Below, piece by piece: positions 1-64,000 of a stretch of DNA of 64,000 nucleotides (position 1 is its first letter; each line of letters starts with the position of its first letter). Location: NCBI GenBank assembly GCA_012719445.1, contig JAAYAH010000137.1:1-64000 (forward strand). The letters run 5' to 3'. A model generated the notes under the pieces. The model was not told the origin of the DNA, ran no database searches, and worked only from the letters and a program-made list of their open reading frames with translations. The DNA is from Actinomycetales bacterium. Its GTDB lineage: Bacteria; Actinomycetota; Actinomycetes; Actinomycetales; Kineosporiaceae. The position numbers and the translations under genes were made by a program.

Positions 1-215
1 CACCTGAACGACCCCACACCACCCCCGGCAGCGCGTAGACACACGCCCCCGTCCGGGTCCACCCGCGTCTTCCCAGGTCAACCCCCAAATCCCGGCCCGC
101 GTGTGACCACCAACTGCGGAACCCGGGAGCATGCCGCCGCCCGTGGTGCGGCGACAGCCCCCTGCACGTCGTCCAGGCATTGTGGCCCCAGTCGGCCTCG
201 GGACGAACACCGGCC

Positions 216-239
216 GGTGCGCCTTCCCCCGGGCGCACC
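216..239 (-). terminator. Hairpin after the TPR gene
   Basis: GGTGCGCC and GGCGCACC form a perfect 8-bp stem around an 8-base loop, about 30 bases past the stop codon of the minus-strand TPR gene. There is no T-run, as usual in GC-rich actinomycetes. Nothing else gene-like was seen in bases 1-270. Confidence 0.45.
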
Positions 240-270
240 CCGGTGAGGGCTCCCCGGCGCGCGACGGCGG

Positions 271-3200
271 TCAGCGATGGGAGTACCGCGACCAGGCCGC
301 GTCGGCCTGGTCGGGACGGCCCAGCTCGTCGAGGGCCGCGGCGAGCTGGGTGCCGAGACTGCGCATCTGCTCGGTGTCACCGGCGTCGAGGGCCTCCTCG
401 GCGGACGCCCTGAGCTCGTCGAGGGCCTCCTCGACGCGCCCGAGCTCCTCCAGCAGCAGGCCGCGCAGGCCGGTGACGTCCCGGGCCGACCAGGCGTCGC
501 CCAGCTCCCGGTACCTGCCGGCGATGCCCTCGACCGTCCGGAGCGCCTCCTCGGTCGCCCCTCCGGTGGCCAGGACCCGGACCGTCTGGTCGGCGAGCGC
601 TACCCGATGCCACTCCAGGGCGAGCCGTTCCCGCTCGTCGTCCCGCTCGGCCGCGGCCTCGACCGCCGCGTCCAGCACGGCGGAGATCTCGGTCAGGGCC
701 AGCCGTGCCGCCGCCAGGCCGTCGGCGTGCACGACCGCCATGGCCCGTGCCCTCAGGCAGGTGAGCGAGCGCAACACCTCGCCGGACTCCCGGTACAGGG
801 TCGCCGCCAGCGCGTACTGGTCGGTCGCACTCGCCCTGTCGCTCTGGCACTCGGCCGCGAGCTGCAACGACTCCGCGCGGGCCAGCCCGTTGCCTGCCCG
901 CTGGTGCCAGCAGGCGCTGCGTTCGGCGAGGGTGGCGGCGTACGCCTCGTCCCCGATGTCGCGGGCCGCCGTCGCGGCGCAGTAGGCGAGCATCCCGGCG
1001 AGGACCGCGCGTTGCGCGGCGATCGCCGTCACCGCCGGTCGTGCCCGGTCCTCCGCCGACGGGGGGGCGCCCGCTGGCGGGGAGCCGCCAGGGGCAGGGG
1101 AGCCGGCCGGGGAGTCGCCCGGGGCAGGGTCGTCCTCGGCGAGGGTCGCCTCGACGGCGGCGAGTGCCGACTCCGCGACCTCCGCAGCCTCCAGCGGCCG
1201 GTCGTCGTCCACGAGCGCCCACGCCAGGTCGAACCGTGCCCGATCGGCGAGGTGGGGCTCGTCGAGCCGCTCCCACAACGGGACGGCGCGGGTCAGCGCG
1301 TCGACGGCCTCGGCCTGGAGACCGAGGTGGCGGCGCAGCACCCCGAGCTGGGACAGCGTCGAGGCGAGCAGCCGGGTGTCCTCGGCCGCCGCCGCGTCCT
1401 CGGCCGCCTGACCGAGTGCCTCGGCCGCGTCGACGGGAGCGCCGGCTCCGGCCAGGGCACCGCCGAGCTCCCGGCCGATGACGGCACGCTCACCCCTGCG
1501 GGTCCCCGCGGGCAGCACCTCCATGGCCGCGCGCAGGGCAGCGACCCGATGGTCCTCGTCGAGTCCCTCGCCGCGAGCCATGAGCAGCATGGCCCAACAC
1601 GCCCGCTGGTAGCCGGTGAGCAGTTCGGAGGCTGCCGCCTCGAAGGCCGCGAGCCCTCGTTCCAGGGCGACCGCAGCCTCGGCGGCGAGCCCCGGCTCGA
1701 TCCACCCGTCCTCGACCGCGGGATCCGCCGGTGTCCCCGGGCCGCCGTCCGGTCGGTCCGGGGTCCGTCTGCGCTCGCCCAGCCAGCGCAGCAGCCCGTA
1801 GTGCCGCAGGTGGGCGCATCCGGCCTCGGCCCGGCTGCCGAAGCGCTCGACCTCGTCGGTGAGCGTCCCCGACCGGCGCACCAGCCGGGTGACCCCGTCC
1901 AGCGGGAGCGGGACCGTCCCGTCGAGCGAGGCCCGTGCCCGCTCGGCGAGGCACAGTTGCTCGTGCAGCGCGGCGGCCCCCGGCTCGCCGACCGCCCGCA
2001 GCCGCTCCGCAGCCCGGCAGGCGGTGTCCACGGCCTGTTCCGCGTCCGCCGGGTCGTCGTCGAGGGTCTCCCGGAGGGTGTCCAGGGCGAGGGCTGCCTC
2101 GAGCCGGGCGGTCTCCGCGGCGTCCGGGTGGTCCGGGGGCAGGTCCAGGTAGCGGTCACGCGCAGCACGCCAGGCGGTGATCACCCGCGCTCGCTCGGTG
2201 GGAACGCCGGTCGTGCCGCTGGCGGCCAGCGCCGCGGTCAGGTCGGCCAACGACGAGACCGCGTCGAGCCGGGGTACCGGCTGGCCGGGGCCGACCGCGT
2301 CGGGTCCCGACCGGTCCGCCGCGCTCCGGTGGGGGACGGCGACGGGCCGCCCACCGGGACGCCGCCGCACCTGGACGGCGTCCACCGGGAGGTCGGGGAG
2401 CGGGGAGGCGTCGAGCCACCGTTCCACCCGGGTGCCGACGGCTGCGGTCCCGTTGCGGGTGTCGAAGAGGGCCGCGGTCGTCCGTGCGGCGTCGGTCAGC
2501 CGGTCCAGCAGGTCGGCGCAGGAGGTGGCGGTCGGCTGGCCGCCCGACGCCTGGCGGCCGGAGACCTCGAGGTCCCCGCGGCCGGCCTCGTCGAGGCCGC
2601 GCAGCAGCCGCGCTCCCGCGGCGGCCAGCCACATGCCCTCCTCGGGGCTCGGCGGCGCCTCGATCTCGTGCAGCCGCTCCTCCAGCAGGTCGAGCCCTCG
2701 GAGCAGCCGACCGGAGCGGGCGCAGACGAAGATGTGTCGGGAGTGCATGCGGGTCGCGCTGGGGTCGGTGCGCTGGATCCTGGTGCCGCGGAGGTGTTCC
2801 CGGGCGGCCTGCTCCACCCGACCGGTCCGGAGCAGGGCCTCCAGTGCCACGGAGATCATGGACTGCGGCTGCTCGGCACACCCGCCGTTGGCCAGGACCG
2901 GCTCGGCCTCCCGCACCACGTCGTCGAACCGGCTCAGCCGGTTGAGGTGCTCGGCCCGTGCCGTCGGCTCGCAGGCCCGGCAGTCCGACAGCGCCGTCCG
3001 CGGGGCGCGGACCCAGGACAGGTAGTCCTCGTGCGCGGCTTCGGCGCCGTGCACGTGCTGGGTGACCACGAACCGGCACCCGAGATAGGGGGCATTGCCC
3101 TCGCCCGCGGCGGCGTACCGGTCGGCCATGTCGGCGAGCCCGTCCTCGATCCGCTCCAGCGGTACCGCGGGGTGGGCGAGCATCCCGACCGTCACCCACT

Positions 3201-3483
3201 TGAAGTACCAGAGCAGGCTGTGCCGCATGTCGGCGTCGAACCAGGACGGCCGCTCGTCGTGCCGGGCGAGCACCCAGGCGAAGGGCGTGAAGCGCTTGAG
3301 CGGCTCGCCGCCGTAGCAGTAGGCGGTGATCAGGCTCAGCCGGGCCCTGGCGCCGGTCTCCTCGTCGCCGAGGGTGTCGCTCTCCGCGACGATCCGCTCC
3401 AGCACGGCCGAGCGGGCCGTGCCGTAGGGCATGGCCTCCGCAGCGGTGATCGCTGCCCGGAGCTCCTCGGCGGTACGGGTCAC
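271..3483 (-). CDS. Large TPR-type repeat protein partnered with Hsp90
   Basis: A protein of 1070 residues starting at a GTG that overlaps the stop codon of the Hsp90-family gene by 4 bases (GTGA), so the two are translationally coupled. It has no signal peptide or membrane segment. Most of it is Ala/Leu/Glu-rich helical repeats with the spacing of tetratricopeptide repeats, especially in the C-terminal half (for example AAEALGQAAEDAAAAED and ALDELGRPDQADAAWSRY). Eukaryotic Hsp90 works with TPR co-chaperones, and the coupling suggests that this protein is a dedicated partner or client adaptor. That role is inference. The reading frame stays open far upstream into the Hsp90 gene, but that part reads as out-of-frame Arg/Pro-rich sequence and was excluded. 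Confidence 0.85.
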   Translation of the reverse strand: MTRTAEELRAAITAAEAMPYGTARSAVLERIVAESDTLGDEETGARARLSLITAYCYGGEPLKRFTPFAWVLARHDERPSWFDADMRHSLLWYFKWVTVGMLAHPAVPLERIEDGLADMADRYAAAGEGNAPYLGCRFVVTQHVHGAEAAHEDYLSWVRAPRTALSDCRACEPTARAEHLNRLSRFDDVVREAEPVLANGGCAEQPQSMISVALEALLRTGRVEQAAREHLRGTRIQRTDPSATRMHSRHIFVCARSGRLLRGLDLLEERLHEIEAPPSPEEGMWLAAAGARLLRGLDEAGRGDLEVSGRQASGGQPTATSCADLLDRLTDAARTTAALFDTRNGTAAVGTRVERWLDASPLPDLPVDAVQVRRRPGGRPVAVPHRSAADRSGPDAVGPGQPVPRLDAVSSLADLTAALAASGTTGVPTERARVITAWRAARDRYLDLPPDHPDAAETARLEAALALDTLRETLDDDPADAEQAVDTACRAAERLRAVGEPGAAALHEQLCLAERARASLDGTVPLPLDGVTRLVRRSGTLTDEVERFGSRAEAGCAHLRHYGLLRWLGERRRTPDRPDGGPGTPADPAVEDGWIEPGLAAEAAVALERGLAAFEAAASELLTGYQRACWAMLLMARGEGLDEDHRVAALRAAMEVLPAGTRRGERAVIGRELGGALAGAGAPVDAAEALGQAAEDAAAAEDTRLLASTLSQLGVLRRHLGLQAEAVDALTRAVPLWERLDEPHLADRARFDLAWALVDDDRPLEAAEVAESALAAVEATLAEDDPAPGDSPAGSPAPGGSPPAGAPPSAEDRARPAVTAIAAQRAVLAGMLAYCAATAARDIGDEAYAATLAERSACWHQRAGNGLARAESLQLAAECQSDRASATDQYALAATLYRESGEVLRSLTCLRARAMAVVHADGLAAARLALTEISAVLDAAVEAAAERDDERERLALEWHRVALADQTVRVLATGGATEEALRTVEGIAGRYRELGDAWSARDVTGLRGLLLEELGRVEEALDELRASAEEALDAGDTEQMRSLGTQLAAALDELGRPDQADAAWSRYSHR

Positions 3484-5324
3484 GAGCGGGTCACCGCGCG
3501 GTCGAGCAACCCGATGAACGACCGCTGCAGCGCCGCGTTGTCCGCGGGGGCCATCGGGTGCTGACCGAGGAGCAGGGCCTGGCAGTACAGCGCCTCGACG
3601 GCCAGGCCGAGCAGCTCCGGGTCGGTGAGTCGGGCGATCCGGTGGACGACGGCGTTGCGGTGGTTGAGCAGCAGCCGCCGCCTGCCGCTCTGCCCGTCGT
3701 CGAGGGAGCGGAGCAGCCGGCCCCACACGTCGTCCGCCTCGGCGGCCTCCCTGCTTGCCCTGCGGTGCCGGGACTCGCGGTCGTCGAGGACCAGCGCGGG
3801 CAGCGTCACCGGGTCGAACTCGCGCAGTTCGATGTCGACGTCCACCCGGTCGAGCACCTCGCGCGCGGTGGTGAGGAAGGACCGCAGCGCGAGGGCGACG
3901 TCCTCGCTCACGGTCCGCACGTGCGCGTCCAGGTCGCCCGGCACGATCGGTTCGATCTGGATGCCGGGGTCGACCAGCGGCAGCCGGCCGATGAGGGCGG
4001 TGTCGAAGGCGTACCCGGCGTTGACGACGCCGATGCCCTGGGCCCCGGCGACGGGGGCGATCTGGCGGTACTCGTCGACGGTCGAGGCGTACCGGACGAC
4101 GCCCATCCGGGTCGCCACCTCGGGAAGGGTCATCGTGCCGACCGTCGTCTCGAACCGCAGCCACGGCAGGACGGCGCGCAGAAGTTCGTCGTCCGTGCAG
4201 GCCACCGACTTCACGGCGAGGGCGTGCAGGTCGAGGAAGGCCTCGAAGCGGCGCGGGTCGACGTCCGCCGTGCGCAGCATCCAGCGCCGGATCTGCTCGC
4301 CGATCCCGGTGCGCACGTGCTCCAGCAGGTCGTCGTCGTAGAGGGACTCCCGGGACGCGGTCAGCCGGAGCTGGTCGGAGTCGACGAGGCAGCGGACGAA
4401 GAAGGCCCACTCGGGCACGAGGTTCTCGACGGTGTCCCCGACGAGCATGCCCTTGACGTAGACCCGGTGCGCCTGGCGGGCCGACGGCGAGGTGGGCTGG
4501 CCGATGACGGCCGCGAGCCCGCGCAGCCCCGCCTCCGGGACCGTGACCGGGAGCAGGGTGAGCGCCCGGACGCCGAGCAGGGCCTCGGCCGCGTCCGCCG
4601 AGGGCGGCGTGGTGTCCCACGGCGGCGGTGAGGTCACCCGGACCGGGACCGGCTCGCCGGGCAGGGCGACCCGTACGTCCCACGGCAGCATCTGACCGAA
4701 CTCGGTGGCGAGCTCGCGCAGCTGCCCGCTCGTCGTCCACTCCTCCGACCCCGGCCGCGGGGTGAGGCTCACCCAGGTCCCGCAGGTCTCGGTGTCGCTC
4801 GCCGGCCCGGGGACCTCGTCCGGGTCCAGGTCCTCGCCCAGCGGCGCCGGGACGCCGGGCGGCAGGTCCCCCGCGAGGATCTCGACCGTGTAGGCCCCGT
4901 CGCTGCGCCCGCACCAGCGCACCGTCGGTCCGCCTGTCGCCGAGCGGGTGACCAGTTCGATCTCGTCACAGACGAGGAAGCACGACAGCAGGCCGATCCC
5001 GAACTGGCCGAGGTAGTCGGACCGGGCGAACCCCAGGTCGTCCCGCTTGGACGAGGAGCCGATGGTGGCGAGGAACCTCTCGACCTCCTCCGGGGTCAGC
5101 CCGATGCCGGAGTCGAGGCAGTGCAGCCGCCCGTCCCCCGAGACGTCCGCGGGAACCAGGAGGATCCGGGCACGGCTGTCGGGCTGCTCCGCCGCCCTCG
5201 CGGTGAGGGCGTCCGCGGCGTTCTGCAGCAACTCGCGGACGAACACCCGGGGGCTGGAGTAGAGGTGATGGCTGAGCAGATCGACGACCCCTCGCAGGTC
5301 GACCTGGAAGGCCCTCTCGCGCAC
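3480..5324 (-). CDS. HSP90 family protein (HtpG-like ATPase)
   Basis: 614 residues, close to the length of bacterial HtpG. The N-terminal GHKL ATPase fold is recognisable from the N-box ELLQNAADA (about residue 35), the G1 box DSGIG and the lid/G2 motif GQFGIGLLSCF. The middle domain carries the Hsp90-like YVKGMLV and SRESLYDDD segments. Unlike classical HtpG the C-terminal dimerisation part diverges. It is a cytosolic ATP-dependent chaperone by family. It is first in a two-gene minus-strand operon with the TPR protein, overlapping it by 4 bases. Actinomycetes often carry this divergent Hsp90 rather than canonical HtpG, so no htpG symbol is assigned. Confidence 0.9.
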   Translation of the reverse strand: MRERAFQVDLRGVVDLLSHHLYSSPRVFVRELLQNAADALTARAAEQPDSRARILLVPADVSGDGRLHCLDSGIGLTPEEVERFLATIGSSSKRDDLGFARSDYLGQFGIGLLSCFLVCDEIELVTRSATGGPTVRWCGRSDGAYTVEILAGDLPPGVPAPLGEDLDPDEVPGPASDTETCGTWVSLTPRPGSEEWTTSGQLRELATEFGQMLPWDVRVALPGEPVPVRVTSPPPWDTTPPSADAAEALLGVRALTLLPVTVPEAGLRGLAAVIGQPTSPSARQAHRVYVKGMLVGDTVENLVPEWAFFVRCLVDSDQLRLTASRESLYDDDLLEHVRTGIGEQIRRWMLRTADVDPRRFEAFLDLHALAVKSVACTDDELLRAVLPWLRFETTVGTMTLPEVATRMGVVRYASTVDEYRQIAPVAGAQGIGVVNAGYAFDTALIGRLPLVDPGIQIEPIVPGDLDAHVRTVSEDVALALRSFLTTAREVLDRVDVDIELREFDPVTLPALVLDDRESRHRRASREAAEADDVWGRLLRSLDDGQSGRRRLLLNHRNAVVHRIARLTDPELLGLAVEALYCQALLLGQHPMAPADNAALQRSFIGLLDRAVTRS

Positions 5325-5472
5325 TCGCTAGATGATGCCCGACCCGCAGGAGCTTCGCGTACCGGTCCGCCAGACCGGTGGGGGCGATGTGTCAGCCGAA
5401 CCGCGCCGGACGGCGAAACTGCTGGTCAGGGGAGGGCTGGCGAGGGAACGGCCCGGGAGGAGGGCGGGCGGG

Positions 5473-5551
5473 GGAACGTTCTGTGACGGGCTGGATACGG
5501 AACGGTCTGTGACCGGCCGGAGACGGAACGGTCCTGGAGACGGAACGGTCC
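5473..5551. repeat. Four short GGAACGKTC repeats
   Basis: GGAACGTTCTGTGAC at 5473, GGAACGGTCTGTGAC at 5499, and GGAACGGTCC at 5525 and 5542. The spacing is irregular (26, 26 and 17 bases). It could be an iterated protein-binding site in the Hsp90/DtxR intergenic region or simple sequence drift. Confidence 0.6.
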
Positions 5552-5631
5552 GCGGGCTGTCGCCGGACGGCGACATGCCGTGCTGGACGGTGCACGGCGC
5601 CCGCGGACCGCGGTGACTGTCGTGGTCTTGG

Positions 5632-5650
5632 CCGGTCGCCTGGCGACCGG
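5632..5650. terminator. Perfect palindrome CCGGTCGCC-t-GGCGACCGG
   Basis: Two 9-base arms around one central base. It could be an operator or a transcript hairpin. It lies just below the minus-strand 12-codon ORF and could end a short transcript from it. Confidence 0.35.
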
Positions 5651-5655
5651 GTACC

Positions 5656-5752
5656 CGGAGGTGATCCGGGTGATCCGTCCGGTCGACGGCGACTAGCCGA
5701 CGGTCACCTCACGCGTCCGATGGTCGATCATTACCTCGGATCACCTCCTTTC
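5656..5752. promoter_or_regulatory. SD / anti-SD inverted pair
   Basis: CGGAGGTGATCCG at 5656-5668 and CGGATCACCTCCTTTC at 5737-5752 are reverse complements over 12 bases. The second element reproduces the 16S rRNA 3' terminus. A transcript of either strand could fold into a 12-bp stem with a loop of about 68 bases, masking a ribosome binding site. See findings. Confidence 0.5.
5693..5731 (-). CDS. Possible 12-residue leader peptide with full-length Shine-Dalgarno
   Basis: ATG followed by 11 codons and TAG gives MIDHRTREVTVG. Upstream on the same strand is AAAGGAGGTGATCC, a 14-base perfect complement of the 16S rRNA 3' end. The spacing from GGAGG to ATG is 12 bases, slightly long. Downstream of the stop lies CGGATCACCTCCG (5656-5668 region), complementary to that SD. 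It could be a translated leader whose SD is sequestered by its own downstream RNA. No known family was recognised. Confidence is low because short ORFs occur by chance. Confidence 0.3.
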   Translation of the reverse strand: MIDHRTREVTVG

Positions 5753-5972
5753 CTCGTGTGCGACGACCGTATGTCGACCGTCCGGCACCGGCAATCGGGT
5801 TTCCGCGCCCAGGCACGCCGGGGCGCGGAAGGGGTGCCGGCGGTGGGCCGGGGCGGGGAATCGGCGAGGATCAGGCCGGAGACCGGGCAGGACACGGCGA
5901 CGTCAGTTGCACGAGCCCCCCTGCAGGCGCGGAGAATAGGGCACCCTACGGGCGACGGGAGGCTCGACAGCG

Positions 5973-6674
5973 GTGAGCGACCTGATCGATACCACCGAGA
6001 TGTACCTGCGCACGATCTACGAGCTCGAGGAGGAGGGGATCGTCCCGCTCCGGGCACGGATCGCCGAGCGGCTCGGCCACTCGGGACCGACGGTCTCCCA
6101 GACCGTCGCCCGGATGGAGCGTGACGGCCTGCTGCACCTGTCGGACGACCGTCACCTGGAGCTCACCGACGACGGGCGGGCCAGGGCGACCCGGGTCATG
6201 CGCAAGCACCGGCTGGCCGAACGGCTGCTGCTCGACGTCATCGGACTCGAGTGGCCCTACGTGCACGACGAGGCGTGCCGCTGGGAGCACGTCATCAGCG
6301 AGCGTGTCGAGCGCAAGCTGCTGCCGCTGCTGGACGGCCCCGCGGAGTCGCCGTACGGGAACCCGATCCCCGGGCTGGACGAGCTCGGCGGGACCGCGAC
6401 CGGTCCGGACGGCTACCGGGCGGGGCTGAGCGCTCTGCTCATCGAGGTCGGTCGGTTGCCGCGCGGGGGAACCGGGCGGTACCGGGTCCGCCGGCTCGGC
6501 GAGGTGCTGCAGATCGACATCGACCTCATGGAGGGCTTCGGCCGGATCGGCCTGCGGCCCGGCGCGGAGATCGAGGCGGAGCTGGACGACGACCTCGTGC
6601 TGCTGCGCACCGGGGAGGGGACGCTGGAGGTGCGCCGCGCGGTCGCGACCCACGTCTTCGTCGAATCCGCCTGA
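5973..6674 (+). CDS. DtxR/IdeR-type metal-dependent transcriptional regulator
   Basis: 233 residues starting at GTG behind GGGAGG. It has the standard three-part layout: an N-terminal winged HTH (LRARIAERLGHSGPTVSQTVARMERDGLL, shown here by its key LGHSGPTVSQ helix), a central dimerisation and metal-binding domain (HRLAERLLLDVIGLEW, with the CRWEHVISERVE segment holding the Cys/Glu/His ligands), and a C-terminal SH3-like domain. The length matches IdeR (about 230). It would bind DNA when loaded with Fe(II) or Mn(II). A DtxR-like box occurs in this window at 24214-24232. Whether it senses Fe or Mn cannot be told from sequence. It is transcribed toward the riboswitch and NlpC gene but probably separately. 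Confidence 0.93.
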   Translation: MSDLIDTTEMYLRTIYELEEEGIVPLRARIAERLGHSGPTVSQTVARMERDGLLHLSDDRHLELTDDGRARATRVMRKHRLAERLLLDVIGLEWPYVHDEACRWEHVISERVERKLLPLLDGPAESPYGNPIPGLDELGGTATGPDGYRAGLSALLIEVGRLPRGGTGRYRVRRLGEVLQIDIDLMEGFGRIGLRPGAEIEAELDDDLVLLRTGEGTLEVRRAVATHVFVESA

Positions 6675-6789
6675 CGGGTGGTGACGGCGACCACCGGTGA
6701 TCGATGGACGACCCAGCGAAGTTCTCCGGGGCGGATCGGTGCGGAGATGTGACACAGGACAGCCTGATCCGGTAGCTTCGGGGGCGCTT

Positions 6790-7015
6790 TCCATCACCTG
6801 GGAAGACCCTGAGGCGGGCGCCAAGCTCTGCCACCGCCCCAGGGCCCGGACGACACCGCATGGCAGGGGCGGGGGACCCATTTCGGGGCTGTCCGCACCA
6901 CTGGGCGGCTCCTTGGGGTGAAGCCCGACGGCGTCCCGTCACTGTGACGGCGTCCGAAGGCCGAGTGACTTCTCCCACTCGAACCCGACAGCTCACCTCG
7001 CAGGCGTCGGAGAGG
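6790..7015 (+). ncRNA. c-di-AMP riboswitch (ydaO-yuaA class)
   Basis: The leader between the DtxR gene and the NlpC/P60 gene contains the conserved ydaO-yuaA landmarks in order: CGCCAAGCTCTGCCACC, GCGGGGGACCCA (about 6869-6880), CTTGGGGTGAAGCC (about 6911-6924) and ACAGCTCACCTCGCAGGCG followed by GGAGAGGTAGA (about 6988-7019). The element class is known to bind cyclic di-AMP and in actinomycetes commonly precedes NlpC/P60 or Rpf cell-wall hydrolase genes, usually turning them off at high ligand. Boundaries are approximate. No covariance model could be run. Confidence 0.88.
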
Positions 7016-7021
7016 TAGACC

Positions 7022-7774
7022 GTGACTTCACGACCTACGTCGCGCCATCGTGCGGAGCAGCGGGCGGTAACCCCGTTGTCCCAGCTGACGTCCGCCGTTA
7101 CCGATCATGTCGGGACGATCGGTCGCGGTGGTGTCGTCATCGCGATGTCCTCCGGCCTCGTCGCCACCTTCACCCTGCCCGCCCAGGCGCAGGGATCCAC
7201 CGCCAAGACGGTGCCGAACCCCGTCTCGGAGACCGCCGACGCGGCACTCCAGGCGCAGCAGGCCCCGCTGACGGCCCCGGCGAAGGCCAAGGTCTCCTTC
7301 GACAAGGGCACGTTCAAGGCCAAGCGGATCGTCAAGACGACGGCGACGAGCACGCAGCGCGTCTCGCGGTCCACCACCCGTTCCGACTCCTCCAGCTCCG
7401 CCGTCACCTCGGCCTCCGGCAGCTACACCGGGTCCGAGGTCGTCGCCGTCGCGGAGCGCTACCTGGGGGTTCCGTACCTGGCCGGGGGAGCCTCCCCGGA
7501 CGGGTTCGACTGCTCGGGTCTGGTCATGTACGTGTTCGCGCAGTTCGGGATCAACCTGCCGCGCACCTCCGACGGACAGATGGGCGCGACCACCCGGATC
7601 GCGCGGTCCGAGGCCAGGGCAGGTGACCTCGTGTTCTTCGTCGACTCCAGCGGCAACGCCTACCACGTCGGCATCTACGTGGGCGGCAACATGATCATCG
7701 ATTCGCCCAAGCCGGGTCAGGTCGTCCAGGAGCGCGAGATCTGGACCAGCAGCGTCTCCTTCCACCGGGTTTGA
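7022..7774 (+). CDS. Secreted NlpC/P60 peptidoglycan endopeptidase
   Basis: 250 residues, GTG start directly after the riboswitch. Residues 1-57 hold a long signal region (hydrophobic GVVIAMSSGLVATFTLP, ending AQAQG). Residues 60-135 are a low-complexity Ser/Thr/Ala linker. Residues about 138-250 are the NlpC/P60 domain, with catalytic Cys164 in GFDCSGL, His215 in YHVGIYVGG and a likely third polar residue at Asp227. It would cut stem peptides of cell-wall peptidoglycan outside the membrane. The upstream c-di-AMP riboswitch links hydrolase production to osmotic or wall status. A strong hairpin follows at 7800. Confidence 0.94.
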   Translation: MTSRPTSRHRAEQRAVTPLSQLTSAVTDHVGTIGRGGVVIAMSSGLVATFTLPAQAQGSTAKTVPNPVSETADAALQAQQAPLTAPAKAKVSFDKGTFKAKRIVKTTATSTQRVSRSTTRSDSSSSAVTSASGSYTGSEVVAVAERYLGVPYLAGGASPDGFDCSGLVMYVFAQFGINLPRTSDGQMGATTRIARSEARAGDLVFFVDSSGNAYHVGIYVGGNMIIDSPKPGQVVQEREIWTSSVSFHRV

Positions 7775-7799
7775 GCCGAACGTCACACGGACAGCGTGC

Positions 7800-7839
7800 C
7801 CACCGGCCCTGGTCACCCTCGGGTGACCGGGGCCGGTGG
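7800..7839 (+). terminator. Strong hairpin after the NlpC/P60 gene
   Basis: CCACCGGCCC-t-GGTCACCC, a two-base turn, then GGGTGACC-g-GGGCCGGTGG. This is an 18-bp stem with one T/G apposition, 25 bases after the stop codon. It is the expected intrinsic-type terminator for a GC-rich genome. Confidence 0.75.
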
Positions 7840-7964
7840 CTTGATCCGTGTCCGATCCGTGGCCGAAAAGGCGTGCTCTCGGGAGCCTCCCTCTTTTAGT
7901 CTTCCTTCCAGATGACGTCCTCCGCGGGGAGCGACCCGGCGGCCGGCAGAGCAGGGAGGTGGCC

Positions 7965-8123
7965 GTGAGCGACGCGATTCGCAGTGTTGACGGAGCGCTC
8001 GCGAGTGCGAGCGGCCCGGTACCCGTGGCGTGCCGGAACCGTGACGAAGGCGCTGTCCCCGCCGCGGACGGCGCCTTCACCTGCGTCCAGGTGCCGTCGG
8101 GGACAGGGTCCGGGAGGAGGTGA
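7965..8123 (+). CDS. Small 52-residue ORF upstream of HNH gene
   Basis: GTG start with GGGAGG seven bases upstream. The product has 52 residues, begins MSDAIRSVDGALAS and contains two cysteines. Its TGA lies inside the ribosome binding site of the HNH gene, so translation of the two could be coupled. The 3' third of the ORF folds into the hairpin at 8053-8106. It may be a real small protein or a translated leader. No family was recognised. Confidence 0.4.
   Translation: MSDAIRSVDGALASASGPVPVACRNRDEGAVPAADGAFTCVQVPSGTGSGRR
8053..8106 (+). promoter_or_regulatory. Nested hairpin just before the HNH ribosome binding site
   Basis: The outer arms CTGTCCCCG (8053-8061) and CGGGGACAG (8098-8106) are perfect complements. 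An inner stem is CACCTG/CAGGTG (8078-8083, 8088-8093). The structure ends 7 bases before GGAGGAGGTGA, so it could act as an attenuator or coupling element. Confidence 0.45.
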
Positions 8124-8127
8124 CGGC

Positions 8128-8619
8128 ATGCGCACGCTGGTCCTCAACGCGGGGTACGAACCCCTCACCGTCGTGTCGTTCCGCCGGGCACTCGTCCTGG
8201 TCCTCGCGGGCAAGGCGACCGTCGTCGCCCAGGGCGGCACGCCTGTCGTCGGCGGCTCGATCACCCTGCCGCGCCCGTCGGTGATCCTGCTGGCCCGCTA
8301 CGTCAGGGCACCCCACGGCAGGACGGCTCCGGTGAGCCGCCGCGGGGTGCTGCGCAGGGACGGCCACCGCTGCGCCTACTGCTCGGGGCACGCCACCACG
8401 GTCGACCACGTGCTCCCGCGCAGCCGGGGCGGTCGCGACACCTGGGAGAACCTCGTGGCCTGCTGCCTGCGCTGCAACAACCTCAAGGGCAACCGCACCC
8501 CGGAGGAGAAGGGGTGGGTCCTGCGGATCCGGCCCCACACCCCCTGGGGGCCTGCCTGGGCGGTCCGGGGGGCCGACGTCCGTGACCCCGCATGGGAGGC
8601 CTACCTCGGGGCCGCGTGA
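8128..8619 (+). CDS. HNH endonuclease
   Basis: 163 residues. The ATG at 8128 is chosen over upstream in-frame codons because GGAGGAGGTGA sits 5 bases before it and the family starts with MRTLVLNAGYEPL. The HNH core is complete: CAYCSGHATTVDHVLPRSRGG (Cys pair plus DH), WENLVACCLRCNNLKGNR (N and second Cys pair), so a zinc-stabilised beta-beta-alpha metal nuclease is expected. This short standalone HNH type is widespread in actinobacteria and its biological target is not known. It is followed by a perfect hairpin at 8661-8689. Confidence 0.93.
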   Translation: MRTLVLNAGYEPLTVVSFRRALVLVLAGKATVVAQGGTPVVGGSITLPRPSVILLARYVRAPHGRTAPVSRRGVLRRDGHRCAYCSGHATTVDHVLPRSRGGRDTWENLVACCLRCNNLKGNRTPEEKGWVLRIRPHTPWGPAWAVRGADVRDPAWEAYLGAA

Positions 8620-9164
8620 ACCGGGTGTGGGCCCACCCGCGGCGGGGGCCGCAAAGACTGGTGCACCGGCGCCTCGGGCGCCGGTGCACGTATGAGACTG
8701 CCACATCATCGCGCAAATGCAAAGTCCCACTACTTTTCGTAACCGTCGCCGCGCATCGACCCAGGTCACGAAAAGATAACATCACTGCCCGTCATGTACG
8801 GGGGTCCGATCGCTGCCCGCGGTGACCGTGCCGTCCCTCCGTCGTCGTGGTCGCCGTGGGGGTTCGCCGGGGTCGGTCGTCGTGGCCGCCGGGGCGGGTC
8901 GTCGTCGTCGCGTCCCGGCGGTCCGCCCCGCTCTGCCCCGACGTGCCGGTCATCACCCCCTCGATCCCCGGTCGGGGCTGTCGCGGGATCGGGGGCCTGT
9001 GGCACAGTTTGCGGCATGTCCTCCCGGCAGGTGTCCGTCCCGGCACGGCGGTGTCCGTCGGCCGCGGGCGCGCGCTGTCGTCCCGTGGCCTGACCCCTGC
9101 CCGTTCCACCGCCCGGAGCGCGGGCCCGTCGGTCCGTCGCCCGGCACCACAGCGAGGACATCCC
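8620..9164. other. Intergenic region without a convincing gene
   Basis: 545 bases between the HNH and PIG-L-like genes. It holds the HNH terminator (8661-8689), an AT-richer stretch around 8695-8790 that includes an inverted repeat CTTTTCGT (8733-8740) / ACGAAAAG (8768-8775), and then low-complexity GC-rich sequence. Short ORFs in it have no ribosome binding site or recognisable product. Confidence 0.6.
8661..8689 (+). terminator. Perfect 13-bp hairpin after HNH gene
   Basis: GTGCACCGGCGCC-tcg-GGCGCCGGTGCAC: a 13-bp perfect stem with a three-base loop, 42 bases past the stop codon. Confidence 0.75.
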
Positions 9165-9974
9165 ATGGCCACACGTTCGACCGTCGTCCTGCACGCCTAC
9201 CCGGACGACGAGACCGTCCTGACCGGTGCGACCCTGCGCCGGCTCGCGGATGCCGGCGAGCGGGTCGTGCTCGTCACGGCGACCACCGGCGAGACGGCGG
9301 CACCCCTGGTTCGGCTCCGACAGGGGGAGACCCTCCACGAGCGACGGCTGCGCGAACTGGAGCGCGCCTGCGAGCTCCTCGGCGTCGCGCGGCTGGTGGC
9401 GCTCGGGTACCGCGACTCCGGGGCCCTGTCCTCGACGAGGGCCTCCGCGACGGGTACCGGGGCCCCGTTCCGGGCGGCGTCCGTGCCCGCGCTGGCCCGG
9501 ATCGTCGCGGGGATCGTCGAGGACGAGGGGGCTGACGGCCTCGTCCACGTCGACCGGGGCGGGGTTGACGGGCGGGCGGACCGGATCCAGGCGCACCGGG
9601 TGGGTGCGGAGGTGGTCCGGATGCTGGGCGTGACCGGGTACGAGGTCACCGCGCCGGAGGGTGCCGTCCCGGCCCCGCCGGGCGCCGACGACGTCCTGAC
9701 CGTCGAGGCGAGCGTCCCGGAACTGCTCGCGAAGATGGCCGCCATGGCGACCCACGCCAGCGGGATCGGTCTGGAGACGATGGACTCGCTGTCCTTCGCC
9801 GCCGTGCACGGGCGGGAGCGTTTCGTCCGCAGGGGCGCCCTGGCCACTCTCGACCGTCTCGCGGCCGGGCCGTACGCCGGGCCGGTCGGGGTGGCGCGGG
9901 TTCGTGACCCGGGTTCTGTCCGGGTGTCCCACGGGTACCTCCGGCCGGTGGTGTCGTCGGTGCCCGTACGGTGA
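9165..9974 (+). CDS. PIG-L (LmbE)-like family protein, probably metal-ligand deficient
   Basis: 269 residues from the ATG at 9165. The N-terminus STVVLHAYPDDETVLTGATL and the following VVLVTATTGE match the PIG-L/LmbE/MshB deacetylase fold. In MshB the zinc is held by His13 and Asp16 of AHPDDE and His147 of HPDH. Here the first motif reads AYPDDE (Tyr12 in place of His) and the third reads GRADR (Arg in both His positions), while Asp15 and the general acid-base Asp14 remain. It may be a non-catalytic paralogue or use another chemistry. It is followed 51 bases later by a membrane protein on the same strand. Confidence 0.8.
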   Translation: MATRSTVVLHAYPDDETVLTGATLRRLADAGERVVLVTATTGETAAPLVRLRQGETLHERRLRELERACELLGVARLVALGYRDSGALSSTRASATGTGAPFRAASVPALARIVAGIVEDEGADGLVHVDRGGVDGRADRIQAHRVGAEVVRMLGVTGYEVTAPEGAVPAPPGADDVLTVEASVPELLAKMAAMATHASGIGLETMDSLSFAAVHGRERFVRRGALATLDRLAAGPYAGPVGVARVRDPGSVRVSHGYLRPVVSSVPVR

Positions 9975-10025
9975 CACCGGGCCCTGCGCGAGGAGGGCGC
10001 AGGCGGATCTCGAGGAGCGACGGCG

Positions 10026-10697
10026 ATGACCCATCCCACGGACGAGGCACCGGTACCCGAGGCCGCGGCGTCGTCGGCCGCCCCGGTCGACGCTCCCGCC
10101 CGGGACGCCGAGGCGTCCCGGGGACGCACCGACCCGGACGACGCCGGCGAGGAACGGGAGCGGCCGGGCGCGCACCCGTCCTGGCTGCCCCGCGGTCCGG
10201 TGGACCGGGCTGCCCTCGCGGACCTGCCCCCGGCCGGGAGCCGGGCCGAGGAGGAGACCGAGGGTGAGGTCGTCTGGGTCTGGTGGCATCGGTCGACCTG
10301 GAAGCACGTCCTGATCACGGCGATCGCGGCGTTGCTGGTCTCCGCCCTCGCCGCCCTCGCCGCGTACCTGGTCATGGTCCTCCCCACCGACAGCTGTGAG
10401 TTCAAGGGCGAGCTGGGCTGCCTGCCGCCGCTGGTCATGTCGGTGTTCGGGATCCCCCCGTTCGCGGGGTTGTTCCTCTGGCAGATCCTGCGGATCGCCA
10501 AGGTGCTCTCCCCCGGGATCGTCGCGTTCGCGACCGTCGCCGGACTGCTGCTGCTGGCCTGGGTGGACCAGCTCGGTCTGCCGGTCCTCTGGCCGGCGAT
10601 CGACGCCGTGCCGTGGTGGGTCGGCCTGCCGCTGGTCGCCACCGCGCTGGCCGCCGCCGTGACCCGGGTCGTCTGCTCCAGGGGGCGCAACGACTGA
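10026..10697 (+). CDS. Hypothetical membrane protein with acidic N-terminal tail
   Basis: 223 residues, ATG behind GAGGAG. Residues 1-75 are Pro/Ala/Glu/Asp-rich and probably disordered. Then come about four transmembrane helices: HVLITAIAALLVSALAALAAYLV, PLVMSVFGIPPFAGLFLW, IVAFATVAGLLLLAWV and WVGLPLVATALAAAVT (segments cited by their ends). A loop between helices one and two has two cysteines (DSCEFKGELGC). No family was recognised. It may share a transcript with the PIG-L-like gene. Confidence 0.8.
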   Translation: MTHPTDEAPVPEAAASSAAPVDAPARDAEASRGRTDPDDAGEERERPGAHPSWLPRGPVDRAALADLPPAGSRAEEETEGEVVWVWWHRSTWKHVLITAIAALLVSALAALAAYLVMVLPTDSCEFKGELGCLPPLVMSVFGIPPFAGLFLWQILRIAKVLSPGIVAFATVAGLLLLAWVDQLGLPVLWPAIDAVPWWVGLPLVATALAAAVTRVVCSRGRND

Positions 10698-11102
10698 GCG
10701 GGCGTGTCGGCCCTGCGTCGACCCTGTGCCGTCCCCGTGTCGACCCTGTGCCGACCCCGTACCGCCCCCTGTGTCGGCCAGGAGCCCGGGCAGGCAGGGG
10801 GACGGCGTGGCGTGCCCTGGCCCCGCCAGGGCTCCCGTGTCCGCGAGGGGGGTTCGCAGTCCCGGAGGGAGGGAGCCGTCACCGGGCGTGACGGGTGTTT
10901 TCGGTTTGTTCGTGCCGCCAGGGTGGGTCCGTCCCCCCTGATCGGCGCCGGGACCGGTGCTCGGTCCGGTGAACCGGGACCCGATCGGCCCACCCGCGGC
11001 GGATCCCGGGCGACGCGGGGTTCCCGGCACCGGCTACAGATCACCCGTTCGGCATCCGATATCGACGAAGGCGCTCGGAACGTGGCGCCTCGGGAGGTGT
11101 CC
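10698..11102. other. Intergenic region with a 22-bp tandem repeat
   Basis: 405 bases before the PAS-GGDEF gene. At 10717-10738 and 10739-10760 there are two adjacent 22-base copies of GTCGACCCTGTGCCGNCCCC plus GT, differing at one base. The rest is GC-rich sequence without a supported gene. The PAS-GGDEF frame is open across it but composition and lack of RBS argue against coding. Confidence 0.6.
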
Positions 11103-12458
11103 ATGGCTGGACGGGGTGACGGTCGCGCCAACGGCAGGGCTGCGTCCGTCGCGACCCGCGAGGCGCCGGCGATCCTCGACGTCGTCTTCCGGATGGCGGC
11201 GGAACGCGGTGACCCGAAACTGGCCGTCACGGTGGCCCCGGACGGCACCCCGACGATCACCTGGGCCAACGACGCCGCCCGGAAGCTGCTCTCACCGGTC
11301 GAGGAGGACATCCTCGGCCGGCGCCTTGGCAGGACCCCCGACCCGGGGACCTCGGACGCGCCCCCCGACTGGTCCGTCGCCGTCGAGCGACTGATCGAGG
11401 ACGGCGGCGGTGAGGCCAGGGCCGCGCTCCCGATGGCCGACGGCTCCCCGCAGCCGGTCGAGGTCCTCGCCGTTCCGGTGGCGGGCACCCCCGGGGGGAG
11501 TGCCGAGGCCTGGCTGGTCACCCTGCAGCCGGTCGCCGACGAGGTCCTGACCGCGAGGGCGGAGGCGAGCCAGGCCGAGCAGAGGTTCGCCGCCCTGGCC
11601 TCCAACTCGCCGGTCGGCATCCTGATGTCGGACGTCGGCCTTCGGCTCGGCTACGTCAACGAGTGCTTCGCCCAGCTGGCCGGGCTGGACACCAGCCGGC
11701 TGCTCGGCACCGGCTGGCTGGACATCGTGCACCGTCAGGACCTGCCCGAGCTCTACGACGCGCTGCAACTGGTCCTCGGCGGGACCGCCCGGGACCTCAC
11801 GGTGCGGCTGCAGCCGGTGGCGGGCACCCAGCGGTGGGTGCGGCTCCGGCTGACCCCGATGACGACGGCGAAGCGGGCGGCGGGCTTCCTCGGCGTCGCC
11901 GAGGACATCACCGCGCGCAGGGCCTGGGAGGAGCAGCTCGCCTACCAGGCCAACCACGACGCGCTCACCGGTCTGGTGAACCGGCGCAAGCTCACCGAGA
12001 CGATCTCGGCGTTGCTCGACAGCAGGCGGGCGCGGGACCACCAGTTCGCGGTGGTCTTCTGCGATCTCGACGGGTTCAAGCAGGTCAACGACACGTACGG
12101 GCACGACCTCGGTGACCGCGTGCTCGTCGAGGTCGGCCGCAGGCTGACCAGGACCGCCAGGGAACACGATGTCGTGGGGCGGATGGCGGGGGACGAGTTC
12201 ATCGTCGTCCTGCGCGACATCGTCACCCCGGACCAGGCCGAGACCGCGGGACGGCGCCAGCTCGCCGCCCTGTCCAAGCCGGTCTTCGTCGGCGAGACGG
12301 ACATCACCGTCTCCGCGAGCCTCGGCATCGCCTTCCCCGAGCCGGAGGACACGGCGGAGAACCTGCTGAGACAGGCCGACCGCCTCATGTACCTCGCCAA
12401 GACCGGGGGACCAGGGCAGTACCTGCTCGGGGCGAACGGTGGTGGGGCGCCGTCGTGA
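11103..12458 (+). CDS. PAS-PAS-GGDEF diguanylate cyclase
   Basis: 451 residues. ATG at 11103 is chosen for its GGGAGG ribosome binding site. Two PAS-like sensor domains (about residues 25-135 and 155-275, the second with YVNECFAQLAGLD and the PAC-like FLGVAEDITARR) precede the GGDEF domain (about 285-445, starting YQANHDALTGLVNRRKL). The active-site signature reads MAGDEF, an accepted variant of GGDEF, and the allosteric inhibitory site REHD lies at the right distance before it. It should therefore make c-di-GMP with product inhibition. No membrane segment is present, so it is cytosolic. It overlaps the HDOD gene by 4 bases. Confidence 0.93.
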   Translation: MAGRGDGRANGRAASVATREAPAILDVVFRMAAERGDPKLAVTVAPDGTPTITWANDAARKLLSPVEEDILGRRLGRTPDPGTSDAPPDWSVAVERLIEDGGGEARAALPMADGSPQPVEVLAVPVAGTPGGSAEAWLVTLQPVADEVLTARAEASQAEQRFAALASNSPVGILMSDVGLRLGYVNECFAQLAGLDTSRLLGTGWLDIVHRQDLPELYDALQLVLGGTARDLTVRLQPVAGTQRWVRLRLTPMTTAKRAAGFLGVAEDITARRAWEEQLAYQANHDALTGLVNRRKLTETISALLDSRRARDHQFAVVFCDLDGFKQVNDTYGHDLGDRVLVEVGRRLTRTAREHDVVGRMAGDEFIVVLRDIVTPDQAETAGRRQLAALSKPVFVGETDITVSASLGIAFPEPEDTAENLLRQADRLMYLAKTGGPGQYLLGANGGGAPS

Positions 12459-13279
12459 GTGTGGAGAACGTGGAGCGGCTGCTGGCCAGGCACGAGGACA
12501 TGCCTGCCCGGGCCAGCGCCGCTGCCCGGGTTGTCCGCCTCGCCGACGATCCGGACACCTCGGCTCAGCAGCTCGCCGACGCGATCAGCCCGGACCCGGT
12601 CTTCGCCGCGCGACTGTTCCGGGTGGCGAACAGCCCCTACTACGGGCTCGGCGGTCGGGTCAGCAGCCTGACCTTCGCGGTGTCCGTCGTCGGCTTCCAG
12701 ACCGTGCGCAGCCTTGCCGTGGCGGCCGCAGCGGGTCTCGACCGGCCCGACGCCGTCCCGACGGGGTTCTGGGAGGCGTCGGCGACCTGTGCCACGGCGG
12801 CGGAGCTGGTGGCGCCGCTGCTCGGCGCGCATCCGGGCGACGCCTTCTCGCTCGGGCTGCTGCACACCCTCGGCTCGGCCCTGCTCCACCAGCACGCCCC
12901 GGTGCCGTCGGTGTGCCTCCCGGAGCCGTTCGACCCGGGGGAGCTGCTGCGGATCGAGCACGACCTCTACGGCATCACGCACTCGGACGCCGGGGCCCGG
13001 GTGCTCGGTGCCTGGCAGTTCCCCCACCACGTCTGCGAGCTCATCTCCCGGCACCACGAGCCGCTGCTGCCGGACGCGCCGCCGCTCGAGCGGTCGCTGC
13101 ACACCGCAAGGGCGCTGGCGGACCGGATCCTCACCGACGATCCCGCCGGGCTGGGCACGGACCACAGCATCGCCTGGATCAGCGAGGGCCGACTCACCGC
13201 GACGGACCTCGGTCCGCTGCTGGTCCGGCTGCAGGAGAAGGCGCAGAACCTGCTGGAGGGGCTGCGGCCGAGCGAGTGA
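12455..13279 (+). CDS. HDOD domain signalling protein
   Basis: 274 residues, GTG start overlapping the stop of the diguanylate cyclase (GTGA). The HDOD domain spans most of the protein, with typical blocks ISPDPVFAARLFRVANSPYYGL, VSVVGFQTVRSLAVAAA and HTLGSALLHQH (family signatures, cited in part). HDOD proteins are catalytically inactive HD relatives often wired to c-di-GMP networks, which fits the coupled GGDEF gene. Its partner is not visible from sequence. Confidence 0.9.
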   Translation: MSVENVERLLARHEDMPARASAAARVVRLADDPDTSAQQLADAISPDPVFAARLFRVANSPYYGLGGRVSSLTFAVSVVGFQTVRSLAVAAAAGLDRPDAVPTGFWEASATCATAAELVAPLLGAHPGDAFSLGLLHTLGSALLHQHAPVPSVCLPEPFDPGELLRIEHDLYGITHSDAGARVLGAWQFPHHVCELISRHHEPLLPDAPPLERSLHTARALADRILTDDPAGLGTDHSIAWISEGRLTATDLGPLLVRLQEKAQNLLEGLRPSE

Positions 13280-13469
13280 CGTCCGGCCGGGCACCCGGCG
13301 GGACGGCGGGGCGGGACCGAGACGATCCACGGTGACCGATCAGGGACGTCGGGGGGGTGTTCCCGAGGAGCCGGCCCGCCGATAGAGGGGGCGAGGCCAG
13401 CTGTCGCCGCCGGTGGCCGACAGCGGGTGTCGTCGTCACGGCGCGCACGGACGGAGGACCCGGTTCCGG

Positions 13470-15917
13470 ATGTCGAGGACCGAGAGCAGGACGCTGCGGC
13501 GTCCCCGGGGCCCGCGGCTGCCCGGGTGGTGCTCCGGCGTCCCCGGCCTGATCATGGCCGTCGGCGTCGTGTCCTCGGTGGTGTTCCTCGTCGTGCCGGG
13601 GACATTGGCACCGGAAGCGGTGTACTCCGTCTTCGGGATCGTCATGTCCGGGTTCGCCATGGCCGGGGTGGTCCGGCGGCCCCGAGGTGACCGGTTCGCC
13701 TGGCTGCTGCTGGCCCTCGGGATGATCGCCCAGGCAGCCGGGGACGCCATGTGGTTCTCCGTGGAGTCCCTCCGCCACCAGGAGGTCTCCTTCCCGTCGG
13801 TCGCCGACCTGCTGTACCTCTCCGGGTACCCGCTGTGGGCGGTCGGGGTGGTGCTGCTCGTGCGGCGGCGCGGGGTCCGTGGCTCCGGGGCCGTCCTGGA
13901 CACCTGCGTGTTCTCCGGGGGGGTCGCGAGCCTCCAGTACCACTTCCTCATCGCCCCGTACCTCGCCGACACCTCGGTCTCGCTGCTCGAGCGGTGGACG
14001 GCCGCGGCCTACCCGATGCTCGACCTGTTCCTCGTCTCGGTCACCGTGCTCGCCGTCACCGTGACCGTCCAGCGCGGGGCGGACCTGAGCCTGCTCATCC
14101 TGGGCCTGGTCGCGTGCTTCGCCGGTGACATCGTCTACGGACTGCAGGAGATCCGCGATGCCTACGCCTCCGGCGGCTGGCTGGACCTGACCTGGATGGT
14201 CAACTACACGCTGCTCGCGACCGCCGTCTGGGTCGGGTCACGGCCCGGAGGGCGGCAGCAGCGGACCACCCGGTGGGTCACCTGGCGGCAGGCGTCGGCG
14301 CTCGCGGCCTCCGCCGTCCTCGCGCCGATCGGGCTGCTCCTCGTCATCGGCGAGGACCCCGAGGAGATGGTGGTGCTGACGGTGGGCACCATCGTGCTCA
14401 CCGCCCTGGTGGGGGTCCGACTCGCCGGGTTGCTCCTCCAGGTCTCCCGGCAGGCCGAGACCCTCGCCGCGGCTCTCGAGGAGCGCGAGCGCATCGGCGT
14501 CGAGCTGCGGTTCCAGGCAACCCACGACGCCCTGACCGGGCTGGCGAACCGGCACCACCTGTCCGTCGTGATCGACGAACTGCTGGGCGATCCCGGGCAA
14601 CGGGACCACACGGTCGTCTTCCTCGACCTGGACGGGTTCCGCGAGCTCAACGACAGGCTGGGGCACGCCGCGGGGGACGAGATCCTGGTCGCCGTCGCCC
14701 GACGGGCCGCGGCGAGCATCCCGCCCGAGGGGCTCGTGGGACGGCTGGGCGGCGACGAGTTCGCGGTCCTGCTCCGGGAGACCGGGGTGCTCGACGCGGT
14801 CGAGGTGGCCGGCGAGCTCCTGGAGGCGCTGACCGGACCGATCGAGATCAACGGCAGCACGATCTGGGTGCGGGCGTCCACGAGCGTGGTGCGGCTGCGG
14901 ACCGGCGGCCGGGAGTCGCACCTCAGCTGTGCATCGGTGTTCGCCGACGGTGACGTCGCGCTGCACGACGCGAAGCGGTCGGGCGGGGGGCAGGTGACCG
15001 TCTACCGCAGGACCATGCGGGAACGGATGCTGGGGGCCGGCGAGCTGGCCGCGGAGCTGCTCGAGGCCATCGAGGCGGACCGGCTGCACGTGGTCTACCA
15101 GCCGCTGACCCGGCTGCGGGACGGCGCCCCGGTGGCACTGGAGGCCCTGGTCCGGTGGGACAACCCGCGGAAGGGCGCGATGTCGCCCGCGGACTTCCTG
15201 CCCGTCGCCCTGGACAGGGGGCTGATCGACCTCGTCGACCTGTTGGTGCTCCGGCACGGGCTGACCCAGCTGGCGGACTGGCGGGCCCGGCTGCCGATCG
15301 CGGCGGCGGTCCGGCTGAACGTCAACACCTCCGCACCGCTGCTGGCACGGGAGGACTTCGTGCCGACGGTGCGGGCGATGCTCGCGGAGCACGGCCTGCC
15401 CGGATCGGTCCTGACCGTCGAGCTGACCGAGCAGGTGCTGGTGTCGGACGCGGACACCTGCGCCCGACGGTTGGCGGAGCTGCGGGAGCTGGGGGTCGGG
15501 GTCGCTCTCGACGACTTCGGTACCGGGTACTCCAGCCTCGCCTACCTGGAGCGCTTCCCCGTGGACCAGCTCAAGCTGGACCGGACCTTCATCGCGCTGG
15601 GGACGGCTGACGGCAGCCCCTCGGTGCTGCTCCGGGCCGTGCTCGAGCTCGCCACGACGCTCGGGCTGGAGGTGGTGGCCGAGGGGATCGAGAGCGCCGT
15701 CCAGCGTGACGTGCTCGCCGGCCTCGGATGTGCCATGGGCCAGGGCTTCCTCTTCGCCCGGCCGATGCCGAGCGGCCCGGCCGAGCACTGGCTCTCGGCT
15801 GCGGAACGCCGCCACGAGGCACCGGTGTCCGTGCCGGTCCAGCAGCGGCGCCGTCCCGCGGATCCGGGCCCCGCGGCCGCGCCGATCCCCCTGCCGGACA
15901 CGAAGGGGCAACGGTAG
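13470..15917 (+). CDS. Membrane-bound GGDEF-EAL protein
   Basis: 815 residues from the ATG at 13470 (GGAGG 12 bases upstream). A GTG at 13413 without an RBS is the alternative. About eight to nine transmembrane helices fill residues 25-310, an uncharacterised sensory array. A GGDEF domain follows with intact RLGGDEF, then an EAL domain with EALVRW, NVNTSAPLL, ELTEQVL, LDDFGTGYSSL, KLDRTFI and VAEGIE. Catalytic residues for both synthesis and hydrolysis of c-di-GMP look present. The middle of the domain boundary (residues about 500-520) is irregular. It lies downstream of the GGDEF/HDOD pair and completes a three-gene c-di-GMP block. Confidence 0.92.
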   Translation: MSRTESRTLRRPRGPRLPGWCSGVPGLIMAVGVVSSVVFLVVPGTLAPEAVYSVFGIVMSGFAMAGVVRRPRGDRFAWLLLALGMIAQAAGDAMWFSVESLRHQEVSFPSVADLLYLSGYPLWAVGVVLLVRRRGVRGSGAVLDTCVFSGGVASLQYHFLIAPYLADTSVSLLERWTAAAYPMLDLFLVSVTVLAVTVTVQRGADLSLLILGLVACFAGDIVYGLQEIRDAYASGGWLDLTWMVNYTLLATAVWVGSRPGGRQQRTTRWVTWRQASALAASAVLAPIGLLLVIGEDPEEMVVLTVGTIVLTALVGVRLAGLLLQVSRQAETLAAALEERERIGVELRFQATHDALTGLANRHHLSVVIDELLGDPGQRDHTVVFLDLDGFRELNDRLGHAAGDEILVAVARRAAASIPPEGLVGRLGGDEFAVLLRETGVLDAVEVAGELLEALTGPIEINGSTIWVRASTSVVRLRTGGRESHLSCASVFADGDVALHDAKRSGGGQVTVYRRTMRERMLGAGELAAELLEAIEADRLHVVYQPLTRLRDGAPVALEALVRWDNPRKGAMSPADFLPVALDRGLIDLVDLLVLRHGLTQLADWRARLPIAAAVRLNVNTSAPLLAREDFVPTVRAMLAEHGLPGSVLTVELTEQVLVSDADTCARRLAELRELGVGVALDDFGTGYSSLAYLERFPVDQLKLDRTFIALGTADGSPSVLLRAVLELATTLGLEVVAEGIESAVQRDVLAGLGCAMGQGFLFARPMPSGPAEHWLSAAERRHEAPVSVPVQQRRRPADPGPAAAPIPLPDTKGQR

Positions 15918-16051
15918 GGGTAGTCCCTCCCGATCCTGGAACGAATCGGGCATGCTGGACGTCATGTGAAGGGTGTGCTGCCGGTGAGCCCGGGACCGAG
16001 GGGACGGACCCGGTGTCACCGGCCCTGACGGACGGGTGAGAGCGGGGGGCC

Positions 16052-16708
16052 ATGCGGAACAGCGTGAACGGTTGGGGGTCGGCCCGGCGGATCGACGCCT
16101 GCGAGGTCGACGAGGGAGGGTGGGGCGCCGGCCGGAGAGCGCCCACCGAGGGGGTGCCCGGTCCCGTGCGGGCGGCCACCTTCGCGGCGGTCCCGGCCGC
16201 CGTCGGCTGGTCGCGGTCGTTCACCAGGGACACGGTCGCCCGATGGGGGGTGGGGCGCCTCGCGGACGCGGCCGAGCTGCTCACCTCCGAGCTCGTGACC
16301 AACGCCGTCAAGGCAGCGGCCGGGGCGGCCTTCGTCGATCCGCAGGACCCCCGCCTGGTGCGGGTGTGGCTGAGACTGGTGCAGGGCAGCCTGGTGATCG
16401 AGGCGTGGGACCCGGAGAGCGATCTCCCGGTCATGGAGGATCCCGCCCCCGGTGCCGAGAGCGGGCGGGGTCTGCGGATCGTGGACGCCGTCAGCAACGG
16501 GTGGGACCACTACGAGGCCGGGTCGGGCGGCAAGGTGGTGTGGTGCCAGCTCGACGTGCCGGCTCCGGACGGCGCCGGGCGGCCGGAGCTCCCGGTACGC
16601 CAGCCGCACCCGCTGCGACTGGTCCGCGCCTACCAGGGTGAGCAGTCGATCGCGGAGAACGACCCGGAGACGCTGTTCCGGGTCCGGGATGGACTGCGCG
16701 CACTGTAG
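16052..16708 (+). CDS. HATPase_c (RsbW-like) serine kinase / anti-sigma-type ATP-binding protein
   Basis: 218 residues, ATG behind a G-run. The GHKL fold is seen as the N-box ELVTNAVK (about residue 90), the D-box WDPESDLPV and the G-box GRGLRIVDAVSNGWDHY. The N-terminal 45 residues are extra and Gly-rich, and a C-terminal tail of about 50 residues follows the domain. Such stand-alone ATPases usually phosphorylate anti-anti-sigma factors or bind sigma factors. No STAS partner is encoded in this window. Confidence 0.88.
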   Translation: MRNSVNGWGSARRIDACEVDEGGWGAGRRAPTEGVPGPVRAATFAAVPAAVGWSRSFTRDTVARWGVGRLADAAELLTSELVTNAVKAAAGAAFVDPQDPRLVRVWLRLVQGSLVIEAWDPESDLPVMEDPAPGAESGRGLRIVDAVSNGWDHYEAGSGGKVVWCQLDVPAPDGAGRPELPVRQPHPLRLVRAYQGEQSIAENDPETLFRVRDGLRAL

Positions 16709-16788
16709 CCAATGTGTACGGAGTGTGCTCTCTCACACTTCGGACCCCCGCAATTGTCATTCCTGTCACCTCGTGCTCACCTTTAGTC

Positions 16789-17853
16789 ATGCGAATCGAG
16801 GTGGGATCGCCACGTGCCGTCGGTGTCCGCGGTCTCCGCGGGGTGCTCGCCGCTGTGCTGATCCTGCTCACGCTGGGGGCCTGCTCCCGGGGTGACGCCG
16901 CCTGCGCGCGGGCCGACGCCATGGCCGGGGAGGGCCGCCTCGCCGAGGCGGCCCGGCTGTACGCGGGCATCCAGCACCGGGGACCCGCCCGGTGCGCGGA
17001 CGAGGGACTCGCCGAGGTCGCCGACCGCACGCGGGAGTCGTTCACCGAGACGGCCAGGGGACGGGCGGAGGAGGACGCCGGGGACGACGCGGCGGCGCGG
17101 AGGCACTACGAGGAGGCTCTGGGGATCGACACGGGCAACGCCGTGGCGTTGGCCGGCTTCACCCGGGTCGCGGGGCGGTCCGTCGGCCTCGGCGAACGGT
17201 GGGTCGTCGCGCAGCGGCTGCACGACGAGGGGCTGGACGCGGAGGCGAGGGAGGAGATCGTCAGGGTGCTCCGGGCCCACCCTGGGGAGCCGGTGCCGGG
17301 GAGCCTCGTCTCCGCGATCCGGGCGACCCCGGAACAGCTCGCGGTCGCCTCGGCTGCGGTCGTCGAGCCGATGGCGGGGCAGCCGGGCGGTTCGGGGGAC
17401 CGGTGGCCGTGGTGGCTCCCGTGGGTGCTGGTCCCGGTGGGGCTCGTCGTCCTGGCCGGTGGGGTCCTCCGGGCCCTGCGGAGCCTCCGCCGGGCCGGGC
17501 GAGGCCGGGGCACGGACGGGCCTGACGCCGCCCCGGGGAGCGTGCCGGACCTCCGGGAGGGCTCGGAGTCCCCGGACGGAGCCGCCGCGTCGTCCGCCGG
17601 CCCACCGTCGGCAGCCCCCCCGGCCACCGGTCCGACGGTGGACCCGCCGTCCGGCCAGGACACCCTGCCCGCCCGGGTCGACGCGCTCGCCTCGCGGGTC
17701 GACGACCTGACCGGTGAGTCCGCCGACCTGCGCGCGTCGCTGACCCGCACCGACGGGACGGTGGAGTGGCTGGGCAGCAGGCTCGAGCACCAGGAGAACC
17801 TGATGACCCGGTTCCACCAGGCCGATCGCCGCCCTGAGCGCGACCGGTGGTGA
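16789..17853 (+). CDS. TPR-like lipoprotein with membrane anchor and C-terminal coiled coil
   Basis: About 354 residues. The ATG at 16789 gives a lipoprotein signal (RGVLAAVLILLTLGAC, Cys about residue 31), so it is preferred to the upstream ATG at 16714. A GTG at 16801 is also possible. After the lipobox are helical TPR-like repeats (AGEGRLAEAARLYAGI, ARRHYEEALGIDTGNAVAL), then a second hydrophobic helix (PWVLVPVGLVVLAGGVL, about residue 205), a Pro/Ser-rich stretch and a terminal coiled coil (ARVDALASRVDDLTGESADL). The two membrane contacts place the repeats outside and the coiled coil inside. Function unknown. Confidence 0.8.
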   Translation: MRIEVGSPRAVGVRGLRGVLAAVLILLTLGACSRGDAACARADAMAGEGRLAEAARLYAGIQHRGPARCADEGLAEVADRTRESFTETARGRAEEDAGDDAAARRHYEEALGIDTGNAVALAGFTRVAGRSVGLGERWVVAQRLHDEGLDAEAREEIVRVLRAHPGEPVPGSLVSAIRATPEQLAVASAAVVEPMAGQPGGSGDRWPWWLPWVLVPVGLVVLAGGVLRALRSLRRAGRGRGTDGPDAAPGSVPDLREGSESPDGAAASSAGPPSAAPPATGPTVDPPSGQDTLPARVDALASRVDDLTGESADLRASLTRTDGTVEWLGSRLEHQENLMTRFHQADRRPERDRW

Positions 17854-17898
17854 ACCGCGGCCTGAGCGCGGCCTGCTCGGGACCGGCGGGCCTGCGGC

Positions 17899-20283
17899 TC
17901 AGGAGGCGGGTGAGGGATCGGGACTCTGGACCGGAGGGAGCAGGCTGAACATCCCCTCGTCCTCCTGGGCGTTGTGCAGCCGGAGTACGGCGTAGAGCCC
18001 GTAGAGCAGCCGCTGCAGTTCCAGGACATCCTCGGCGTCGACGGCGTCGGAGTTCGGGCCGATGTCCTCCAGCAGCCGGCGCAGCCGGGCGACCTGGTGC
18101 TCGATCTCGGCGTGGGCGCGGCTCATGGCCCCGATCGGGTCGTCCCCGCCGAGCAGCCGGGCCATCACCGGGTACAGCTCCTCCTCCTCGGCGCGCTCGT
18201 GCGGGAGCAGCTTCCCCTCCAGCCGGTCGAGCAGGTTCCGCACCGGGCCGAGGTCGGGACCGGCGACGCCGAGCGCGTCCGCGACCGACCGCACCTGCTC
18301 GACGACCGGGAGGACGTCGTGGTGCTCGCCGCGCATCCTGGCCAGGAGCTCGGCGTCGGTGGGGCTGAGCCGTGGCCGGTGCCGGCGACCGGGAAGCACG
18401 GCCCGCAGCGCCAGGCCGATCGCCAGGACGTCGATGACCTCCTGGAGCAGCGCCCCCGCGGTGGGCGGGAGATGGCCGAGGGCCGCGACCACCATGGCCA
18501 CCAGCGAGAGCCCCATGCCGACGGACACGCTCTGCCGGGCGATCCGGCGGGACCGGTGGGCGATCCCGATGGCCTCGACGAGACCGTCGATCCGGTCCAC
18601 GGTGAGGACGACGTCCGCCGCCTCGGACGAGGCCGTGACGCCCCGGGCCGCCAGGGCGACCCCGACCCCGGCCGCGGCCAGTGCGGGGGCGTCGTTGACA
18701 CCGTCGCCCACCATGATGGTGAGGCCGTGCTCGCTCTCCGCCGTCACCACGGAGAGCTTCGCCGCGGGGTCACGCTCCGCCTGGACGGCGTCGATCCCGA
18801 CGATGCGGCCCACGGCCATGGCGACGTCGGCGCGGTCGCCGGTGACGAGCACGATCCGGTGCAACCCGGCCCGGCGCAGCGCGCGGACCATGCGCGGCGC
18901 GTCCGGGCGGATCGGGTCCTCCAGCAGGAACGCCCCGGCGGGGACCCCGTCCACGACGGCGAACACCGTGATCGACCCGTCGAGAGCTGCGCGCCGGCGC
19001 ACCCGGCGGACCCAGGCCGGTACCCCGCCGCCGAGCCCGGACACCGACCTGCCGAGGGTCACCCGGTGCCCGTCCACGACGCCCTCCAGCCCGTGCCCCG
19101 GGTGTTCGACGACGTCGGTCGGCAGGACGAGGTCGTGGCCGGCTGCCCGGCCGGCCGCGACGATCGCGCTCGCGAGGACGTGCGGCGACACCTGTTCGAG
19201 CGAGGCGGCCAGGCGGAGCATCTCGTCGGGACCTACCGGGACGGGGCCCTGCCCGCCGGGGTCGGGCTGCGCCGGGACGACGCCGACGACCGTCGGGCGG
19301 CCGACGGTCAGGGTTCCGGTCTTGTCGAAGAGCAGCACCCGCCCGGCAGCCAGCCGCTCCAGCGCCGCACCTCCCTTGACGACCACACCGGCCCTGGCCG
19401 CCCGGGACAGCCCGGACATCACCGCGATCGGGGCGGCGAGCAGCAGCGGGCACGGGGTGGCCACCACGAGCACGGCGACGGCGCGCACGGCGTCCCCCGA
19501 CACCGCCCAGGCCAGGCCGGCCAGGACGAGGGTCAGCGGGACGAAGGCCACCGCGAAGCGGTCGGCGATCCGGACGAAGGGCGCCGAGGAGGCCTGGGCC
19601 TGCTCGACGAGGGTGACGATGCGGGCGTAGGTGGAGTCGGCGGCTCCGGCCGTGGCGACGAGGCTGAACGGTGACCCGGCGTTGACGCTGCCGCTGCGGA
19701 CCTCCTCGCCCGGAGGGCGCTCCACGGGAAGGGGCTCGCCGGTGAGGGCGGACTCGTCGAGCGTCGCGCGGTCGACGAGGTGCCCGTCGACGGGCACGAC
19801 CTCCCCCGGGCCGACGAGGAGCAGGTTGCCCCTTGCCACCTCGGAGACCGGCACCTCGACCAGCCCGTCCGCCTGCAGTCGGCGCGCGGTCCGCGGGGCG
19901 CGCTGGACCAGGAGGCTCAGCTCGCGCCGGGCCCGCGCCTCAGCCCTGGTCTCGAGCACCCGCCCGGTCGCGAGCATCCACGCGATGACGGCTCCGGCCA
20001 GCGGCTCGCCGACGGCGAGGGAGCCCGCCAGGGCGAGCAGGGCGACGATGTCGACGCTCGGCTGCCGGCGCAGGTAGCCGCCGATCACCCACACGGTGGA
20101 GAGGGTGAGACCGATCCCGGCGCCCAGCGTCCACACCAGGTCGGCCTGCCGGGAGGGGCCCACGACCCGGGCCAGGGCGCCTGCGGCCAGGAGCAGCGTC
20201 GTGATGGCGAAGAACGTGGCGTCGGCGTGCGGCTTCACCAGGGACGGGATCCACGCGCCCCACCGTGGTCCGGGAGCGCTCAT
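17899..20283 (-). CDS. P1B-5-type heavy-metal ATPase with C-terminal hemerythrin domain
   Basis: 794 residues from the ATG at 20283. The start is uncertain because there is no good RBS. It lacks an N-terminal HMA domain. P-type core: TGEPLPVE actuator, membrane motif ATPCPLLLAAP (TPC in the metal-coordinating helix), phosphorylation site DKTGTLT and hinge GDGVNDAPAL. The nucleotide-binding His-Pro motif is altered, reading SPHVLA instead of SEHPLA. Residues about 650-790 form a hemerythrin-like four-helix domain (GEHHDVLP, LLPHERAEEEELYP, RAHAEIEHQV, LRLHNAQEDEGMF) with the His/Glu ligands for a di-iron site. The TPC motif plus hemerythrin tail defines the P1B-5 class, linked to Ni, Fe or Co export. 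The substrate here is not determined. Confidence 0.92.
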   Translation of the reverse strand: MSAPGPRWGAWIPSLVKPHADATFFAITTLLLAAGALARVVGPSRQADLVWTLGAGIGLTLSTVWVIGGYLRRQPSVDIVALLALAGSLAVGEPLAGAVIAWMLATGRVLETRAEARARRELSLLVQRAPRTARRLQADGLVEVPVSEVARGNLLLVGPGEVVPVDGHLVDRATLDESALTGEPLPVERPPGEEVRSGSVNAGSPFSLVATAGAADSTYARIVTLVEQAQASSAPFVRIADRFAVAFVPLTLVLAGLAWAVSGDAVRAVAVLVVATPCPLLLAAPIAVMSGLSRAARAGVVVKGGAALERLAAGRVLLFDKTGTLTVGRPTVVGVVPAQPDPGGQGPVPVGPDEMLRLAASLEQVSPHVLASAIVAAGRAAGHDLVLPTDVVEHPGHGLEGVVDGHRVTLGRSVSGLGGGVPAWVRRVRRRAALDGSITVFAVVDGVPAGAFLLEDPIRPDAPRMVRALRRAGLHRIVLVTGDRADVAMAVGRIVGIDAVQAERDPAAKLSVVTAESEHGLTIMVGDGVNDAPALAAAGVGVALAARGVTASSEAADVVLTVDRIDGLVEAIGIAHRSRRIARQSVSVGMGLSLVAMVVAALGHLPPTAGALLQEVIDVLAIGLALRAVLPGRRHRPRLSPTDAELLARMRGEHHDVLPVVEQVRSVADALGVAGPDLGPVRNLLDRLEGKLLPHERAEEEELYPVMARLLGGDDPIGAMSRAHAEIEHQVARLRRLLEDIGPNSDAVDAEDVLELQRLLYGLYAVLRLHNAQEDEGMFSLLPPVQSPDPSPAS

Positions 20284-20519
20284 GGGACCAGCCTGGCAGA
20301 TCGTCCGGCCGGGCGGCAGCATCGCCCGCGCCGGCCGTATCCGGGGCGGATGCGGGACCAAGGTCGGAGGGACCGGGGCCGGGTGGCCGAAAGTGAGAAC
20401 GACCACAGGGCCATCGGGACGCCTGTCGTTCCCGGCGCGGGACTCCACGGGGGATCGTTGAGGTGGAGCCCGAGGGCTCCGACGCGGTCGATCCATCGAT
20501 GACGCTGGAGGAACTCGCC

Positions 20520-20681
20520 ATGCTCACCCTCGCCGAGCCGACGACGGCGCTCGCCGACCCCCCGGCAGCCCGCGAGGTCGCAGCCACCCGGACCACCGCA
20601 GGGGAGCAGGTCTGCCCGGTGTGCCGCGGCCTCGGCGAGGGGTGCGACGGCGTGGTGTGCCACGGGTTCGACATCGACTGA
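20520..20681 (+). CDS. 53-residue protein with a DnaJ-like CxxCxGxG zinc motif
   Basis: The ATG at 20520 has GGAGGAA nine bases upstream, so it is preferred over in-frame starts at 20463 and 20499. The C-terminal half reads CPVCRGLG, then C, then VVCHG, resembling one and a half DnaJ-type zinc repeats. The N-terminal half is Ala/Thr-rich. It is divergent from the P1B-5 ATPase, so a role in metal handling is possible, but this is only inference. Confidence 0.65.
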   Translation: MLTLAEPTTALADPPAAREVAATRTTAGEQVCPVCRGLGEGCDGVVCHGFDID

Positions 20682-20727
20682 GAGCCCCGTCCGGGCATCA
20701 CGTCGTCCCGTCCGACCAGCTGTTCCG

Positions 20728-20775
20728 GACCCACCCTCTGCTGGACCCACCCTCTGCTAGACCCACCCTGTGCGG
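20728..20775. repeat. Three 16-bp tandem repeats
   Basis: GACCCACCCTCTGCTG, GACCCACCCTCTGCTA and GACCCACCCTGTGCGG lie head to tail, ending 20 bases before the DUF2975 promoter -35 box. Copies one and two differ by one base, copy three by three. Confidence 0.85.
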
Positions 20776-20795
20776 ACCCCTCCGGGAACCCCTAC

Positions 20796-20845
20796 TTGAC
20801 GACCCCTCGCTTCTTATCGATAATCGATATATCGAAAAACGATAA
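20796..20845 (+). promoter_or_regulatory. Promoter and operator of the DUF2975/XRE pair
   Basis: TTGACG at 20796-20801 and GATAAT at 20819-20824 are separated by exactly 17 bases, a near-consensus housekeeping promoter. The -10 lies in an AT-rich block with inverted arms TTATCG (20814-20819) and CGATAA (20840-20845) and internal ATCGATA repeats. This is a likely operator for the XRE repressor encoded by the second gene. Confidence 0.75.
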
Positions 20846-20908
20846 GAGCTGCCCGGTGCGCCCCTCCTGCGCGGGTGCCCGGGCGGCTCGGAGACGAACG
20901 AGGTCGCC

Positions 20909-21529
20909 ATGCCGAAACCAGCCATCCGTCGCTCCGCCGATCCCGCCGCGGACCTGCACCAGGCCGTCCTGCTCGCCGCGGTGATCGTCGCGGCGGGCAT
21001 CATCACCATGATCGTCCAAGCGCTCACCGGGTCGCTCCGGATCCCGGTGGTCGCCGACCACGTCCTGCCGGGTGGAGTCCTTCCCGGCGGGACGGCGACC
21101 GAACTGCTGGACGGCGTCACCGTCGACCCCGGGGGTGTCGTCGAGGTGCGGGTCTCCGACCCGACGCCGGCTCAGCAGCTGCTCTCGATTCTGGCCACCC
21201 TGCCGACCGGCGTCGTGGTGCTCGCGGTCCTCGCCGTCCTCGCCAGGGCGCTCGGCAGGAGCCGGCGGGCCGAGCCGTTCCAGGCCGACCTGTCCAAGGG
21301 ACTTCGCCGCCTGGGCGTGCTGTGTCTGGCCGGAGGCTCCGGAGCCTGGCTGGTCGAGTTCTTCGCCCGGTTCGTCCTCGTCGACACCGTGTCCAGCACC
21401 GGAGCCGCGGCGGAGGCCGAGCTGCTCGCCCTCGGCTTCTGGGCGCTGGCCTGGCTCGGCTGTCTCGCCCTGGCCGCGGCCGTCGACCGGGGACGCTCGA
21501 TGCGCACCGAGCTCGAGGGACTCGTCTGA
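20909..21529 (+). CDS. DUF2975 membrane protein
   Basis: 206 residues, four predicted transmembrane helices (AVLLAAVIVAAGIITMIV, PTGVVVLAVLAVLARAL, RLGVLCLAGGSGAWLVEFF, ALGFWALAWLGCLALAAAV). The loop after helix one is long and Gly/Val-rich. This is the DUF2975 layout, whose members are nearly always coupled to a small XRE regulator. Its stop overlaps the next start by one base. Function unknown; membrane-stress sensing has been suggested for the family but is not shown. Confidence 0.88.
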   Translation: MPKPAIRRSADPAADLHQAVLLAAVIVAAGIITMIVQALTGSLRIPVVADHVLPGGVLPGGTATELLDGVTVDPGGVVEVRVSDPTPAQQLLSILATLPTGVVVLAVLAVLARALGRSRRAEPFQADLSKGLRRLGVLCLAGGSGAWLVEFFARFVLVDTVSSTGAAAEAELLALGFWALAWLGCLALAAAVDRGRSMRTELEGLV

Positions 21530-21771
21530 TGCCGCCCGAGGAGGAGCACCGGGTGGAGGTCCGTCTCGACCGGCTGCTCGCGGAACGGGACCTGACCCTG
21601 ACCCAGCTCGCCGACCAGGTCGGCCTGACCCTGGCGAACCTCTCGGTGCTCAAGAACGGGAGGGCGAGGGCCATCCGGTTCAGCACGCTGACGGCCCTGT
21701 GCGACGCCCTGGACTGCCTGCCGGGTGACCTGCTCACCCTCCGGGCCCACTCCGCGGAGCACCCGTCGTGA
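21529..21771 (+). CDS. Small XRE-family regulator (YozG-like)
   Basis: 80 residues. A Cro/C1-type HTH fills it: LDRLLAERDLTLTQLADQVG, with recognition helix LANLSVLKNGR and the family-typical RFSTLTALCDALDCLPGDLL. Such YozG-type regulators pair with DUF2975 proteins. Probably an autorepressor acting at the ATCGATA-rich block at 20814-20845. Confidence 0.92.
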   Translation: MPPEEEHRVEVRLDRLLAERDLTLTQLADQVGLTLANLSVLKNGRARAIRFSTLTALCDALDCLPGDLLTLRAHSAEHPS

Positions 21772-21796
21772 CCCCCTGACCGGCACCCGCGTCCGG

Positions 21797-22483
21797 TCAG
21801 TCGCCGCCCACGAGCACCACGGCGGGCTCGGCGGGACGGCGTCGGGGGAGCGCCTCACGACCGGACGCGGCCTCGGTCGTCCCGGTGCCGTCGTCGGGGC
21901 CGGAGAGGTCGACGGTCCCCGGCCGTCCGGCGGGACGGGCCGTGACGTCCCGGTGCATCACGGGAGCCCAGGGGATCTCGTCCTCCGGGTACGGCTGCGT
22001 GGGGGAGTAGCCGTTGCCGGGCCGGCGGAGGACGAGGTGCTGGCGGTCGGCGGACAGGTGCGCCGAGGCGAGCGAGCGCCAGCTCCGCAGGGAGGCGAGG
22101 ACGAACAGTGCCACGCCTCCTGCGGCTCCGGCTCCCGCCGCGACCGGGGCGAGGGCCACCGGGTCGACGGCGAGCGCGCCCGCGACGACGGCCGCCGTCA
22201 CCGCTCCCGTCAGCGCGGCGCCCACCAGGAGCATCCTGCGGCGCCGGGTGCACCGGTGGCACACCGGCCACGCGGGCGCGACGAGGCGTCGGCGGCCGAG
22301 GAGACAGGCCAGTACCCCGGGGAGCACTCCGGCCAGGAGGAGCGCCCGTGCCCACAGGGGTGGCCGGGAGAGGAAGGTGACCTTCCTCGTCGTGTCGGTC
22401 GGCTCCCCGTGACGACCGCACTGTCTCGGCAGGCCCTCGCCGAACAGGACCATCGAGGTCGGCAGGTAGAGCGGCTTCGTCAT
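21797..22483 (-). CDS. Hypothetical two-helix membrane protein with Cys/His pairs
   Basis: 228 residues, ATG behind GAAGGGGG. CGRHG near residue 22 and CHRCTRR near residue 66 could form a small zinc site on the cytosolic side. Hydrophobic segments are ALLLAGVLPGVLACLLG, then MLLVGAALTGAVTAAVVAG and VALAPVAAGAGAAGGVALFVL. The C-terminal 80 residues are soluble and end in a disordered tail. No family was recognised. Confidence 0.75.
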   Translation of the reverse strand: MTKPLYLPTSMVLFGEGLPRQCGRHGEPTDTTRKVTFLSRPPLWARALLLAGVLPGVLACLLGRRRLVAPAWPVCHRCTRRRRMLLVGAALTGAVTAAVVAGALAVDPVALAPVAAGAGAAGGVALFVLASLRSWRSLASAHLSADRQHLVLRRPGNGYSPTQPYPEDEIPWAPVMHRDVTARPAGRPGTVDLSGPDDGTGTTEAASGREALPRRRPAEPAVVLVGGD

Positions 22484-22634
22484 GGGCCCCCTTCGGGTGT
22501 GACGGCGGAGAGCTTGAGGACGGCGCTCGTCAATGACCCGGCCAGAGCAGCCGTGGAGTTCCTCCGTGCACGGAGAGTCAGCGACCGGATGACTCCACGT
22601 CACCACCCGGTCTCGGTGGGCTCGCCCCCGGCCG

Positions 22635-22700
22635 GGGGAGCCGGGACACCGGGCGTGGTGCCGGTGCGGGGAGCCGGGACACCGGGCGTGGTGCCGGTGC
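22635..22700. repeat. Two perfect 33-bp tandem repeats
   Basis: Each copy begins GGGGAGCCGGGACACC and ends GTGGTGCCGGTGC. Copies at 22635-22667 and 22668-22700 are identical, indicating recent duplication. Confidence 0.9.
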
Positions 22701-22772
22701 GGGGGCACGGGGTGTCCGGGAGCGGAGCGGGAGTGCCCGCGAACGGGTGACCTTGTCCGGAAGGGTGACGCG

Positions 22773-22810
22773 GCGGGGGCCCGCCGACCGGGTGGTCGGC
22801 GGGCCCCCGC
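22773..22810 (-). terminator. Perfect 17-bp hairpin downstream of the LPMO gene
   Basis: GCGGGGGCCCGCCGACC and its exact reverse complement flank a four-base loop (GGGT). It lies 100 bases after the LPMO stop codon on the minus strand. Confidence 0.7.
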
Positions 22811-22832
22811 GCGGAGCGGATCTCGTCCGAGG

Positions 22833-22890
22833 GGACGGTGTCCGACGGGACGGTGTCCGAGGGGACGGTGTCCGACGGAACGGTCATGCC
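22833..22890. repeat. 15-bp tandem repeats GGACGGTGTCCGANG
   Basis: Three full copies at 22833, 22848 and 22863, then a degenerate partial copy, immediately downstream of the LPMO coding region. Copies differ at one position. Confidence 0.85.
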
Positions 22891-22909
22891 CTCGGCCAAG
22901 GGGAGCGGG

Positions 22910-24037
22910 TCAGGGACTGGTGCAGGTGGCCGTCGGGGTCCCGCTGAGCGAGCCGCCCCCGAGGAAGCCGAACGCGGTGGTGCCGCCGCCGGGGATCGAA
23001 CTGTTCCAGCTGACGTTCCGGACCGTCGACGAGCCGGCGGTCCACGTCCCGTTCCAGAGCTGGGTGATGGTCACCCCGCTCGGGAGCGTGATGGTCACCG
23101 TCCAGCCGCTCAGGGCGGAGGACCCGTTGTTGCGCACCGTCACCTCACCCTGGAACCCGCCGGACCAGGAGCTGACGGTCCGGACGCTGGCGCTGCAGGT
23201 GCCGTTCGTGCCCCCGCCGCCACCGGTCGTCGTGGTGGTGGTGCTGGTGGAGGTGCGGGTCGACGTCGTCGTGCTGGTGGAGGTGCGGGTCGACGTCGTC
23301 GTGGCGGTCGTGGTGCCGGTCGAGGAGCCGCCGAGCCCGGTGACCTGGCCGTTCCCGCCGTCGAACACGACGTCGGAGCAGCCGAAGAAGTTCTCGTTGC
23401 TGTCGGAGCGGACCCAGCGCGAGTAGATGATGTGGCGGCCGGACTTGCCGCTCGGCAGCCGCCCGGACCAGTAGTAGTGGCCGTCGTCGGTCCCCACCGA
23501 ACCGGTCTGCGCCGGGTTGGTCACGGTGAGGAAGGGCTGGTCCTCGAGATCGGACCAGGCCAGCGGCTGCGTCGGGCTCCAGCCGTCCTTGGTGACGTAG
23601 AGGTAGAAGGTGCCCGGGTGGTGGGCCCAGTTGCTGTACTCGAAGTTGAAGGTGCCCCCGGCGGTGAGGTGGGTGACCGGCCAGTCGGTGCGGGCGAGGT
23701 CGAACCCGGAGAAGTCGTAGACGGTGGCCGCCGCGCTGCAGAGCTTGCCGTCGGGGATGAAGCCGGTGGTCCGACCCGCGGCGTCGGATCGCAGCACCGC
23801 GAACCAGTTGTACAGCGGGGTCGGCCCGCTGGAGGCGATGGCCGCCGCACAGGCCGGGTTCTTCGGCTGGAGGGCGCCGTTGCCGGTGAGACCGTCCAGC
23901 CAGCACAGGTAGGTGCGGCTGCCCGGTTTCTGCAGGGCGCCGTGGGCCGAGGCTCCCGGTGCCAGGGCGAGCGGGGTGAGGACTCCCCCGAGGAGAACCG
24001 CGGCCGCGACCGCCGCCACCCTCTGCTTGATGCTCAT
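22910..24037 (-). CDS. AA10 lytic polysaccharide monooxygenase with CBM2
   Basis: 375 residues. The signal peptide (residues 1-31, hydrophobic AAAVLLGGVLTPLALAP, cleavage GASA|HGAL) leaves His32 at the mature N-terminus, the first half of the copper histidine brace. The second His is in NWAHHPGTFYLYVTKDGW. The AA10 domain runs to about residue 225, followed by a Thr/Ser/Arg repeat linker (two copies of a TSTRTSTSTT unit) and a C-terminal family 2 carbohydrate-binding module with conserved Trp residues (VSSWSGGFQGEV, ITQLWNGTWT). It should oxidatively cut chitin or cellulose outside the cell; substrate is not decided. An iron box lies upstream at 24214. Confidence 0.95.
   Translation of the reverse strand: MSIKQRVAAVAAAVLLGGVLTPLALAPGASAHGALQKPGSRTYLCWLDGLTGNGALQPKNPACAAAIASSGPTPLYNWFAVLRSDAAGRTTGFIPDGKLCSAAATVYDFSGFDLARTDWPVTHLTAGGTFNFEYSNWAHHPGTFYLYVTKDGWSPTQPLAWSDLEDQPFLTVTNPAQTGSVGTDDGHYYWSGRLPSGKSGRHIIYSRWVRSDSNENFFGCSDVVFDGGNGQVTGLGGSSTGTTTATTTSTRTSTSTTTSTRTSTSTTTTTTGGGGGTNGTCSASVRTVSSWSGGFQGEVTVRNNGSSALSGWTVTITLPSGVTITQLWNGTWTAGSSTVRNVSWNSSIPGGGTTAFGFLGGGSLSGTPTATCTSP
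23237..23300. repeat. 30-bp tandem repeat in the LPMO linker
   Basis: GGTGGAGGTGCGGGTCGACG followed by TCGTCGTGCT occurs twice head to tail and encodes the duplicated TSTRTSTSTT linker unit. Linker length probably varies between strains. Confidence 0.8.
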
Positions 24038-24619
24038 GCTGTGCTCTCTTTCGTGAGGATCACCCGATGTCCGGACGGGACACGACCGCCCAGCGCGTAC
24101 CCGTCGACGGGCACGCGTTATGTACGGATCATGAGATTGCGGTGACGGCCGCCGGCACCGACCGAACCGCACGGAATGCGTTCCGTCCGGCCGGCCGGAC
24201 GGTGACTCCTAGGTTCGGTTAGGCATACCTATCACCGTGGTATCGACATGGAACCACGACTGACATCCATCGGCAATACCGCAGGTGATGCGAATCACAG
24301 ACCGTGGCCGAGTATCGACAACGGGCTCACGAATCGTCGCGGTATTCGTTCCGGGTGCTCTCCGGGTGCCGCCGTCACCTCGTCGTCCGACGGTGTCCCG
24401 CGACGGCGCTCCGGCCGTTCGGCGGGGTCGGGCCGCGCCGGGGACCGGCCGTTCGACGTCGCAGGACGCGGGACGTCCCGGCCGGGAAGGCGGGTGGGAA
24501 CGGGTCGGTCGAGGTATTCGCCGACCCGTCGGTGAATGGGTGCCGGTAACCGCGCAGGGGTGGGGGCGACGGTGACAGCCACAAAAGGGACATGTGGTTC
24601 GAGGAATGTTCCCGGTTCC
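24038..24619. other. Intergenic region with nested palindromes and iron box
   Basis: 582 bases between the LPMO start and the XRE-TPR stop (both minus). ACGGAA-N4-TTCCGT at 24171-24186 runs into the 20-base palindrome CCGTCCGGCCGGCCGGACGG at 24183-24202, followed by a DtxR-type box at 24214-24232. Bases 24240-24619 show no supported gene. A plus-strand ORF at 24248 lacks an RBS. Confidence 0.6.
24214..24232. promoter_or_regulatory. DtxR/IdeR-type iron box
   Basis: TTCGGTTAGGCATACCTAT matches the 19-base DtxR consensus TTAGGTTAGSCTAACCTAA at 15 positions, including the central TTAGGC and ACCTA. It lies 177 bases upstream of the LPMO start. A matching regulator is encoded at 5973-6674. Regulation of the LPMO by it is inference. 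Confidence 0.6.
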
Positions 24620-25831
24620 TCAGCAGAAGACGTCGCAGATCTCCTCGCGCAGGGACACGGCCTCCGGGGCGCTCCGCAACGAGGCGGTGGTCAACCGCTC
24701 GGCGAGGTCCCGCAGGCGCTTGTGGATCCAGGAGATGCGACGCTCCGGGGGCAGGTCGAGCACCGGCCGGACGGCGACGGTCGCCGAGTCCAGGTCACCG
24801 AGCCGTACGTGCGCGATCGCCTGGTAGACGTGGGCGAGCGCCTCGTCGTCCAGGGACCGGGTCTCGGGAGGCTCGCGCTCCCACAGCGAGATCGCGATCG
24901 ACGCCTCCCGCGCCGCGCGGGAGGCGTGTTCCCCGCCCTCCAGCCACAGCATGCTGCTCCCGGCGTAGTAGTGCTGCTTGGCCTGGGAGAAGGTGAACAG
25001 TCCCGGGGCGGAGTCGGCGGTGGCCAGCGTGTCCCGTTCCCGCTGCGCCTGGTCGAGCGCCTCGGTGGCACCGGGGGAGTCGCCGAGGTTGGCCCGGCAC
25101 TGGGCGAGGCCGGCGAGCAGCCGGAGGTGCCCCGTGCCCGCCGTCGGGTACCGGAACCCGTCCTGGACCAGGCCCAGCGCCCGCGGGTAGTCCGAGTCGA
25201 AGCGGGCGATGAGGCTCTGGGTGCCCCTGATCCAGACCCGCAGCTCGTTGTCGTCCGCGAGGTCCGCGTACAGCCAGGCGACCTCGGCGTGCGTCGCCGC
25301 CCCCCGGGAGTCGCCGAGGTCCAGAGAGGCGTAGGACAGGGCGCCCTGCACCCGGGCGAGGTCGAGGTACAGGTCGGAGAGGTCGCGCGGCCGGTAGTGG
25401 TGGGTCTTCAGCCGCTGGAGGATGAGCCGCCGCAGTTCCACGGCCTCGGCGAGCATCGGGATCGGCGGGTTCGCGAGGTAGGCGACCGCGAGCTGCTGCG
25501 TCGCCCGGTGCAGCTCGTCGAGGTCCAGCTCCTCGTTGTCCCCGATGAGCCGCATCGACTCGCTGACCGAGGTGGCGAGCAGCCGGCCGGTGCGCTCGAC
25601 CCGGCGCCGCTCGGCGTCCTCGGTGTCCCAGGCCGAGGTGAGCGATCCGCCCGCCTGCAGCGCGATCTCGGCCAGCTCGGCGAACTTGCGGTCGGGGAAC
25701 TTGTCGCCCTGCTCCACCTTGCCGACGTAGGCGCGGTTGAAGCAGATGCGTTCCCCCAGGTCACGCAGGGACCAACCGCGTGCGACCCGCAGTTCCCGCA
25801 CGCGTGCACCGAATCGCTGCTGCCCTGTCAC
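24620..25831 (-). CDS. XRE-family regulator with C-terminal TPR-like domain
   Basis: 403 residues, GTG start. Residues 8-62 form a Cro/C1 HTH (FGARVRELRVARGWSLRDLGERI, recognition FNRAYVGKVEQGDKFP). Residues about 85-400 are helical repeats of TPR type (LDLARVQGALSYASLDLGDSRGAATHAE, HYYAGSSMLWLEGG, AHVYQAIAHVRLGDLDSATVAV, cited in part). HTH-TPR proteins of this length resemble the RRNPP class, where the repeats bind a peptide. Divergent from two tiny genes across an intergenic region with strong inverted repeats, it is the obvious candidate to control them. Confidence 0.9.
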   Translation of the reverse strand: MTGQQRFGARVRELRVARGWSLRDLGERICFNRAYVGKVEQGDKFPDRKFAELAEIALQAGGSLTSAWDTEDAERRRVERTGRLLATSVSESMRLIGDNEELDLDELHRATQQLAVAYLANPPIPMLAEAVELRRLILQRLKTHHYRPRDLSDLYLDLARVQGALSYASLDLGDSRGAATHAEVAWLYADLADDNELRVWIRGTQSLIARFDSDYPRALGLVQDGFRYPTAGTGHLRLLAGLAQCRANLGDSPGATEALDQAQRERDTLATADSAPGLFTFSQAKQHYYAGSSMLWLEGGEHASRAAREASIAISLWEREPPETRSLDDEALAHVYQAIAHVRLGDLDSATVAVRPVLDLPPERRISWIHKRLRDLAERLTTASLRSAPEAVSLREEICDVFC

Positions 25832-25877
25832 GGCATCCAGACTCCGTCCCGGGGTCGCCGGACTGTAGGTGGACGGT

Positions 25878-25909
25878 GTCGCCCACCAGAACTGTATACA
25901 GTGGGCGAC
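25878..25909. promoter_or_regulatory. Interlaced palindromic operator in divergent promoter region
   Basis: Outer arms GTCGCCCAC (25878-25886) and GTGGGCGAC (25901-25909) are exact reverse complements separated by 14 bases. Interleaved is the perfect 12-base palindrome ACTGTATACAGT (25891-25902). A third weak inverted repeat, TCACG-N6-CGTGA, lies at 25942-25957. This is the likely binding site of the XRE-TPR regulator. Confidence 0.7.
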
Positions 25910-26081
25910 AGCTCAGACACTCTCAGCTACTGAATTGTCCCTCACGCTAGTACGTGACAGCAGCCACACGATCGTCGGACGCCCTCGGTCGGACGCGATC
26001 GGAAGTGACACGACCGCAACGGGTCTCGCCGGGCAGAGGCGGCGGGCACGGGGCGACACGTTCCACAGAGGAGGCGCAGCG

Positions 26082-26441
26082 GTGACGTCGGTCGGATCTC
26101 CAGCGGGCACGCCCCCCGACCGCGGGGGACGGATCCCCGTCGCGCGTCTCGACTCCGGACTCGTCGGTGACAGGGGCGTCGACGATGCCGGGGTGGAGAT
26201 CGTCTCCGCCGAGGGGCGGGGCGCGTCGGGTCCCGCGGACGAGTGTCTCGACCTGCGGGCCATCGACCTGCGGACCGCCGTGCCCGTCCCGGTGACGGCG
26301 GAGACGGCGGCGGAGTCGAGGACCCGGCCGGTCTGGCGGCCGGGAGGGGCCGCGAACCCCGGCACCGGCGACTGGTTCATGGCCGACGGCATCGTCGTCA
26401 CCGACCAACCGCTCACCCCGAGGGGGGGTGTCACCCGGTGA
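26082..26441 (+). CDS. Unknown 119-residue protein of the XRE-TPR unit
   Basis: GTG at 26082 chosen because GAGGAGG lies 8 bases upstream; in-frame codons upstream lack an RBS and would cross the operator. The product is soluble, rich in Gly/Asp/Pro, without signal peptide, and ends in a more conserved-looking block (NPGTGDWFMADGIVVTDQP). The stop overlaps the next start by 4 bases. No family was recognised. It might be a precursor or partner protein, which is speculation. Confidence 0.65.
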   Translation: MTSVGSPAGTPPDRGGRIPVARLDSGLVGDRGVDDAGVEIVSAEGRGASGPADECLDLRAIDLRTAVPVPVTAETAAESRTRPVWRPGGAANPGTGDWFMADGIVVTDQPLTPRGGVTR

Positions 26442-26677
26442 ACACCTTCGTGTGGCTGCTGGTCCTTGCCGGTGCCCCTGGCGCGTTCGGGACCTGGGTC
26501 GCCATGCTGCGCCGGGTCCGGCCGGAGAGCACGTGGCACCGGGTGTTCGCGGCGCAGGTCGCCGTGGCCGAGGACTACGCCAGCGTCGAGGCATGGCGCA
26601 CCGTGCTGGTCCCGGACGGCGCGCCGACGGGGCCTGCGGCGGAGACCGCCCTCATCCCCGGCAAGGGCGTGCGCTGA
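26438..26677 (+). CDS. Unknown 79-residue membrane-anchored protein of the XRE-TPR unit
   Basis: GTG start overlapping the previous stop (GTGA). Residues 1-24 are one hydrophobic helix (FVWLLVLAGAPGAFGTWVAML) followed by arginines, so the N-terminus is probably a membrane anchor. The remaining 50 residues are soluble. Tight coupling with the 119-residue gene and the divergent XRE-TPR regulator suggest one functional unit. No homologue was recognised. Confidence 0.7.
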   Translation: MNTFVWLLVLAGAPGAFGTWVAMLRRVRPESTWHRVFAAQVAVAEDYASVEAWRTVLVPDGAPTGPAAETALIPGKGVR

Positions 26678-26928
26678 TCCCTCGCGTGGCCGGGCAGGTC
26701 CCGGCCGGCGCGAGCCGAGGACGTTCCTGGAGGGTGCCGACAGGGAGCGGCGCCAGGGGGAGAGACGGCAGCGGGGTCGGTGTTCGCACCGGCCCCGCTG
26801 CCGTGCCCTCGACCCGATGTCCGCGAAGGCGTGCCTCGGCCCGTACCATGCGAGTGGCCTGTGGATCTCCGCCGGCCCGGCGTGATCCGAGGGGGTCGCG
26901 TCGTGTGCCTCGCGACGAAGGACCGTCG

Positions 26929-28293
26929 ATGACCATCGTGAGCGCCGACCTCGACGTGCGGACGCTGGGGGAGTGCCGGATCGACTCGCCGCTCGCGGGC
27001 GGACTCGGCGCCCGGCGGACGTCGCAGCACTACGTCGCGGAGTCGGACCGGGTTCTCTTCGACGACACCACGACGATGGTGGTCGAGCGCGGCGTCCCGG
27101 CGGCCGACCTCCCGGGCTTCGAGCCGGCGGGACCCCGGCGGCGGATCTTCTTCGACCCGTCGAAGATCAGAGCCGGCATCGTGACCTGCGGCGGGTTGTG
27201 CCCAGGGCTCAACGACGTCGTCCGCGGCATCGTGCTGCAGCTCACCCAGCTCTACGGGGTGCGGCGGATCGTCGGCTTCCGCAACGGGTACCGGGGCTTC
27301 ATCCCGCGGTACGGGGACCCGACGGTGGAGCTGACCCCCGCCTCGGTCAACGGGATCGACGAGCTCGGCGGGACCGTCCTCGGCACGTCGCGCGGGCAGC
27401 AGGACGTCGGCGAGATCGTCGACTGCCTGGAGCGGATGGACGTCAACATCCTGTTCGTCGTCGGCGGGGACGGGTCCATGCGCGGGGCGATCCGCATCGC
27501 GCAGGAGGTGCGGGCGAGGGGCTGCCGGATCGCCGTGGTCGGGATCCCCAAGACCATCGACAACGACATCCCCTTCATCGACCACAGCTTCGGCTTCCAG
27601 ACGGCGTTCGCCGAGGCGGCCCGGTTCCTTCGGGCAGCCCAGGTCGAGGCGTCCTCCGTGCCCAACGGCGTCGGCCTGGTCAAGCTCATGGGACGCCACT
27701 CGGGCTTCATCGCCTGCTACGCCCGGCTCGCCGAGGGGGACACCGACTTCGTGCTCATCCCGGAGGTCCCGTTCGCGCTGGACGGCGAGCACGGCTTCCT
27801 CGCCCACCTCGGGGCCCGGGTGCGCGAGAAGGGGTTCGCCGTCGTCGCGGTCGCCGAGGGCGCGGGCCAGGAGCACCTGACCGGGGGGCAGGAGGCCGTC
27901 GACGCCTCCGGCAACAGGAAGCTGAAGGACATCGGCTCCCTGCTGCGGGACCGCATCGTCGAGGACCTCACCGCGGCCGGGGTGGAGCCGGTCATCAAGT
28001 ACTTCGACCCCAGCTACGCGATCCGCAGCGTGCCGGCCAACTCCTTCGACAGCGTCTACTGCATCCAGCTCGCCCAGGCGGCGGTGCACGCCGCGATGGC
28101 GGGCCGCACGGAGACGGTCATCGGCCGCTGGCACGGCCGGTACGTGCACATCCCCATGGCTCTGGTGGTCAGCGAGCGGAGCCAGGTGGACCCGAACGGC
28201 GAGCTGTGGCTGTCGGTGCTGGAGGCGACGGGTCAGCCCGCGCGGTTCGGTGCCGCGCCCGAGGACGCGGCGACCTCGCTGCTCAGCGTCTGA
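26929..28293 (+). CDS. ATP-dependent 6-phosphofructokinase, plant/trypanosome-like group
   Basis: 454 residues, ATG behind GAAGGA. Phosphofructokinase core begins at about residue 80 (AGIVTCGGLCPGLNDVVR). The nucleotide motif is GGDGS (Gly where PPi-dependent enzymes have a second Asp), together with PKTIDNDI (Lys where bacterial ATP enzymes have Gly). This combination occurs in plant- and trypanosome-type ATP-PFKs, so ATP is the likely donor. MGRHSG and YFDPSYAIRS substrate motifs are present. The N-terminal 75 residues are extra. It would convert fructose-6-phosphate to fructose-1,6-bisphosphate in glycolysis. Confidence 0.92.
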   Translation: MTIVSADLDVRTLGECRIDSPLAGGLGARRTSQHYVAESDRVLFDDTTTMVVERGVPAADLPGFEPAGPRRRIFFDPSKIRAGIVTCGGLCPGLNDVVRGIVLQLTQLYGVRRIVGFRNGYRGFIPRYGDPTVELTPASVNGIDELGGTVLGTSRGQQDVGEIVDCLERMDVNILFVVGGDGSMRGAIRIAQEVRARGCRIAVVGIPKTIDNDIPFIDHSFGFQTAFAEAARFLRAAQVEASSVPNGVGLVKLMGRHSGFIACYARLAEGDTDFVLIPEVPFALDGEHGFLAHLGARVREKGFAVVAVAEGAGQEHLTGGQEAVDASGNRKLKDIGSLLRDRIVEDLTAAGVEPVIKYFDPSYAIRSVPANSFDSVYCIQLAQAAVHAAMAGRTETVIGRWHGRYVHIPMALVVSERSQVDPNGELWLSVLEATGQPARFGAAPEDAATSLLSV

Positions 28294-28313
28294 GTCGCCG
28301 AACCGCGCGCCGC

Positions 28314-28655
28314 TCAGAGCTCCGGCAGTCGCTCACCGAGGTTCACCGTGTACTTGCCGACGACGGCCCCGCCGGCGTCGATCAGGGCCATCAGCCGCTG
28401 GGCCGCGGCGATGACCGCCTGGTCGGCCGCGGCGCCGGTCTCGGCGAGCACGCTCTCCAGCCGGTCGTTCCAGGCCTCGGGATCCTCCAGGTAGGAGTCC
28501 AGCGCGGTCTCGGCCCTCTGGTCACCGGCGAACCGGGTCACGATCGTCCGCTTCAGTGCGTGGTAGGCGTCCCTGGCGACGCCTGTCGACTGCTCCCCCA
28601 GACCACGAGACGCCCCACCCGCCAGGGCCGTCATGATCAGCGTGATGGGGTCCAC
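28314..28655 (-). CDS. Small Bell-like (effector-associated) helical protein
   Basis: 113 residues, GTG start behind AGGGAGG. The N-terminal MDPITLIMTALAGGASRG followed by ARDAYHALKRTI, an acidic repeat of EDPEAWNDRLESVL, and AAQRLMAL resemble small actinobacterial proteins described as Bell domains, four-helix bundles associated with NLR-type immunity and amyloid signalling. Those usually end in a Gly-rich motif with VQVGD-type RHIM-like core. Here the tail KYTVNLGERLPEL stops early and only VNLG could match. The assignment is from pattern memory, so function is open. It is convergent with the phosphofructokinase gene. Confidence 0.7.
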   Translation of the reverse strand: MDPITLIMTALAGGASRGLGEQSTGVARDAYHALKRTIVTRFAGDQRAETALDSYLEDPEAWNDRLESVLAETGAAADQAVIAAAQRLMALIDAGGAVVGKYTVNLGERLPEL

Positions 28656-28752
28656 GCTGCGCCTCCCTGTGACTGATCAATCACCTCGAGACAGCATGGC
28701 ACTGACCGTCGGGACGCGCCCGGAGGAGAGTGACAGCGCAAAGTGTCCTAGG

Positions 28753-31700
28753 TCACATTTGTGACGGAGGGTCACCCTGATGGGGTTTCGCTGCGGAGAG
28801 TAACGGATCGTCACCACGGTGTCGGCCGCTGGGGATCAGCCCGCCGCGAACCGTCGGCGGTCCGTGACGGTCCTCCGGCTCGCGGAGGTCGAGGGACCGG
28901 CCGACGGGCTCGGCGCGGGTCAGCTCGTCGAGCCCGCCGAGGGAGCCGAACCGGACCAGGGAGCCCATCGCCCTCGCCGCGGTGAGCCGCGCGGTCGGCA
29001 CCTCCCGCACCAGCTCCCGCTCGGTCTCGTCGATGAGCTGCCGGGCGAGGCGACCCGGCCGGATCCCCCTCGCCGCAGCCCACCCGTTCCCGGTCGCGAG
29101 GATCCGTGCCCCCGTCTCGCTCCTGCCCGCCCGGTGCTGGGCCACCCCGAGCAGGCAGACCAGTTCGGGCATGCAGATGAGCTGTCCGGTGTCGTGGTGG
29201 AGCTCGACGGCGGTGCGCAGCAGCCCTGCCGCTCGCTCGGCATCGGCCGGTCCCCCGGCCTGGCGCAGGGCGAGCAGGCCCGCGTAGCCGAGGACGACCG
29301 CCCGGTCGGGCAGGGAGTCCGTTGCCCGTGCGGCCCACTCGGCCGCCGCCATCAGTCCCGACGCCCGCTCGGCGTCCCCGCTCTCGTCCGCGGCGAAGGC
29401 GAGGTTGGCGAGCGCGTACCCGAGGTCGTCGTCGGCGTGCTGCCCGGTCGCCCACCGGCGGAATTCCTCGAAGGCCGGCACGGCCCGTTCGACCATGCCC
29501 AGCTCCGCGTGGAGCTCTCCCAGCTCGCTGCCCAGCCAGAACACCCTGGCCTCGTCACCCGCCGCCCTGGCAGCCTCGCGGGCCTCGGTGAGGTCCTCGA
29601 CCGCCGCCTCGATCGCTCCGGTGAAGCGGTGCGCCACCCCTCGCCCGGAGAGGATCCGCGACCTGATCAGGTCATCGCGGAGGTCGTCCGCCTCGCGCAG
29701 CGCGGTGTCGTAGATCCGGCAGGCCGCCCTCGGGTCGCCCCGCTCGAGGCACAGGTGAGCCTCGGAGAGCAGCAGCATGGCCCGGAGATCGGGCGGGACG
29801 ACGGCATCCCGTGCCGGAGGGAGCCAGCGCTCGATGAGGGCCGATCGCCCGGAGAACCACCAGTAGTCGAGCAGCGCGAGCACGAACCGGCTGAGCAGCA
29901 CCCCGTCACCCACGGCGGCGCAGTGGGCCAGCGCAGCGGCGATGTTCCCCGCCTCGTCGTCGAGCAGGAGGCGCTGGGCCAGCCCGGCGGTCCGCCACCC
30001 CGGCCCCAGCTCCTCGGTGAGAGCGGCGTAGTGGTCGGCGTGGCGGTCCCGGATCCGGCGGTCGGCAGCCTCCGGCAGCCCCGCCGCGTACTCCCGCACC
30101 GTCTCCAGCAGGGTCATCCGGGCGGACCCGTCCGAGACGACGAGGCTCCGGTCGACCAGGCGCTCCAGGACGTCGATGACCTCCTCGTCGGAGTCGTCAC
30201 CGGGGTCGCACACCGCCTCGGCCGCCTCGATGGTCCAACCGCCGGCGAACACGGAGAGCTGGGCGAACACCCTCCGCTCCACCGGCCCGAGGAGCTGAGC
30301 GCTCCAGTCGAGGGCCGCGCGCATGCTGCGGTGCCGGTCCGGCAGGTCCCTCGGCCCGCCGGTGAGCAGCCGGAGCCGCCGGTCGACCCGCCGGAGCATC
30401 TGCCCGGGAGGCAGGGTCCGCACCCTGGCCGCGGCGAGCTCCAGCGCCAGCGGCAGGCCGTCGAGCATCCGGATCACCCCGGCGACGTCCGCCGCGTTGT
30501 CCGCGGTGACCTCGAAGCCGGGCAGGACGGCGCGGGCCCGGTCCCGGAACAGCTGGACCGCCTCCGAGCGCAGCACCTCCTCCGGGTCGGTGTCGGTCCC
30601 GGCCTCGGGCAGCGGCAGCGGTGCGAGGTCGAGCACGTGCTCGCCGCGGAGGTGGAGCACGGTCCGGCTGGTCGCGAGCACGGTGAGTCCCTCGACCCGG
30701 TCCAGCAGCGTGGTGAGGTCGTCGAGGACGGCCCCCTGCTCCACGAGCTGTTCCAGGTTGTCGAGGATCAGCAGGACCGGGTGCGCGGAGAGCACCCGGA
30801 TCGCCGTCTCCAACGACGGCTCTCCCGACCAGTCCGCCCCGGTGCGCAGGGCCCGGCAGATCTCGGGCAGCATGTCGGCGGCGTCCCGCACGGCCACCAG
30901 TTGCACGACGACGCTCTCGACCCTGGCCGCGACCTCGAGGGCGAGCCGGGTCTTGCCGGTCCCGCCCGGGCCGACGACGGTGAGCAGCCGGACCTCGGGG
31001 TCGCTCACCAGGCGCAGGGCGTGCGCCAGTTCGTGCCGCCGCCCGACGAGCGACGTCCTCGGGCGGGTGAACGCCGGGTACCACCGGGAACCGTCCCCGG
31101 CCGTCCCGTCCTGTTCCGGTGGCTGCCCTCCGCTCGCCGCGTCGCCCGGGGCGGGATCGCCGGGAGGGGCGGGGCCGTCGTGGGCGGTCGCGGAGCCGAC
31201 CACCGCCGTCCCCGCGGGTGGGGCGGCGAGCGGGATCTCCTGCCGGAGCAGGCGCAGGTGCAGCTCGCGCAGGTGGGGCCCGGGGTCGACACCGAGCTCG
31301 TCGGCCAGTCGTCCGGCGGCCGCTGTGTAGGCGGCGACCGCGTCGGCCTGCCTGCCGCAGCGGTACAGGGTGAGCAGGAGCTGGCCGACCAGCCGCTCGT
31401 CGAGCGGGTGCAGCAGCACCAGCTCCTCCAGCTCCGGCAGCAGCTCCTCGTGCCGGCCGAGAACCGCGTCGGCGTCGATCCGGTCGAGCAGGGTCGCCAG
31501 GCGGGCTGCCTCCAGCCTGGCCAGAATCCCCTCCGCGGCCGGAACCCCCTCCAGCTCGGTCAGGGCGGGACCCCGCCAGAGGGCGAGCGCGGCCCTCAGG
31601 TCCACCGCCGCGGCCGCGACGTCGCCCGCGGCCAGCAGGGCGCGCCCTGAGGCGGCCAGCCGCTCGAACCGGTGCACGTCCACCGCGTCCGGGGCCACGT

Positions 31701-31998
31701 CGAGCAGGTACCCGCCGGGCGCCCGCTGCACCGCGACCGACGGTTCCAATGCTTTCCGTAGTCGGGATGCGACAACCTGTAACGCATTCTCCGGCCGGTC
31801 GGGGAGGGCGGTGTCGTCCCAGAGCACCTCGACGAGCCGCCGGTGCGGGACGACCGACCGCGGTGACAGCGCCAGCAGGGTGAGCAGCCTGCGCACCCGG
31901 GGGCCGCCGACCGGCACCGGGGCGTCGTCGAGGCGCACCTCGAACGGCCCGAGCACCCGGAGGTCGACGCCCGGCGCGACCGGAGGACTGCTCGTCAC
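28753..31998 (-). CDS. AfsR/SARP-type regulator: OmpR HTH-BTAD-NB-ARC-TPR
   Basis: 1081 residues. Residues 12-100 form the OmpR-like winged HTH (VDLRVLGPFEVRLDD, RLLTLLALSPRSVVPHRRLVEVLW). Residues 105-250 are the bacterial transcriptional activation domain (VHRFERLAASG, LYRCGRQADAVAAYTAAAGRL). Residues about 310-620 are a STAND ATPase with Walker A VGPGGTGKTRLALE and Walker B LLILDNLEQL. The remainder is TPR-like (HADHYAALTEELGPGW onward). Such proteins activate secondary-metabolite or stress genes. No biosynthetic gene cluster is adjacent; the divergent neighbour is a micro-ORF segment and an MFS exporter, which are its most likely targets. No clear RBS at the GTG start. Confidence 0.93.
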   Translation of the reverse strand: MTSSPPVAPGVDLRVLGPFEVRLDDAPVPVGGPRVRRLLTLLALSPRSVVPHRRLVEVLWDDTALPDRPENALQVVASRLRKALEPSVAVQRAPGGYLLDVAPDAVDVHRFERLAASGRALLAAGDVAAAAVDLRAALALWRGPALTELEGVPAAEGILARLEAARLATLLDRIDADAVLGRHEELLPELEELVLLHPLDERLVGQLLLTLYRCGRQADAVAAYTAAAGRLADELGVDPGPHLRELHLRLLRQEIPLAAPPAGTAVVGSATAHDGPAPPGDPAPGDAASGGQPPEQDGTAGDGSRWYPAFTRPRTSLVGRRHELAHALRLVSDPEVRLLTVVGPGGTGKTRLALEVAARVESVVVQLVAVRDAADMLPEICRALRTGADWSGEPSLETAIRVLSAHPVLLILDNLEQLVEQGAVLDDLTTLLDRVEGLTVLATSRTVLHLRGEHVLDLAPLPLPEAGTDTDPEEVLRSEAVQLFRDRARAVLPGFEVTADNAADVAGVIRMLDGLPLALELAAARVRTLPPGQMLRRVDRRLRLLTGGPRDLPDRHRSMRAALDWSAQLLGPVERRVFAQLSVFAGGWTIEAAEAVCDPGDDSDEEVIDVLERLVDRSLVVSDGSARMTLLETVREYAAGLPEAADRRIRDRHADHYAALTEELGPGWRTAGLAQRLLLDDEAGNIAAALAHCAAVGDGVLLSRFVLALLDYWWFSGRSALIERWLPPARDAVVPPDLRAMLLLSEAHLCLERGDPRAACRIYDTALREADDLRDDLIRSRILSGRGVAHRFTGAIEAAVEDLTEAREAARAAGDEARVFWLGSELGELHAELGMVERAVPAFEEFRRWATGQHADDDLGYALANLAFAADESGDAERASGLMAAAEWAARATDSLPDRAVVLGYAGLLALRQAGGPADAERAAGLLRTAVELHHDTGQLICMPELVCLLGVAQHRAGRSETGARILATGNGWAAARGIRPGRLARQLIDETERELVREVPTARLTAARAMGSLVRFGSLGGLDELTRAEPVGRSLDLREPEDRHGPPTVRGGLIPSGRHRGDDPLLSAAKPHQGDPPSQM

Positions 31999-32154
31999 GG
32001 CCGAAGGCTAAGGGTTCCCGGCGGATTTCATAACGCCTTCGGCACTCGGATCACGCCTGACAGCGCACGGACAGCGTCCTGAAAGCGGCCGACGGCACAG
32101 TTCTGCCGTGCCCCGGGACGGCCGGGGGACCTGATCCGGAGGGAGGTGGACGAC

Positions 32155-32181
32155 GTGGAGCTGGGACGTAGCTGGGTCTGA
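32155..32181 (+). CDS. Candidate micro-ORF 1, MELGRSWV
   Basis: GTG start, eight codons, TGA. GGAGGGAGG stands 8 bases upstream. The C-terminal half has the only variable positions relative to the second copy. No known family; expression unproven. Confidence 0.4.
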   Translation: MELGRSWV

Positions 32182-32234
32182 CCGGTGGACGACGCGGGAC
32201 CGACAGGGACCTGATCCGGAGGGAGGTGGACGAC

Positions 32235-32261
32235 GTGGAGCTGGGACGCGCCTGGATCTGA
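32235..32261 (+). CDS. Candidate micro-ORF 2, MELGRAWI
   Basis: Second copy of the repeat, 80 bases downstream, with identical SD and start. Relative to copy one, codon 5 is synonymous (CGT to CGC), codon 6 is Ser to Ala and codon 8 Val to Ile. Trp7 is kept. Confidence 0.4.
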   Translation: MELGRAWI

Positions 32262-32359
32262 CCGGTGGACGACGCGGGCCGGGGTGGCCCCGGACGGGCT
32301 GTCCCGTCTCGGGGCCCGGCCGAGGCGCACGGAGCGAGAACACGGGAGGAGGGACGGAG

Positions 32360-32380
32360 ATGCGCGGCAAGCGGTGGTGA
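32360..32380 (+). CDS. Candidate micro-ORF 3, MRGKRW
   Basis: ATG start, six codons, TGA, with GGGAGGAGGG 6-9 bases upstream. Like the other two it is basic and has a Trp at or near the end. It stops 77 bases before the preferred MFS start, or 8 bases before an alternative GTG at 32388. Confidence 0.4.
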   Translation: MRGKRW

Positions 32381-32456
32381 GAGAGCTGTGACGGAACAGA
32401 TGGATGGACGAGGACGGCGACTCGGAGGGGACGCCGACGACGAGGGAGGCGGCACC

Positions 32457-33728
32457 GTGAGCGGACGGCACCTGGCGGAACCGGGGCACAGGACGACCTA
32501 TCGCGAGACCTTCGCCGTCGGTGAGTTCCGATCCATGTTCAGCGCCCAGGTGGTCTCGATGGTCGGCGACCAGGTCGCCGCCGTCTCGCTCGCGGTCCTG
32601 CTCTACGCCAGGAGCCATTCGGCGTTCGTCGCCGGCCTCGGCTACGCCACGGTCTACCTTCCGTGGCTGGTCGGTGGCCCGTTGCTCGCGGCGTGGGCCG
32701 AACGGCTGCCCCCACGCCGGGTTCTGGTCGGCTGCGACCTCGGCCGAGCCGCTCTCATCGGGCTCGCGGCCGTCCCCGGTGTCCCCCTCCCGGTCCTCGG
32801 TGCGCTGGTCTTCCTTGCGGCGATGCTGGCACCCCCGTTCGAGGCGACCTCCTCGGCCCTGCTGCCGCAGGTGCTCGTCGGCGACCGGTACGCCGTCGGC
32901 GCCTCGGCGATCCACGCCCTGCACCAGGCGGCCCAGCTGGTCGGGTTCGTCGCCGGCGGGGCGGCCGTCCTCGTGCTCGGCGCGAACACCGCCCTGCTGC
33001 TGAACGCCGGGTCGTTCGCGGTCTCGGCCGTCTTCCTGCATCGCGGGCTGACGAGCCGCCCCGCGGTCGCCGGGACCGGCCGGAACCGGCTGATCCGGGA
33101 GACCCTGGACGGTCTCCTCATCGTCGCGAGGGACCGGCGGTTGTCCGGGCCGCTGCTGCTCGGGATCGTCGGGGCCGCCTACCTGGTCGTCCCGGAGGCT
33201 GTCGCCGCGCCGTACGCCGCCTCCCTCGGTGCCGGCGCCGGCGGTGTCGGAATGATCATGGCAGCGGCGGCAGGAGGGAGCGTCCTGGGTGCGGTCGTGC
33301 TCGGTCGGCTCGTCCCACCGCTGCTGCGTCGGCGGCTCATGTGGCCGCTCGCCCTGGCCGGCTGCCTGCCCCTGGTGCTGGTGGTCTCCAGGCCGGGGCT
33401 GGGGGTCACCCTCGTCCTGCTCGCCGTCGCCGGGGCGGCGGGGGCGTTCCAGGTCACGGCGAACACGTCGTTCGCCACCGCGGCCCCGCCCGAGGGGAGG
33501 GCGCGGGCCGTCTCCTTCGCGATGGCGGGCATGTGCGCCGGCCAGTCGCTGGCGATCGTCCTGGCCGGGGCCGTGGCGACGGTGATCCCGCCGACGGAGG
33601 TCGTCGCCGGGGCCGCGGTGCTGGGGGCTGTGACCCTGGTCGTGCTGCGGCCGCTGGTCGGGTCGGCACCGGAACCGCGACCCGTCAGTTGGTCAGCCCC
33701 CGGCAGGGCCGCTCTCGATCCGGCGTGA
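32457..33728 (+). CDS. MFS transporter
   Basis: 423 residues from the GTG at 32457, preferred for its GGGAGG RBS; an in-frame GTG at 32388 would add 23 residues. About ten to twelve transmembrane helices. The protein begins YRETFAVGEFRSMFSAQVVSMVGDQVAAVSLAVLLY (cited in part), which with the loop AERLPPRRVLVGCDLGRA identifies a major facilitator of the drug/enterobactin-exporter-like group. It probably exports a small molecule; the substrate is unknown. It lies downstream of the micro-ORFs and divergent from the SARP regulator. Its last 36 bases overlap the convergent gene. Confidence 0.9.
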   Translation: MSGRHLAEPGHRTTYRETFAVGEFRSMFSAQVVSMVGDQVAAVSLAVLLYARSHSAFVAGLGYATVYLPWLVGGPLLAAWAERLPPRRVLVGCDLGRAALIGLAAVPGVPLPVLGALVFLAAMLAPPFEATSSALLPQVLVGDRYAVGASAIHALHQAAQLVGFVAGGAAVLVLGANTALLLNAGSFAVSAVFLHRGLTSRPAVAGTGRNRLIRETLDGLLIVARDRRLSGPLLLGIVGAAYLVVPEAVAAPYAASLGAGAGGVGMIMAAAAGGSVLGAVVLGRLVPPLLRRRLMWPLALAGCLPLVLVVSRPGLGVTLVLLAVAGAAGAFQVTANTSFATAAPPEGRARAVSFAMAGMCAGQSLAIVLAGAVATVIPPTEVVAGAAVLGAVTLVVLRPLVGSAPEPRPVSWSAPGRAALDPA

Positions 33729-34325
33729 CCCGTCCCCGTGGCGCCGGCCGTCCTGGAGGCGCCGCCCGCGGGCGAAGCCCATGCCGAGCAGGGCGACGCC
33801 GAGCACCAGGACCAGCCCGCAGCCGAGCCCGACGAACACCCACACCAGCGCGGCGATGAACCCGTGGCCCGCGTCGTGGGCCACGACGACCTCCGCACCC
33901 CCCTGGGTGATCCGGATCCGGTAGGCACCGTCCTCGGGGACCGTGATGCGGGCGGCGCCGGTGAACGTCCGGCCGCCCCGCCCGATGGTCTGCCGGCTCG
34001 ACCCAGGGCCGGTCACCGTCACCCGCCTGCCCGCGGTGTCCGTCACCTCGACCCGGCCGGGGAGGATCGACGTCTCGCCCCCGGGGCCCGGCGTCCCGTC
34101 GTCCGTCCGCTCGAAGAGGACGTAGGAGCCCTCCTCGAAGGTCATCGTCCGGTCCAGCGGCGTCGGGTGCACCGGGGCTGTGGCCGCGTTCAGCACCGAA
34201 CGGCCAGCGCTCACCACGATGCCGATCACCGAGGCCGTTCCGCCGAGGAGCGCGGCGATCGTCAGCACCGCCCCCCATGCGACGAGCGGTCTCCCCGGCC
34301 GCAGCCCTCCCGTCGTCCCCGTCAC
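33693..34325 (-). CDS. Membrane-anchored protein with extracytoplasmic beta domain
   Basis: 210 residues, GTG start preceded by GAGGAGC. A first transmembrane helix (WGAVLTIAALLGGTASVIGIVV) leads to an outside domain of about 110 residues rich in short strands (GRVEVTDTAGRRVTV, GAARITVPEDGAYRIRI). A second helix (AALVWVFVGLGCGLVLVLGVALLG) and a basic tail follow. No family was recognised. Layout resembles the larger protein at 52281-53423. The 3' end overlaps the MFS gene by 36 bases tail to tail. Confidence 0.75.
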   Translation of the reverse strand: MTGTTGGLRPGRPLVAWGAVLTIAALLGGTASVIGIVVSAGRSVLNAATAPVHPTPLDRTMTFEEGSYVLFERTDDGTPGPGGETSILPGRVEVTDTAGRRVTVTGPGSSRQTIGRGGRTFTGAARITVPEDGAYRIRITQGGAEVVVAHDAGHGFIAALVWVFVGLGCGLVLVLGVALLGMGFARGRRLQDGRRHGDGSRRIESGPAGG

Positions 34326-34401
34326 GGCCTCGCTCCTCGCCTCGGCTCCCGGTCCGCCCACCCTAGGGTCGACGGCGTCGCGGGGCCGGGTGGACGGGAC
34401 G

Positions 34402-35070
34402 TCAGGTGTCGTCCATGCCCGGGACGCGGGTGCGGACCAGGGTCGCCATGCCGTAGAGGCTGTCGTCGTCCACGAAGATCTCCAGGGAGGCCAGGTAGGA
34501 GACCAGCAGCTCCCGGGTGAGGCGTTCCCGGGTCCGGCGTGACCGGTAGCTGTCGGTCCGCTCGAAGGGAAGGGCGTCGCCCTCGGTGCGCCAGTGCCAC
34601 CGGCCGTTCGCGGCCGACAGGTCGAGAGCGCGCTCCCGGTCCGGGCGCTCGTCGACGTCGGGCAGGAAGAGGCGGAAGCGGGTGGCGGCGCGGCCCTCGC
34701 GGTCAAGAGGCAGGTAGGTGACCATCACGCAGGGGACGTCGAGGGTGTGCGCGACCTCGGACACCGCCGCCCAGGTGCTCCCGGAGCCGGGGGTGGGATC
34801 GCCGTGGCCCGCGTCGTCCCTCGTGTTGTCGAGGTAGGCGGTCCAGGTGATGCCGTGGACGACGAGGAGCTCGGCGGTGCGTGGCGCCTCCAGCGGGGTG
34901 AGCGTCTGCAGGCACTCGGGGAATCCCGGGAGGTCGTTGCGGACGTCGACCTCCTCGCCGAGCCGCTCCCTCCGCTCGAGCAGCTGGGAGAGCACGACGG
35001 CGTGCGGCGCCTCGATGAACGCGACCGTCCGGCCGAGGGGCGTCGGGGATCCTCCCAGCAGCGAGCTCAC
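34402..35070 (-). CDS. Hypothetical protein, 222 residues
   Basis: Soluble, no signal peptide. Contains hydrophobic strand-like stretches (TAELLVVHGITWTAYLDN, VPCVMVTYLPLD) and an acidic C-terminus. The start is the GTG at 35070; there is no strong RBS. No family was recognised. It lies between the membrane protein and the MarR operon on the same strand. Confidence 0.7.
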   Translation of the reverse strand: MSSLLGGSPTPLGRTVAFIEAPHAVVLSQLLERRERLGEEVDVRNDLPGFPECLQTLTPLEAPRTAELLVVHGITWTAYLDNTRDDAGHGDPTPGSGSTWAAVSEVAHTLDVPCVMVTYLPLDREGRAATRFRLFLPDVDERPDRERALDLSAANGRWHWRTEGDALPFERTDSYRSRRTRERLTRELLVSYLASLEIFVDDDSLYGMATLVRTRVPGMDDT

Positions 35071-35285
35071 GGGATGATCCTGCCGTGTTCGGAGCCGGAA
35101 TAGTGGGAACGCGGTGACGGGATGGTCACGTTGCGCGACGCGGTGGCGTTGATGATCCCCGAATGTCGCGGAAGTCGCCGGGGCGCAGCCCCGCCCACCG
35201 CTGCGGGGACCGGGCCGGTCGGCGTCCGGTGCCTCCGGTCCACCCCGCGGAGACCCCGGACCGGTCGGTGCCCGGGGCCTCCGGC

Positions 35286-35747
35286 TCAGGTTTCCGACGG
35301 CGTCGCGAGGTTGTCGAGGATGCGGACCAGGGCACCCTCGAAGGCCTGGATCTCCTCCGCGGAGAACCCCCGGTAGAAGATCGCGGACATCTCCGCCGAG
35401 ACCTCGGTGAAGGTCGTCAGCAACGCGCGGGTGCGCGGGGTGAGCACCACCCGGACCGTGCGCCGGTCGGTGGCCGGGCGGTCACGGCGGACCAGCCCGT
35501 CCGCCTCCAGCCGGTCGAGCATCCGGGTGAGGGTGGACTTCTCCAGCGAGGTGCGCCGGGCGAGGTCGGTGACGGTGACGTCGTCGGCCTGCCACAGGGC
35601 GAACAGGATCCGGCCCTGCCCCGGGTTGAACTCGGCGATGCCGTGCGCTCTCAGCATCCGGCCGAGGACCCGGCGCGAGACGTGGTGGACCCTGCCGAGG
35701 AGGAAGCCGCCCTGCCCTTCGGGAGCTGTCGGGGTCCCCTCGTCCAC
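35286..35747 (-). CDS. MarR-family transcriptional regulator
   Basis: 153 residues from the GTG at 35747, which has AGGAGGTG five bases upstream and begins 8 bases after the nitroreductase stop. Winged-HTH blocks: RILFALWQADDVTVTDLARRTSLEKSTLTRMLDRLEADGLV (cited in part: LARRTSLEKSTLTRML) and the wing DRRTVRVVLTPRTRALL. Expected to repress its own operon and respond to a small ligand. The perfect palindrome at 36538 is the likely operator. Confidence 0.93.
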   Translation of the reverse strand: MDEGTPTAPEGQGGFLLGRVHHVSRRVLGRMLRAHGIAEFNPGQGRILFALWQADDVTVTDLARRTSLEKSTLTRMLDRLEADGLVRRDRPATDRRTVRVVLTPRTRALLTTFTEVSAEMSAIFYRGFSAEEIQAFEGALVRILDNLATPSET

Positions 35748-35755
35748 GGCACCTC

Positions 35756-36526
35756 CTAGCGCTCGGGCCACCAGAACCCGCTGCGGACCAGCCTGTCCTG
35801 GAACTCCTTCACGGTGCCGGTCGGCACCCGGTCGGGGTCGGGCTCGCCGCACCACTGCAGGAAGAACCAGTCGAGGTAGTGGGTGAACTCCCGCCGGTCC
35901 CACAGCCCGGACAGGCCCAGCCGCCGGGCCGGGTCATCGTACGCGGCGACGAGGCCGTCCAACTCCGCGTCGTCCGGGTCGCGATAGGTCTCCCGGTGCA
36001 CGACGGCCTCGACGGGGAGCCGTCCCCCGGCCGGCTGGTCGTCGTCCTCCGGGTACCCGAGCATCAGCGCGATGAGCGGGAACACCGACGTCTCCGGCAG
36101 TCCCAGTTCCCGGTGGACGAGGTCGAGCGGGCGCCGGTGGAGGCCGTTGGTGATCAGCGAGTCGATCCCCAGCGACCGGGCGGCGATGACGGCGGTCTGC
36201 GCGGCCAGCACGGTGTCGACGGTCGCCGTCACGAAACCGATCACGTCGTCGTTGCTGAACCGGTGGCCGAGCCGCTCGGCGAGCAGGGCCTGCCGGCGGA
36301 AGTCGGCACAGAAGACCAGGGCGTGACTGGCCCGGTAGCCGATGAGGGTGTCCATCCGGTCGGTGTCCTGGACGACGACGATCGAGTAGGCCTGGCGGGC
36401 CGAGGAGTTGGCCGCTCTGGTGGCCGCGGTGAGCACGGTGGCCAGGTCCTCCTCGGTGACCTTCCGGTCGGTGAACCCGCCGTGGATCGAGCGCAGCGAG
36501 TGGATGGTGTCCAGGGTCGGGTTCAT
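35756..36526 (-). CDS. Nitroreductase-family FMN oxidoreductase
   Basis: 256 residues from the ATG at 36526 (GGAGGTG upstream). FMN-binding N-terminus IHSLRSIHGGFTDRKVTEEDL, followed by AATRAANSSARQAYSIVVVQ and the C-terminal FPLIALMLGYPEDD typical of nitroreductases. The C-terminus is extended by about 60 residues with many aromatics (YLDWFFLQWCGEPDP). It would reduce nitro- or quinone-like compounds with NAD(P)H. First gene of a two-gene operon with MarR. Confidence 0.9.
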   Translation of the reverse strand: MNPTLDTIHSLRSIHGGFTDRKVTEEDLATVLTAATRAANSSARQAYSIVVVQDTDRMDTLIGYRASHALVFCADFRRQALLAERLGHRFSNDDVIGFVTATVDTVLAAQTAVIAARSLGIDSLITNGLHRRPLDLVHRELGLPETSVFPLIALMLGYPEDDDQPAGGRLPVEAVVHRETYRDPDDAELDGLVAAYDDPARRLGLSGLWDRREFTHYLDWFFLQWCGEPDPDRVPTGTVKEFQDRLVRSGFWWPER

Positions 36527-36537
36527 CGCACACCTCC

Positions 36538-36571
36538 GTATACAACTGTTGTAATAGCAACAGTTGTATAC
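36538..36571. promoter_or_regulatory. Perfect MarR-type operator
   Basis: GTATACAACTGTTG and its exact reverse complement CAACAGTTGTATAC flank six bases (TAATAG). The element begins 12 bases upstream of the nitroreductase start codon, placing it over the RBS and probable promoter of the operon. Confidence 0.85.
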
Positions 36572-36759
36572 CACGATCCGAGGCCGCCGTGGCGTCCGCC
36601 GTTCGGGTCGGTCCGTCGTCGCGGGGCCGGGTCCGCCCGGACGACGTCGGTGCGAGGAGTCGCGGCGGGACCCGTCGCGCGGGAGATGCCCGGAATGCCG
36701 CAGTGGATCGCTACCCTGGGCGCCGTAGTCAAATCGGTACTCTGAGTGAGGAATGCGTC

Positions 36760-38370
36760 ATGGCCGAGAAGTCAGTCACGGGGGACGCCGCGGCGGCAGG
36801 TCCGGGGCTCGGGCGGGAGCGGATCGAGCACGTCATCGTGCTGATGATGGAGAACCGGTCGTTCGACCACCTGCTCGGGTACCTGCGGCACGACGACCCG
36901 AGCTACCCCTATCTCGGCGACGCCCCGCCCCGCTGTCCCGTCGACCCGGCGCGGCCGGACGGTGACCTGGTACCGACGAGCGACGACGCCACCCCCGTGC
37001 TCAGCGTCGACCCCGACCACTCCAACGAGTCGGTCCTGCTGCAGATCTACGGGCAGCAGGGCGTCCCGGACGGCGCGACCCCTCGGATGAACGGCTTCAT
37101 CCGGTCGTACTCCCAGAAGATCAGCCATGGCTCGCTGCGTCGGAAGGACCCGCTGCTCGACGCCGTCAACGCCGTGATCCGGTTCCTGACCGACCTCTGG
37201 AACCGGCTGCGGCGCAGGCCGAAGCCGGTGCGACCGCGTCCGGAGGACATCATGCGGTGCTTCGCCGAGACCGGGGTCCCGGTCCTGGCCACCCTCGCCA
37301 GGGAGTACGCCGTCCTGGTGAACTGGCACGCCTCGGTGCCCGGCGAGACCTGGCCGAACCGCAACTTCGCCCACGCGGCGACCTCGGACGGGACGGCGAA
37401 CATCGACCTCCGCTTCTACGACAACGAGACGATCTTCGAGCAGCTCGGCGAGGCGGGCCGACGCTGGCACGTCTACCACGACGGGCTCGCCCAGGTGCTG
37501 GCGTTCCCCCGGCTCTGGCTCGGCGGGACGGACGGCTTCCACGACTCGGCGGAGCTGGTCGAGCACATCCGGACCGACCGGCTGCCGGAGTACTCCTTCG
37601 TCGAGCCGGACCACGGGTACGGCAGGGGCGACGGCGACAACCAGCACCCCGGGAACAACACCGTCATCGGGGACAACTTCACGGCGGGCGAGGCCCTCAT
37701 CGGCCGGATCCACAACGCCCTCGTGGAGACCCCCGACGTGTTCGCCAAGACCCTGCTGCTGATCACCTACGACCAGCACGGCGGCCTGTTCGACCACGTG
37801 CCGCCGAGGCCGGTGCCCTCCCCGGACGGGAAGGTCGCCCCGAACGGGTTCGACTTCCGTCTCAGCGGGCTCCGGGTCCCCACGGTCGCGGTGTCCCCGC
37901 TGATCCCGAGAGGGACCGTCGAGCACGCGTTCTTCGAACACGCGTCGATCCCGCGGACCCTCCGCGGGCAGTTCGCCCCGGGGTTCGGCCCGCTCACCGA
38001 GCGCGACGCGCAGGCCGCCGACGTGCTCGAGGTCCTGCCGCTGCTGGCCGCGCCGCGCAGCGACTGCCACGCGGTCGAGATCCCGGGGTCGGTCCGCGCC
38101 GCTGCCGGCACGACCCGCGCCGCTGCCGGTCCGGCTGCGGGCCGGGCGCTCAACGACTTCGAGGCGAGTCTGCTGGAGCTCGCCGGGGCGGTGTGGACCT
38201 GGATCCGGCGCGAGACGGTGGCGCGGCGGGAGGCGGTCGCGGCGATCGGCCGGCCCGTGCCCTTCGTCCCCGACCCCACCACCTCCGCCGCCGCGAGGGC
38301 CAGGGTCGTGGTCCCCGGATCGGACGCCGACCGGGTGGTCGTCGAGGTCGTCACCCACCTCGACGCGTAG
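36760..38370 (+). CDS. Phosphoesterase family protein (phospholipase C / acid phosphatase type)
   Basis: 536 residues, ATG at 36760 with GAGGA upstream. No signal peptide. The family signature ENRSFDHLLGYL is at residues about 30-40, and later motifs include NWHASVPGETWPNRNF, DNTVIGDN, LLLITYDQHGGLFDHVPP and VSPLIPRG, the metal-binding blocks of PF04185. The C-terminal 90 residues are Ala-rich and vary in this family. Without a Tat or Sec signal it is probably cytosolic, which is unusual because bacterial phospholipases C of this family are usually exported. Confidence 0.92.
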   Translation: MAEKSVTGDAAAAGPGLGRERIEHVIVLMMENRSFDHLLGYLRHDDPSYPYLGDAPPRCPVDPARPDGDLVPTSDDATPVLSVDPDHSNESVLLQIYGQQGVPDGATPRMNGFIRSYSQKISHGSLRRKDPLLDAVNAVIRFLTDLWNRLRRRPKPVRPRPEDIMRCFAETGVPVLATLAREYAVLVNWHASVPGETWPNRNFAHAATSDGTANIDLRFYDNETIFEQLGEAGRRWHVYHDGLAQVLAFPRLWLGGTDGFHDSAELVEHIRTDRLPEYSFVEPDHGYGRGDGDNQHPGNNTVIGDNFTAGEALIGRIHNALVETPDVFAKTLLLITYDQHGGLFDHVPPRPVPSPDGKVAPNGFDFRLSGLRVPTVAVSPLIPRGTVEHAFFEHASIPRTLRGQFAPGFGPLTERDAQAADVLEVLPLLAAPRSDCHAVEIPGSVRAAAGTTRAAAGPAAGRALNDFEASLLELAGAVWTWIRRETVARREAVAAIGRPVPFVPDPTTSAAARARVVVPGSDADRVVVEVVTHLDA

Positions 38371-38573
38371 CGCGGTGCCCCGGGGGGCGTCGCGCGGCGG
38401 TGACCTGCCGGGTGCGGGCATCACGGATATGACCACGCGCTGACCTCTCACGACGGCATTGCGTCTCGATATATGAGATTCATAGTTCCGTATGGCGAGA
38501 CCAGTGGCTAGGGTGATCGGCACGGGGGAGGGGACGGGACGAGAGGGAACGGGTCGAGGAGGAGGCGCCGGAG

Positions 38574-39383
38574 ATGACGGGACGAGCTGCGGTCTACACC
38601 CACGGGCACCACGAGTCGGTGCTGCGGTCGCACCGGTGGCGGACCGCGGACAACTCGGCCGTCTACCTGCTGCCACTGCTCCGCCCCGGCATGTCCCTGC
38701 TCGACGTCGGCTGCGGCGTCGGGACCCTCACCGCGGACCTGGCCGCCCGGGTGGCACCGGGGCGGGTGACCGCGCTCGACACCAGCGAGGACGTGCTGCG
38801 GGTAGCCAGGGCCGAGGCGGCGGCGCGCGGGGTGGAGACCATCGACTTCGTGGTCGGTGACGTCACCGCGCTGGACCTGCCGGACGGGGCCTTCGACGTC
38901 GTGCACGCCCACCAGGTGCTGCAGCACCTCGGCGACCCGGTGGCGGCGTTGCGGGAGATGCGCCGGGTGTGCCGGGCCGGTGGCGTGGTGGCGGCGAGGG
39001 ACGGGGACTTCGCGGCGTTCTCGTGGTTCCCGTTGCTGCCCGGGCTGGACGAGTGGCAGGCGCTGTACCGGTGGGCGGCACGGGCCAACGGCGGCGAGCC
39101 CGACGCCGGGCGCAGGCTGCTGTCCTGGGCCCGCGCTGCGCGCTTCGACGACGTCGTCGCGACCGCGAGCACCTGGTGCTTCGCCACCCCCGAGGACCGG
39201 CGGTGGTGGGGTGACACCTGGGCGGAACGGACCGTGCACTCCGATCTGGGCCGGCGGTTGGTCGCCTCCGGCCGGGCGACCGCCGCGGACCTGGACCGTA
39301 TCGCCGCGACCTGGCGGTTGTGGGCCGATGCCGAGGACGGCTGGATGATCGCGCCGAGCGGGGAGGTGCTCTGCCGGGTCTGA
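38574..39383 (+). CDS. Class I SAM-dependent methyltransferase
   Basis: 269 residues. ATG follows GGAGGAGG. Motif I is LLDVGCGVGTLTADL, motif II VTALDTSEDVL, motif III FDVVHAHQVLQHLGDP. The C-terminal half is not typical of one substrate family. Likely a small-molecule methyltransferase of UbiE/Methyltransf_11 type. It stands alone between the phosphoesterase and the rhamnose operon; no partner visible. Confidence 0.9.
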   Translation: MTGRAAVYTHGHHESVLRSHRWRTADNSAVYLLPLLRPGMSLLDVGCGVGTLTADLAARVAPGRVTALDTSEDVLRVARAEAAARGVETIDFVVGDVTALDLPDGAFDVVHAHQVLQHLGDPVAALREMRRVCRAGGVVAARDGDFAAFSWFPLLPGLDEWQALYRWAARANGGEPDAGRRLLSWARAARFDDVVATASTWCFATPEDRRWWGDTWAERTVHSDLGRRLVASGRATAADLDRIAATWRLWADAEDGWMIAPSGEVLCRV

Positions 39384-39869
39384 GGTCGGTGATCGTCCTG
39401 ACCACGGCGACGTCCCGACCGCGCCGATGAGGGGCGTGCCTGCCCGCACCGGCGGGAACCGGGTGGTCAGCGGGTGCCGGGACGGTTGAAACGTTCTCAC
39501 CACGACCCGGGATCGGCTGACCGGAGCATCGTGGCACAACCGCATCGCCTGGGCAACGATACCGGGATGATCCTTAATGAAACGGGCATATCCACAGGTG
39601 GATGACCGTGCTGCGATCCGTCCCTTGACAGGAGGGAAGGGGCGGAATAGGTTCCCGCCTCAACCGAAGCGATCGTATCGTTTCAATACAGATGACCCTG
39701 CCGACGTGCCCGGCGGACCGGTACCTCACCCCTCCACGGATCGTCCGGCGTCCCTGCTCGGAGGCCTCCGTACGGCGGCACCCCCGGTGGCGCCGTCCCC
39801 CGTGGTGGGAACGCGTCACGAGGCGACCGGGGACAGCTCGACACGAGCGGTACTCGGAGGGGAGAGCGC
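39384..39869. promoter_or_regulatory. Control region of the rhamnose operon with LacI-type sites
   Basis: 486 bases without a supported gene. TGAAACGTTCTCA at 39487-39499 and, inverted, GTATTGAAACGATAC at 39675-39689 share TGAAACG with the site in front of the LacI gene (51917-51928). The operon probably starts downstream of the second site, about 180 bases before the binding-protein gene. Confidence 0.6.
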
Positions 39870-41174
39870 ATGCGGCCAACGACTCGTCTCACCGGGCTGA
39901 CCCGAGCCCTGACCCTGGTGGCTGCCGCCGGGGTCCTCCTCAGCATCACCGCGGCGTGCGGATCGGACGACGAGGGGTCGGCGGGCTCCACGGTCACGAT
40001 CCGGTTCGACTGGTGGGGCAACCCCGACCGGGCGACCGTCACCGAGCAGGCGGTCGACGCGTTCGAGGCGAAGAACCCGGGTATCCGGGTGGAGACCTCC
40101 TACGCGGAGTTCAACGCCTACTTCCAGAAGCTGGTCACCCAGATCGCCGGGGGCGGGGCTCCCGACGTCCTGCAGATGGACTACCGGTACGTCCGCGAGT
40201 ACGCCGACCGCGGCCAACTGGCCCCGCTGGACAGCGGCGAGGCGAAGGTCGACACCTCGGGCGTCACCCGGCAGCTGCTCAACGGCGGCACGATCGACGG
40301 GAAGCTCTACGGTATCCCGCCGACCCAGAACACCCAGGTGCTCCTGTACGACGCCGCCCAGTGGGAGAAGGCCGGAGCCACAGCCCCCAGGGACGGATGG
40401 ACCTGGAACGACCTGAAGGCGGCGGCGCAGAAGGTCAGCGACGCCACCGACGGCACGGTCCGCGGCGTCGCGGACTTCGGCGGCATCGAGGACTTCTTCG
40501 AGGTGTGGCTGCACCAGCAGGGCAAGGCGCTGTACACCCCGGACGGCACGCTCGGCTACACCGCCGAGGACGTCGCGACGTGGTGGACCATGACCGACGG
40601 CATGCGGCGCAGCGGCGCGGCGACCGCGGCCGGGGTGACCTCCAAGATGGACGGCTCGCTGGCCAACGACCCGGTCTCCCAGAAGACCGCCTCGGCCGGC
40701 TTCGCCTACGACGGGAACCTGACCCCGCAGAGCTGGGAGATCATGGGGCGCGAGCTGACCCTGACGCCGTTCCCGTCGGACACCGGCACGCTCGGGCAGT
40801 ACGCCAAGCCGGCCATGATGTTCAGCATCTCGCAGCGGTCGACGCACAAGGAGGCCGCGGCCAGGCTGGTCAACTTCCTGATCAACGATCCGGAGGCGGG
40901 CAGGATCCTCGGCATGTCGCGCGGTCTGCCCGCCAACTCGACCATCCGCGAACAGGTGACCTCGACCCTCACCGGCCCGCCGCTGGTGGCGTTCCGGTAC
41001 GAGCAGCAGGTGGGGTCGAAGCTGGAGCAGGCCCCGCCCCCGCCGCCGAAGGGCGCCGGCACCGTGAAGGCGACCTTCCAGCGGGTGTACGAGGACGTCA
41101 TCTTCGAGCGATCCTCCGTCCGGGACGCCGCCGAGAAGTTCATCGGCGAGGCGACGCAGGCGCTCTCGACCTGA
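39870..41174 (+). CDS. Rhamnose ABC transporter substrate-binding lipoprotein
   Basis: 434 residues, ATG behind GGAGGGGAG. Signal peptide with lipobox ITAAC (Cys about residue 30). Mature part matches group-1 solute-binding proteins for carbohydrates (TVTIRFDWWGNPDRA, AGGGAPDVLQMDYRYV, YGIPPTQNTQVLLYD, GTVRGVADFGG). Context places it in L-rhamnose (or rhamnose-containing oligosaccharide) uptake. First gene of an eight-gene operon. No ATPase subunit gene is present, so a shared ATPase (MsiK type) elsewhere is expected. Confidence 0.93.
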   Translation: MRPTTRLTGLTRALTLVAAAGVLLSITAACGSDDEGSAGSTVTIRFDWWGNPDRATVTEQAVDAFEAKNPGIRVETSYAEFNAYFQKLVTQIAGGGAPDVLQMDYRYVREYADRGQLAPLDSGEAKVDTSGVTRQLLNGGTIDGKLYGIPPTQNTQVLLYDAAQWEKAGATAPRDGWTWNDLKAAAQKVSDATDGTVRGVADFGGIEDFFEVWLHQQGKALYTPDGTLGYTAEDVATWWTMTDGMRRSGAATAAGVTSKMDGSLANDPVSQKTASAGFAYDGNLTPQSWEIMGRELTLTPFPSDTGTLGQYAKPAMMFSISQRSTHKEAAARLVNFLINDPEAGRILGMSRGLPANSTIREQVTSTLTGPPLVAFRYEQQVGSKLEQAPPPPPKGAGTVKATFQRVYEDVIFERSSVRDAAEKFIGEATQALST

Positions 41175-41279
41175 CGGCCTCGCCCTGACAGAGCCGCCAG
41201 CCGGTCGGGATCGCTGCTGATGATGGGGACAGGTGATCCCGGCCGGCTGGCACGACGGACGACCACGGGGAGAACGAGC

Positions 41280-42278
41280 ATGGTGCAGCGGACCCAGCCG
41301 CCGGTCACGGTCGACCGGTCGGCGCCGCAGCCCCCCCGGTCGTCGGGTGACGGTAGCCCTGGCCTGCGCCGTCACCCCGGGAGGAACAGGTACGGCGAAC
41401 GCACCGGCGTCGCCTACCTGTTCCTCTCCCCGTGGGTGCTCGGCGCCCTGCTGCTGACCGTCGGCCCGATGCTGGCGTCGCTCTACCTGTCGTTCACCGA
41501 CTACGACCTGCTCACCACGCCGCGCTGGGTGGGGCTGGAGAACTACCGCCGGCTGTTCGCCGACGACCCCCGCTTCCTTGCCGCGATCTGGGTCACCGTG
41601 CGCTACGTGCTGCTCTCGACCCCGCTCAAGCTGGTGGCGGCGCTCGCCGTCGCGATGCTGCTCAACCGGGCCAGCCGGGCCCAGGGCGTGTACCGCTCCG
41701 CGTTCTACGCGCCGTCCCTGCTCGGCGCGAGCGTCGCGGTGGCCCTGGTCTGGCGGGTCATCTTCGACAACGGCGGCGTGGTCGACCGGGCGCTGTCCGC
41801 CGTCGGCATCCACACCGGGGGCTGGGTCTCCTCGCCGCGGTACGCGCTGCTGGTGCTCGTCGCCCTCGGGGTGTGGCAGTTCGGGGCACCGATGGTCATC
41901 TTCCTCGCCGGGCTCAAGCAGATCCCGCGGGAGCTGTACGACGCCTCCGCCATGGACGGGGCCGGCTGGTGGCGGACCTTCCGCTCGGTCACCCTGCCGA
42001 TGCTCTCGCCGGTGATCCTGTTCAACCTGGTCCTGGAGACGATCCACGCCTTCCAGGCCTTCACCGGGGCCTTCGTGGTGAGCAGCGGGCGTGGCGGGCC
42101 GAGCGACTCGACCCTCTTCTACACGCTGTACCTCTACCAGAAGGGCTTCACCGAGTACCGGATGGGCTACGCCTCGGCCATGGCCTGGATCCTCGTGCTG
42201 GTCATCGCCGCGGTCACCGCCCTGCTCTTCCGGACGGCGCGGCTGTGGGTGTTCTACGCCGGGGAGGACCCCCGATGA
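41280..42278 (+). CDS. Sugar ABC transporter permease 1 (MalF-type)
   Basis: 332 residues from the ATG at 41280 (GGGGAGAA upstream). Six transmembrane helices, starting YLFLSPWVLGALLLTVGPML. The cytoplasmic EAA loop is LYDASAMDGAGWWRTFRSVTLPML, matching the EAA-G consensus that docks the ATPase. The stop overlaps the next start by 4 bases. Confidence 0.94.
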   Translation: MVQRTQPPVTVDRSAPQPPRSSGDGSPGLRRHPGRNRYGERTGVAYLFLSPWVLGALLLTVGPMLASLYLSFTDYDLLTTPRWVGLENYRRLFADDPRFLAAIWVTVRYVLLSTPLKLVAALAVAMLLNRASRAQGVYRSAFYAPSLLGASVAVALVWRVIFDNGGVVDRALSAVGIHTGGWVSSPRYALLVLVALGVWQFGAPMVIFLAGLKQIPRELYDASAMDGAGWWRTFRSVTLPMLSPVILFNLVLETIHAFQAFTGAFVVSSGRGGPSDSTLFYTLYLYQKGFTEYRMGYASAMAWILVLVIAAVTALLFRTARLWVFYAGEDPR

Positions 42279-43189
42279 CGGTGACGGGTATGGCGGCGGG
42301 TGGCGGTGAGATCCTCACCACGGGCGGCACAGGGGCCGGGCGCGGCGTCGGCGCCGATCGCAGGCTCCGCCGGCTGGCCTGGCACGTGACCTGCCTGTTG
42401 CTGCTCGCCGGGCTGCTCTACCCGATGGCCTGGCTGCTCGCGTCATCGGTCAAGCCGGCGAACGAGATCCTCTCCAGCCTGTCCCTGCTGCCGCGCACGG
42501 TGATCCTCGACAACTACGCGGAGGTGTTCAGCGGAGCCTCGGGGGTGAGCGTGTGGCGCTTCCTCGCCAACTCGCTCGTGGTGTCGGTCGGCTCGGTGAT
42601 CGGGAACGTGGTCTCCTGCGCGCTCGCGGCCTACGCGTTCTCCTGGTTGCGGTTCCGGCTCCGCGGCCCACTGTTCGCCTTCATGATCGCGACCATCATG
42701 CTGCCGATCCACGTCCTGCTCGTCCCGCAGTACACGGTCTTCCAGCAGCTCGACCTGGTCGACACCTTCTGGCCGCTGATCCTGCCCAAGCTGCTCGCCA
42801 CCGACGCCTTCTTCGTCTTCCTCATGGTGCAGTTCATGCGCGGCCTGCCGAGGGAGCTCGGCGACGCGGCACGGATCGACGGGTGCGGTCCGGTCCGGGT
42901 GTTCGCCCACATCGTGCTGCCTCTGTCCCGGCCTGCCCTCGTCACCACGGCGATCTTCACCTTCATCTGGTCGTGGAACGACTTCCTCAGCCAGCTGATC
43001 TACCTGAACACCCCGGACAACTACACCCTCCCGCTCGCCCTGCGGCTCTTCATCGACCAGACCAGCCAGACCTCCTACGGGGCGATGATGGCCATGTCGG
43101 TGCTCACCCTGCTGCCGATCGGGCTGTTCTTCTTCGCCTTCCAGCGGCTGCTCGTCGAGGGCGTCGCGACGACCGGGATGAACGGATGA
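42275..43189 (+). CDS. Sugar ABC transporter permease 2 (MalG-type)
   Basis: 304 residues, ATG overlapping the previous stop (ATGA). A glycine-rich 30-residue tail precedes six transmembrane helices. The EAA loop is LGDAARIDGCGPVRVFAHIVLPLSRP. It forms the membrane channel with permease 1. Confidence 0.94.
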   Translation: MTVTGMAAGGGEILTTGGTGAGRGVGADRRLRRLAWHVTCLLLLAGLLYPMAWLLASSVKPANEILSSLSLLPRTVILDNYAEVFSGASGVSVWRFLANSLVVSVGSVIGNVVSCALAAYAFSWLRFRLRGPLFAFMIATIMLPIHVLLVPQYTVFQQLDLVDTFWPLILPKLLATDAFFVFLMVQFMRGLPRELGDAARIDGCGPVRVFAHIVLPLSRPALVTTAIFTFIWSWNDFLSQLIYLNTPDNYTLPLALRLFIDQTSQTSYGAMMAMSVLTLLPIGLFFFAFQRLLVEGVATTGMNG

Positions 43190-43845
43190 CGGGGGGGCCC
43201 GCCTCCGACGGCACCGCGGCCCGTGGTGTCGAGTCGGGGTTGGCGCTGTTCGCGGACTGCCTGGTCACCGGCGTCATGGTGGCGCTGGCCGGTCTCCCGC
43301 TGGTCACCGCCTACCCGGCTCTGGTGGCGGGCTGCGCCGTGCTCAGGGACGGCGTCCGGGACCGGCCGGTCGGCCCGCGGCGGTACGCGCTGCGGCTCCG
43401 CCAGGTGCTGCGCACCGGCCCGGCCGGATGGGTCGTGCCGCCGCTGGTCTGCGGGGTGCTCCTCGTCGACGCCGGCGCGGTGGCCGCCGGCGTACCGGGC
43501 AGTGGTGCGCTCACGGTGCTGCTCGCCGGCACGGCCTCGGTCGCGGTGGTGCTCGCCCTGCGGGTTGCCGGTTCCTGGCGGCCCCACGCGACCTGGTCCG
43601 CCGTGGTCCGGCCCGCCGCCCGGCACCTCCTCGGCGATCCCGGCGGGAGCGTGCTGCTGTGGCTGGCCGCGGTCGTCGCGGTGACGATCGCCGTCCTGGT
43701 CCCGATCACCGTGCTGCTGCTCGGCGGCGCGCTCGCCCTCGCGGCGGTCGCCGTCGACACCCGGGTCCCGCCCGTCCACCCCCGGGCTCCCGACGTCGCC
43801 CCCGGGACCGCCGTCGACACCCGGGCCGGCCCGGCGGGCGGCTGA
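43186..43845 (+). CDS. DUF624 (YesL-like) membrane protein
   Basis: 219 residues, ATG overlapping the previous stop. About five hydrophobic helices (ALFADCLVTGVMVALAGLPLVTAYPAL, WVVPPLVCGVLLVDAGAV, LAAVVAVTIAVLVPITVLLLGGAL, in part). The N-terminal pattern with VTAYPAL is typical of YesL/DUF624 proteins, which accompany sugar ABC permeases in many operons. Function unknown. The C-terminus has a DTR-rich degenerate repeat. Confidence 0.8.
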   Translation: MTGGPASDGTAARGVESGLALFADCLVTGVMVALAGLPLVTAYPALVAGCAVLRDGVRDRPVGPRRYALRLRQVLRTGPAGWVVPPLVCGVLLVDAGAVAAGVPGSGALTVLLAGTASVAVVLALRVAGSWRPHATWSAVVRPAARHLLGDPGGSVLLWLAAVVAVTIAVLVPITVLLLGGALALAAVAVDTRVPPVHPRAPDVAPGTAVDTRAGPAGG

Positions 43846-43958
43846 GGTGTGGTCGCGTGCCACTCCGCCCCACCCACCCGTGCCATCAGCCCACCCACCC
43901 ACCCGTGCCCGGGAGATCCCCGGGACGGGTCGACCCATCGACACCGAGGAGGTGCCCC

Positions 43959-44312
43959 ATGCGCCGTGTCTGCTTCACCCTGCAGGTCCGGCCGGATCGC
44001 CTGGAGGAGTACCGGGAACGGCACGCCGCCGTGTGGCCGGAGATGCTGGCCGCGCTCCGCGACTCCGGCTGGTGCGACTACTCGCTCTTCCTCCGCGAGG
44101 ACGGGCTGCTGGTCGGCCACCTGCTGACCGAGGACCTCGACGCGGCGCTGGCGGCGATGGAGGCCACCGAGGTCAACGCCCGCTGGCAGGCGGAGATGGC
44201 GCCGTTCTTCGCCGACCTCCCGGACGGGCGTGCCGACCGCGCCCTGCACGTCCTCGACGAGGTGTTCCACCTCGAGGACCAGCTCGCCGCGCTGCGGGGA
44301 GGTGCGTCGTGA
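43959..44312 (+). CDS. rhaM: L-rhamnose mutarotase
   Basis: 117 residues, ATG behind GAGGAGGTG. RCFTLQV-type start (RRVCFTLQVRPDRLEEY), catalytic-site His in YRERHAAVWPEM, and NARWQAEMAPFF match RhaM/YiiL. It interconverts alpha and beta anomers of L-rhamnose before isomerisation. Its stop overlaps the isomerase start by 4 bases. Confidence 0.95.
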   Translation: MRRVCFTLQVRPDRLEEYRERHAAVWPEMLAALRDSGWCDYSLFLREDGLLVGHLLTEDLDAALAAMEATEVNARWQAEMAPFFADLPDGRADRALHVLDEVFHLEDQLAALRGGAS

Positions 44313-45490
44313 CCGAGCTCTCCCCGGCCACCAGGACCCGGGTCACCCGGGCGCTGCGGAGCCACCGCATCGAGACGCCGTCCTGGGCGTTCGGCAACTC
44401 GGGGACCCGGTTCAAGGTCTTCGGCCAGAAGGGCGTGCCGCGCACGCCGTACGAGAAGGTCGCCGACGCCGCCGCCGTGCACCGGTTCACCGGGGTCGCG
44501 CCCAGCATCGCCCTGCACATCCCGTGGGACGCCGTCGACGACTACGCCGACCTGGCCCGGCACGCCGCGGAGTGCGGCGTCGCGCTCGGCACCGTCAACG
44601 CCAACGTCTTCCAGGACGACGACTACCGGCTCGGCAGCGTCGCCAACCCCGACCCCGGCATCCGGCGCAAGGCCGTCGGTCACCTGCTGGAGTGCGTCGA
44701 CGTCATGGACCGCACCGGGTCGGCCGACCTCAAGCTGTGGTTCGCCGACGGCACCAACTACCCGGGGCAGGACGACGCCTGCGCCCGCCAGGACCGGATG
44801 GCCGACGCCCTGCGCGAGACCTACGACCGGCTCGGCTCCGGCCAGCGGATGCTGCTGGAGTACAAGCTGTTCGAGCCCGCGTTCTACCTCACCGACGTCC
44901 CGGACTGGGGGACGGCGTACCTGCACTGCGTCGCCACCGGCGAGCGGGCACAGGTGGTCATCGACACCGGCCACCACGCCCCCGGCACCAACATCGAGTT
45001 CATCGTCGCGACCCTGCTGCGGGCGGGCCGGCTCGGCGGCTTCGACTTCAACTCCCGGTTCTACGCCGACGACGACCTCATGGTCGGGGCGGCCGACCCG
45101 TTCCAGCTGTTCCGGATCATGTACGAGATCGTCCGGGCCGACGCGCTGGCGCCCGAGGCGGGCATCGCCTTCATGCTCGACCAGTGCCACAACATCGAGC
45201 CGAAGATCCCCGCTGTGATCCGCTCGGTGATGAACGTCCAGGAGGCCACGGCCAAGGCGCTGCTCGTGGACGCCGCCGCGCTGGCCACCGCGCAGCGGGA
45301 GGGTGACGTGCTGGGCGCCAACGCCGTGTTCATGGACGCCTACGCCACCGACGTCCGGCCGCTGCTCGGCGAGCTGCGCGAGGACATGGGGCTGGATCCC
45401 GACCCGCTGGCCGCCTACGCGCGGTCGGGGTACGCCGAGCGGGTCCGAGCCGAACGCCTCGGCGGCCAGGCCGCCGGCTGGGGAGCCTGA
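44309..45490 (+). CDS. rhaI: L-rhamnose isomerase (RhaI type)
   Basis: 393 residues, GTG start overlapping the mutarotase stop. Motifs of the Pseudomonas/Bacillus-type L-rhamnose isomerase are present: TPSWAFGNSGTRF, HIPWD, ADGTNYPGQDD, EYKLFEPAFY with metal ligand Glu, DTGHHAPGTNIE and GGFDFNSRFYADDDL. Converts L-rhamnose to L-rhamnulose with a divalent metal (Mn typically). Unrelated in sequence style to E. coli RhaA. Confidence 0.95.
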   Translation: MTELSPATRTRVTRALRSHRIETPSWAFGNSGTRFKVFGQKGVPRTPYEKVADAAAVHRFTGVAPSIALHIPWDAVDDYADLARHAAECGVALGTVNANVFQDDDYRLGSVANPDPGIRRKAVGHLLECVDVMDRTGSADLKLWFADGTNYPGQDDACARQDRMADALRETYDRLGSGQRMLLEYKLFEPAFYLTDVPDWGTAYLHCVATGERAQVVIDTGHHAPGTNIEFIVATLLRAGRLGGFDFNSRFYADDDLMVGAADPFQLFRIMYEIVRADALAPEAGIAFMLDQCHNIEPKIPAVIRSVMNVQEATAKALLVDAAALATAQREGDVLGANAVFMDAYATDVRPLLGELREDMGLDPDPLAAYARSGYAERVRAERLGGQAAGWGA

Positions 45491-45500
45491 GGAGGCCGTG

Positions 45501-47618
45501 ATGCCCGAACCCCGGACGCCGGGACCCCCGACCTCGGCCTCCCCGACCTCGGCCTCCCTGACCCCGGGACCCCCGACCCCGGACGCCGGACCCCCGGGGC
45601 CCGTGGCGGAACTCGTCGTCCGGTCGCACCGGCTGGGCGCGGATCCGCGGAACACCAACTTCGCCGGTGGGAACACCTCGGTGAAGGCGCCCGGGACCGA
45701 CCCGGTCACCGGAGCGGCGACGGAGCTGCTGTGGGTCAAGGGCTCCGGAGGTGATCTCGGCACGCTGACCCCGGCCGGGCTCGCCGTGCTGCGGCTGGAC
45801 CGGCTGCGCGCCCTCGTCGACGTCTACCCGGGCGTGGAGGCCGAGGACGAGATGGTCGCGGCCTTCGAGTTCTGCCGGCACGGTAGGGGCGGGGCGGCGC
45901 CGTCCATCGACACCGCCATGCACGCTCTGGTGGACGCGCCGCACGTCGACCACCTGCACCCCGACGCCGGCATCGCCCTCGCCGCCGCGGCGGACGGCGA
46001 GGAGCTGACCCGGCGCTGCTTCGGCGACCGGGTGCTCTGGGTGCCGTGGCGGCGACCGGGCTTCCAGCTCGGGCTGGACATCGCCGCGATCGCCGCGGCC
46101 AACCCGCAGGCGATCGGGGTGATCCTCGGCGGGCACGGGATCACCGCCTGGGGCGCGACCAGCGCCGCCTGCGAGGCGAACTCCCTGGAGATCATCCGGA
46201 CCGCGCAGGCGTTCCTCGACGAGCACGGCCGGCCGGAGCCCTTCGGCCCGGTGGTCCTCGACGCGCTGCCCGAGGGCAGGCGCCGGGAGCGCGCCGCGGC
46301 GCTCGCACCGCTCGTCCGGGCCCTGGCCTCCACCGACGCCCGGCAGGTGGGGCACCTCACCGACAGCCCGGTGGTGCTCGACTTCCTGGCCAGGGCGAGG
46401 ATGCCGGAGCTGGCGGCCCTGGGCACCTCCTGCCCCGACCACTTCCTGCGTACCAAGGTCCGGCCGCTGGTGCTGGACCTGCCGCCCGACGCGCCGCCGG
46501 CGGAGGTGGAGGAGCGGCTGCGGGAGCTGCACGCCGCCTACCGCGACGACTACCGGGCCTACTACCAGCGCTACGCCGACGCCGACTCGCCGCCGATGCG
46601 CGGAGCGGACCCGGCGATCGTGCTGGTCCCCGGCATCGGCATGTTCTCCTTCGGGCGGGACAAGCAGACCGCTCGGGTGGCGGGGGAGTTCTACGTCAAC
46701 GCGATCAACGTCATGCGCGGCGCCGAGTCGGTGTCCGGCTATGCGCCGATCGACGAGCGGGAGAAGTTCCGGATCGAGTACTGGGCGCTGGAGGAGGCCA
46801 AGCTCCGCCGCGCGTCGGCCCCGAAGCCGCTGGCCACCCGGATCGCCCTGGTGACGGGGGGCGGCTCGGGGATCGGTGCCGCCACGGCGCGCCGGCTGGC
46901 CGCGGAGGGGGCGTGCGTCGTCGTCGCCGACCGGGACGCCGAGGCCGCGACCCGGGTGGCCGCCGAGCTCGGCTCGGCCGACGTCGCGGTGCCGGTGGTC
47001 GTCGACGTCACTGACGAGGCGGCGGTCGCGCAGGCGGTCCGGGAGGCGGTACTGGCCTTCGGCGGGCTCGACCTGGTGGTCAACAATGCCGGGCTGTCGG
47101 TGTCGAAGCCCCTGCTGGAAACCACGACCGGGGACTGGGACCGCCAGCACGACGTCATGGCCAGGGGGTCGTTCCTGGTCTCCCGCGAGACGGCCCGGGT
47201 GATGGTCGCCCAGCGTCTCGGCGGCGACATCGTCTACGTGACGAGCAAGAACGCGGTGGTGGCCGGGCCGGACAACATCGGCTACGGGGCGGCCAAGGCC
47301 GACCAGGCGCACCAGGTCCGGCTGCTGGCGGCGGAGCTCGGCCGTCACGGCATCCGGGTGAACGGGGTGAACCCCGACGGGGTGGTCCGCGGCTCCGGCA
47401 TCTTCGCCGGGGGCTGGGGCGCGCAGCGGGCCGCGGTCTACGGGGTGCCCGAGGAGGAGCTGGGCGCCTTCTACGCCCGGCGCACCCTGCTCGGCCGGGA
47501 GGTGCTGCCGGAGCACGTCGCCGCGGCGGTCCTCGTCCTGACCGCGGGCGAGCTGTCGCTGACCACCGGGGTGCACCTGCCCGTCGACGGTGGCGTGGCT
47601 GCCGCGTTCCTGCGTTGA
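45501..47618 (+). CDS. Rhamnulose-1-phosphate aldolase / alcohol (lactaldehyde) dehydrogenase fusion
   Basis: 705 residues from the ATG at 45501. A Pro/Ser/Thr repeat tail (residues 1-33) precedes a class II aldolase domain (about 35-440; NTNFAGGNTSVK, zinc-binding HLHPD, GGHGITAWG). A short-chain dehydrogenase follows (about 450-705; Rossmann GGGSGIGAATARR, NNAG, catalytic YGAAK). This RhaEW-type enzyme splits L-rhamnulose-1-phosphate to DHAP and L-lactaldehyde and oxidises the aldehyde in the same protein. The tail is unlike other members and encoded by short DNA repeats. Confidence 0.95.
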   Translation: MPEPRTPGPPTSASPTSASLTPGPPTPDAGPPGPVAELVVRSHRLGADPRNTNFAGGNTSVKAPGTDPVTGAATELLWVKGSGGDLGTLTPAGLAVLRLDRLRALVDVYPGVEAEDEMVAAFEFCRHGRGGAAPSIDTAMHALVDAPHVDHLHPDAGIALAAAADGEELTRRCFGDRVLWVPWRRPGFQLGLDIAAIAAANPQAIGVILGGHGITAWGATSAACEANSLEIIRTAQAFLDEHGRPEPFGPVVLDALPEGRRRERAAALAPLVRALASTDARQVGHLTDSPVVLDFLARARMPELAALGTSCPDHFLRTKVRPLVLDLPPDAPPAEVEERLRELHAAYRDDYRAYYQRYADADSPPMRGADPAIVLVPGIGMFSFGRDKQTARVAGEFYVNAINVMRGAESVSGYAPIDEREKFRIEYWALEEAKLRRASAPKPLATRIALVTGGGSGIGAATARRLAAEGACVVVADRDAEAATRVAAELGSADVAVPVVVDVTDEAAVAQAVREAVLAFGGLDLVVNNAGLSVSKPLLETTTGDWDRQHDVMARGSFLVSRETARVMVAQRLGGDIVYVTSKNAVVAGPDNIGYGAAKADQAHQVRLLAAELGRHGIRVNGVNPDGVVRGSGIFAGGWGAQRAAVYGVPEEELGAFYARRTLLGREVLPEHVAAAVLVLTAGELSLTTGVHLPVDGGVAAAFLR

Positions 47619-47679
47619 ACGGCCGGACGGCGGCAGCGACGTGCCGGCGCGTGAGCAGCAGGGACGCGGGTGACGGGAG

Positions 47680-49287
47680 ATGAGCGGAAGGGGCGTGAGC
47701 GGCAGGGGCGTTGGCGGCAGGGGCGTTGGCGGCAGGGAGGCGACGGTCGCCGCCGTCGACCTCGGGGCGTCGAACGGGCGGGTCATGGTGGGCCGGGCGG
47801 GGCCGGACGGCGTCCGGCTCGTCGAGGCCGCCCGGTTCCCGAACGTCCCGGTGCAGGTGGGCGGGACCCTGCACACCGACATGCTGCGGTTGTACCGGGG
47901 GGTGCTGGACGGCCTGCGCGAGGCGGTCCGCCTCGCCGGGCGGTCGGCCGGCGGGCTCGACTCGATCGGGGTGGACTCCTGGGCGGTGGACTACGGCCTG
48001 CTCGACGCCGACGGCGCGCTGCTCGGCAACCCGGTGCACTACCGGGACGCTCGCACCGAGGGTGTGATGGACCGGGTGCTCCGGGTGGTGCCCGCCGAGG
48101 AGGTCTACCGGGCGACCGGGATCCAGTTCCTGTCGTTCAACACCGTCTACCAGCTCGTCGCCGCGGCGGAGCGGGGAGGGGCGCAGCTCGCCGTGGCCCG
48201 ACGGCTGCTCCTGCTGCCCGACCTGGTGACCAACTGGCTGACCGGCTCGGTGGGGGCAGAGCTGACCAACGCCTCCACCACCCAGCTCCTCGACGTGGCC
48301 GGGTCGCGGTGGCACACCGGCCTGATGCGGCGGCTGGGCATCCGGCCGGACCTGTTCCCCGGGCTCCGCCGTCCGGGGGAACCGGCGGGTGAGCTGCTCC
48401 CGGGGGTGCAGGAGGCCGTCGGCGCCACCGCCCCGGTGCCGGTGACCGCCGTCGCCTCGCACGACACGGCGTCCGCCGTGGTCGCGGTGCCCGCCGTGTC
48501 CGAGCGCTTCGGCTACGTCTCCGCCGGCACCTGGTCGCTGGCCGGGGTGGAGCTGGACCGTCCGGTGCTCACCGAGGAGAGTCGGCTCGCCAACTTCACC
48601 AACGAGGTCGGGGTCGACGGCACCGTCCGGTACCTGCGCAACGTCATGGGCCTGTGGCTGCTCCAGGAGTGTCTGCGGCACTGGGCCGGTGGGAACGGCG
48701 ACCCTGCCCGTGGGGAAGGCCGTGCCGGTGGGAGCGGAGGTCGGGCCGGTCACCCCGGAGGTCGGGTCGGGGCCGCCGATCTGGAGCGACTGCTCGCCGC
48801 GGCGGCAAGGGCGCCGGCGTTCCGGGCGGTCGTGGACGCCGATGCCGCGGAGTTCCTCGCGCCCGGGGACATGCCGTCCCGGATCGCGGCGGCCTGTCGC
48901 CGGCTGGGCCAGCCGGTGCCCGCCGGTCCCGCCGAGACCGTCCGGTGCGTCCTCGACAGCCTCGCGCTCGCGCACCGGGCCGCGGTGGCCGACGTCCAGC
49001 GGCTGTCCGGACGCGACATCGACGTCGTCCACATCGTGGGCGGGGGCGCGCGGAACGAACTGCTCTGCCAGCTCACCGCCGACGCGTGCGGCCTGCCGGT
49101 CGAGGCCGGACCGTTCGAGGCGACGGCGGTCGGCAACGTCCTGGTCCAGGCCAGGGCCCTCGGTGCGGTGGGGGATGACCTGACCGCGCTGCGCGCGACG
49201 GTGCGAGCGAGCACGCCGACGAGGCGGTACCTGCCCAGGGGAGACCGGCGGTCCTGGGAGCTGGCGGCGGCGCGGCTGGGCCGGTGA
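47680..49287 (+). CDS. rhaB: Rhamnulokinase (FGGY family)
   Basis: 535 residues, ATG behind GGGAG. The N-terminus is an extra repeat of GRGV(G/S)G encoded by a 15-bp DNA repeat. The FGGY ATPase follows: VAAVDLGASNGRVMVG, VDSWAVDYGLLD, SFNTVYQL, ASHDTASAV, SAGTWSLAGVEL and HIVGGGARNELL. It phosphorylates L-rhamnulose at C1. Last gene of the operon, 61 bases after the aldolase-dehydrogenase. A Gly/Arg-rich insert lies at about residues 345-370. Confidence 0.95.
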   Translation: MSGRGVSGRGVGGRGVGGREATVAAVDLGASNGRVMVGRAGPDGVRLVEAARFPNVPVQVGGTLHTDMLRLYRGVLDGLREAVRLAGRSAGGLDSIGVDSWAVDYGLLDADGALLGNPVHYRDARTEGVMDRVLRVVPAEEVYRATGIQFLSFNTVYQLVAAAERGGAQLAVARRLLLLPDLVTNWLTGSVGAELTNASTTQLLDVAGSRWHTGLMRRLGIRPDLFPGLRRPGEPAGELLPGVQEAVGATAPVPVTAVASHDTASAVVAVPAVSERFGYVSAGTWSLAGVELDRPVLTEESRLANFTNEVGVDGTVRYLRNVMGLWLLQECLRHWAGGNGDPARGEGRAGGSGGRAGHPGGRVGAADLERLLAAAARAPAFRAVVDADAAEFLAPGDMPSRIAAACRRLGQPVPAGPAETVRCVLDSLALAHRAAVADVQRLSGRDIDVVHIVGGGARNELLCQLTADACGLPVEAGPFEATAVGNVLVQARALGAVGDDLTALRATVRASTPTRRYLPRGDRRSWELAAARLGR

Positions 49288-49427
49288 CCCCCGAGTTCGT
49301 GGCGGACGGCGCGCGGCGGGACGGCCACACGCCGACGACACCCTACGGATGCCCTTCGCGCAGGGTCCCGCACTGTGTCACGTCGAGCAGGGTCCTGCAG
49401 GTGTCGCGGGTGGGGGTCCGGCGGTCG

Positions 49428-50297
49428 TCACAGGCGGGCCTGCCGTCGCGCCGTCAGCTGCCCGACGAGGAGAAGGCCGACCGACACCGCTCCCAGCGAC
49501 GCGCTCCACCACGACACGGTGACGTCGTGGTAGACGGTGTTCGACGGGCTGTCACCTGCCCACCACACCCGGACCGTCGCCTGCAGGAACTCCGCTGTCA
49601 GCAGGCCGACCATCACGAACGCCGCCTGCGAGTCGAACGGGGTGGCCGCAGCACACAGCATCGCCACGATCAGGATGGTCGACTGCTGGTACGGGTACAG
49701 GTAGACCGGTTCGGGGAAGGCGATCAGGGAAGGCGCCCAGAGGAGGACCGTCGTCGCCGGGACCGCGAGTCCCCACGCCACCCCCAGCGGACGCCGAGGT
49801 GCCCCGGGGATCAGCGAGACGATCACCAGGAGAACGGCCGCGGCGACGATCGGGAAGGACACGTCGTTGTGGATCCAGACATGCATGGCCTCCCACCCGA
49901 GCGTCGCCAGGACCGCCGCCCGGCGACGGTCGCGGATCGCGGCGACGAGCGCGAGGACGGCGAGGAGCAGCAGGGCGAGCGCCGAGCGGCCGCCGGTGTC
50001 GGCGGACAGCACGTTCCCGACGACGAGGTGCCCCAGTTCGGCCGACAGCAGGATGACCACCGCCGTCCTCAGCCCGTGGGCCCAGGCCACGTGCGGGTCC
50101 CGAGCCTGGTTCGCGCGCAGGCGCATCCGTAGCCCGGCCGCCACCAAGGCCGTCGCCTCCCGCGCCGGTGGCCAGGTGCGCTCCGCATCGGCTCGCGTCA
50201 TCAGCGTCCCGAGCAGCTCGTCACCCCACTGCTCGCGGTACCGCGCGGGATAGACGCGCAGCAACAGCCCGTACCGGCCGGCCAGTGCGTCGCTCAT
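49428..50297 (-). CDS. Membrane protein coupled to PadR regulator
   Basis: 289 residues; ATG overlaps the PadR stop (ATGA). A short cytosolic start (RYGLLLRVYPARYREQWGDELLGTL, typical of proteins paired with PadR regulators) precedes about seven transmembrane helices. No transport motif recognised. Its neighbour suggests that PadR controls its level. Confidence 0.85.
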   Translation of the reverse strand: MSDALAGRYGLLLRVYPARYREQWGDELLGTLMTRADAERTWPPAREATALVAAGLRMRLRANQARDPHVAWAHGLRTAVVILLSAELGHLVVGNVLSADTGGRSALALLLLAVLALVAAIRDRRRAAVLATLGWEAMHVWIHNDVSFPIVAAAVLLVIVSLIPGAPRRPLGVAWGLAVPATTVLLWAPSLIAFPEPVYLYPYQQSTILIVAMLCAAATPFDSQAAFVMVGLLTAEFLQATVRVWWAGDSPSNTVYHDVTVSWWSASLGAVSVGLLLVGQLTARRQARL

Positions 50298-50650
50298 GCG
50301 AACGTCACCCCCGGGAGCCGGGTGGCCGAACGGTGCATCCGGTCCGTCACCACGGCGGCGTCGGCCGCCAACCTCGCCGCCTCGGCCCGGAGGGTCTCGC
50401 GGCCGGTGGGGGTCAGGGCGTACGAGCGTCGGGTCCGCCCGTTGACGATCTCCTCGCTGACGATCTCGATCAGCTCGGCCCCGTGCAACCGGTCGAGGAC
50501 GGCATAGAGCGTTCCGGTCGCCAGCCGAACCCTTCCCTCGGACAGGGCCTCGACCTGGCCGAGGACCGCGTACCCGTGACGCGGACCGTCGAGCAGCGAG
50601 GCCAACACGAAGTAGCTGGGCGCCTGGAGCCTCCGGCGTTGGTTACTCAT
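50294..50650 (-). CDS. PadR-family transcriptional regulator
   Basis: 118 residues from the ATG at 50650 (MSNQRRRLQAPSYFVLAS). PadR winged HTH: DGPRHGYAVLGQVE, GTLYAVLDRLHGAELIEIV, GRTRRSYALTPTGRE. No SD is visible, so translation may be leaderless. A small palindrome covers the start codon. Confidence 0.93.
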   Translation of the reverse strand: MSNQRRRLQAPSYFVLASLLDGPRHGYAVLGQVEALSEGRVRLATGTLYAVLDRLHGAELIEIVSEEIVNGRTRRSYALTPTGRETLRAEAARLAADAAVVTDRMHRSATRLPGVTFA

Positions 50651-50661
50651 GTTGAAAACAT
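50649..50661. promoter_or_regulatory. PadR-like operator ATGTT-gaa-AACAT
   Basis: A perfect palindrome with 5-base arms covering the padR-type start codon. PadR proteins typically bind ATGT/ACAT half-sites, so autoregulation is likely. Confidence 0.5.
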
Positions 50662-50706
50662 ATACGCGTGGAGTGTGTATGTGCACGGATCGTGGGGTGA
50701 ACCGTG

Positions 50707-51810
50707 TCACTCCTCGGTCCGGGGACCCATCGCCTGCCGGGGACCCGGTCTGCCGGCGAGCCGGCGACGGTGCGGCTCGCTGCTGGACCGGCGCACCACG
50801 AGCTCGGGCTTGAAGACGACGTTCCGGTGCTGGTGCTCGGCACCGGCGTAGATCTCCTCCAGGAGCAGCTGGGCGGCCGCGCGGCCCAGCTGTGCCCTGG
50901 GCTGTCGGATGGAGGAGAGCGGGACGGCGGCCGAGCCGGCGAACTCGATGTCGTCGTAGCCGACGATGGCCATGTCGCGCGGGACGGCGAGCTCGTGCAT
51001 CGTCATCACCTGGAGCACGCCGAGCGCCAGCAGGTCGTTGGCGCAGAAGACGGCGGTCGGTCGCTGCGCCGCGGGGAGGGCCGCGATCTCCTCGCCCGCG
51101 GTGCGGCCGGCCTCGGCGGTCAGGGCGTCGGTGGTGAACACCGAGAGCTCGGCGCCGGGCCCGCCGCGCTCGGCCACCGCCTCGGAGAGGCCGCGGTGCC
51201 GCTCGGCGACCTGGCGGATGGAGAACGGGCCACCGACGAAGGCGATCCGCCGGTGGCGCTGCTCGACGAGGTGCTCCCCGGCCAGCCGCCCGCCGAGGAC
51301 GTCGTGGACGGCGACCGAGCAGCGGTTGTGCCTGCCGGACTCGCGGTCGACGAGGACGACGGGGGTGCCCCGCTCGATGATCTGTGCGAGCGGCGACTCC
51401 CTGCCGTCCCGTGCCGGGGCGACGCCGTCGTGGAGGGGAGTGATGAGGATGCCCTGAACCCGCTGCTCCTCCAGGAGCTCCAGGTGCCGGCGCTCCCGTT
51501 CGCTGCTGTCCCCGCTGTTGCAGACGATCACCATGGCCCCGCGCTCCTCGGCTGCGCGCTCGGCCCCTCGCACGACGTCGGTGAAGAAGGGGTTGCCGAT
51601 GTCCATCACCACGATCGCGATGGTCCGGCTGCGTCCCGCCCTGAGCTGGCGCGCCGAGTCGTTGCGCACGTAGCCCAGCTCCTCGATGGCGGCGAGGACC
51701 CGTTGCCGGGTCGCCGGGGCGACCGTGAGCGGTCGGTTGAGGACGTTGCTCACCGTGGAGACCGAGACACCGGCCCGGTGGGCGACCTCCCTGATGTTGG
51801 CGGTGGCCAT
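50707..51810 (-). CDS. LacI-family regulator, likely of the rhamnose operon
   Basis: 367 residues from the ATG at 51810 (GGGGAA upstream). DNA-binding headpiece ANIREVAHRAGVSVSTVSNVLNRP, hinge YVRNDSARQLRAGRS, and the sugar-binding core (GNPFFTDVVRGAE, VAFVGGP-like IAFVGGPFSIRQ, AIVGYDDIEFAG). It lies at the end of the rhamnose gene block in opposite orientation. TGAAACG sites occur at its own promoter and before the rhamnose operon. Rhamnose control is therefore inferred. Confidence 0.9.
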   Translation of the reverse strand: MATANIREVAHRAGVSVSTVSNVLNRPLTVAPATRQRVLAAIEELGYVRNDSARQLRAGRSRTIAIVVMDIGNPFFTDVVRGAERAAEERGAMVIVCNSGDSSERERRHLELLEEQRVQGILITPLHDGVAPARDGRESPLAQIIERGTPVVLVDRESGRHNRCSVAVHDVLGGRLAGEHLVEQRHRRIAFVGGPFSIRQVAERHRGLSEAVAERGGPGAELSVFTTDALTAEAGRTAGEEIAALPAAQRPTAVFCANDLLALGVLQVMTMHELAVPRDMAIVGYDDIEFAGSAAVPLSSIRQPRAQLGRAAAQLLLEEIYAGAEHQHRNVVFKPELVVRRSSSEPHRRRLAGRPGPRQAMGPRTEE

Positions 51811-52280
51811 CGTTCCCCGATGCTGCACGCGGTACCGGTCACGGCACTGCGTGCCTGTCACGAGACGGAGCGGCTGTCACGAGGGGCAGGAGCGAGCCTT
51901 CACCCTACGCAGGGTCTGAAACGTGTCAACCCTCCCCGGGTCCTCAGTGCGGTCACGTCCCGAACCGGGCCGTCCCCGGCGGCGACGTGCAGGGTCGCGG
52001 CCCCGTGTCTCCCCAGCGTGCGGGCCCGGTGGCTCCCTCGGGCGCTCGTCATCGTGGCGGGTGCGGCGGTTGCATCGTTCCAGTACCAGGGCCCCACGAT
52101 CCCCCGCGGACCCCACCCGCAGCTCTCCGTCGGGGTCCCGGTCGTGGTCCCGTGGACCGAGCTCCGGGAGACCTGCCCGGGACGTCCCGCCTGCCGGGGT
52201 GCCCGCGTCCTGCCGGACACCCCGTTCCGCCGGGATGCCCGCCCTGCAGGGATGCCCGCCCTGCAGGGATGCCCGTGTCC
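51811..52280. other. Intergenic region with LacI site and 17-bp repeats
   Basis: 470 bases upstream of the LacI gene. TGAAACGTGTCA at 51917-51928 is the likely autoregulatory operator. At 52232-52265 two perfect 17-bp copies of GGGATGCCCGCCCTGCA and a partial third copy lie head to tail just after the stop of the next gene. No supported gene. Confidence 0.65.
51917..51928. promoter_or_regulatory. LacI-type operator TGAAACGTGTCA
   Basis: An imperfect palindrome with central CG, as LacI-family proteins prefer, 107 bases upstream of the LacI start. It matches 39487-39499 over TGAAACGT and the final TCA. Confidence 0.55.
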
Positions 52281-53423
52281 TCAGCGGGTGCGCAGGACCC
52301 GGGTGGGCTGGGTCCTGCGGGACCCGGCGCCCGCCCACCGGTTGACCAGACCGACCACGGTGACACCGACCACGAGCGCGCCGATCCGTACCGCGAGGCC
52401 GAGGGCGGCCGAGTGCCCGGTGGCGACCGTGTCGAGGGTCCTCGTCCCGAGCACCGCCAGCGCCAGCGCCAGCCCGACGGCCGCGGCCCACAGGGCGGGC
52501 CGGGCACCCCGGGCGCCGCTGCGCAGTGCCCGCCCGGCCAGCGCCGTGCTGGTCACCGCCATGCCGAGGACCAGCAGGATCGCCGGGACGTCGTAGACGA
52601 CGGCGCGCCATCCCTGAGCCCGGACGAGACCGCCCGGTGACCAGGTCCCCACGGCGAGGGCCCAGGCCGCAGCGGCCGCGAACGCCCAGGGCAGCCCCGG
52701 GACGAGGGCCAGCAGCGCGCTCCGGCGCGCCTGCTCCCCGCGGCGGCGTCCCCGACCCGGGACGGCGACCAGGACCACGGATGCGCAGACGGCGGTCAGC
52801 CAGAGGGCCGCGAGACCGAGGAGCTGCACCCACATCCAGGTCGAGAGTCCGCAGAAGGGTTCGGACCCCACCGCGAGGCGGGTGCCGGCGCGGGCGGACC
52901 CGGTCACCGTGACCCGGTACTCGCCGATCTGGTGCGTCCGGAACTCCCAGACGGCGTTGCCCCGCCGTCCGTCGCCGACGTAGTCCACCGGGATCCGGTT
53001 CGCGGGTTCCACGAGCACCGGTCGTCCCTGGGGATCGGTCACCCGGATCATCAGGCCGGTCGCGTCCACCGGGTCGCGTCCGGCGGTCCGCACCGTGCCG
53101 AGACCGAGGGCCCTGCGCCAGCCGGAGCTCTCGCCGTCCGCGGCTCCCGTGCCGTCGGCCGGCGGTGTGGTGTCGGTGATCTCGACGTGGACGACGTACC
53201 GGTCGGGGTGTGCCTGGAGGGTGAGCTCACCGGGGGCGTCGCCCCGGACGAACCCGGCGGCGTACCCGTCGAAGGCCGCGTAGGCGGCGGCGGACCACAG
53301 CACCACACAGACCACGCCGACGACGCCGAGCAGGGCGGCGAACGCGCCCCGGGCCACCGCCAGCCGGCGTTCGGCCGGGTTGTGAATCCGGCGCGTCTCG
53401 AACGCGGTGTCGCTGCCGTACAT
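52281..53423 (-). CDS. Large membrane protein with extracytoplasmic beta domain
   Basis: 380 residues, ATG start. N-terminal helix (FAALLGVVGVVCVVLWSAAAYAAF), an outside domain of about 140 residues (LTLQAHPDRYVVHVEITDT, IGEYRVTVTGSARAG), then five to six more helices. Two cysteines near residue 208 (FCGLS) and helix. No family recognised. No strong RBS. Confidence 0.78.
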   Translation of the reverse strand: MYGSDTAFETRRIHNPAERRLAVARGAFAALLGVVGVVCVVLWSAAAYAAFDGYAAGFVRGDAPGELTLQAHPDRYVVHVEITDTTPPADGTGAADGESSGWRRALGLGTVRTAGRDPVDATGLMIRVTDPQGRPVLVEPANRIPVDYVGDGRRGNAVWEFRTHQIGEYRVTVTGSARAGTRLAVGSEPFCGLSTWMWVQLLGLAALWLTAVCASVVLVAVPGRGRRRGEQARRSALLALVPGLPWAFAAAAAWALAVGTWSPGGLVRAQGWRAVVYDVPAILLVLGMAVTSTALAGRALRSGARGARPALWAAAVGLALALAVLGTRTLDTVATGHSAALGLAVRIGALVVGVTVVGLVNRWAGAGSRRTQPTRVLRTR

Positions 53424-53839
53424 GAGATCACCCGGCCCAGGTCCTGTGCGGGGAGACTACGGCGGGGCGGGGGGATCGGTCCTGCCGATGCCGTAACACA
53501 CCGAAAGATCCTCCTCGGATCACCGGCGGCTCCGGGCAGGTGGCGGATCGGGCAGAGAATCTTCCCGTCGGGACGCATACTTCCGCCGCGAACGGGTACT
53601 TCTGGTGCCCGCGAGCAGGAGCGGCCGGGGCGGGTGGCGACGACGGTCACCGGTCCGCGCCGGTGTCGTGGGCCACCAGCGCCGGGGAGGAGCCTGGAGC
53701 ATCCGGGCGAGGGCCGCGACGACGGTGCGTCCCCAACCCTCCTGCCCGGACGACAGGTCGCGGGGGTGGTACCCGGAGGGGGGATCGGCCTTCGGGGTAC
53801 AGCCGTCGCGACCGACACAGAGATGGGGAGGTGGGTCGG
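53424..53839. other. Intergenic region, nothing specific
   Basis: 416 bases between two divergent genes. A GATCC-N5-GGATC repeat at 53506-53521 is the only structure seen. The following small gene's frame extends into it but without an RBS. Confidence 0.5.
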
Positions 53840-54139
53840 ATGAGCGGCATGCTCTTCCTGGCCGTCGCGATGACGTTCCTCGTGGGAGTCAGCGCCGTCG
53901 GCTTCGCCGTGCGGGACGCCCGGTGCGGCAGGGTGCATCGAGAGGCCACCCGGGCCTGGGAGGTCACCCGCCAGTCGCAGCTCGGCTGGGACGGGTGGCT
54001 CTGGGGGCTCCCGCGGGTCGAGCGAACCGACTCCTCCTCGACGGGCCGGGCCTCGTCGGCAGACCGGGCCTCGTCGGCAGGCGTGCCGCAGACCCCGCGC
54101 TGGGGCGGGGAGTCGGGACAGCCGGGCGTCCGACGGTGA
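53840..54139 (+). CDS. Small single-helix membrane protein
   Basis: 99 residues, ATG behind GGGGAGG. One N-terminal transmembrane helix (MLFLAVAMTFLVGVSAVGFAV), a basic juxtamembrane stretch, a Trp-rich segment (GWDGWLWGLPRV), and a Ser/Ala repeat (GRASSADRASSAG, encoded by a 15-bp DNA duplication). No family recognised. Confidence 0.65.
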   Translation: MSGMLFLAVAMTFLVGVSAVGFAVRDARCGRVHREATRAWEVTRQSQLGWDGWLWGLPRVERTDSSSTGRASSADRASSAGVPQTPRWGGESGQPGVRR

Positions 54140-54157
54140 GAACCCGGACGTCGCGGC

Positions 54158-55054
54158 TCAGGACGCGGACCGGGACTTCAGCAGTCGGGCGATGTCCGCG
54201 ACGGCCGAGTTCAGGGCGTCGATCCTGGAGTTGACGGCGTCGAAGTCGTTGGCCTCCTGGCTTCGGAGGCCCACCACCATCTGTTCGAGGGCTGCCATCG
54301 ACGCGACCAGGTTCTTCGTCCGTGAACCGAGGTTGTCGAGCTTGGTGTCGGCCTTGGCCAGGGCCTGGGCGGGTGTCCAGTTCGGAGTGGGATCGTCCGG
54401 GGTGGGGTCGTTCTCGTTCACCACGACCTTCACGCCCGTCCAGTTGAGTCTGACGTCGTCCTTGGTGAGTGGCATCGTCTCGCCTTTCTGTCGAGCCCTG
54501 ACGGCCGGGATGATCTCCGAGGTCAGTTGGGTGATGCGGGCGGGTCCTGGGCACTCCTTTCCACGGGACGGCGACCACCTCTGGCCGCCGGACACCCGCC
54601 AGGGGTCGACGCCCTGGCGGTGGTAGGCGACACCCCGTCGGCCCGGTCGAGAGTCGGGGACGAGGCTCGCCGGGATGCCCCTGCCGTGGCAGGTCCACGA
54701 GGAGGGGCAGCCGGCGTGCGCCTCCGCCGAGCACTCCCAGGTGAGCAGGGTCACGAGCGCCTCGGCCTGCGCCGGCGTCCACCGGGCGATGTCGGCAGCC
54801 CGGACTGGGGCGTTGTCCGCGGTCTCGATGCTGATCGCCGTGGGATTCGCGGCCAGGTTCGCGTCCGCCTGCCGCCCCCTGTCCTGCCACTGCCAGATCA
54901 CGCCGTCGAGGTCGCGGCTCGCGTCGGACCCCCACCTGCCGCCGATGCCGTAGTGGGACTCGGTGCCGTCGTAGCCTCCGGCCCGGAACATCGTGTCAGT
55001 GGAGTGCAGATAACCCACCATGGTGTGCACGATGACCAGGTCGTGCCCTGTCAT
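54158..55054 (-). CDS. Phage-type N-acetylmuramoyl-L-alanine amidase
   Basis: 298 residues from the ATG at 55054 (AAGGA nine bases upstream). Amidase_2-like domain in residues 1-185: zinc ligand candidates His in IVHTMVGYLHS, His in VAYHRQG and Cys in KECPGPARI, with HYGIGG and AISIETADN blocks. This arrangement is typical of actinophage endolysins and prophage-derived lysins. Residues 200-298 are a separate C-terminal part with Asn/Thr/Pro-rich linker and a coiled coil (DAVNSRIDALNSAVADIARLL). No holin, portal or integrase is nearby. The upstream sequence is AT-richer than the rest of the window. Confidence 0.85.
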   Translation of the reverse strand: MTGHDLVIVHTMVGYLHSTDTMFRAGGYDGTESHYGIGGRWGSDASRDLDGVIWQWQDRGRQADANLAANPTAISIETADNAPVRAADIARWTPAQAEALVTLLTWECSAEAHAGCPSSWTCHGRGIPASLVPDSRPGRRGVAYHRQGVDPWRVSGGQRWSPSRGKECPGPARITQLTSEIIPAVRARQKGETMPLTKDDVRLNWTGVKVVVNENDPTPDDPTPNWTPAQALAKADTKLDNLGSRTKNLVASMAALEQMVVGLRSQEANDFDAVNSRIDALNSAVADIARLLKSRSAS

Positions 55055-55607
55055 GGCGGGTTCCTTCTGCTTTCCGAGAGGTTTCCAGGATGCCTCGGGG
55101 CAGCGTTTCACGCCCATGCTCCATCTCCTGTGCACGAGATTCTCGGACGGCCGCAGAGAAAGGGTCGCAACTGGTGTGGGTGTTGTGTTCGCCCGGTCGC
55201 GCCGAACTGTCGGCGCAGCGGTCGGGTGGCATGGAGAACAAAGGACCGGGGTATGGGTCGACCATCCGGTCCGGGTTGCCGCTCTTCGAGCCTATACGTG
55301 TCGCACGGGTTGGCAACAGGTATTTCTCGATGAATCTCTTTCCATTCGGGGTGTGCTGTTTCTGAAAAAGGGCCGACGCGAACAAAGCGCCCAGGTACCG
55401 ACGTAAGGCCGGAATGCCGGTCAAGACCCGTGATCGTCGATCGTTCAATGACCGGGTGTGCGGCGGGTGTTCCCCGGGGTGAGCCCGGGGAACACCCGGG
55501 AGGGTCGCCGTGCGGGTGTCTCCTCCGGGGGGCGGGTGACCTGCGAGGGCGGGGGATGCGCGGGGCGAGGTGGTCCGGTTCGTGGGGCGACGGGATGATG
55601 TGTCCCC
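55055..55607. other. Intergenic region, AT-richer patch and hairpin
   Basis: 553 bases. Bases about 55290-55380 are clearly less GC-rich (TATTTCTCGATGAATCTC and CTGTTTCTGAAAAAG). A plus-strand ORF at 55090-55365 lacks an RBS and a known product. A perfect 15-bp hairpin at 55464-55498 closes the segment. Confidence 0.55.
55464..55498 (+). terminator. Perfect 15-bp hairpin
   Basis: CGGGTGTTCCCCGGG and its exact reverse complement around GTGAG. It lies 110 bases before the SGNH hydrolase gene and may end a transcript from the left or form its leader. Confidence 0.55.
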
Positions 55608-56852
55608 GTGAGCGGTCGATGGGTGATCACGTGGGCGTCGTCGCAGCAACCGGCGACGCCCGAGAACCTGCCGCCTGCGCCGTTCACCCGGGACGGCATC
55701 GCGCTGGTGGACTGCACGCTGCGGCAGACCGTCCGGCTGTCCGCGGGCGGTGCCCGGCTGCGAGTCCGCCTCGCCAACAGCTTCGGGCGGCGGCCGATCG
55801 CCGTCACGGCAGGGTCGCTCGCCCACCCGGTCGGCGGCCTGGCCGGGGCGGCGGCGATCCGGCGGGAGACCTCCCGGCCGCTGACCTTCGACGGCAGCCG
55901 GTCGGTCACCCTCCCCGCCGGGGCACGGGTGGTGTCCGATCCGGTGGTGTTCGAGGCGGCTCCGGCGACCAATCTCAGCGTCACGGTGCATCTCGCGGAC
56001 GGCCAGGCGACGACCGGACTGACCTGCCACCCCGGGTCCAGGACCACCTCACACCTGTGCCGGGGCCGTCACGTCGAGGCGCAGCACCTGCCCGGTGCGG
56101 TCGCGACCGAGCACTGGTACCTGCTCGACGGGATCGAGACCTGGGCACCGGAGGGCCTGGCCGCGGTCGTGGTGCTCGGCGACTCGCTGACCGACGGCCG
56201 GGGCTCCACAACGGACGGGAACGATCGCTGGCCGGACCGGTTGGTCGACCGGTTGCTGGGCCGGTCCGGACCGGCGCGGGGGGCGGTCGACCCGGCTGTG
56301 GTGAACCTGGGGACCGGTGGCAGCCGGGTGCTCCTGGACGGCATCGGCCCGAGCGCGCTGTCCCGGCTGGACCGGGACGTGCTGGACCAGGAGGGGATCG
56401 CCTCGCTGGTGGTCTTCCACGGGGTCAACGACATCGGCACGGCCGAAGCCGCCGTCGAGGAGCAGGCACGGGTCACCGCGGACCTCGTCGGCGCCTACCA
56501 GGAGATCGTCGACCGGGCCCGTGCCCGCGGGATCCGGGTCCACGGTGCGACCCTCCTGCCCTTCGGCGGCAACGACCCCTACGACGACCCCGCGGGACGG
56601 CGGGAGGCGACCCGGCAGGCCGTCAACGCCTGGATCCGCGGCAGCGACCGGTTCGACGCCGTGATCGACTTCGACCGGGTGGTGCGCGACCGGGCACGGC
56701 CGGGGCGGCTCCGGGCCGATGTCGACAGCGGCGATCACCTGCACCTGAACCCCGTGGGCTACCGGATGCTGGCCGACGCCGTCCCCCTCCGGCTCCTCGA
56801 CCACCGGCTGGCCGCTCCCGATCCCGGCGACGGGGCGGGCGCCGTAGGTTGA
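55608..56852 (+). CDS. SGNH/GDSL hydrolase
   Basis: 414 residues, GTG start without a clear RBS. An N-terminal beta-rich domain (residues 1-180) precedes the SGNH core: VVVLGDSLTDGRG (catalytic Ser), NLGTGGSRVL (Gly), FHGVNDIG (Asn) and SGDHLHLNPVGY (Asp and His). No signal peptide. Probably an esterase acting on acylated carbohydrates, substrate unknown. Confidence 0.92.
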   Translation: MSGRWVITWASSQQPATPENLPPAPFTRDGIALVDCTLRQTVRLSAGGARLRVRLANSFGRRPIAVTAGSLAHPVGGLAGAAAIRRETSRPLTFDGSRSVTLPAGARVVSDPVVFEAAPATNLSVTVHLADGQATTGLTCHPGSRTTSHLCRGRHVEAQHLPGAVATEHWYLLDGIETWAPEGLAAVVVLGDSLTDGRGSTTDGNDRWPDRLVDRLLGRSGPARGAVDPAVVNLGTGGSRVLLDGIGPSALSRLDRDVLDQEGIASLVVFHGVNDIGTAEAAVEEQARVTADLVGAYQEIVDRARARGIRVHGATLLPFGGNDPYDDPAGRREATRQAVNAWIRGSDRFDAVIDFDRVVRDRARPGRLRADVDSGDHLHLNPVGYRMLADAVPLRLLDHRLAAPDPGDGAGAVG

Positions 56853-56856
56853 GGTG

Positions 56857-57405
56857 ATGCCCCGCCTCATCGTGATCAACGGTCCTCCCGGGTGCGGCAA
56901 GTCCACGCTGGCGGCCCGGTACGTGGCCGATCACCCGCTCGCACTCGACCTCGACATCGACCGGGTGCGCGGCTGTCTCGGCCGCTGGCTGTCGACGCCG
57001 CAGGAGGCGGGACGGCGGGCCCGGGCCATCGCCCTGGCCTCCGGCCGGGTGCACCTGACGGCGGGGTACGACGTCGTTGTGCCGCAGTACCTGGGACGGA
57101 CGGAGTTCCTCGAGCAGCTCGAGGAGGTCGCGGACGAGACCGGGGCGGACTTCCACGAGATCGTCCTGATGGACACCCGGGAGAACGCCGTGCGCCGCTT
57201 CGTCGAACGTGCCCGCACCTCGACCGAGCAGGTCCACCTCGACGCGCGGGAACTGGTGGACCGATGCGGTGGCGTCGACGTGCTCGCCGAGCTGTACGAC
57301 CGGTTGCTCGACGTGCTGGCGGCTCGTCCCGCCGCGACGGTGCTGCGGATCGAGGAGGGACGGGTGGACGACACCTACCGGGACCTGCTGGCTGCGGTCA
57401 CGTGA
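56857..57405 (+). CDS. P-loop AAA-like kinase
   Basis: 182 residues. ATG at 56857; GTG at 56854 is equally placed. Walker A is GPPGCGKST at residues 8-16, then LDLDIDRVRG, typical of small-molecule kinases of the zeta-toxin/Chloramphenicol phosphotransferase-like group. The C-terminal part is helical. No antitoxin partner is seen. Starts 4 bases after the hydrolase stop. Confidence 0.85.
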   Translation: MPRLIVINGPPGCGKSTLAARYVADHPLALDLDIDRVRGCLGRWLSTPQEAGRRARAIALASGRVHLTAGYDVVVPQYLGRTEFLEQLEEVADETGADFHEIVLMDTRENAVRRFVERARTSTEQVHLDARELVDRCGGVDVLAELYDRLLDVLAARPAATVLRIEEGRVDDTYRDLLAAVT

Positions 57406-57421
57406 CCGCGCGCTGGAGTCG

Positions 57422-58300
57422 TCAGCCGCACTGGAGGATGAGCCAGCTCGCGTCCCAGTTCTGGGCGGCGAGGTCCTCGTCGCGGATCCAGTAGTAGAGC
57501 CGGCCGGCGTCACCCCACATCATGCCGACGTCGTCCTCGGAGTCGACCTGGAGGAGCAGTCGCCACGCGGCGGCTCCCTCCCGGAGCGCCTCGGCCCGAG
57601 GGCCTTCGTAGCCGCTGGGATTGCCGCAGTACAGCCCGTTGCTCACCAGTTGGCATTCGAGCTGCATCTCGCCCTGGACCGGCTCCGGGTGTCCGAGCAT
57701 CCGGTGGAACGTGGCCCCGGGCTCGTCGAAGAGCTCGACGTAGGCGCACCACTGCTCGTCGTCGGGCAGCAGGCGCTGGACGGCGCGCGACCGGCCCGAC
57801 GCCCAGGTCCACTCCGTCGCGGCGGTGAGTCCCCTGACGCCGAACCGGGCGTGCTCGGGGACGTCGTCCGGGAACTCCTGGCGGAACAGCGGCGTGCCCT
57901 GCGGGGTGCAGGTGACGGCCCACCCGCCACGGTCCTCGGGGTCGAACCCCCACACCCCGTGTTCTGCGGAGTCGTAGAAGAACGACAGCAGGCCGGCGCG
58001 GGGGAGGGTGCCCTCGAGGTCGAAGGGGCACACCTCCGCGAGGTCCACCTGCGCGATGAACGCCAGCGGCGCACCGCGGAACCGCGGCCACGCGAAGGAG
58101 GCCGGGAGGTCAGGCCGCCCGCCGAGCCGGGAGGCTCCCGTCGCGGCCTGCTCGTCGACGTCCTCGTCGACCGGGTGGGTGGACAACCGGATGCTGGGGC
58201 GCCGAAGGGCCACGAGGTCCGCCACCTGGTCGCCGAGGCCCGCCGCGCGGAGTTGGTCGACGACAGCCGGGTCGCCGGGGTCCACCTCGCTGTAGATCAT
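57422..58300 (-). CDS. YwqG family protein (DUF1963)
   Basis: 292 residues, ATG start. Family blocks GGRPDLPASFAWPRFRGAPLAFIAQVDLAEV, LLSFFYDSAEHGVWGFDPED, and the C-terminal DDVGMMWGDAGRLYYWIRDEDLA (cited in part) match YwqG/DUF1963. Cytosolic, function unknown. It is convergent with the P-loop kinase gene, 17 bases between stops. Confidence 0.9.
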   Translation of the reverse strand: MIYSEVDPGDPAVVDQLRAAGLGDQVADLVALRRPSIRLSTHPVDEDVDEQAATGASRLGGRPDLPASFAWPRFRGAPLAFIAQVDLAEVCPFDLEGTLPRAGLLSFFYDSAEHGVWGFDPEDRGGWAVTCTPQGTPLFRQEFPDDVPEHARFGVRGLTAATEWTWASGRSRAVQRLLPDDEQWCAYVELFDEPGATFHRMLGHPEPVQGEMQLECQLVSNGLYCGNPSGYEGPRAEALREGAAAWRLLLQVDSEDDVGMMWGDAGRLYYWIRDEDLAAQNWDASWLILQCG

Positions 58301-58327
58301 GGTTCGGCATCGTACCCGCCGGTCGGG

Positions 58328-59068
58328 TCACTCCTGCTGACGAGCGGCCTGCACGGCGGCGAGGGCGGCGATGACCTGGGTCTCGACGGTCGTCTTGTCC
58401 AGGCCGAGGTCGGTGAGCACCCCGGCGCCGTCCTCGTGTTCGAGCAGCGCGAGCAGGATGTGCTCGGTGCCGATGTAGTTGTGGCCCATCCGCAGCGCCT
58501 GCCGGAAGGTGAGTTCCAGCGCCTTGCGGGCCCTGGCGCTGAACGGGATCAGCGGGGACGTCTCCTCGGCGGCGGGTGGCAGCTTCGCCGTCGCGGCCTC
58601 CCGCACGGTCTCCTGGGACAGGCCCTGGGTCCGGAACACCTGCCCGGAGATCGCCTCGGGTTCGCTGAGCAGGCCGAGCACCAGGTGCTCGGGCTCGATC
58701 TCGGTGTTGCCGGCTGCCCTGGCCTCGTTCTGGGCGGCCATCACGACGTGGCGCGCCCGGGGGGTGAACCGGGTGAACCCCTGCTCGGGGTCGAGGTCGG
58801 ACGGCTCACCGGGCCCCTTGGCCACGAAGCGCTTCTGGGCGGCCTGCTTGGTGACCCCCATCCGCTTGCCGATCTCGGTCCAGGAGGCGCCCGAGCGCCT
58901 GGCCTGGTCGACGAAGTGGCCGATGAGGTGGTCCGCCACCTCGTCGAGGTGCTCCGCGGCGAGGACCGCGTCGGTGAGCTGGTCGAGGGCGTCGGTGTGC
59001 ACCTTCTTGATCGCATCGATCAGATCGTCGAGTCTGATCCGGTTCGTCGGGTGCGCGGGTTCCGTCAT
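58328..59068 (-). CDS. HTH plus Clp N-terminal domain regulator
   Basis: 246 residues, ATG at 59068. Residues 15-85 include a helix-turn-helix (GASWTEIGKRMGVTKQAAQKRF). Residues about 95-240 hold two Clp-N repeats (FTPRARHVVMAAQNEARAAGN, IEPEHLVLGLLSE; FSARARKALELTFRQALRMGHN, IGTEHILLALLEHEDG). It has no AAA+ modules, so it is not a Clp ATPase. It might bind the same adaptors or substrates as ClpC and regulate transcription. Two identical palindromic sites precede it. Confidence 0.9.
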   Translation of the reverse strand: MTEPAHPTNRIRLDDLIDAIKKVHTDALDQLTDAVLAAEHLDEVADHLIGHFVDQARRSGASWTEIGKRMGVTKQAAQKRFVAKGPGEPSDLDPEQGFTRFTPRARHVVMAAQNEARAAGNTEIEPEHLVLGLLSEPEAISGQVFRTQGLSQETVREAATAKLPPAAEETSPLIPFSARARKALELTFRQALRMGHNYIGTEHILLALLEHEDGAGVLTDLGLDKTTVETQVIAALAAVQAARQQE

Positions 59069-59070
59069 GC

Positions 59071-59115
59071 GTCAACTCTAGGTTGACGACCCATGGTCGT
59101 CAACCGTGGGTTGAC
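59071..59115. promoter_or_regulatory. Two GTCAAC-N5-GTTGAC operators, 28 bp apart
   Basis: Perfect palindromic half-sites at 59071-59087 (spacer TCTAG) and 59099-59115 (spacer CGTGG). The first begins 3 bases before the HTH/Clp-N start codon, so binding would block its promoter or ribosome entry. The second overlaps the end of the phosphotransferase gene. Confidence 0.85.
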
Positions 59116-59945
59116 GCTCTCCCGAGGTGTCCTGACCGCTCCGCCCTGTCGGCCCGGGCCAGGGCAGCCTCCAGCCGGCGGAGCAGCGACGAGCACTCGG
59201 CCTCGATGCGCTCGGAGAGCCGGGCGGCGGTGTGGACGATCTCCCAGCGGCGCAGGGTGGGCACGGAAACCCGGCCGAGCCGCCGGTAGGCGCGGAGGTA
59301 CCGGTGCACGATGTCGTTCCGCAGCGGCGGGGCGAGGACCCGCATCACCAGCGGGGAACCGGGCGGAGGGGACGCGTGGCGGTGCAGGACCAGGGTGCGG
59401 GCCACGTCACCCACCGGGTCGCCGCGAGCGGCGTTCCCCCAGTCGATGACGACGGGGGAGTTGCCGCGGTCGAGGATGTTGCCGAGGTGGAGGTCGCCGT
59501 GGCAGAGCCGGTCGCCGTCGGGCAGTCCGTCCAGCGTCGAGAGGGCGAAGGACCGGAGCCGGTCGGGGAGACCGGCAGCTGCCCGGATCCGGCCGTCGAG
59601 CTCCGCCCTGAGGTCCGGGAGGGCCGCCGGCGCCGAGACCGCGTGCACCCTGGCGTGCACGGCGGCCATCAGCGGCCCGGCGGAGTGGAGCCGCCACGGG
59701 CTGCGCGCCAGGGTCGACAGCAGGTCGGCGCCCGGAATGCGTTCCATCACCAGCCCCGGCCGGTCCCGGGTCGTCACGATGCCGACGGGCCTCGGGACCA
59801 GGCCGTCGTGCCCCGCCAACGCCCGCATCGCGGCCAGTTCACGGTGCAGGCCGGTCTCGGGGAAGCCCGGGCGGAGGAGCTTCAGCACGGCTCCGTCCGG
59901 TCGCAGGAACACCTCGGCCTCCCGGCCCTGCCCCAGCAGCTCCAC
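59100..59945 (-). CDS. Aminoglycoside phosphotransferase-like kinase
   Basis: 281 residues, GTG behind GAGAGGAG. Protein-kinase-like APH fold: N-terminal GQGREAEVFL, hinge MERIPGADL, catalytic loop LCHGDLHLGNILD and metal-binding VIDWGNAARGDP. Probably phosphorylates a small hydroxylated metabolite. No evidence that it confers resistance. Confidence 0.88.
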   Translation of the reverse strand: MELLGQGREAEVFLRPDGAVLKLLRPGFPETGLHRELAAMRALAGHDGLVPRPVGIVTTRDRPGLVMERIPGADLLSTLARSPWRLHSAGPLMAAVHARVHAVSAPAALPDLRAELDGRIRAAAGLPDRLRSFALSTLDGLPDGDRLCHGDLHLGNILDRGNSPVVIDWGNAARGDPVGDVARTLVLHRHASPPPGSPLVMRVLAPPLRNDIVHRYLRAYRRLGRVSVPTLRRWEIVHTAARLSERIEAECSSLLRRLEAALARADRAERSGHLGRASTHG

Positions 59946-60098
59946 CAGGTGCTCCTCTCCGCCCGCCCCACGGGTGACCCTATGCCGGGGAACCGGGACG
60001 GTCTCCGGTTCCGGCCCGGCTGCCCGGCCTGCCGGCTCCGGGAACCGTCGTGACGTCCGGACGACCGGCCGGACGACCAGGTGAGGAGACTCCGTCCG

Positions 60099-60449
60099 TC
60101 ACCAGACCAGGCAGAACGGGTGGCCGACCGGGTCGGCGTAGACCCGGATGGTCTCACCCCCTCCGGGCAGCCTCGTCGCCCCGGCCTGTTCGGCCCGTCC
60201 GACGGCCGCCCCGAGGTCGGGCACCAGGAGGTCGAGGTGGAGCTGCTGCGGGTAGACCGGGTCCGGCCAGCGAGCGGGCACGTGGTCGTCGGCTCGCTGG
60301 AAGGCGATCTGCCAACCCTCGGGAGTCGCCGTGGTGACCCACTCGTCGTCCGCGTCGGTCACGGTGACCCCGGCGACCTGCTCGTAGAACGCGGACAGCC
60401 CCTTCACGTCCGGGGTGTCCAGCACGATGATGTCGAGTTCTCCCACCAT
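60099..60449 (-). CDS. VOC (glyoxalase/bleomycin-resistance-like) protein
   Basis: 116 residues from the ATG at 60449 (GAGGA upstream; a GTG at 60474 is in frame). A single vicinal oxygen chelate domain: ELDIIVLDTPDVKGLSAFYEQVAG, and a C-terminal YADPVGHPFCLVW. Metal ligand candidates His in QQLHLDLLV and Glu are present. Substrate unknown. Confidence 0.88.
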   Translation of the reverse strand: MVGELDIIVLDTPDVKGLSAFYEQVAGVTVTDADDEWVTTATPEGWQIAFQRADDHVPARWPDPVYPQQLHLDLLVPDLGAAVGRAEQAGATRLPGGGETIRVYADPVGHPFCLVW

Positions 60450-60627
60450 CCCGTCATCCTCGGGCAGGGTCACGACTTTCTCGACCGGAGAGGACGGCAC
60501 TCCCCGCCGCGCGCTGTGGCGGACGGGGATCCCGACCGTCCGGACCGTGGCGGGCGGGTGGCCGGTGGCCGGGACGGCCCGGCCGGATAGCCTCGACGTG
60601 TTCCGCGGCGGAGGGAGGCGGCTGGCG

Positions 60628-61200
60628 GTGGCGACTGTCGAGCGTGTCGGTGGACCGGGCCTGCTGGTGATCGACCTGCAGGCGGAGGTCGTCGAGAGGT
60701 GCGTCGACCGGGACGGCGTGCTGGACCGGACCGCGACGGCGATCGACCGGGCGCGGGCCGACGACGTCCCCGTCGTCTTCGTGCAGCACCAGAGCTCGCA
60801 CCTCCGGCCGGGGACGGACGGCTGGCGGTTCGCTCCCGGCATCACCCCGGCACCGGGGGAGACCGTCGTCGCGAAGAGATACCGCGACTCCTTCGCCGGG
60901 ACGGCGCTGGAGGAGGTCCTGGCCGCGGCCCACGTCACCCACCTGGTCATCGTGGGGGCGATGTCCGACTACTGCGTCCGCACCACGATGCAGCGGGCCG
61001 CTGCGGACGGGTACGACGTGACCCTCGTCCAGGACTGCCACACCACCGAGGACGCCGAGTTCGACGGCATCCGGATCACCGGTCAGCAGATCATCGCGCA
61101 CACGAACCTCTACCTGAGGGGCCTGATCTACCCCGGCCAGACCGTCGGGATCGCCCGGCACGACGCGCCAGGGCTGTTCCGCCTGCCGACCCGCGCCTGA
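60628..61200 (+). CDS. Isochorismatase-family hydrolase
   Basis: 190 residues. GTG at 60628 chosen for the GGGAGG 9 bases upstream; the frame is open further upstream without an RBS. Catalytic triad: Asp in LLVIDLQ, Lys in VVAKRYRDSF and Cys in GAMSDYCVRTT. Close to nicotinamidase-like cysteine hydrolases of the isochorismatase superfamily. Divergent from the VOC gene. Confidence 0.92.
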   Translation: MATVERVGGPGLLVIDLQAEVVERCVDRDGVLDRTATAIDRARADDVPVVFVQHQSSHLRPGTDGWRFAPGITPAPGETVVAKRYRDSFAGTALEEVLAAAHVTHLVIVGAMSDYCVRTTMQRAAADGYDVTLVQDCHTTEDAEFDGIRITGQQIIAHTNLYLRGLIYPGQTVGIARHDAPGLFRLPTRA

Positions 61201-61341
61201 CCGCGGGGCGACCATCACCTGACCGCGGGGCGACCCCCGCCGTGATCGCTGTCTCGGGGCCGGAACGACCGGGCACGCGACCGTACTCGCTCGTAGCCGA
61301 CGATCACGATGCTGCACCTCGCCGTCGGACACGGACCCGGG

Positions 61342-62387
61342 TCAGAGCAGCCGGCGCTCACCCGGCCGGGTCACCCGCAGCCACCGGTAGCCGTACCCGT
61401 CGAGGTCGAGGTTCTCGCCCATGCCGATCTCCTCGCCGTAGAACAGCACCGGGGTGTCCGGAAGGGAGAACAGCAGGCTGTAGACCAGGCGCAGCCGACG
61501 CTGGTCGCCGGCGAGCATCGGTGGCAGCCTGCGTCGCAGCCCGCGGCCGAAGGACTGCATCCGCTCCTCGTCGCCGAAGGCCGTGAACACCTCCGCCCGC
61601 TCGTCGTCGGTCAGCTTGTCGAGGGTGAGCTCGTCGTGGTTGCGCACGAAGGTCGCCCACTGGCAGTCCGTCGGGATGTCGGGCCGTCCCCGCAGCGCCT
61701 CGGTCAGCGGGCCGGCGTCCCCGCGGGCGAGGGACAGGTAGAGCTTCTGCATGACGACGACGTCGAACTGCATGGTCAGCTCGTCGCCACCGGCACCGCC
61801 GAAGTAGGCGCGCTGGTCGGCGTGCGGCAGGTTCACCTCGCCGAGCAGGATCGCGTCGCCGGTGCGTCGGGTCAGGACCCGCCGCAGCGCGCGCAGGTAC
61901 CCATGGGTGTCCTGGTCCCGGCCGTGCCCGTCGGACGGCGGCTCGACGAGGAACGGGACGGCGTCCACCCGGAACCCGGAGAGGCCGAGCTGCATCCAGA
62001 AGCCCATGATCTTCGCGATCTCGTCCCTGACCTCGGGGTTCCGGATGTCGAGCTCCGGCTGCTGCCGGTAGAAGTGGTGCAGGTAGTACTGTCCGCTGCC
62101 CTCGTCGAGGGTCCACACGTCCTGTTCGGCATCGGGGAACACCGGCTCCAGCCCGGGCTCCCGCCGCGGCTCGTCGGCCCACACGTACCAGTCCCGGTAC
62201 GGTGACTCGCGGCTGGAGCGGGCCGAGCGGAACCACGGGTGCCGGTCCGAGGTGTGGTTGACGACGAGATCGGCGATGACCCGCATCCCCCGGTCCCGTC
62301 GCCGTCCCAGTCGAGGAAGGTCTCGACGTCCAGGCAGTAGACGACGGCGGTCTTCCACCACAGGTCGCTGGTCTCGGTGATCCTCAC
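61342..62387 (-). pseudogene. GH13 alpha-amylase-family gene, frameshifted with internal deletions
   Basis: The start (VRITETSDLWWKTAVVYCLDVETFLDWDGDG) is in one frame from the GTG at 62387. The rest (RGMRVIADLVVNHTSDRHPWF onward) is in another, joined at about 62290-62300. Between these blocks intact GH13 relatives have some 70 more residues, including the first catalytic region. The 3' half keeps SGFRVDAVPFL, the acid ILLGEVN and VRNHDELTLDKL. It then jumps from GMGENLDL to GYGYRWLRV, the usual C-terminal end, skipping the late barrel and C domain. Two deletions with a frame change make it almost certainly non-functional. Confidence 0.85.
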
Positions 62388-62520
62388 GGACGGTCCCCTG
62401 CCCGGGAGCGGCCGGGGCATGCCGGGTCCCGGAGCGGCCGCCCCGTCGTGGTCCGGAGGTCCGCCGCCGGAGTTCCGGGACCGGTGGCGTCGGGGAACGA
62501 TCGATCGCAATACTGGCTCT

Positions 62521-64000
62521 ATGTGTTGGGGGGATCACTTACGGCGAAGATGGCTGCTCCGGGCGGTGGTCACCGCGGCCATCGGGCTGATCTGCCTCGG
62601 CTGGTTCTCCCGCCTGCTCGTCACCCGGGTGAGCGACGACACCCTGGAGATCTGGGCCAACGTCACGGGCCTCGTGCTTCCCCTTCTCACCGCGACCGTG
62701 TCCGGCGCGGTGTGGCTGGTCCGCCGGTCGCGCAGGCCGTCGGAACCGGTGGCGGTCACGGCGGTCCGGCTTCGTCGGTCGGTCCACGACCAGTGGTCCC
62801 AGGAGGTCGCGGGCCGGGGGTTGCTGCTGCCGAAGCCGCTGCGGCTCGGCTGGAGTCCGACCCGCCGGCCGGGGCTGAGCGTCGATCGCCGGTCACCTGC
62901 CGGTGCCGGGCCGCCGCGTCCGGTGCTCACGGAGCAGGTCGTCGACCTCCGCGAGCCCGCGGGCGGTCATGCTGCGCCCCCGGCCGGTCGGCGGAGGAGG
63001 ACCCTCGGCCGGTTGCTGGCGGCGCGAATCCCCGGAACCCGGTCCCGCTCGGGGTCGAGCTGGGCCTGGCCGTGGTCACCCGCCACGAGGACCGTGACGA
63101 TCGCCGGCTCCCGGGTGACCAGGACCGGGCTGCGGGGAGCGCTCCTGGTGGACCGGGCGACCGAACGACCCGCCGCGGCCCAGTTGGTGGAGCTCATGGC
63201 CGACGACTCCGTGCACCAGTTGGTCCTGCTGGGCCCGGCCGGTGCGGGCAAGACGACGCTGGCAGCCCTCTACACCCTGGCCGCGGTGGAGCACGCGGGT
63301 CCCGACGACCCGGTGCCGGTGCTGGTGTCCCTCGCGGGCTGGGACCCCCAGCAGCGGATGGAGGACTGGGTGGCGCACCAGATCGCCGGTGATCACCCGG
63401 ACGTCACCGCGGAGCAGGCGCGGCGCCTGGTGCAGGACCGGATGGTCGTCCCGGTCCTGGACGGCCTCGACGAGATGCCGACGGCCTGCCGGGGAGCGGC
63501 GATGGCAGAGCTGGAGCGGGCGGCCGCCGCGGGCCTCCGCACCCTCGTCACCTGTCGCTCGGAGGAGTACGCGCAGATCGTCGCCCTGCGCGGGACCCTT
63601 CCCCAGGCGGATGTCGTGGAGATCGAGCCGATCCTGGTCGGCGACGTCGTCACCTACCTGACCCAGCGAGAGCCCGGCGGGAGCACCCGGTGGAGCGCGG
63701 TCGTCAGGGACCTGAGGAGGTCCCCCCGGGGGGTGCTGGCCACGGCGCTGTCGACGCCCCTGATGGTCTCCCTCGCCCGGCAGGTCTACCAGTGCCCGAC
63801 CACGGATCCGGTGGAGCTGCTCAGGTTCACCAGCGTCGACGCCGTCCAGGACCACCTGCTGGACCGTCTCCTGCCGTCCGTCTACGGGGCACCGCAGCAG
63901 GTGGCCAGGGCGGAGCGGTGGTTGACGGTGCTCGCCCACGGCATGCGGAACCGGCCCCACGATCCGGACCTGTTGTGGTGGCGGCTGGGGCGGTCGGTTC
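62521..64000 (+). CDS. Membrane-anchored NACHT-family NTPase, cut by window edge
   Basis: The frame from the ATG at 62521 is open to base 64000 (493 codons here). Two transmembrane helices fill residues 10-75 (VVTAAIGLICLGWF, VTGLVLPLLTATVSGAVWLV). A pre-NACHT segment follows (WSQEVAGRGLLLPKPLRLGW). The NACHT domain begins at about residue 225: Walker A VLLGPAGAGKTTLAAL, Walker B VVPVLDGLDEMP (DGLDE) and sensor TLVTCRSEEY. These STAND proteins act in bacterial immunity and signalling in known families. The C-terminal sensor part lies outside the window. A basic low-complexity patch at residues 155-185 could hide a frameshift. Confidence 0.88.
   Translation, partial: MCWGDHLRRRWLLRAVVTAAIGLICLGWFSRLLVTRVSDDTLEIWANVTGLVLPLLTATVSGAVWLVRRSRRPSEPVAVTAVRLRRSVHDQWSQEVAGRGLLLPKPLRLGWSPTRRPGLSVDRRSPAGAGPPRPVLTEQVVDLREPAGGHAAPPAGRRRRTLGRLLAARIPGTRSRSGSSWAWPWSPATRTVTIAGSRVTRTGLRGALLVDRATERPAAAQLVELMADDSVHQLVLLGPAGAGKTTLAALYTLAAVEHAGPDDPVPVLVSLAGWDPQQRMEDWVAHQIAGDHPDVTAEQARRLVQDRMVVPVLDGLDEMPTACRGAAMAELERAAAAGLRTLVTCRSEEYAQIVALRGTLPQADVVEIEPILVGDVVTYLTQREPGGSTRWSAVVRDLRRSPRGVLATALSTPLMVSLARQVYQCPTTDPVELLRFTSVDAVQDHLLDRLLPSVYGAPQQVARAERWLTVLAHGMRNRPHDPDLLWWRLGRSV

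Follow-up and report, generated by a model that had tools for sequence, protein, structure and literature searches.

What is the role of a nearly perfectly duplicated unit that carries a very small open reading frame (ORF) and lies between a divergent regulatory gene and an exporter gene? We addressed this question for a locus in a 64,000-nucleotide stretch of DNA (the window) from an Actinomycetales bacterium of the family Kineosporiaceae. The locus has the following features (SD, Shine-Dalgarno sequence):

28753–31998, minus strand: AfsR-like SARP regulator, divergent, with Trans_reg_C, BTAD, AAA/NACHT-like and TPR domains
32126–32198, plus strand: repeat unit 1, 73 nt, SD and micro-ORF (direct-repeat comparison)
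32155–32181, plus strand: micro-ORF 1, GTG start, MELGRSWV, TGA stop
32206–32278, plus strand: repeat unit 2, 73 nt, SD and micro-ORF (direct-repeat comparison)
32235–32261, plus strand: micro-ORF 2, GTG start, MELGRAWI, TGA stop
32278–32327, plus strand: very stable GC hairpin (z -3.1; -37.9 kcal/mol over 50 nt)
32360–32380, plus strand: micro-ORF 3, ATG start, MRGKRW, TGA stop, 3′ of the hairpin
32457–33728, plus strand: MFS exporter, MFS_1 domain, TIGR00900/DHA3-like, below the curated cut-off

A sequence-only reading of the window had described a duplicated 73-bp unit with an SD and an 8-codon ORF, located between a SARP regulator and an MFS exporter, and our analysis agrees. The two 73-nt copies are 95% identical with a start-to-start distance of 80 nt, and a search of the organism's own genome matched the unit at two places, both at the window locus. 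The copies differ at four bases (32169, 32170, 32171 and 32176 in copy 1 numbering), three of them adjacent, and all four lie within the last codons of the ORF, as had been noted; one difference is synonymous (CGT/CGC), and the rest change Ser to Ala and Val to Ile. Pfam domains confirm the flanking genes as an MFS exporter (MFS_1) and a SARP regulator (Trans_reg_C/BTAD), the latter classed as AfsR-like by NCBIfam with a score below cut-off. The window sequence also confirms that each of the three micro-ORFs has an SD (GGAGGTG 5′ of both GTG starts, AGGAGG 5′ of the ATG of MRGKRW) and has Trp as its last or next-to-last residue. By contrast, the earlier description of all three as basic fails for MELGRSWV and MELGRAWI, each with one Glu and one Arg. 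The hairpin, a feature that the sequence-only reading did not mention, lies 16 nt past micro-ORF 2 and ahead of MRGKRW. It lacks a T-tract, a scan for U-tract terminators was negative, and an Rfam search of positions 31900–32600 gave a single match (E 0.45), under its gathering score. Besides GTG 32457, the MFS gene has an alternative start codon, GTG 32388, 7 bases from the stop codon of MRGKRW. Downstream of the MFS gene, a MarR-type regulator gene and a nitroreductase-family gene lie side by side (35289–36574, minus strand).

The sequence-only reading proposed a search of related genomes for SD-preceded short ORFs beside orthologous MFS and SARP genes. In an MFS search of 98 genomes, the best matches came from six genomes that belong to a second genus of the family (g3), with 55–57% identity over the N-terminal half, and each of them contained such an ORF. 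Upstream, 6/6 genomes retain the start of a divergently oriented SARP gene, which was called as a gene in 5/6; among the genes called, the SARP-MFS pair is all that the window and g3 have in common. A single micro-ORF follows GGAGGTG, encoding MRGQTWG in five genomes and MRGSTWG in one, and none of the orthologous regions has a broken start or frame, the finding that would have refuted the sequence-only reading: the SD, start, frame, Trp and stop are conserved in 6/6. The start codon is ATG in five genomes and GTG in one, the SD-start spacer has two lengths, and the flanks have diverged. Three blocks are conserved in the alignment of the six regions. The first is promoter-like and contains CGTTC repeats, the second extends from the SD through the stop codon, and the third is a terminator-like hairpin with TTTT after it in 5/6; the stretch from stop codon to hairpin varies in both content and length (39–98 nt). 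The start codon swap, the spacer lengths and the SD-to-stop block together match the prediction of selection on translation. The hairpin block (up to 3 mismatches) was found once per g3 genome and was absent from seven other genomes of the family that we searched, and a strict pattern built on the g3 ORF matched none of 394 order- and class-level genomes. When g3 transcripts are truncated 5′ of the right hairpin arm, the SD region pairs with the left arm over 7–9 pairs in 4/6 genomes, with three pairs in G008 and none in G006, although G-/C-rich stretches pair easily; such pairing, before the right arm is made, would form an antiterminator. Separately, g3 loci (L093–L098) have a hairpin directly 5′ of the micro-ORF SD that differs in sequence and is possibly covarying, with arms GTCGTC...GACGAC, or CATC...GATG in G002 and G006. 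The g3 MFS proteins have long N-terminal extensions and align to the window MFS mostly as two halves with an extra stretch between them.

We also searched 394 genomes at the class level for MFS relatives and scanned 97 regions upstream of them. An initial scan of 33 upstream regions found only three Trp-containing micro-ORFs, because few members of the right MFS clade were included. The 97-region scan yielded one micro-ORF before the MFS gene in G229 and four tandem ORFs in G401, encoding MRIRRDIIWQ, MRVRHDLIWT, MRIRRDIVWT and MRIRRDVIWN. Using the G401 MFS, we searched 150 and then 297 genomes of its family (f35), a sample of a larger group, and obtained 26 MFS matches at E 1e-98 or better in 24/297 genomes. 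The arrangement recurs in f35, where leaders of MFS genes contain one to eight tandem micro-ORFs or a single ORF with up to five internal repeats. Eight tandem ORFs occur in G622 (MRTTDWL, MRGSEWE, MRGHDWT, MRGFDWN, MRDFDWS, MRGNEWM, MRGNEWG and MRGSDWH), five in G633 and three in G488; the longest array, with eight ORFs, spans about 530 nt, and ORFs within arrays are spaced 59–136 nt apart, with one spacing of 200 nt. The multi-repeat leader ORFs contain an APDxxWx unit up to five times, and G680 has a single leader ORF with internal repeats, MRRMPAAPDNGWSAPDQGWSAPDTSWGAPDSGWAAPDNGWT. A third family (f25) is represented by G102, in which MPHNKIWT precedes the MFS gene. In the leader ORF of L182 (G577), the last repeat ends with TGA where G541 has TGG, such that the last Trp is lost. 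We took MRVRRSTAWA in G567 to be a chance match, its neighbours resembling two-component and methyltransferase genes.

To quantify the association, we scanned up to 700 nt upstream of MFS genes for SD-preceded ORFs of 5–30 codons with Trp as the last or next-to-last residue. Among the 26 f35 matches (set A), which were picked by MFS similarity to G401, whose array we had already seen, 29/40 SD-preceded ORFs were Trp-ended, at 16/26 loci, against a shuffled mean of 0.3. For the window and g3 (set B, which thus includes the window itself), 10/10 SD-preceded ORFs ended in W or Wx, at 7/7 loci, against a shuffled mean of 0.1. In 99 other MFS relatives (set C), 19 loci matched, and 2/99 remained after removal of 17 gene-end matches; we set these 17 aside because they read as the 3′ end of a metallopeptidase-like neighbouring gene (HEIAHHFGI...). 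At least 18 MFS relatives (the 17 from set C and L184) lie just downstream of a gene ending HEIAHHFGI.D.RL.ELGW, apparently encoding a metallopeptidase, and this gene is another recurrent neighbour of the exporter family (L085, L184, L186, L190 and other loci). On a tree of the MFS proteins, loci with Trp-ORFs cluster, requiring 6 changes compared to a shuffled mean of 21.7, with none of 500 shuffles as low. Midpoint rooting does not place the window/g3 and f35 clades as sisters; hence, a single origin with losses and several gains are both possible.

A curated list of 50 ORFs from 27 loci, some of them spotted by eye, revealed a common pattern. These ORFs start with ATG (43) or GTG (7) and stop with TGA (36), TAG (7) or TAA (7); Arg is the second residue in 42/50, and Trp is penultimate in 46, last in 3 and further in for 1. 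The residue three positions before Trp (n = 69 Trp) is D in 31 cases, G in 22, E in 3 and another residue in 13, i.e. D or G in 53/69. From these counts, we derive a common core of (D/G)-x-x-W-x, which GRSWV, GRAWI and GKRW from the window and GQTWG from g3 also fit. Adjacent Trp codons occur in 0/50 ORFs. In the G622 array, M, R and W are fixed, and the last residue differs in all 28 ORF pairs (eight residues in eight ORFs). The earlier suggestion of conserved parts combined with a variable part, made for the window, thus generalises well to the curated ORFs and the G622 array. A loose MxGxxW pattern gave 118 matches in 13 genomes of the family compared to 89 for a reversed-pattern control, indicating that MxGxxW by itself is unspecific and that its place before the MFS gene is the specific part.

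We measured the best 50-nt fold within 200 nt before the MFS match, or, for g3, in a 250-nt stretch further upstream because of the long N-terminal extension. Hairpins were strongest at the 18 set A loci that we labelled positive (median -33.4 kcal/mol, z -4.0), which include G577 and G393, the latter with a Trp-less MFS leader. Values were intermediate for the seven window and g3 loci (-29.8 kcal/mol, z -2.2) and for the eight remaining set A loci (-28.1 kcal/mol, z -2.4), two of which (G680 and G474) later showed W-ORFs, and weakest for 99 controls (-22.5 kcal/mol, z 0.1). Folds at -30 kcal/mol or below were found at 15/18, 2/7, 3/8 and 14/99 of these loci, respectively. The positives combined with the window and g3 (25 loci) differed from the 99 controls with p = 6e-11 on z and 2.9e-9 on energy. 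Across 19 loci, 4 to 178 nt separate the last ORF from the hairpin, and at least four T in the 8 bases after the hairpin were found at 1 of 19 loci, the window being among those with none; in g3 the corresponding figure for TTTT is the 5/6 given above. RNA directly past the ORF stop codons was hardly more folded than shuffled sequence (mean z -0.42, s.e.m. 0.18), indicating that the hairpin is not tied to each ORF. A hairpin after every ORF of an array was suggestive in G633, and we rejected it as a general feature of the curated ORFs.

AfsR-like SARP genes are frequent near these exporters: divergent beside the MFS gene in the window, g3, G541, G577 and G498, co-directional upstream of it in G622, G706 and G656, and within a few genes of it in G393, G229 and the second G686 locus. 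Domains were verified for the window, G393, G229, G622 and G541, and a SARP homologue is present in 9/20 f35 stretches with neighbours called. AraC-type regulators lie near the MFS gene in G488 and G229 (by domains) and in G393 and G700 (by similarity). Neither a SARP nor an AraC-type gene lies next to the MFS gene in G401, G594, G633 or the first G686 locus; G401 has a TetR gene ~4 kb upstream. Among the sampled neighbours scanned with Pfam, we found no peptide-modifying enzyme, protease, P450 or MccB-type domain. Close relatives have more genes in common with one another; beyond them, the only common genes that we saw are the MFS gene, broad families (response regulators, sigma factor, dehydrogenases, DUF885) and, at some loci, the SARP or AraC-type regulator. 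In G541 (L203, 10658–11341, by Pfam) and G498 (L209, by similarity), the MFS gene is followed by one for a pentapeptide-repeat protein. Such proteins are known from resistance to gyrase poisons, which hints that the pump substrate is possibly non-ribosomal.

Taken together, these data define a recurrent actinobacterial cassette that consists of a regulator (often an AfsR-like SARP), one or more SD-preceded (D/G)-x-x-W-x-stop micro-ORFs, a strong hairpin and a DHA3-like MFS gene. The micro-ORFs are conserved and, judged from how they are conserved, almost certainly translated mini-genes; those in the window are real, since similar ones, up to eight in a row, precede related actinobacterial pumps. 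It would take a recent neutral duplication in a G-rich leader, with SDs arising by chance, for the window ORFs to be functionless. Such an event would fit the observation that the repeat is matched only here in its own genome, and the three adjacent differences could reflect a single event; however, the ORFs are conserved in two genera, recur in another family and are far more frequent than in shuffles and controls, which makes this explanation very unlikely, the least credible of those that we considered.

Several loci bear on what the mini-genes do. G706 and G656 both encode MRDIIWN, with one synonymous change between them and with differing flanks. In G498, the MFS is 93–96% identical to that of its relatives, and the micro-ORF and hairpin are missing together as one piece. 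G689, which branches outside G498, also seems leaderless, so either loss or gain of the block is possible; either way, the MFS gene is kept without the ORF-hairpin block, and the block comes or goes whole. In G393, the MFS leader ORF (MLKGYVRV) contains no Trp, and an array encoding MRIRREIEWG, MRIRRDVVWG and MRIRRDIEWG lies downstream of the MFS gene (L207, reverse-complement coordinates 10835–11090) with its own terminator and ATTTT, followed by a 111-aa ORF with no Pfam match and then by the transporter gene CstA. By-eye reading identified an operator-like stretch, GCGATNGTCGCA, common to the G393 downstream array, the G393 MFS leader and the G229 leader. No other single observation weighs as heavily as the G393 array against a leader role confined to the MFS gene; nonetheless, the array precedes the 111-aa ORF/CstA operon and could therefore be the leader of that operon. 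Outside MFS leaders, 28 regions (576 kb) contained only the G393 array and 9 scattered single W-ORFs.

The mechanism that we prefer, at slightly less than even odds, is a leader that senses the ribosome and controls the exporter, comparable to Mef(E)L upstream of mef(E). In this model, a ribosome-binding drug or another translation stress would slow the ribosome on the (D/G)xxW stretch; with the leader occupied by a ribosome, RNA polymerase would read through the hairpin or evade Rho, allowing synthesis of the exporter. Several ORFs on one leader, mostly 60–140 nt apart, would act as several road-blocks. The spacing of ORFs in the arrays may fit the free-RNA stretch needed by Rho. In the window, the two repeat ORFs precede the hairpin, and MRGKRW, past the hairpin, could couple translation to GTG 32388. 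The model is favoured by the position before the exporter, by the hairpin and by the joint loss or gain of ORF and hairpin. Further support comes from the g3 ORF conserved in 6/6 genomes, the excess of W-ORF loci over controls, the TTTT after the g3 hairpin in 5/6 and the MRDIIWN common to G706 and G656. Several observations argue against it, among them the variable hairpin gap, the scarcity of T-tracts, the near-absence of extra folding directly past the ORF stops, the G393 array and the pentapeptide-repeat genes. In addition, eight ORFs over about 530 nt misfit a single stalled ribosome steering a single hairpin; a strong hairpin is not exclusive to these loci, given the 14/99 controls at -30 kcal/mol; and the R/K-x-R/K motif of macrolide-type leaders is present in 14/50 ORFs only, including MRGKRW but neither MELGRSWV nor MELGRAWI.

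Array size, variation of the hairpin gap (4–178 nt), missing T-tracts and the G393 array instead favour peptides that act in trans. In this main rival explanation, the micro-ORFs would be real peptide genes on an abundant short RNA with its 3′ end at the hairpin, their many (D/G)xxWx products serving as a signal, an antibiotic or a resistance peptide that cleanses ribosomes; some may exit via the MFS protein, which would be made by read-through. Multi-copy arrays and multi-repeat ORFs, with APDxxWx up to five times, suit this explanation, as do variable positions between fixed ones, culminating in the eight different last residues of the eight G622 ORFs, and the three-ORF G393 array, which lies outside any MFS leader and has both a terminator of its own and the shared GCGATNGTCGCA. 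The position of the hairpin is likewise reminiscent of bacteriocin operons, in which a hairpin lies between the small gene and the exporter. Yet no protease or modifying enzyme was detected among the sampled neighbours scanned with Pfam, the G393 array could be the leader of its own downstream operon, the 576 kb (28 regions) outside leaders yielded little else, and the MFS gene is kept where the ORFs are missing (G498, and 97/99 controls with none in the scan). We regard it as possible, but rather doubtful, that the arrays represent a gene class of very short tandem peptides (about 6–10 codons) that are diversified, unmodified and trans-acting. In that proposal, which is speculative as a whole, the peptides would be exported by the DHA3-like MFS, would act as signals for the SARP or AraC-type regulator, or would remove a drug from ribosomes, and the intervening hairpin would cause their expression in excess of the exporter. 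The sequence-only reading had proposed export by the neighbouring MFS protein; the array located outside an MFS leader favours such export, whereas MFS relatives without such ORFs oppose a peptide as the sole cargo.

Plain Trp-codon attenuation and enzyme-modified peptides are less likely than either a leader or a trans-acting or exported peptide. In classical attenuation, scarcity of charged tRNA-Trp, caused by starvation or by a TrpRS inhibitor such as indolmycin, would stall the ribosome at UGG and open the exporter gene. UGG is the last or next-to-last codon in 49/50 ORFs, tandem ORFs and internal repeats raise the number of Trp codons, and attenuators are described upstream of Streptomyces trp operons and trpS2 (PMC1262725). 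Nevertheless, adjacent Trp codons are absent from all 50 ORFs, Arg at position 2 (42/50) and D/G at -3 (53/69) are conserved though expected to be free to drift, and the G393 MFS leader MLKGYVRV has no Trp, such that the earlier suggestion of a classical Trp-sensing leader is unsupported and the explanation is unlikely. A second earlier suggestion, that the ORFs encode minimal RiPP precursors, would involve modifying enzymes encoded elsewhere in the genome. Their size and conserved aromatic residue resemble those of minimal precursors such as the biarylitides (PMC13417212). However, biarylitides are made by dedicated P450 enzymes and none was seen in the sampled neighbours; besides the MFS gene, the broad families and the SARP or AraC-type regulators at some loci, we saw no gene common beyond close relatives. 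Because no such enzymes appeared among the neighbours scanned, we consider both RiPP and microcin-type readings less likely, the former to the point of being very improbable.

ORFs of 6–10 codons are below usual gene-calling limits, so arrays of this kind would go unannotated, and our searches of open-licence PMC papers showed no description of such micro-ORF arrays. If the micro-ORFs are sensors, their leaders would have many sensing ORFs in tandem, where one or two are usual, and a new motif, and the stress or drug answered by the pump could be named with reporters. If instead they encode peptides, they would rank among the smallest tandem genes, and a list of predicted masses is already at hand. 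Under either reading, genomes can be searched directly with the motif and the cassette, and the start codons offer a simple test.

The micro-ORFs share individual features with several known systems. The operon of mccA, the gene for the microcin C precursor, includes an exporter. mccA has seven codons and a strong SD, and MccA needs a C-terminal Asn and MccB (PMC6495379); our ORFs are likewise tiny genes with a strong SD and an exporter alongside, but their last residue varies and the sampled neighbours encode no MccB-type domain. Biarylitide precursors, with five residues encoded by an 18-bp gene (PMC13417212), match the ORFs in minimal gene size and differ in having dedicated P450 enzymes and a different motif. 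The trp leaders of Streptomyces and Corynebacterium, which contain double or triple UGG and poly-U terminators and precede Trp metabolism genes (PMC1262725), have in common with our loci a UGG-containing leader ORF before a GC-rich terminator, or a candidate terminator in our loci; here, by contrast, UGG codons are non-adjacent and the gene encodes an exporter. For tandem arrangements, the nearest cases that we found are the leaders of ermB, with two leader peptides (PMC8274638), and mgtCBR, with two short ORFs (PMC3641672). The toiL ORF upstream of topAI in E. coli has eight codons, senses several antibiotics and works with Rho, and an actinobacterial whiB7 uORF is mentioned in the same paper (PMC12121999). 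Both resemble our micro-ORFs as very short ORFs upstream of a stress-related gene; toiL, however, is a single ORF in an RBS-covering hairpin, and the passages on toiL describe no counterpart of the arrays and Trp core. The mef(E) gene encodes a macrolide efflux pump and is preceded by a leader peptide, MTASMRLR, and a terminator (PMC4335068). In the mef(E)-mel attenuator of Streptococcus, as in our cassette, an efflux pump gene is preceded by a short leader ORF and a hairpin, and the MFS of L165 weakly matches the NCBIfam Mef(A) MFS model. mef(E) has one leader, a Rho-independent terminator and a macrolide inducer, whereas the actinobacterial loci have one to eight (D/G)xxWx ORFs, mostly no T-tract and, unlike mef(E)L, often a SARP or AraC-type regulator nearby. 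By analogy, the nearest precedents would be mef(E) for the leader and toiL for breadth and the involvement of Rho.
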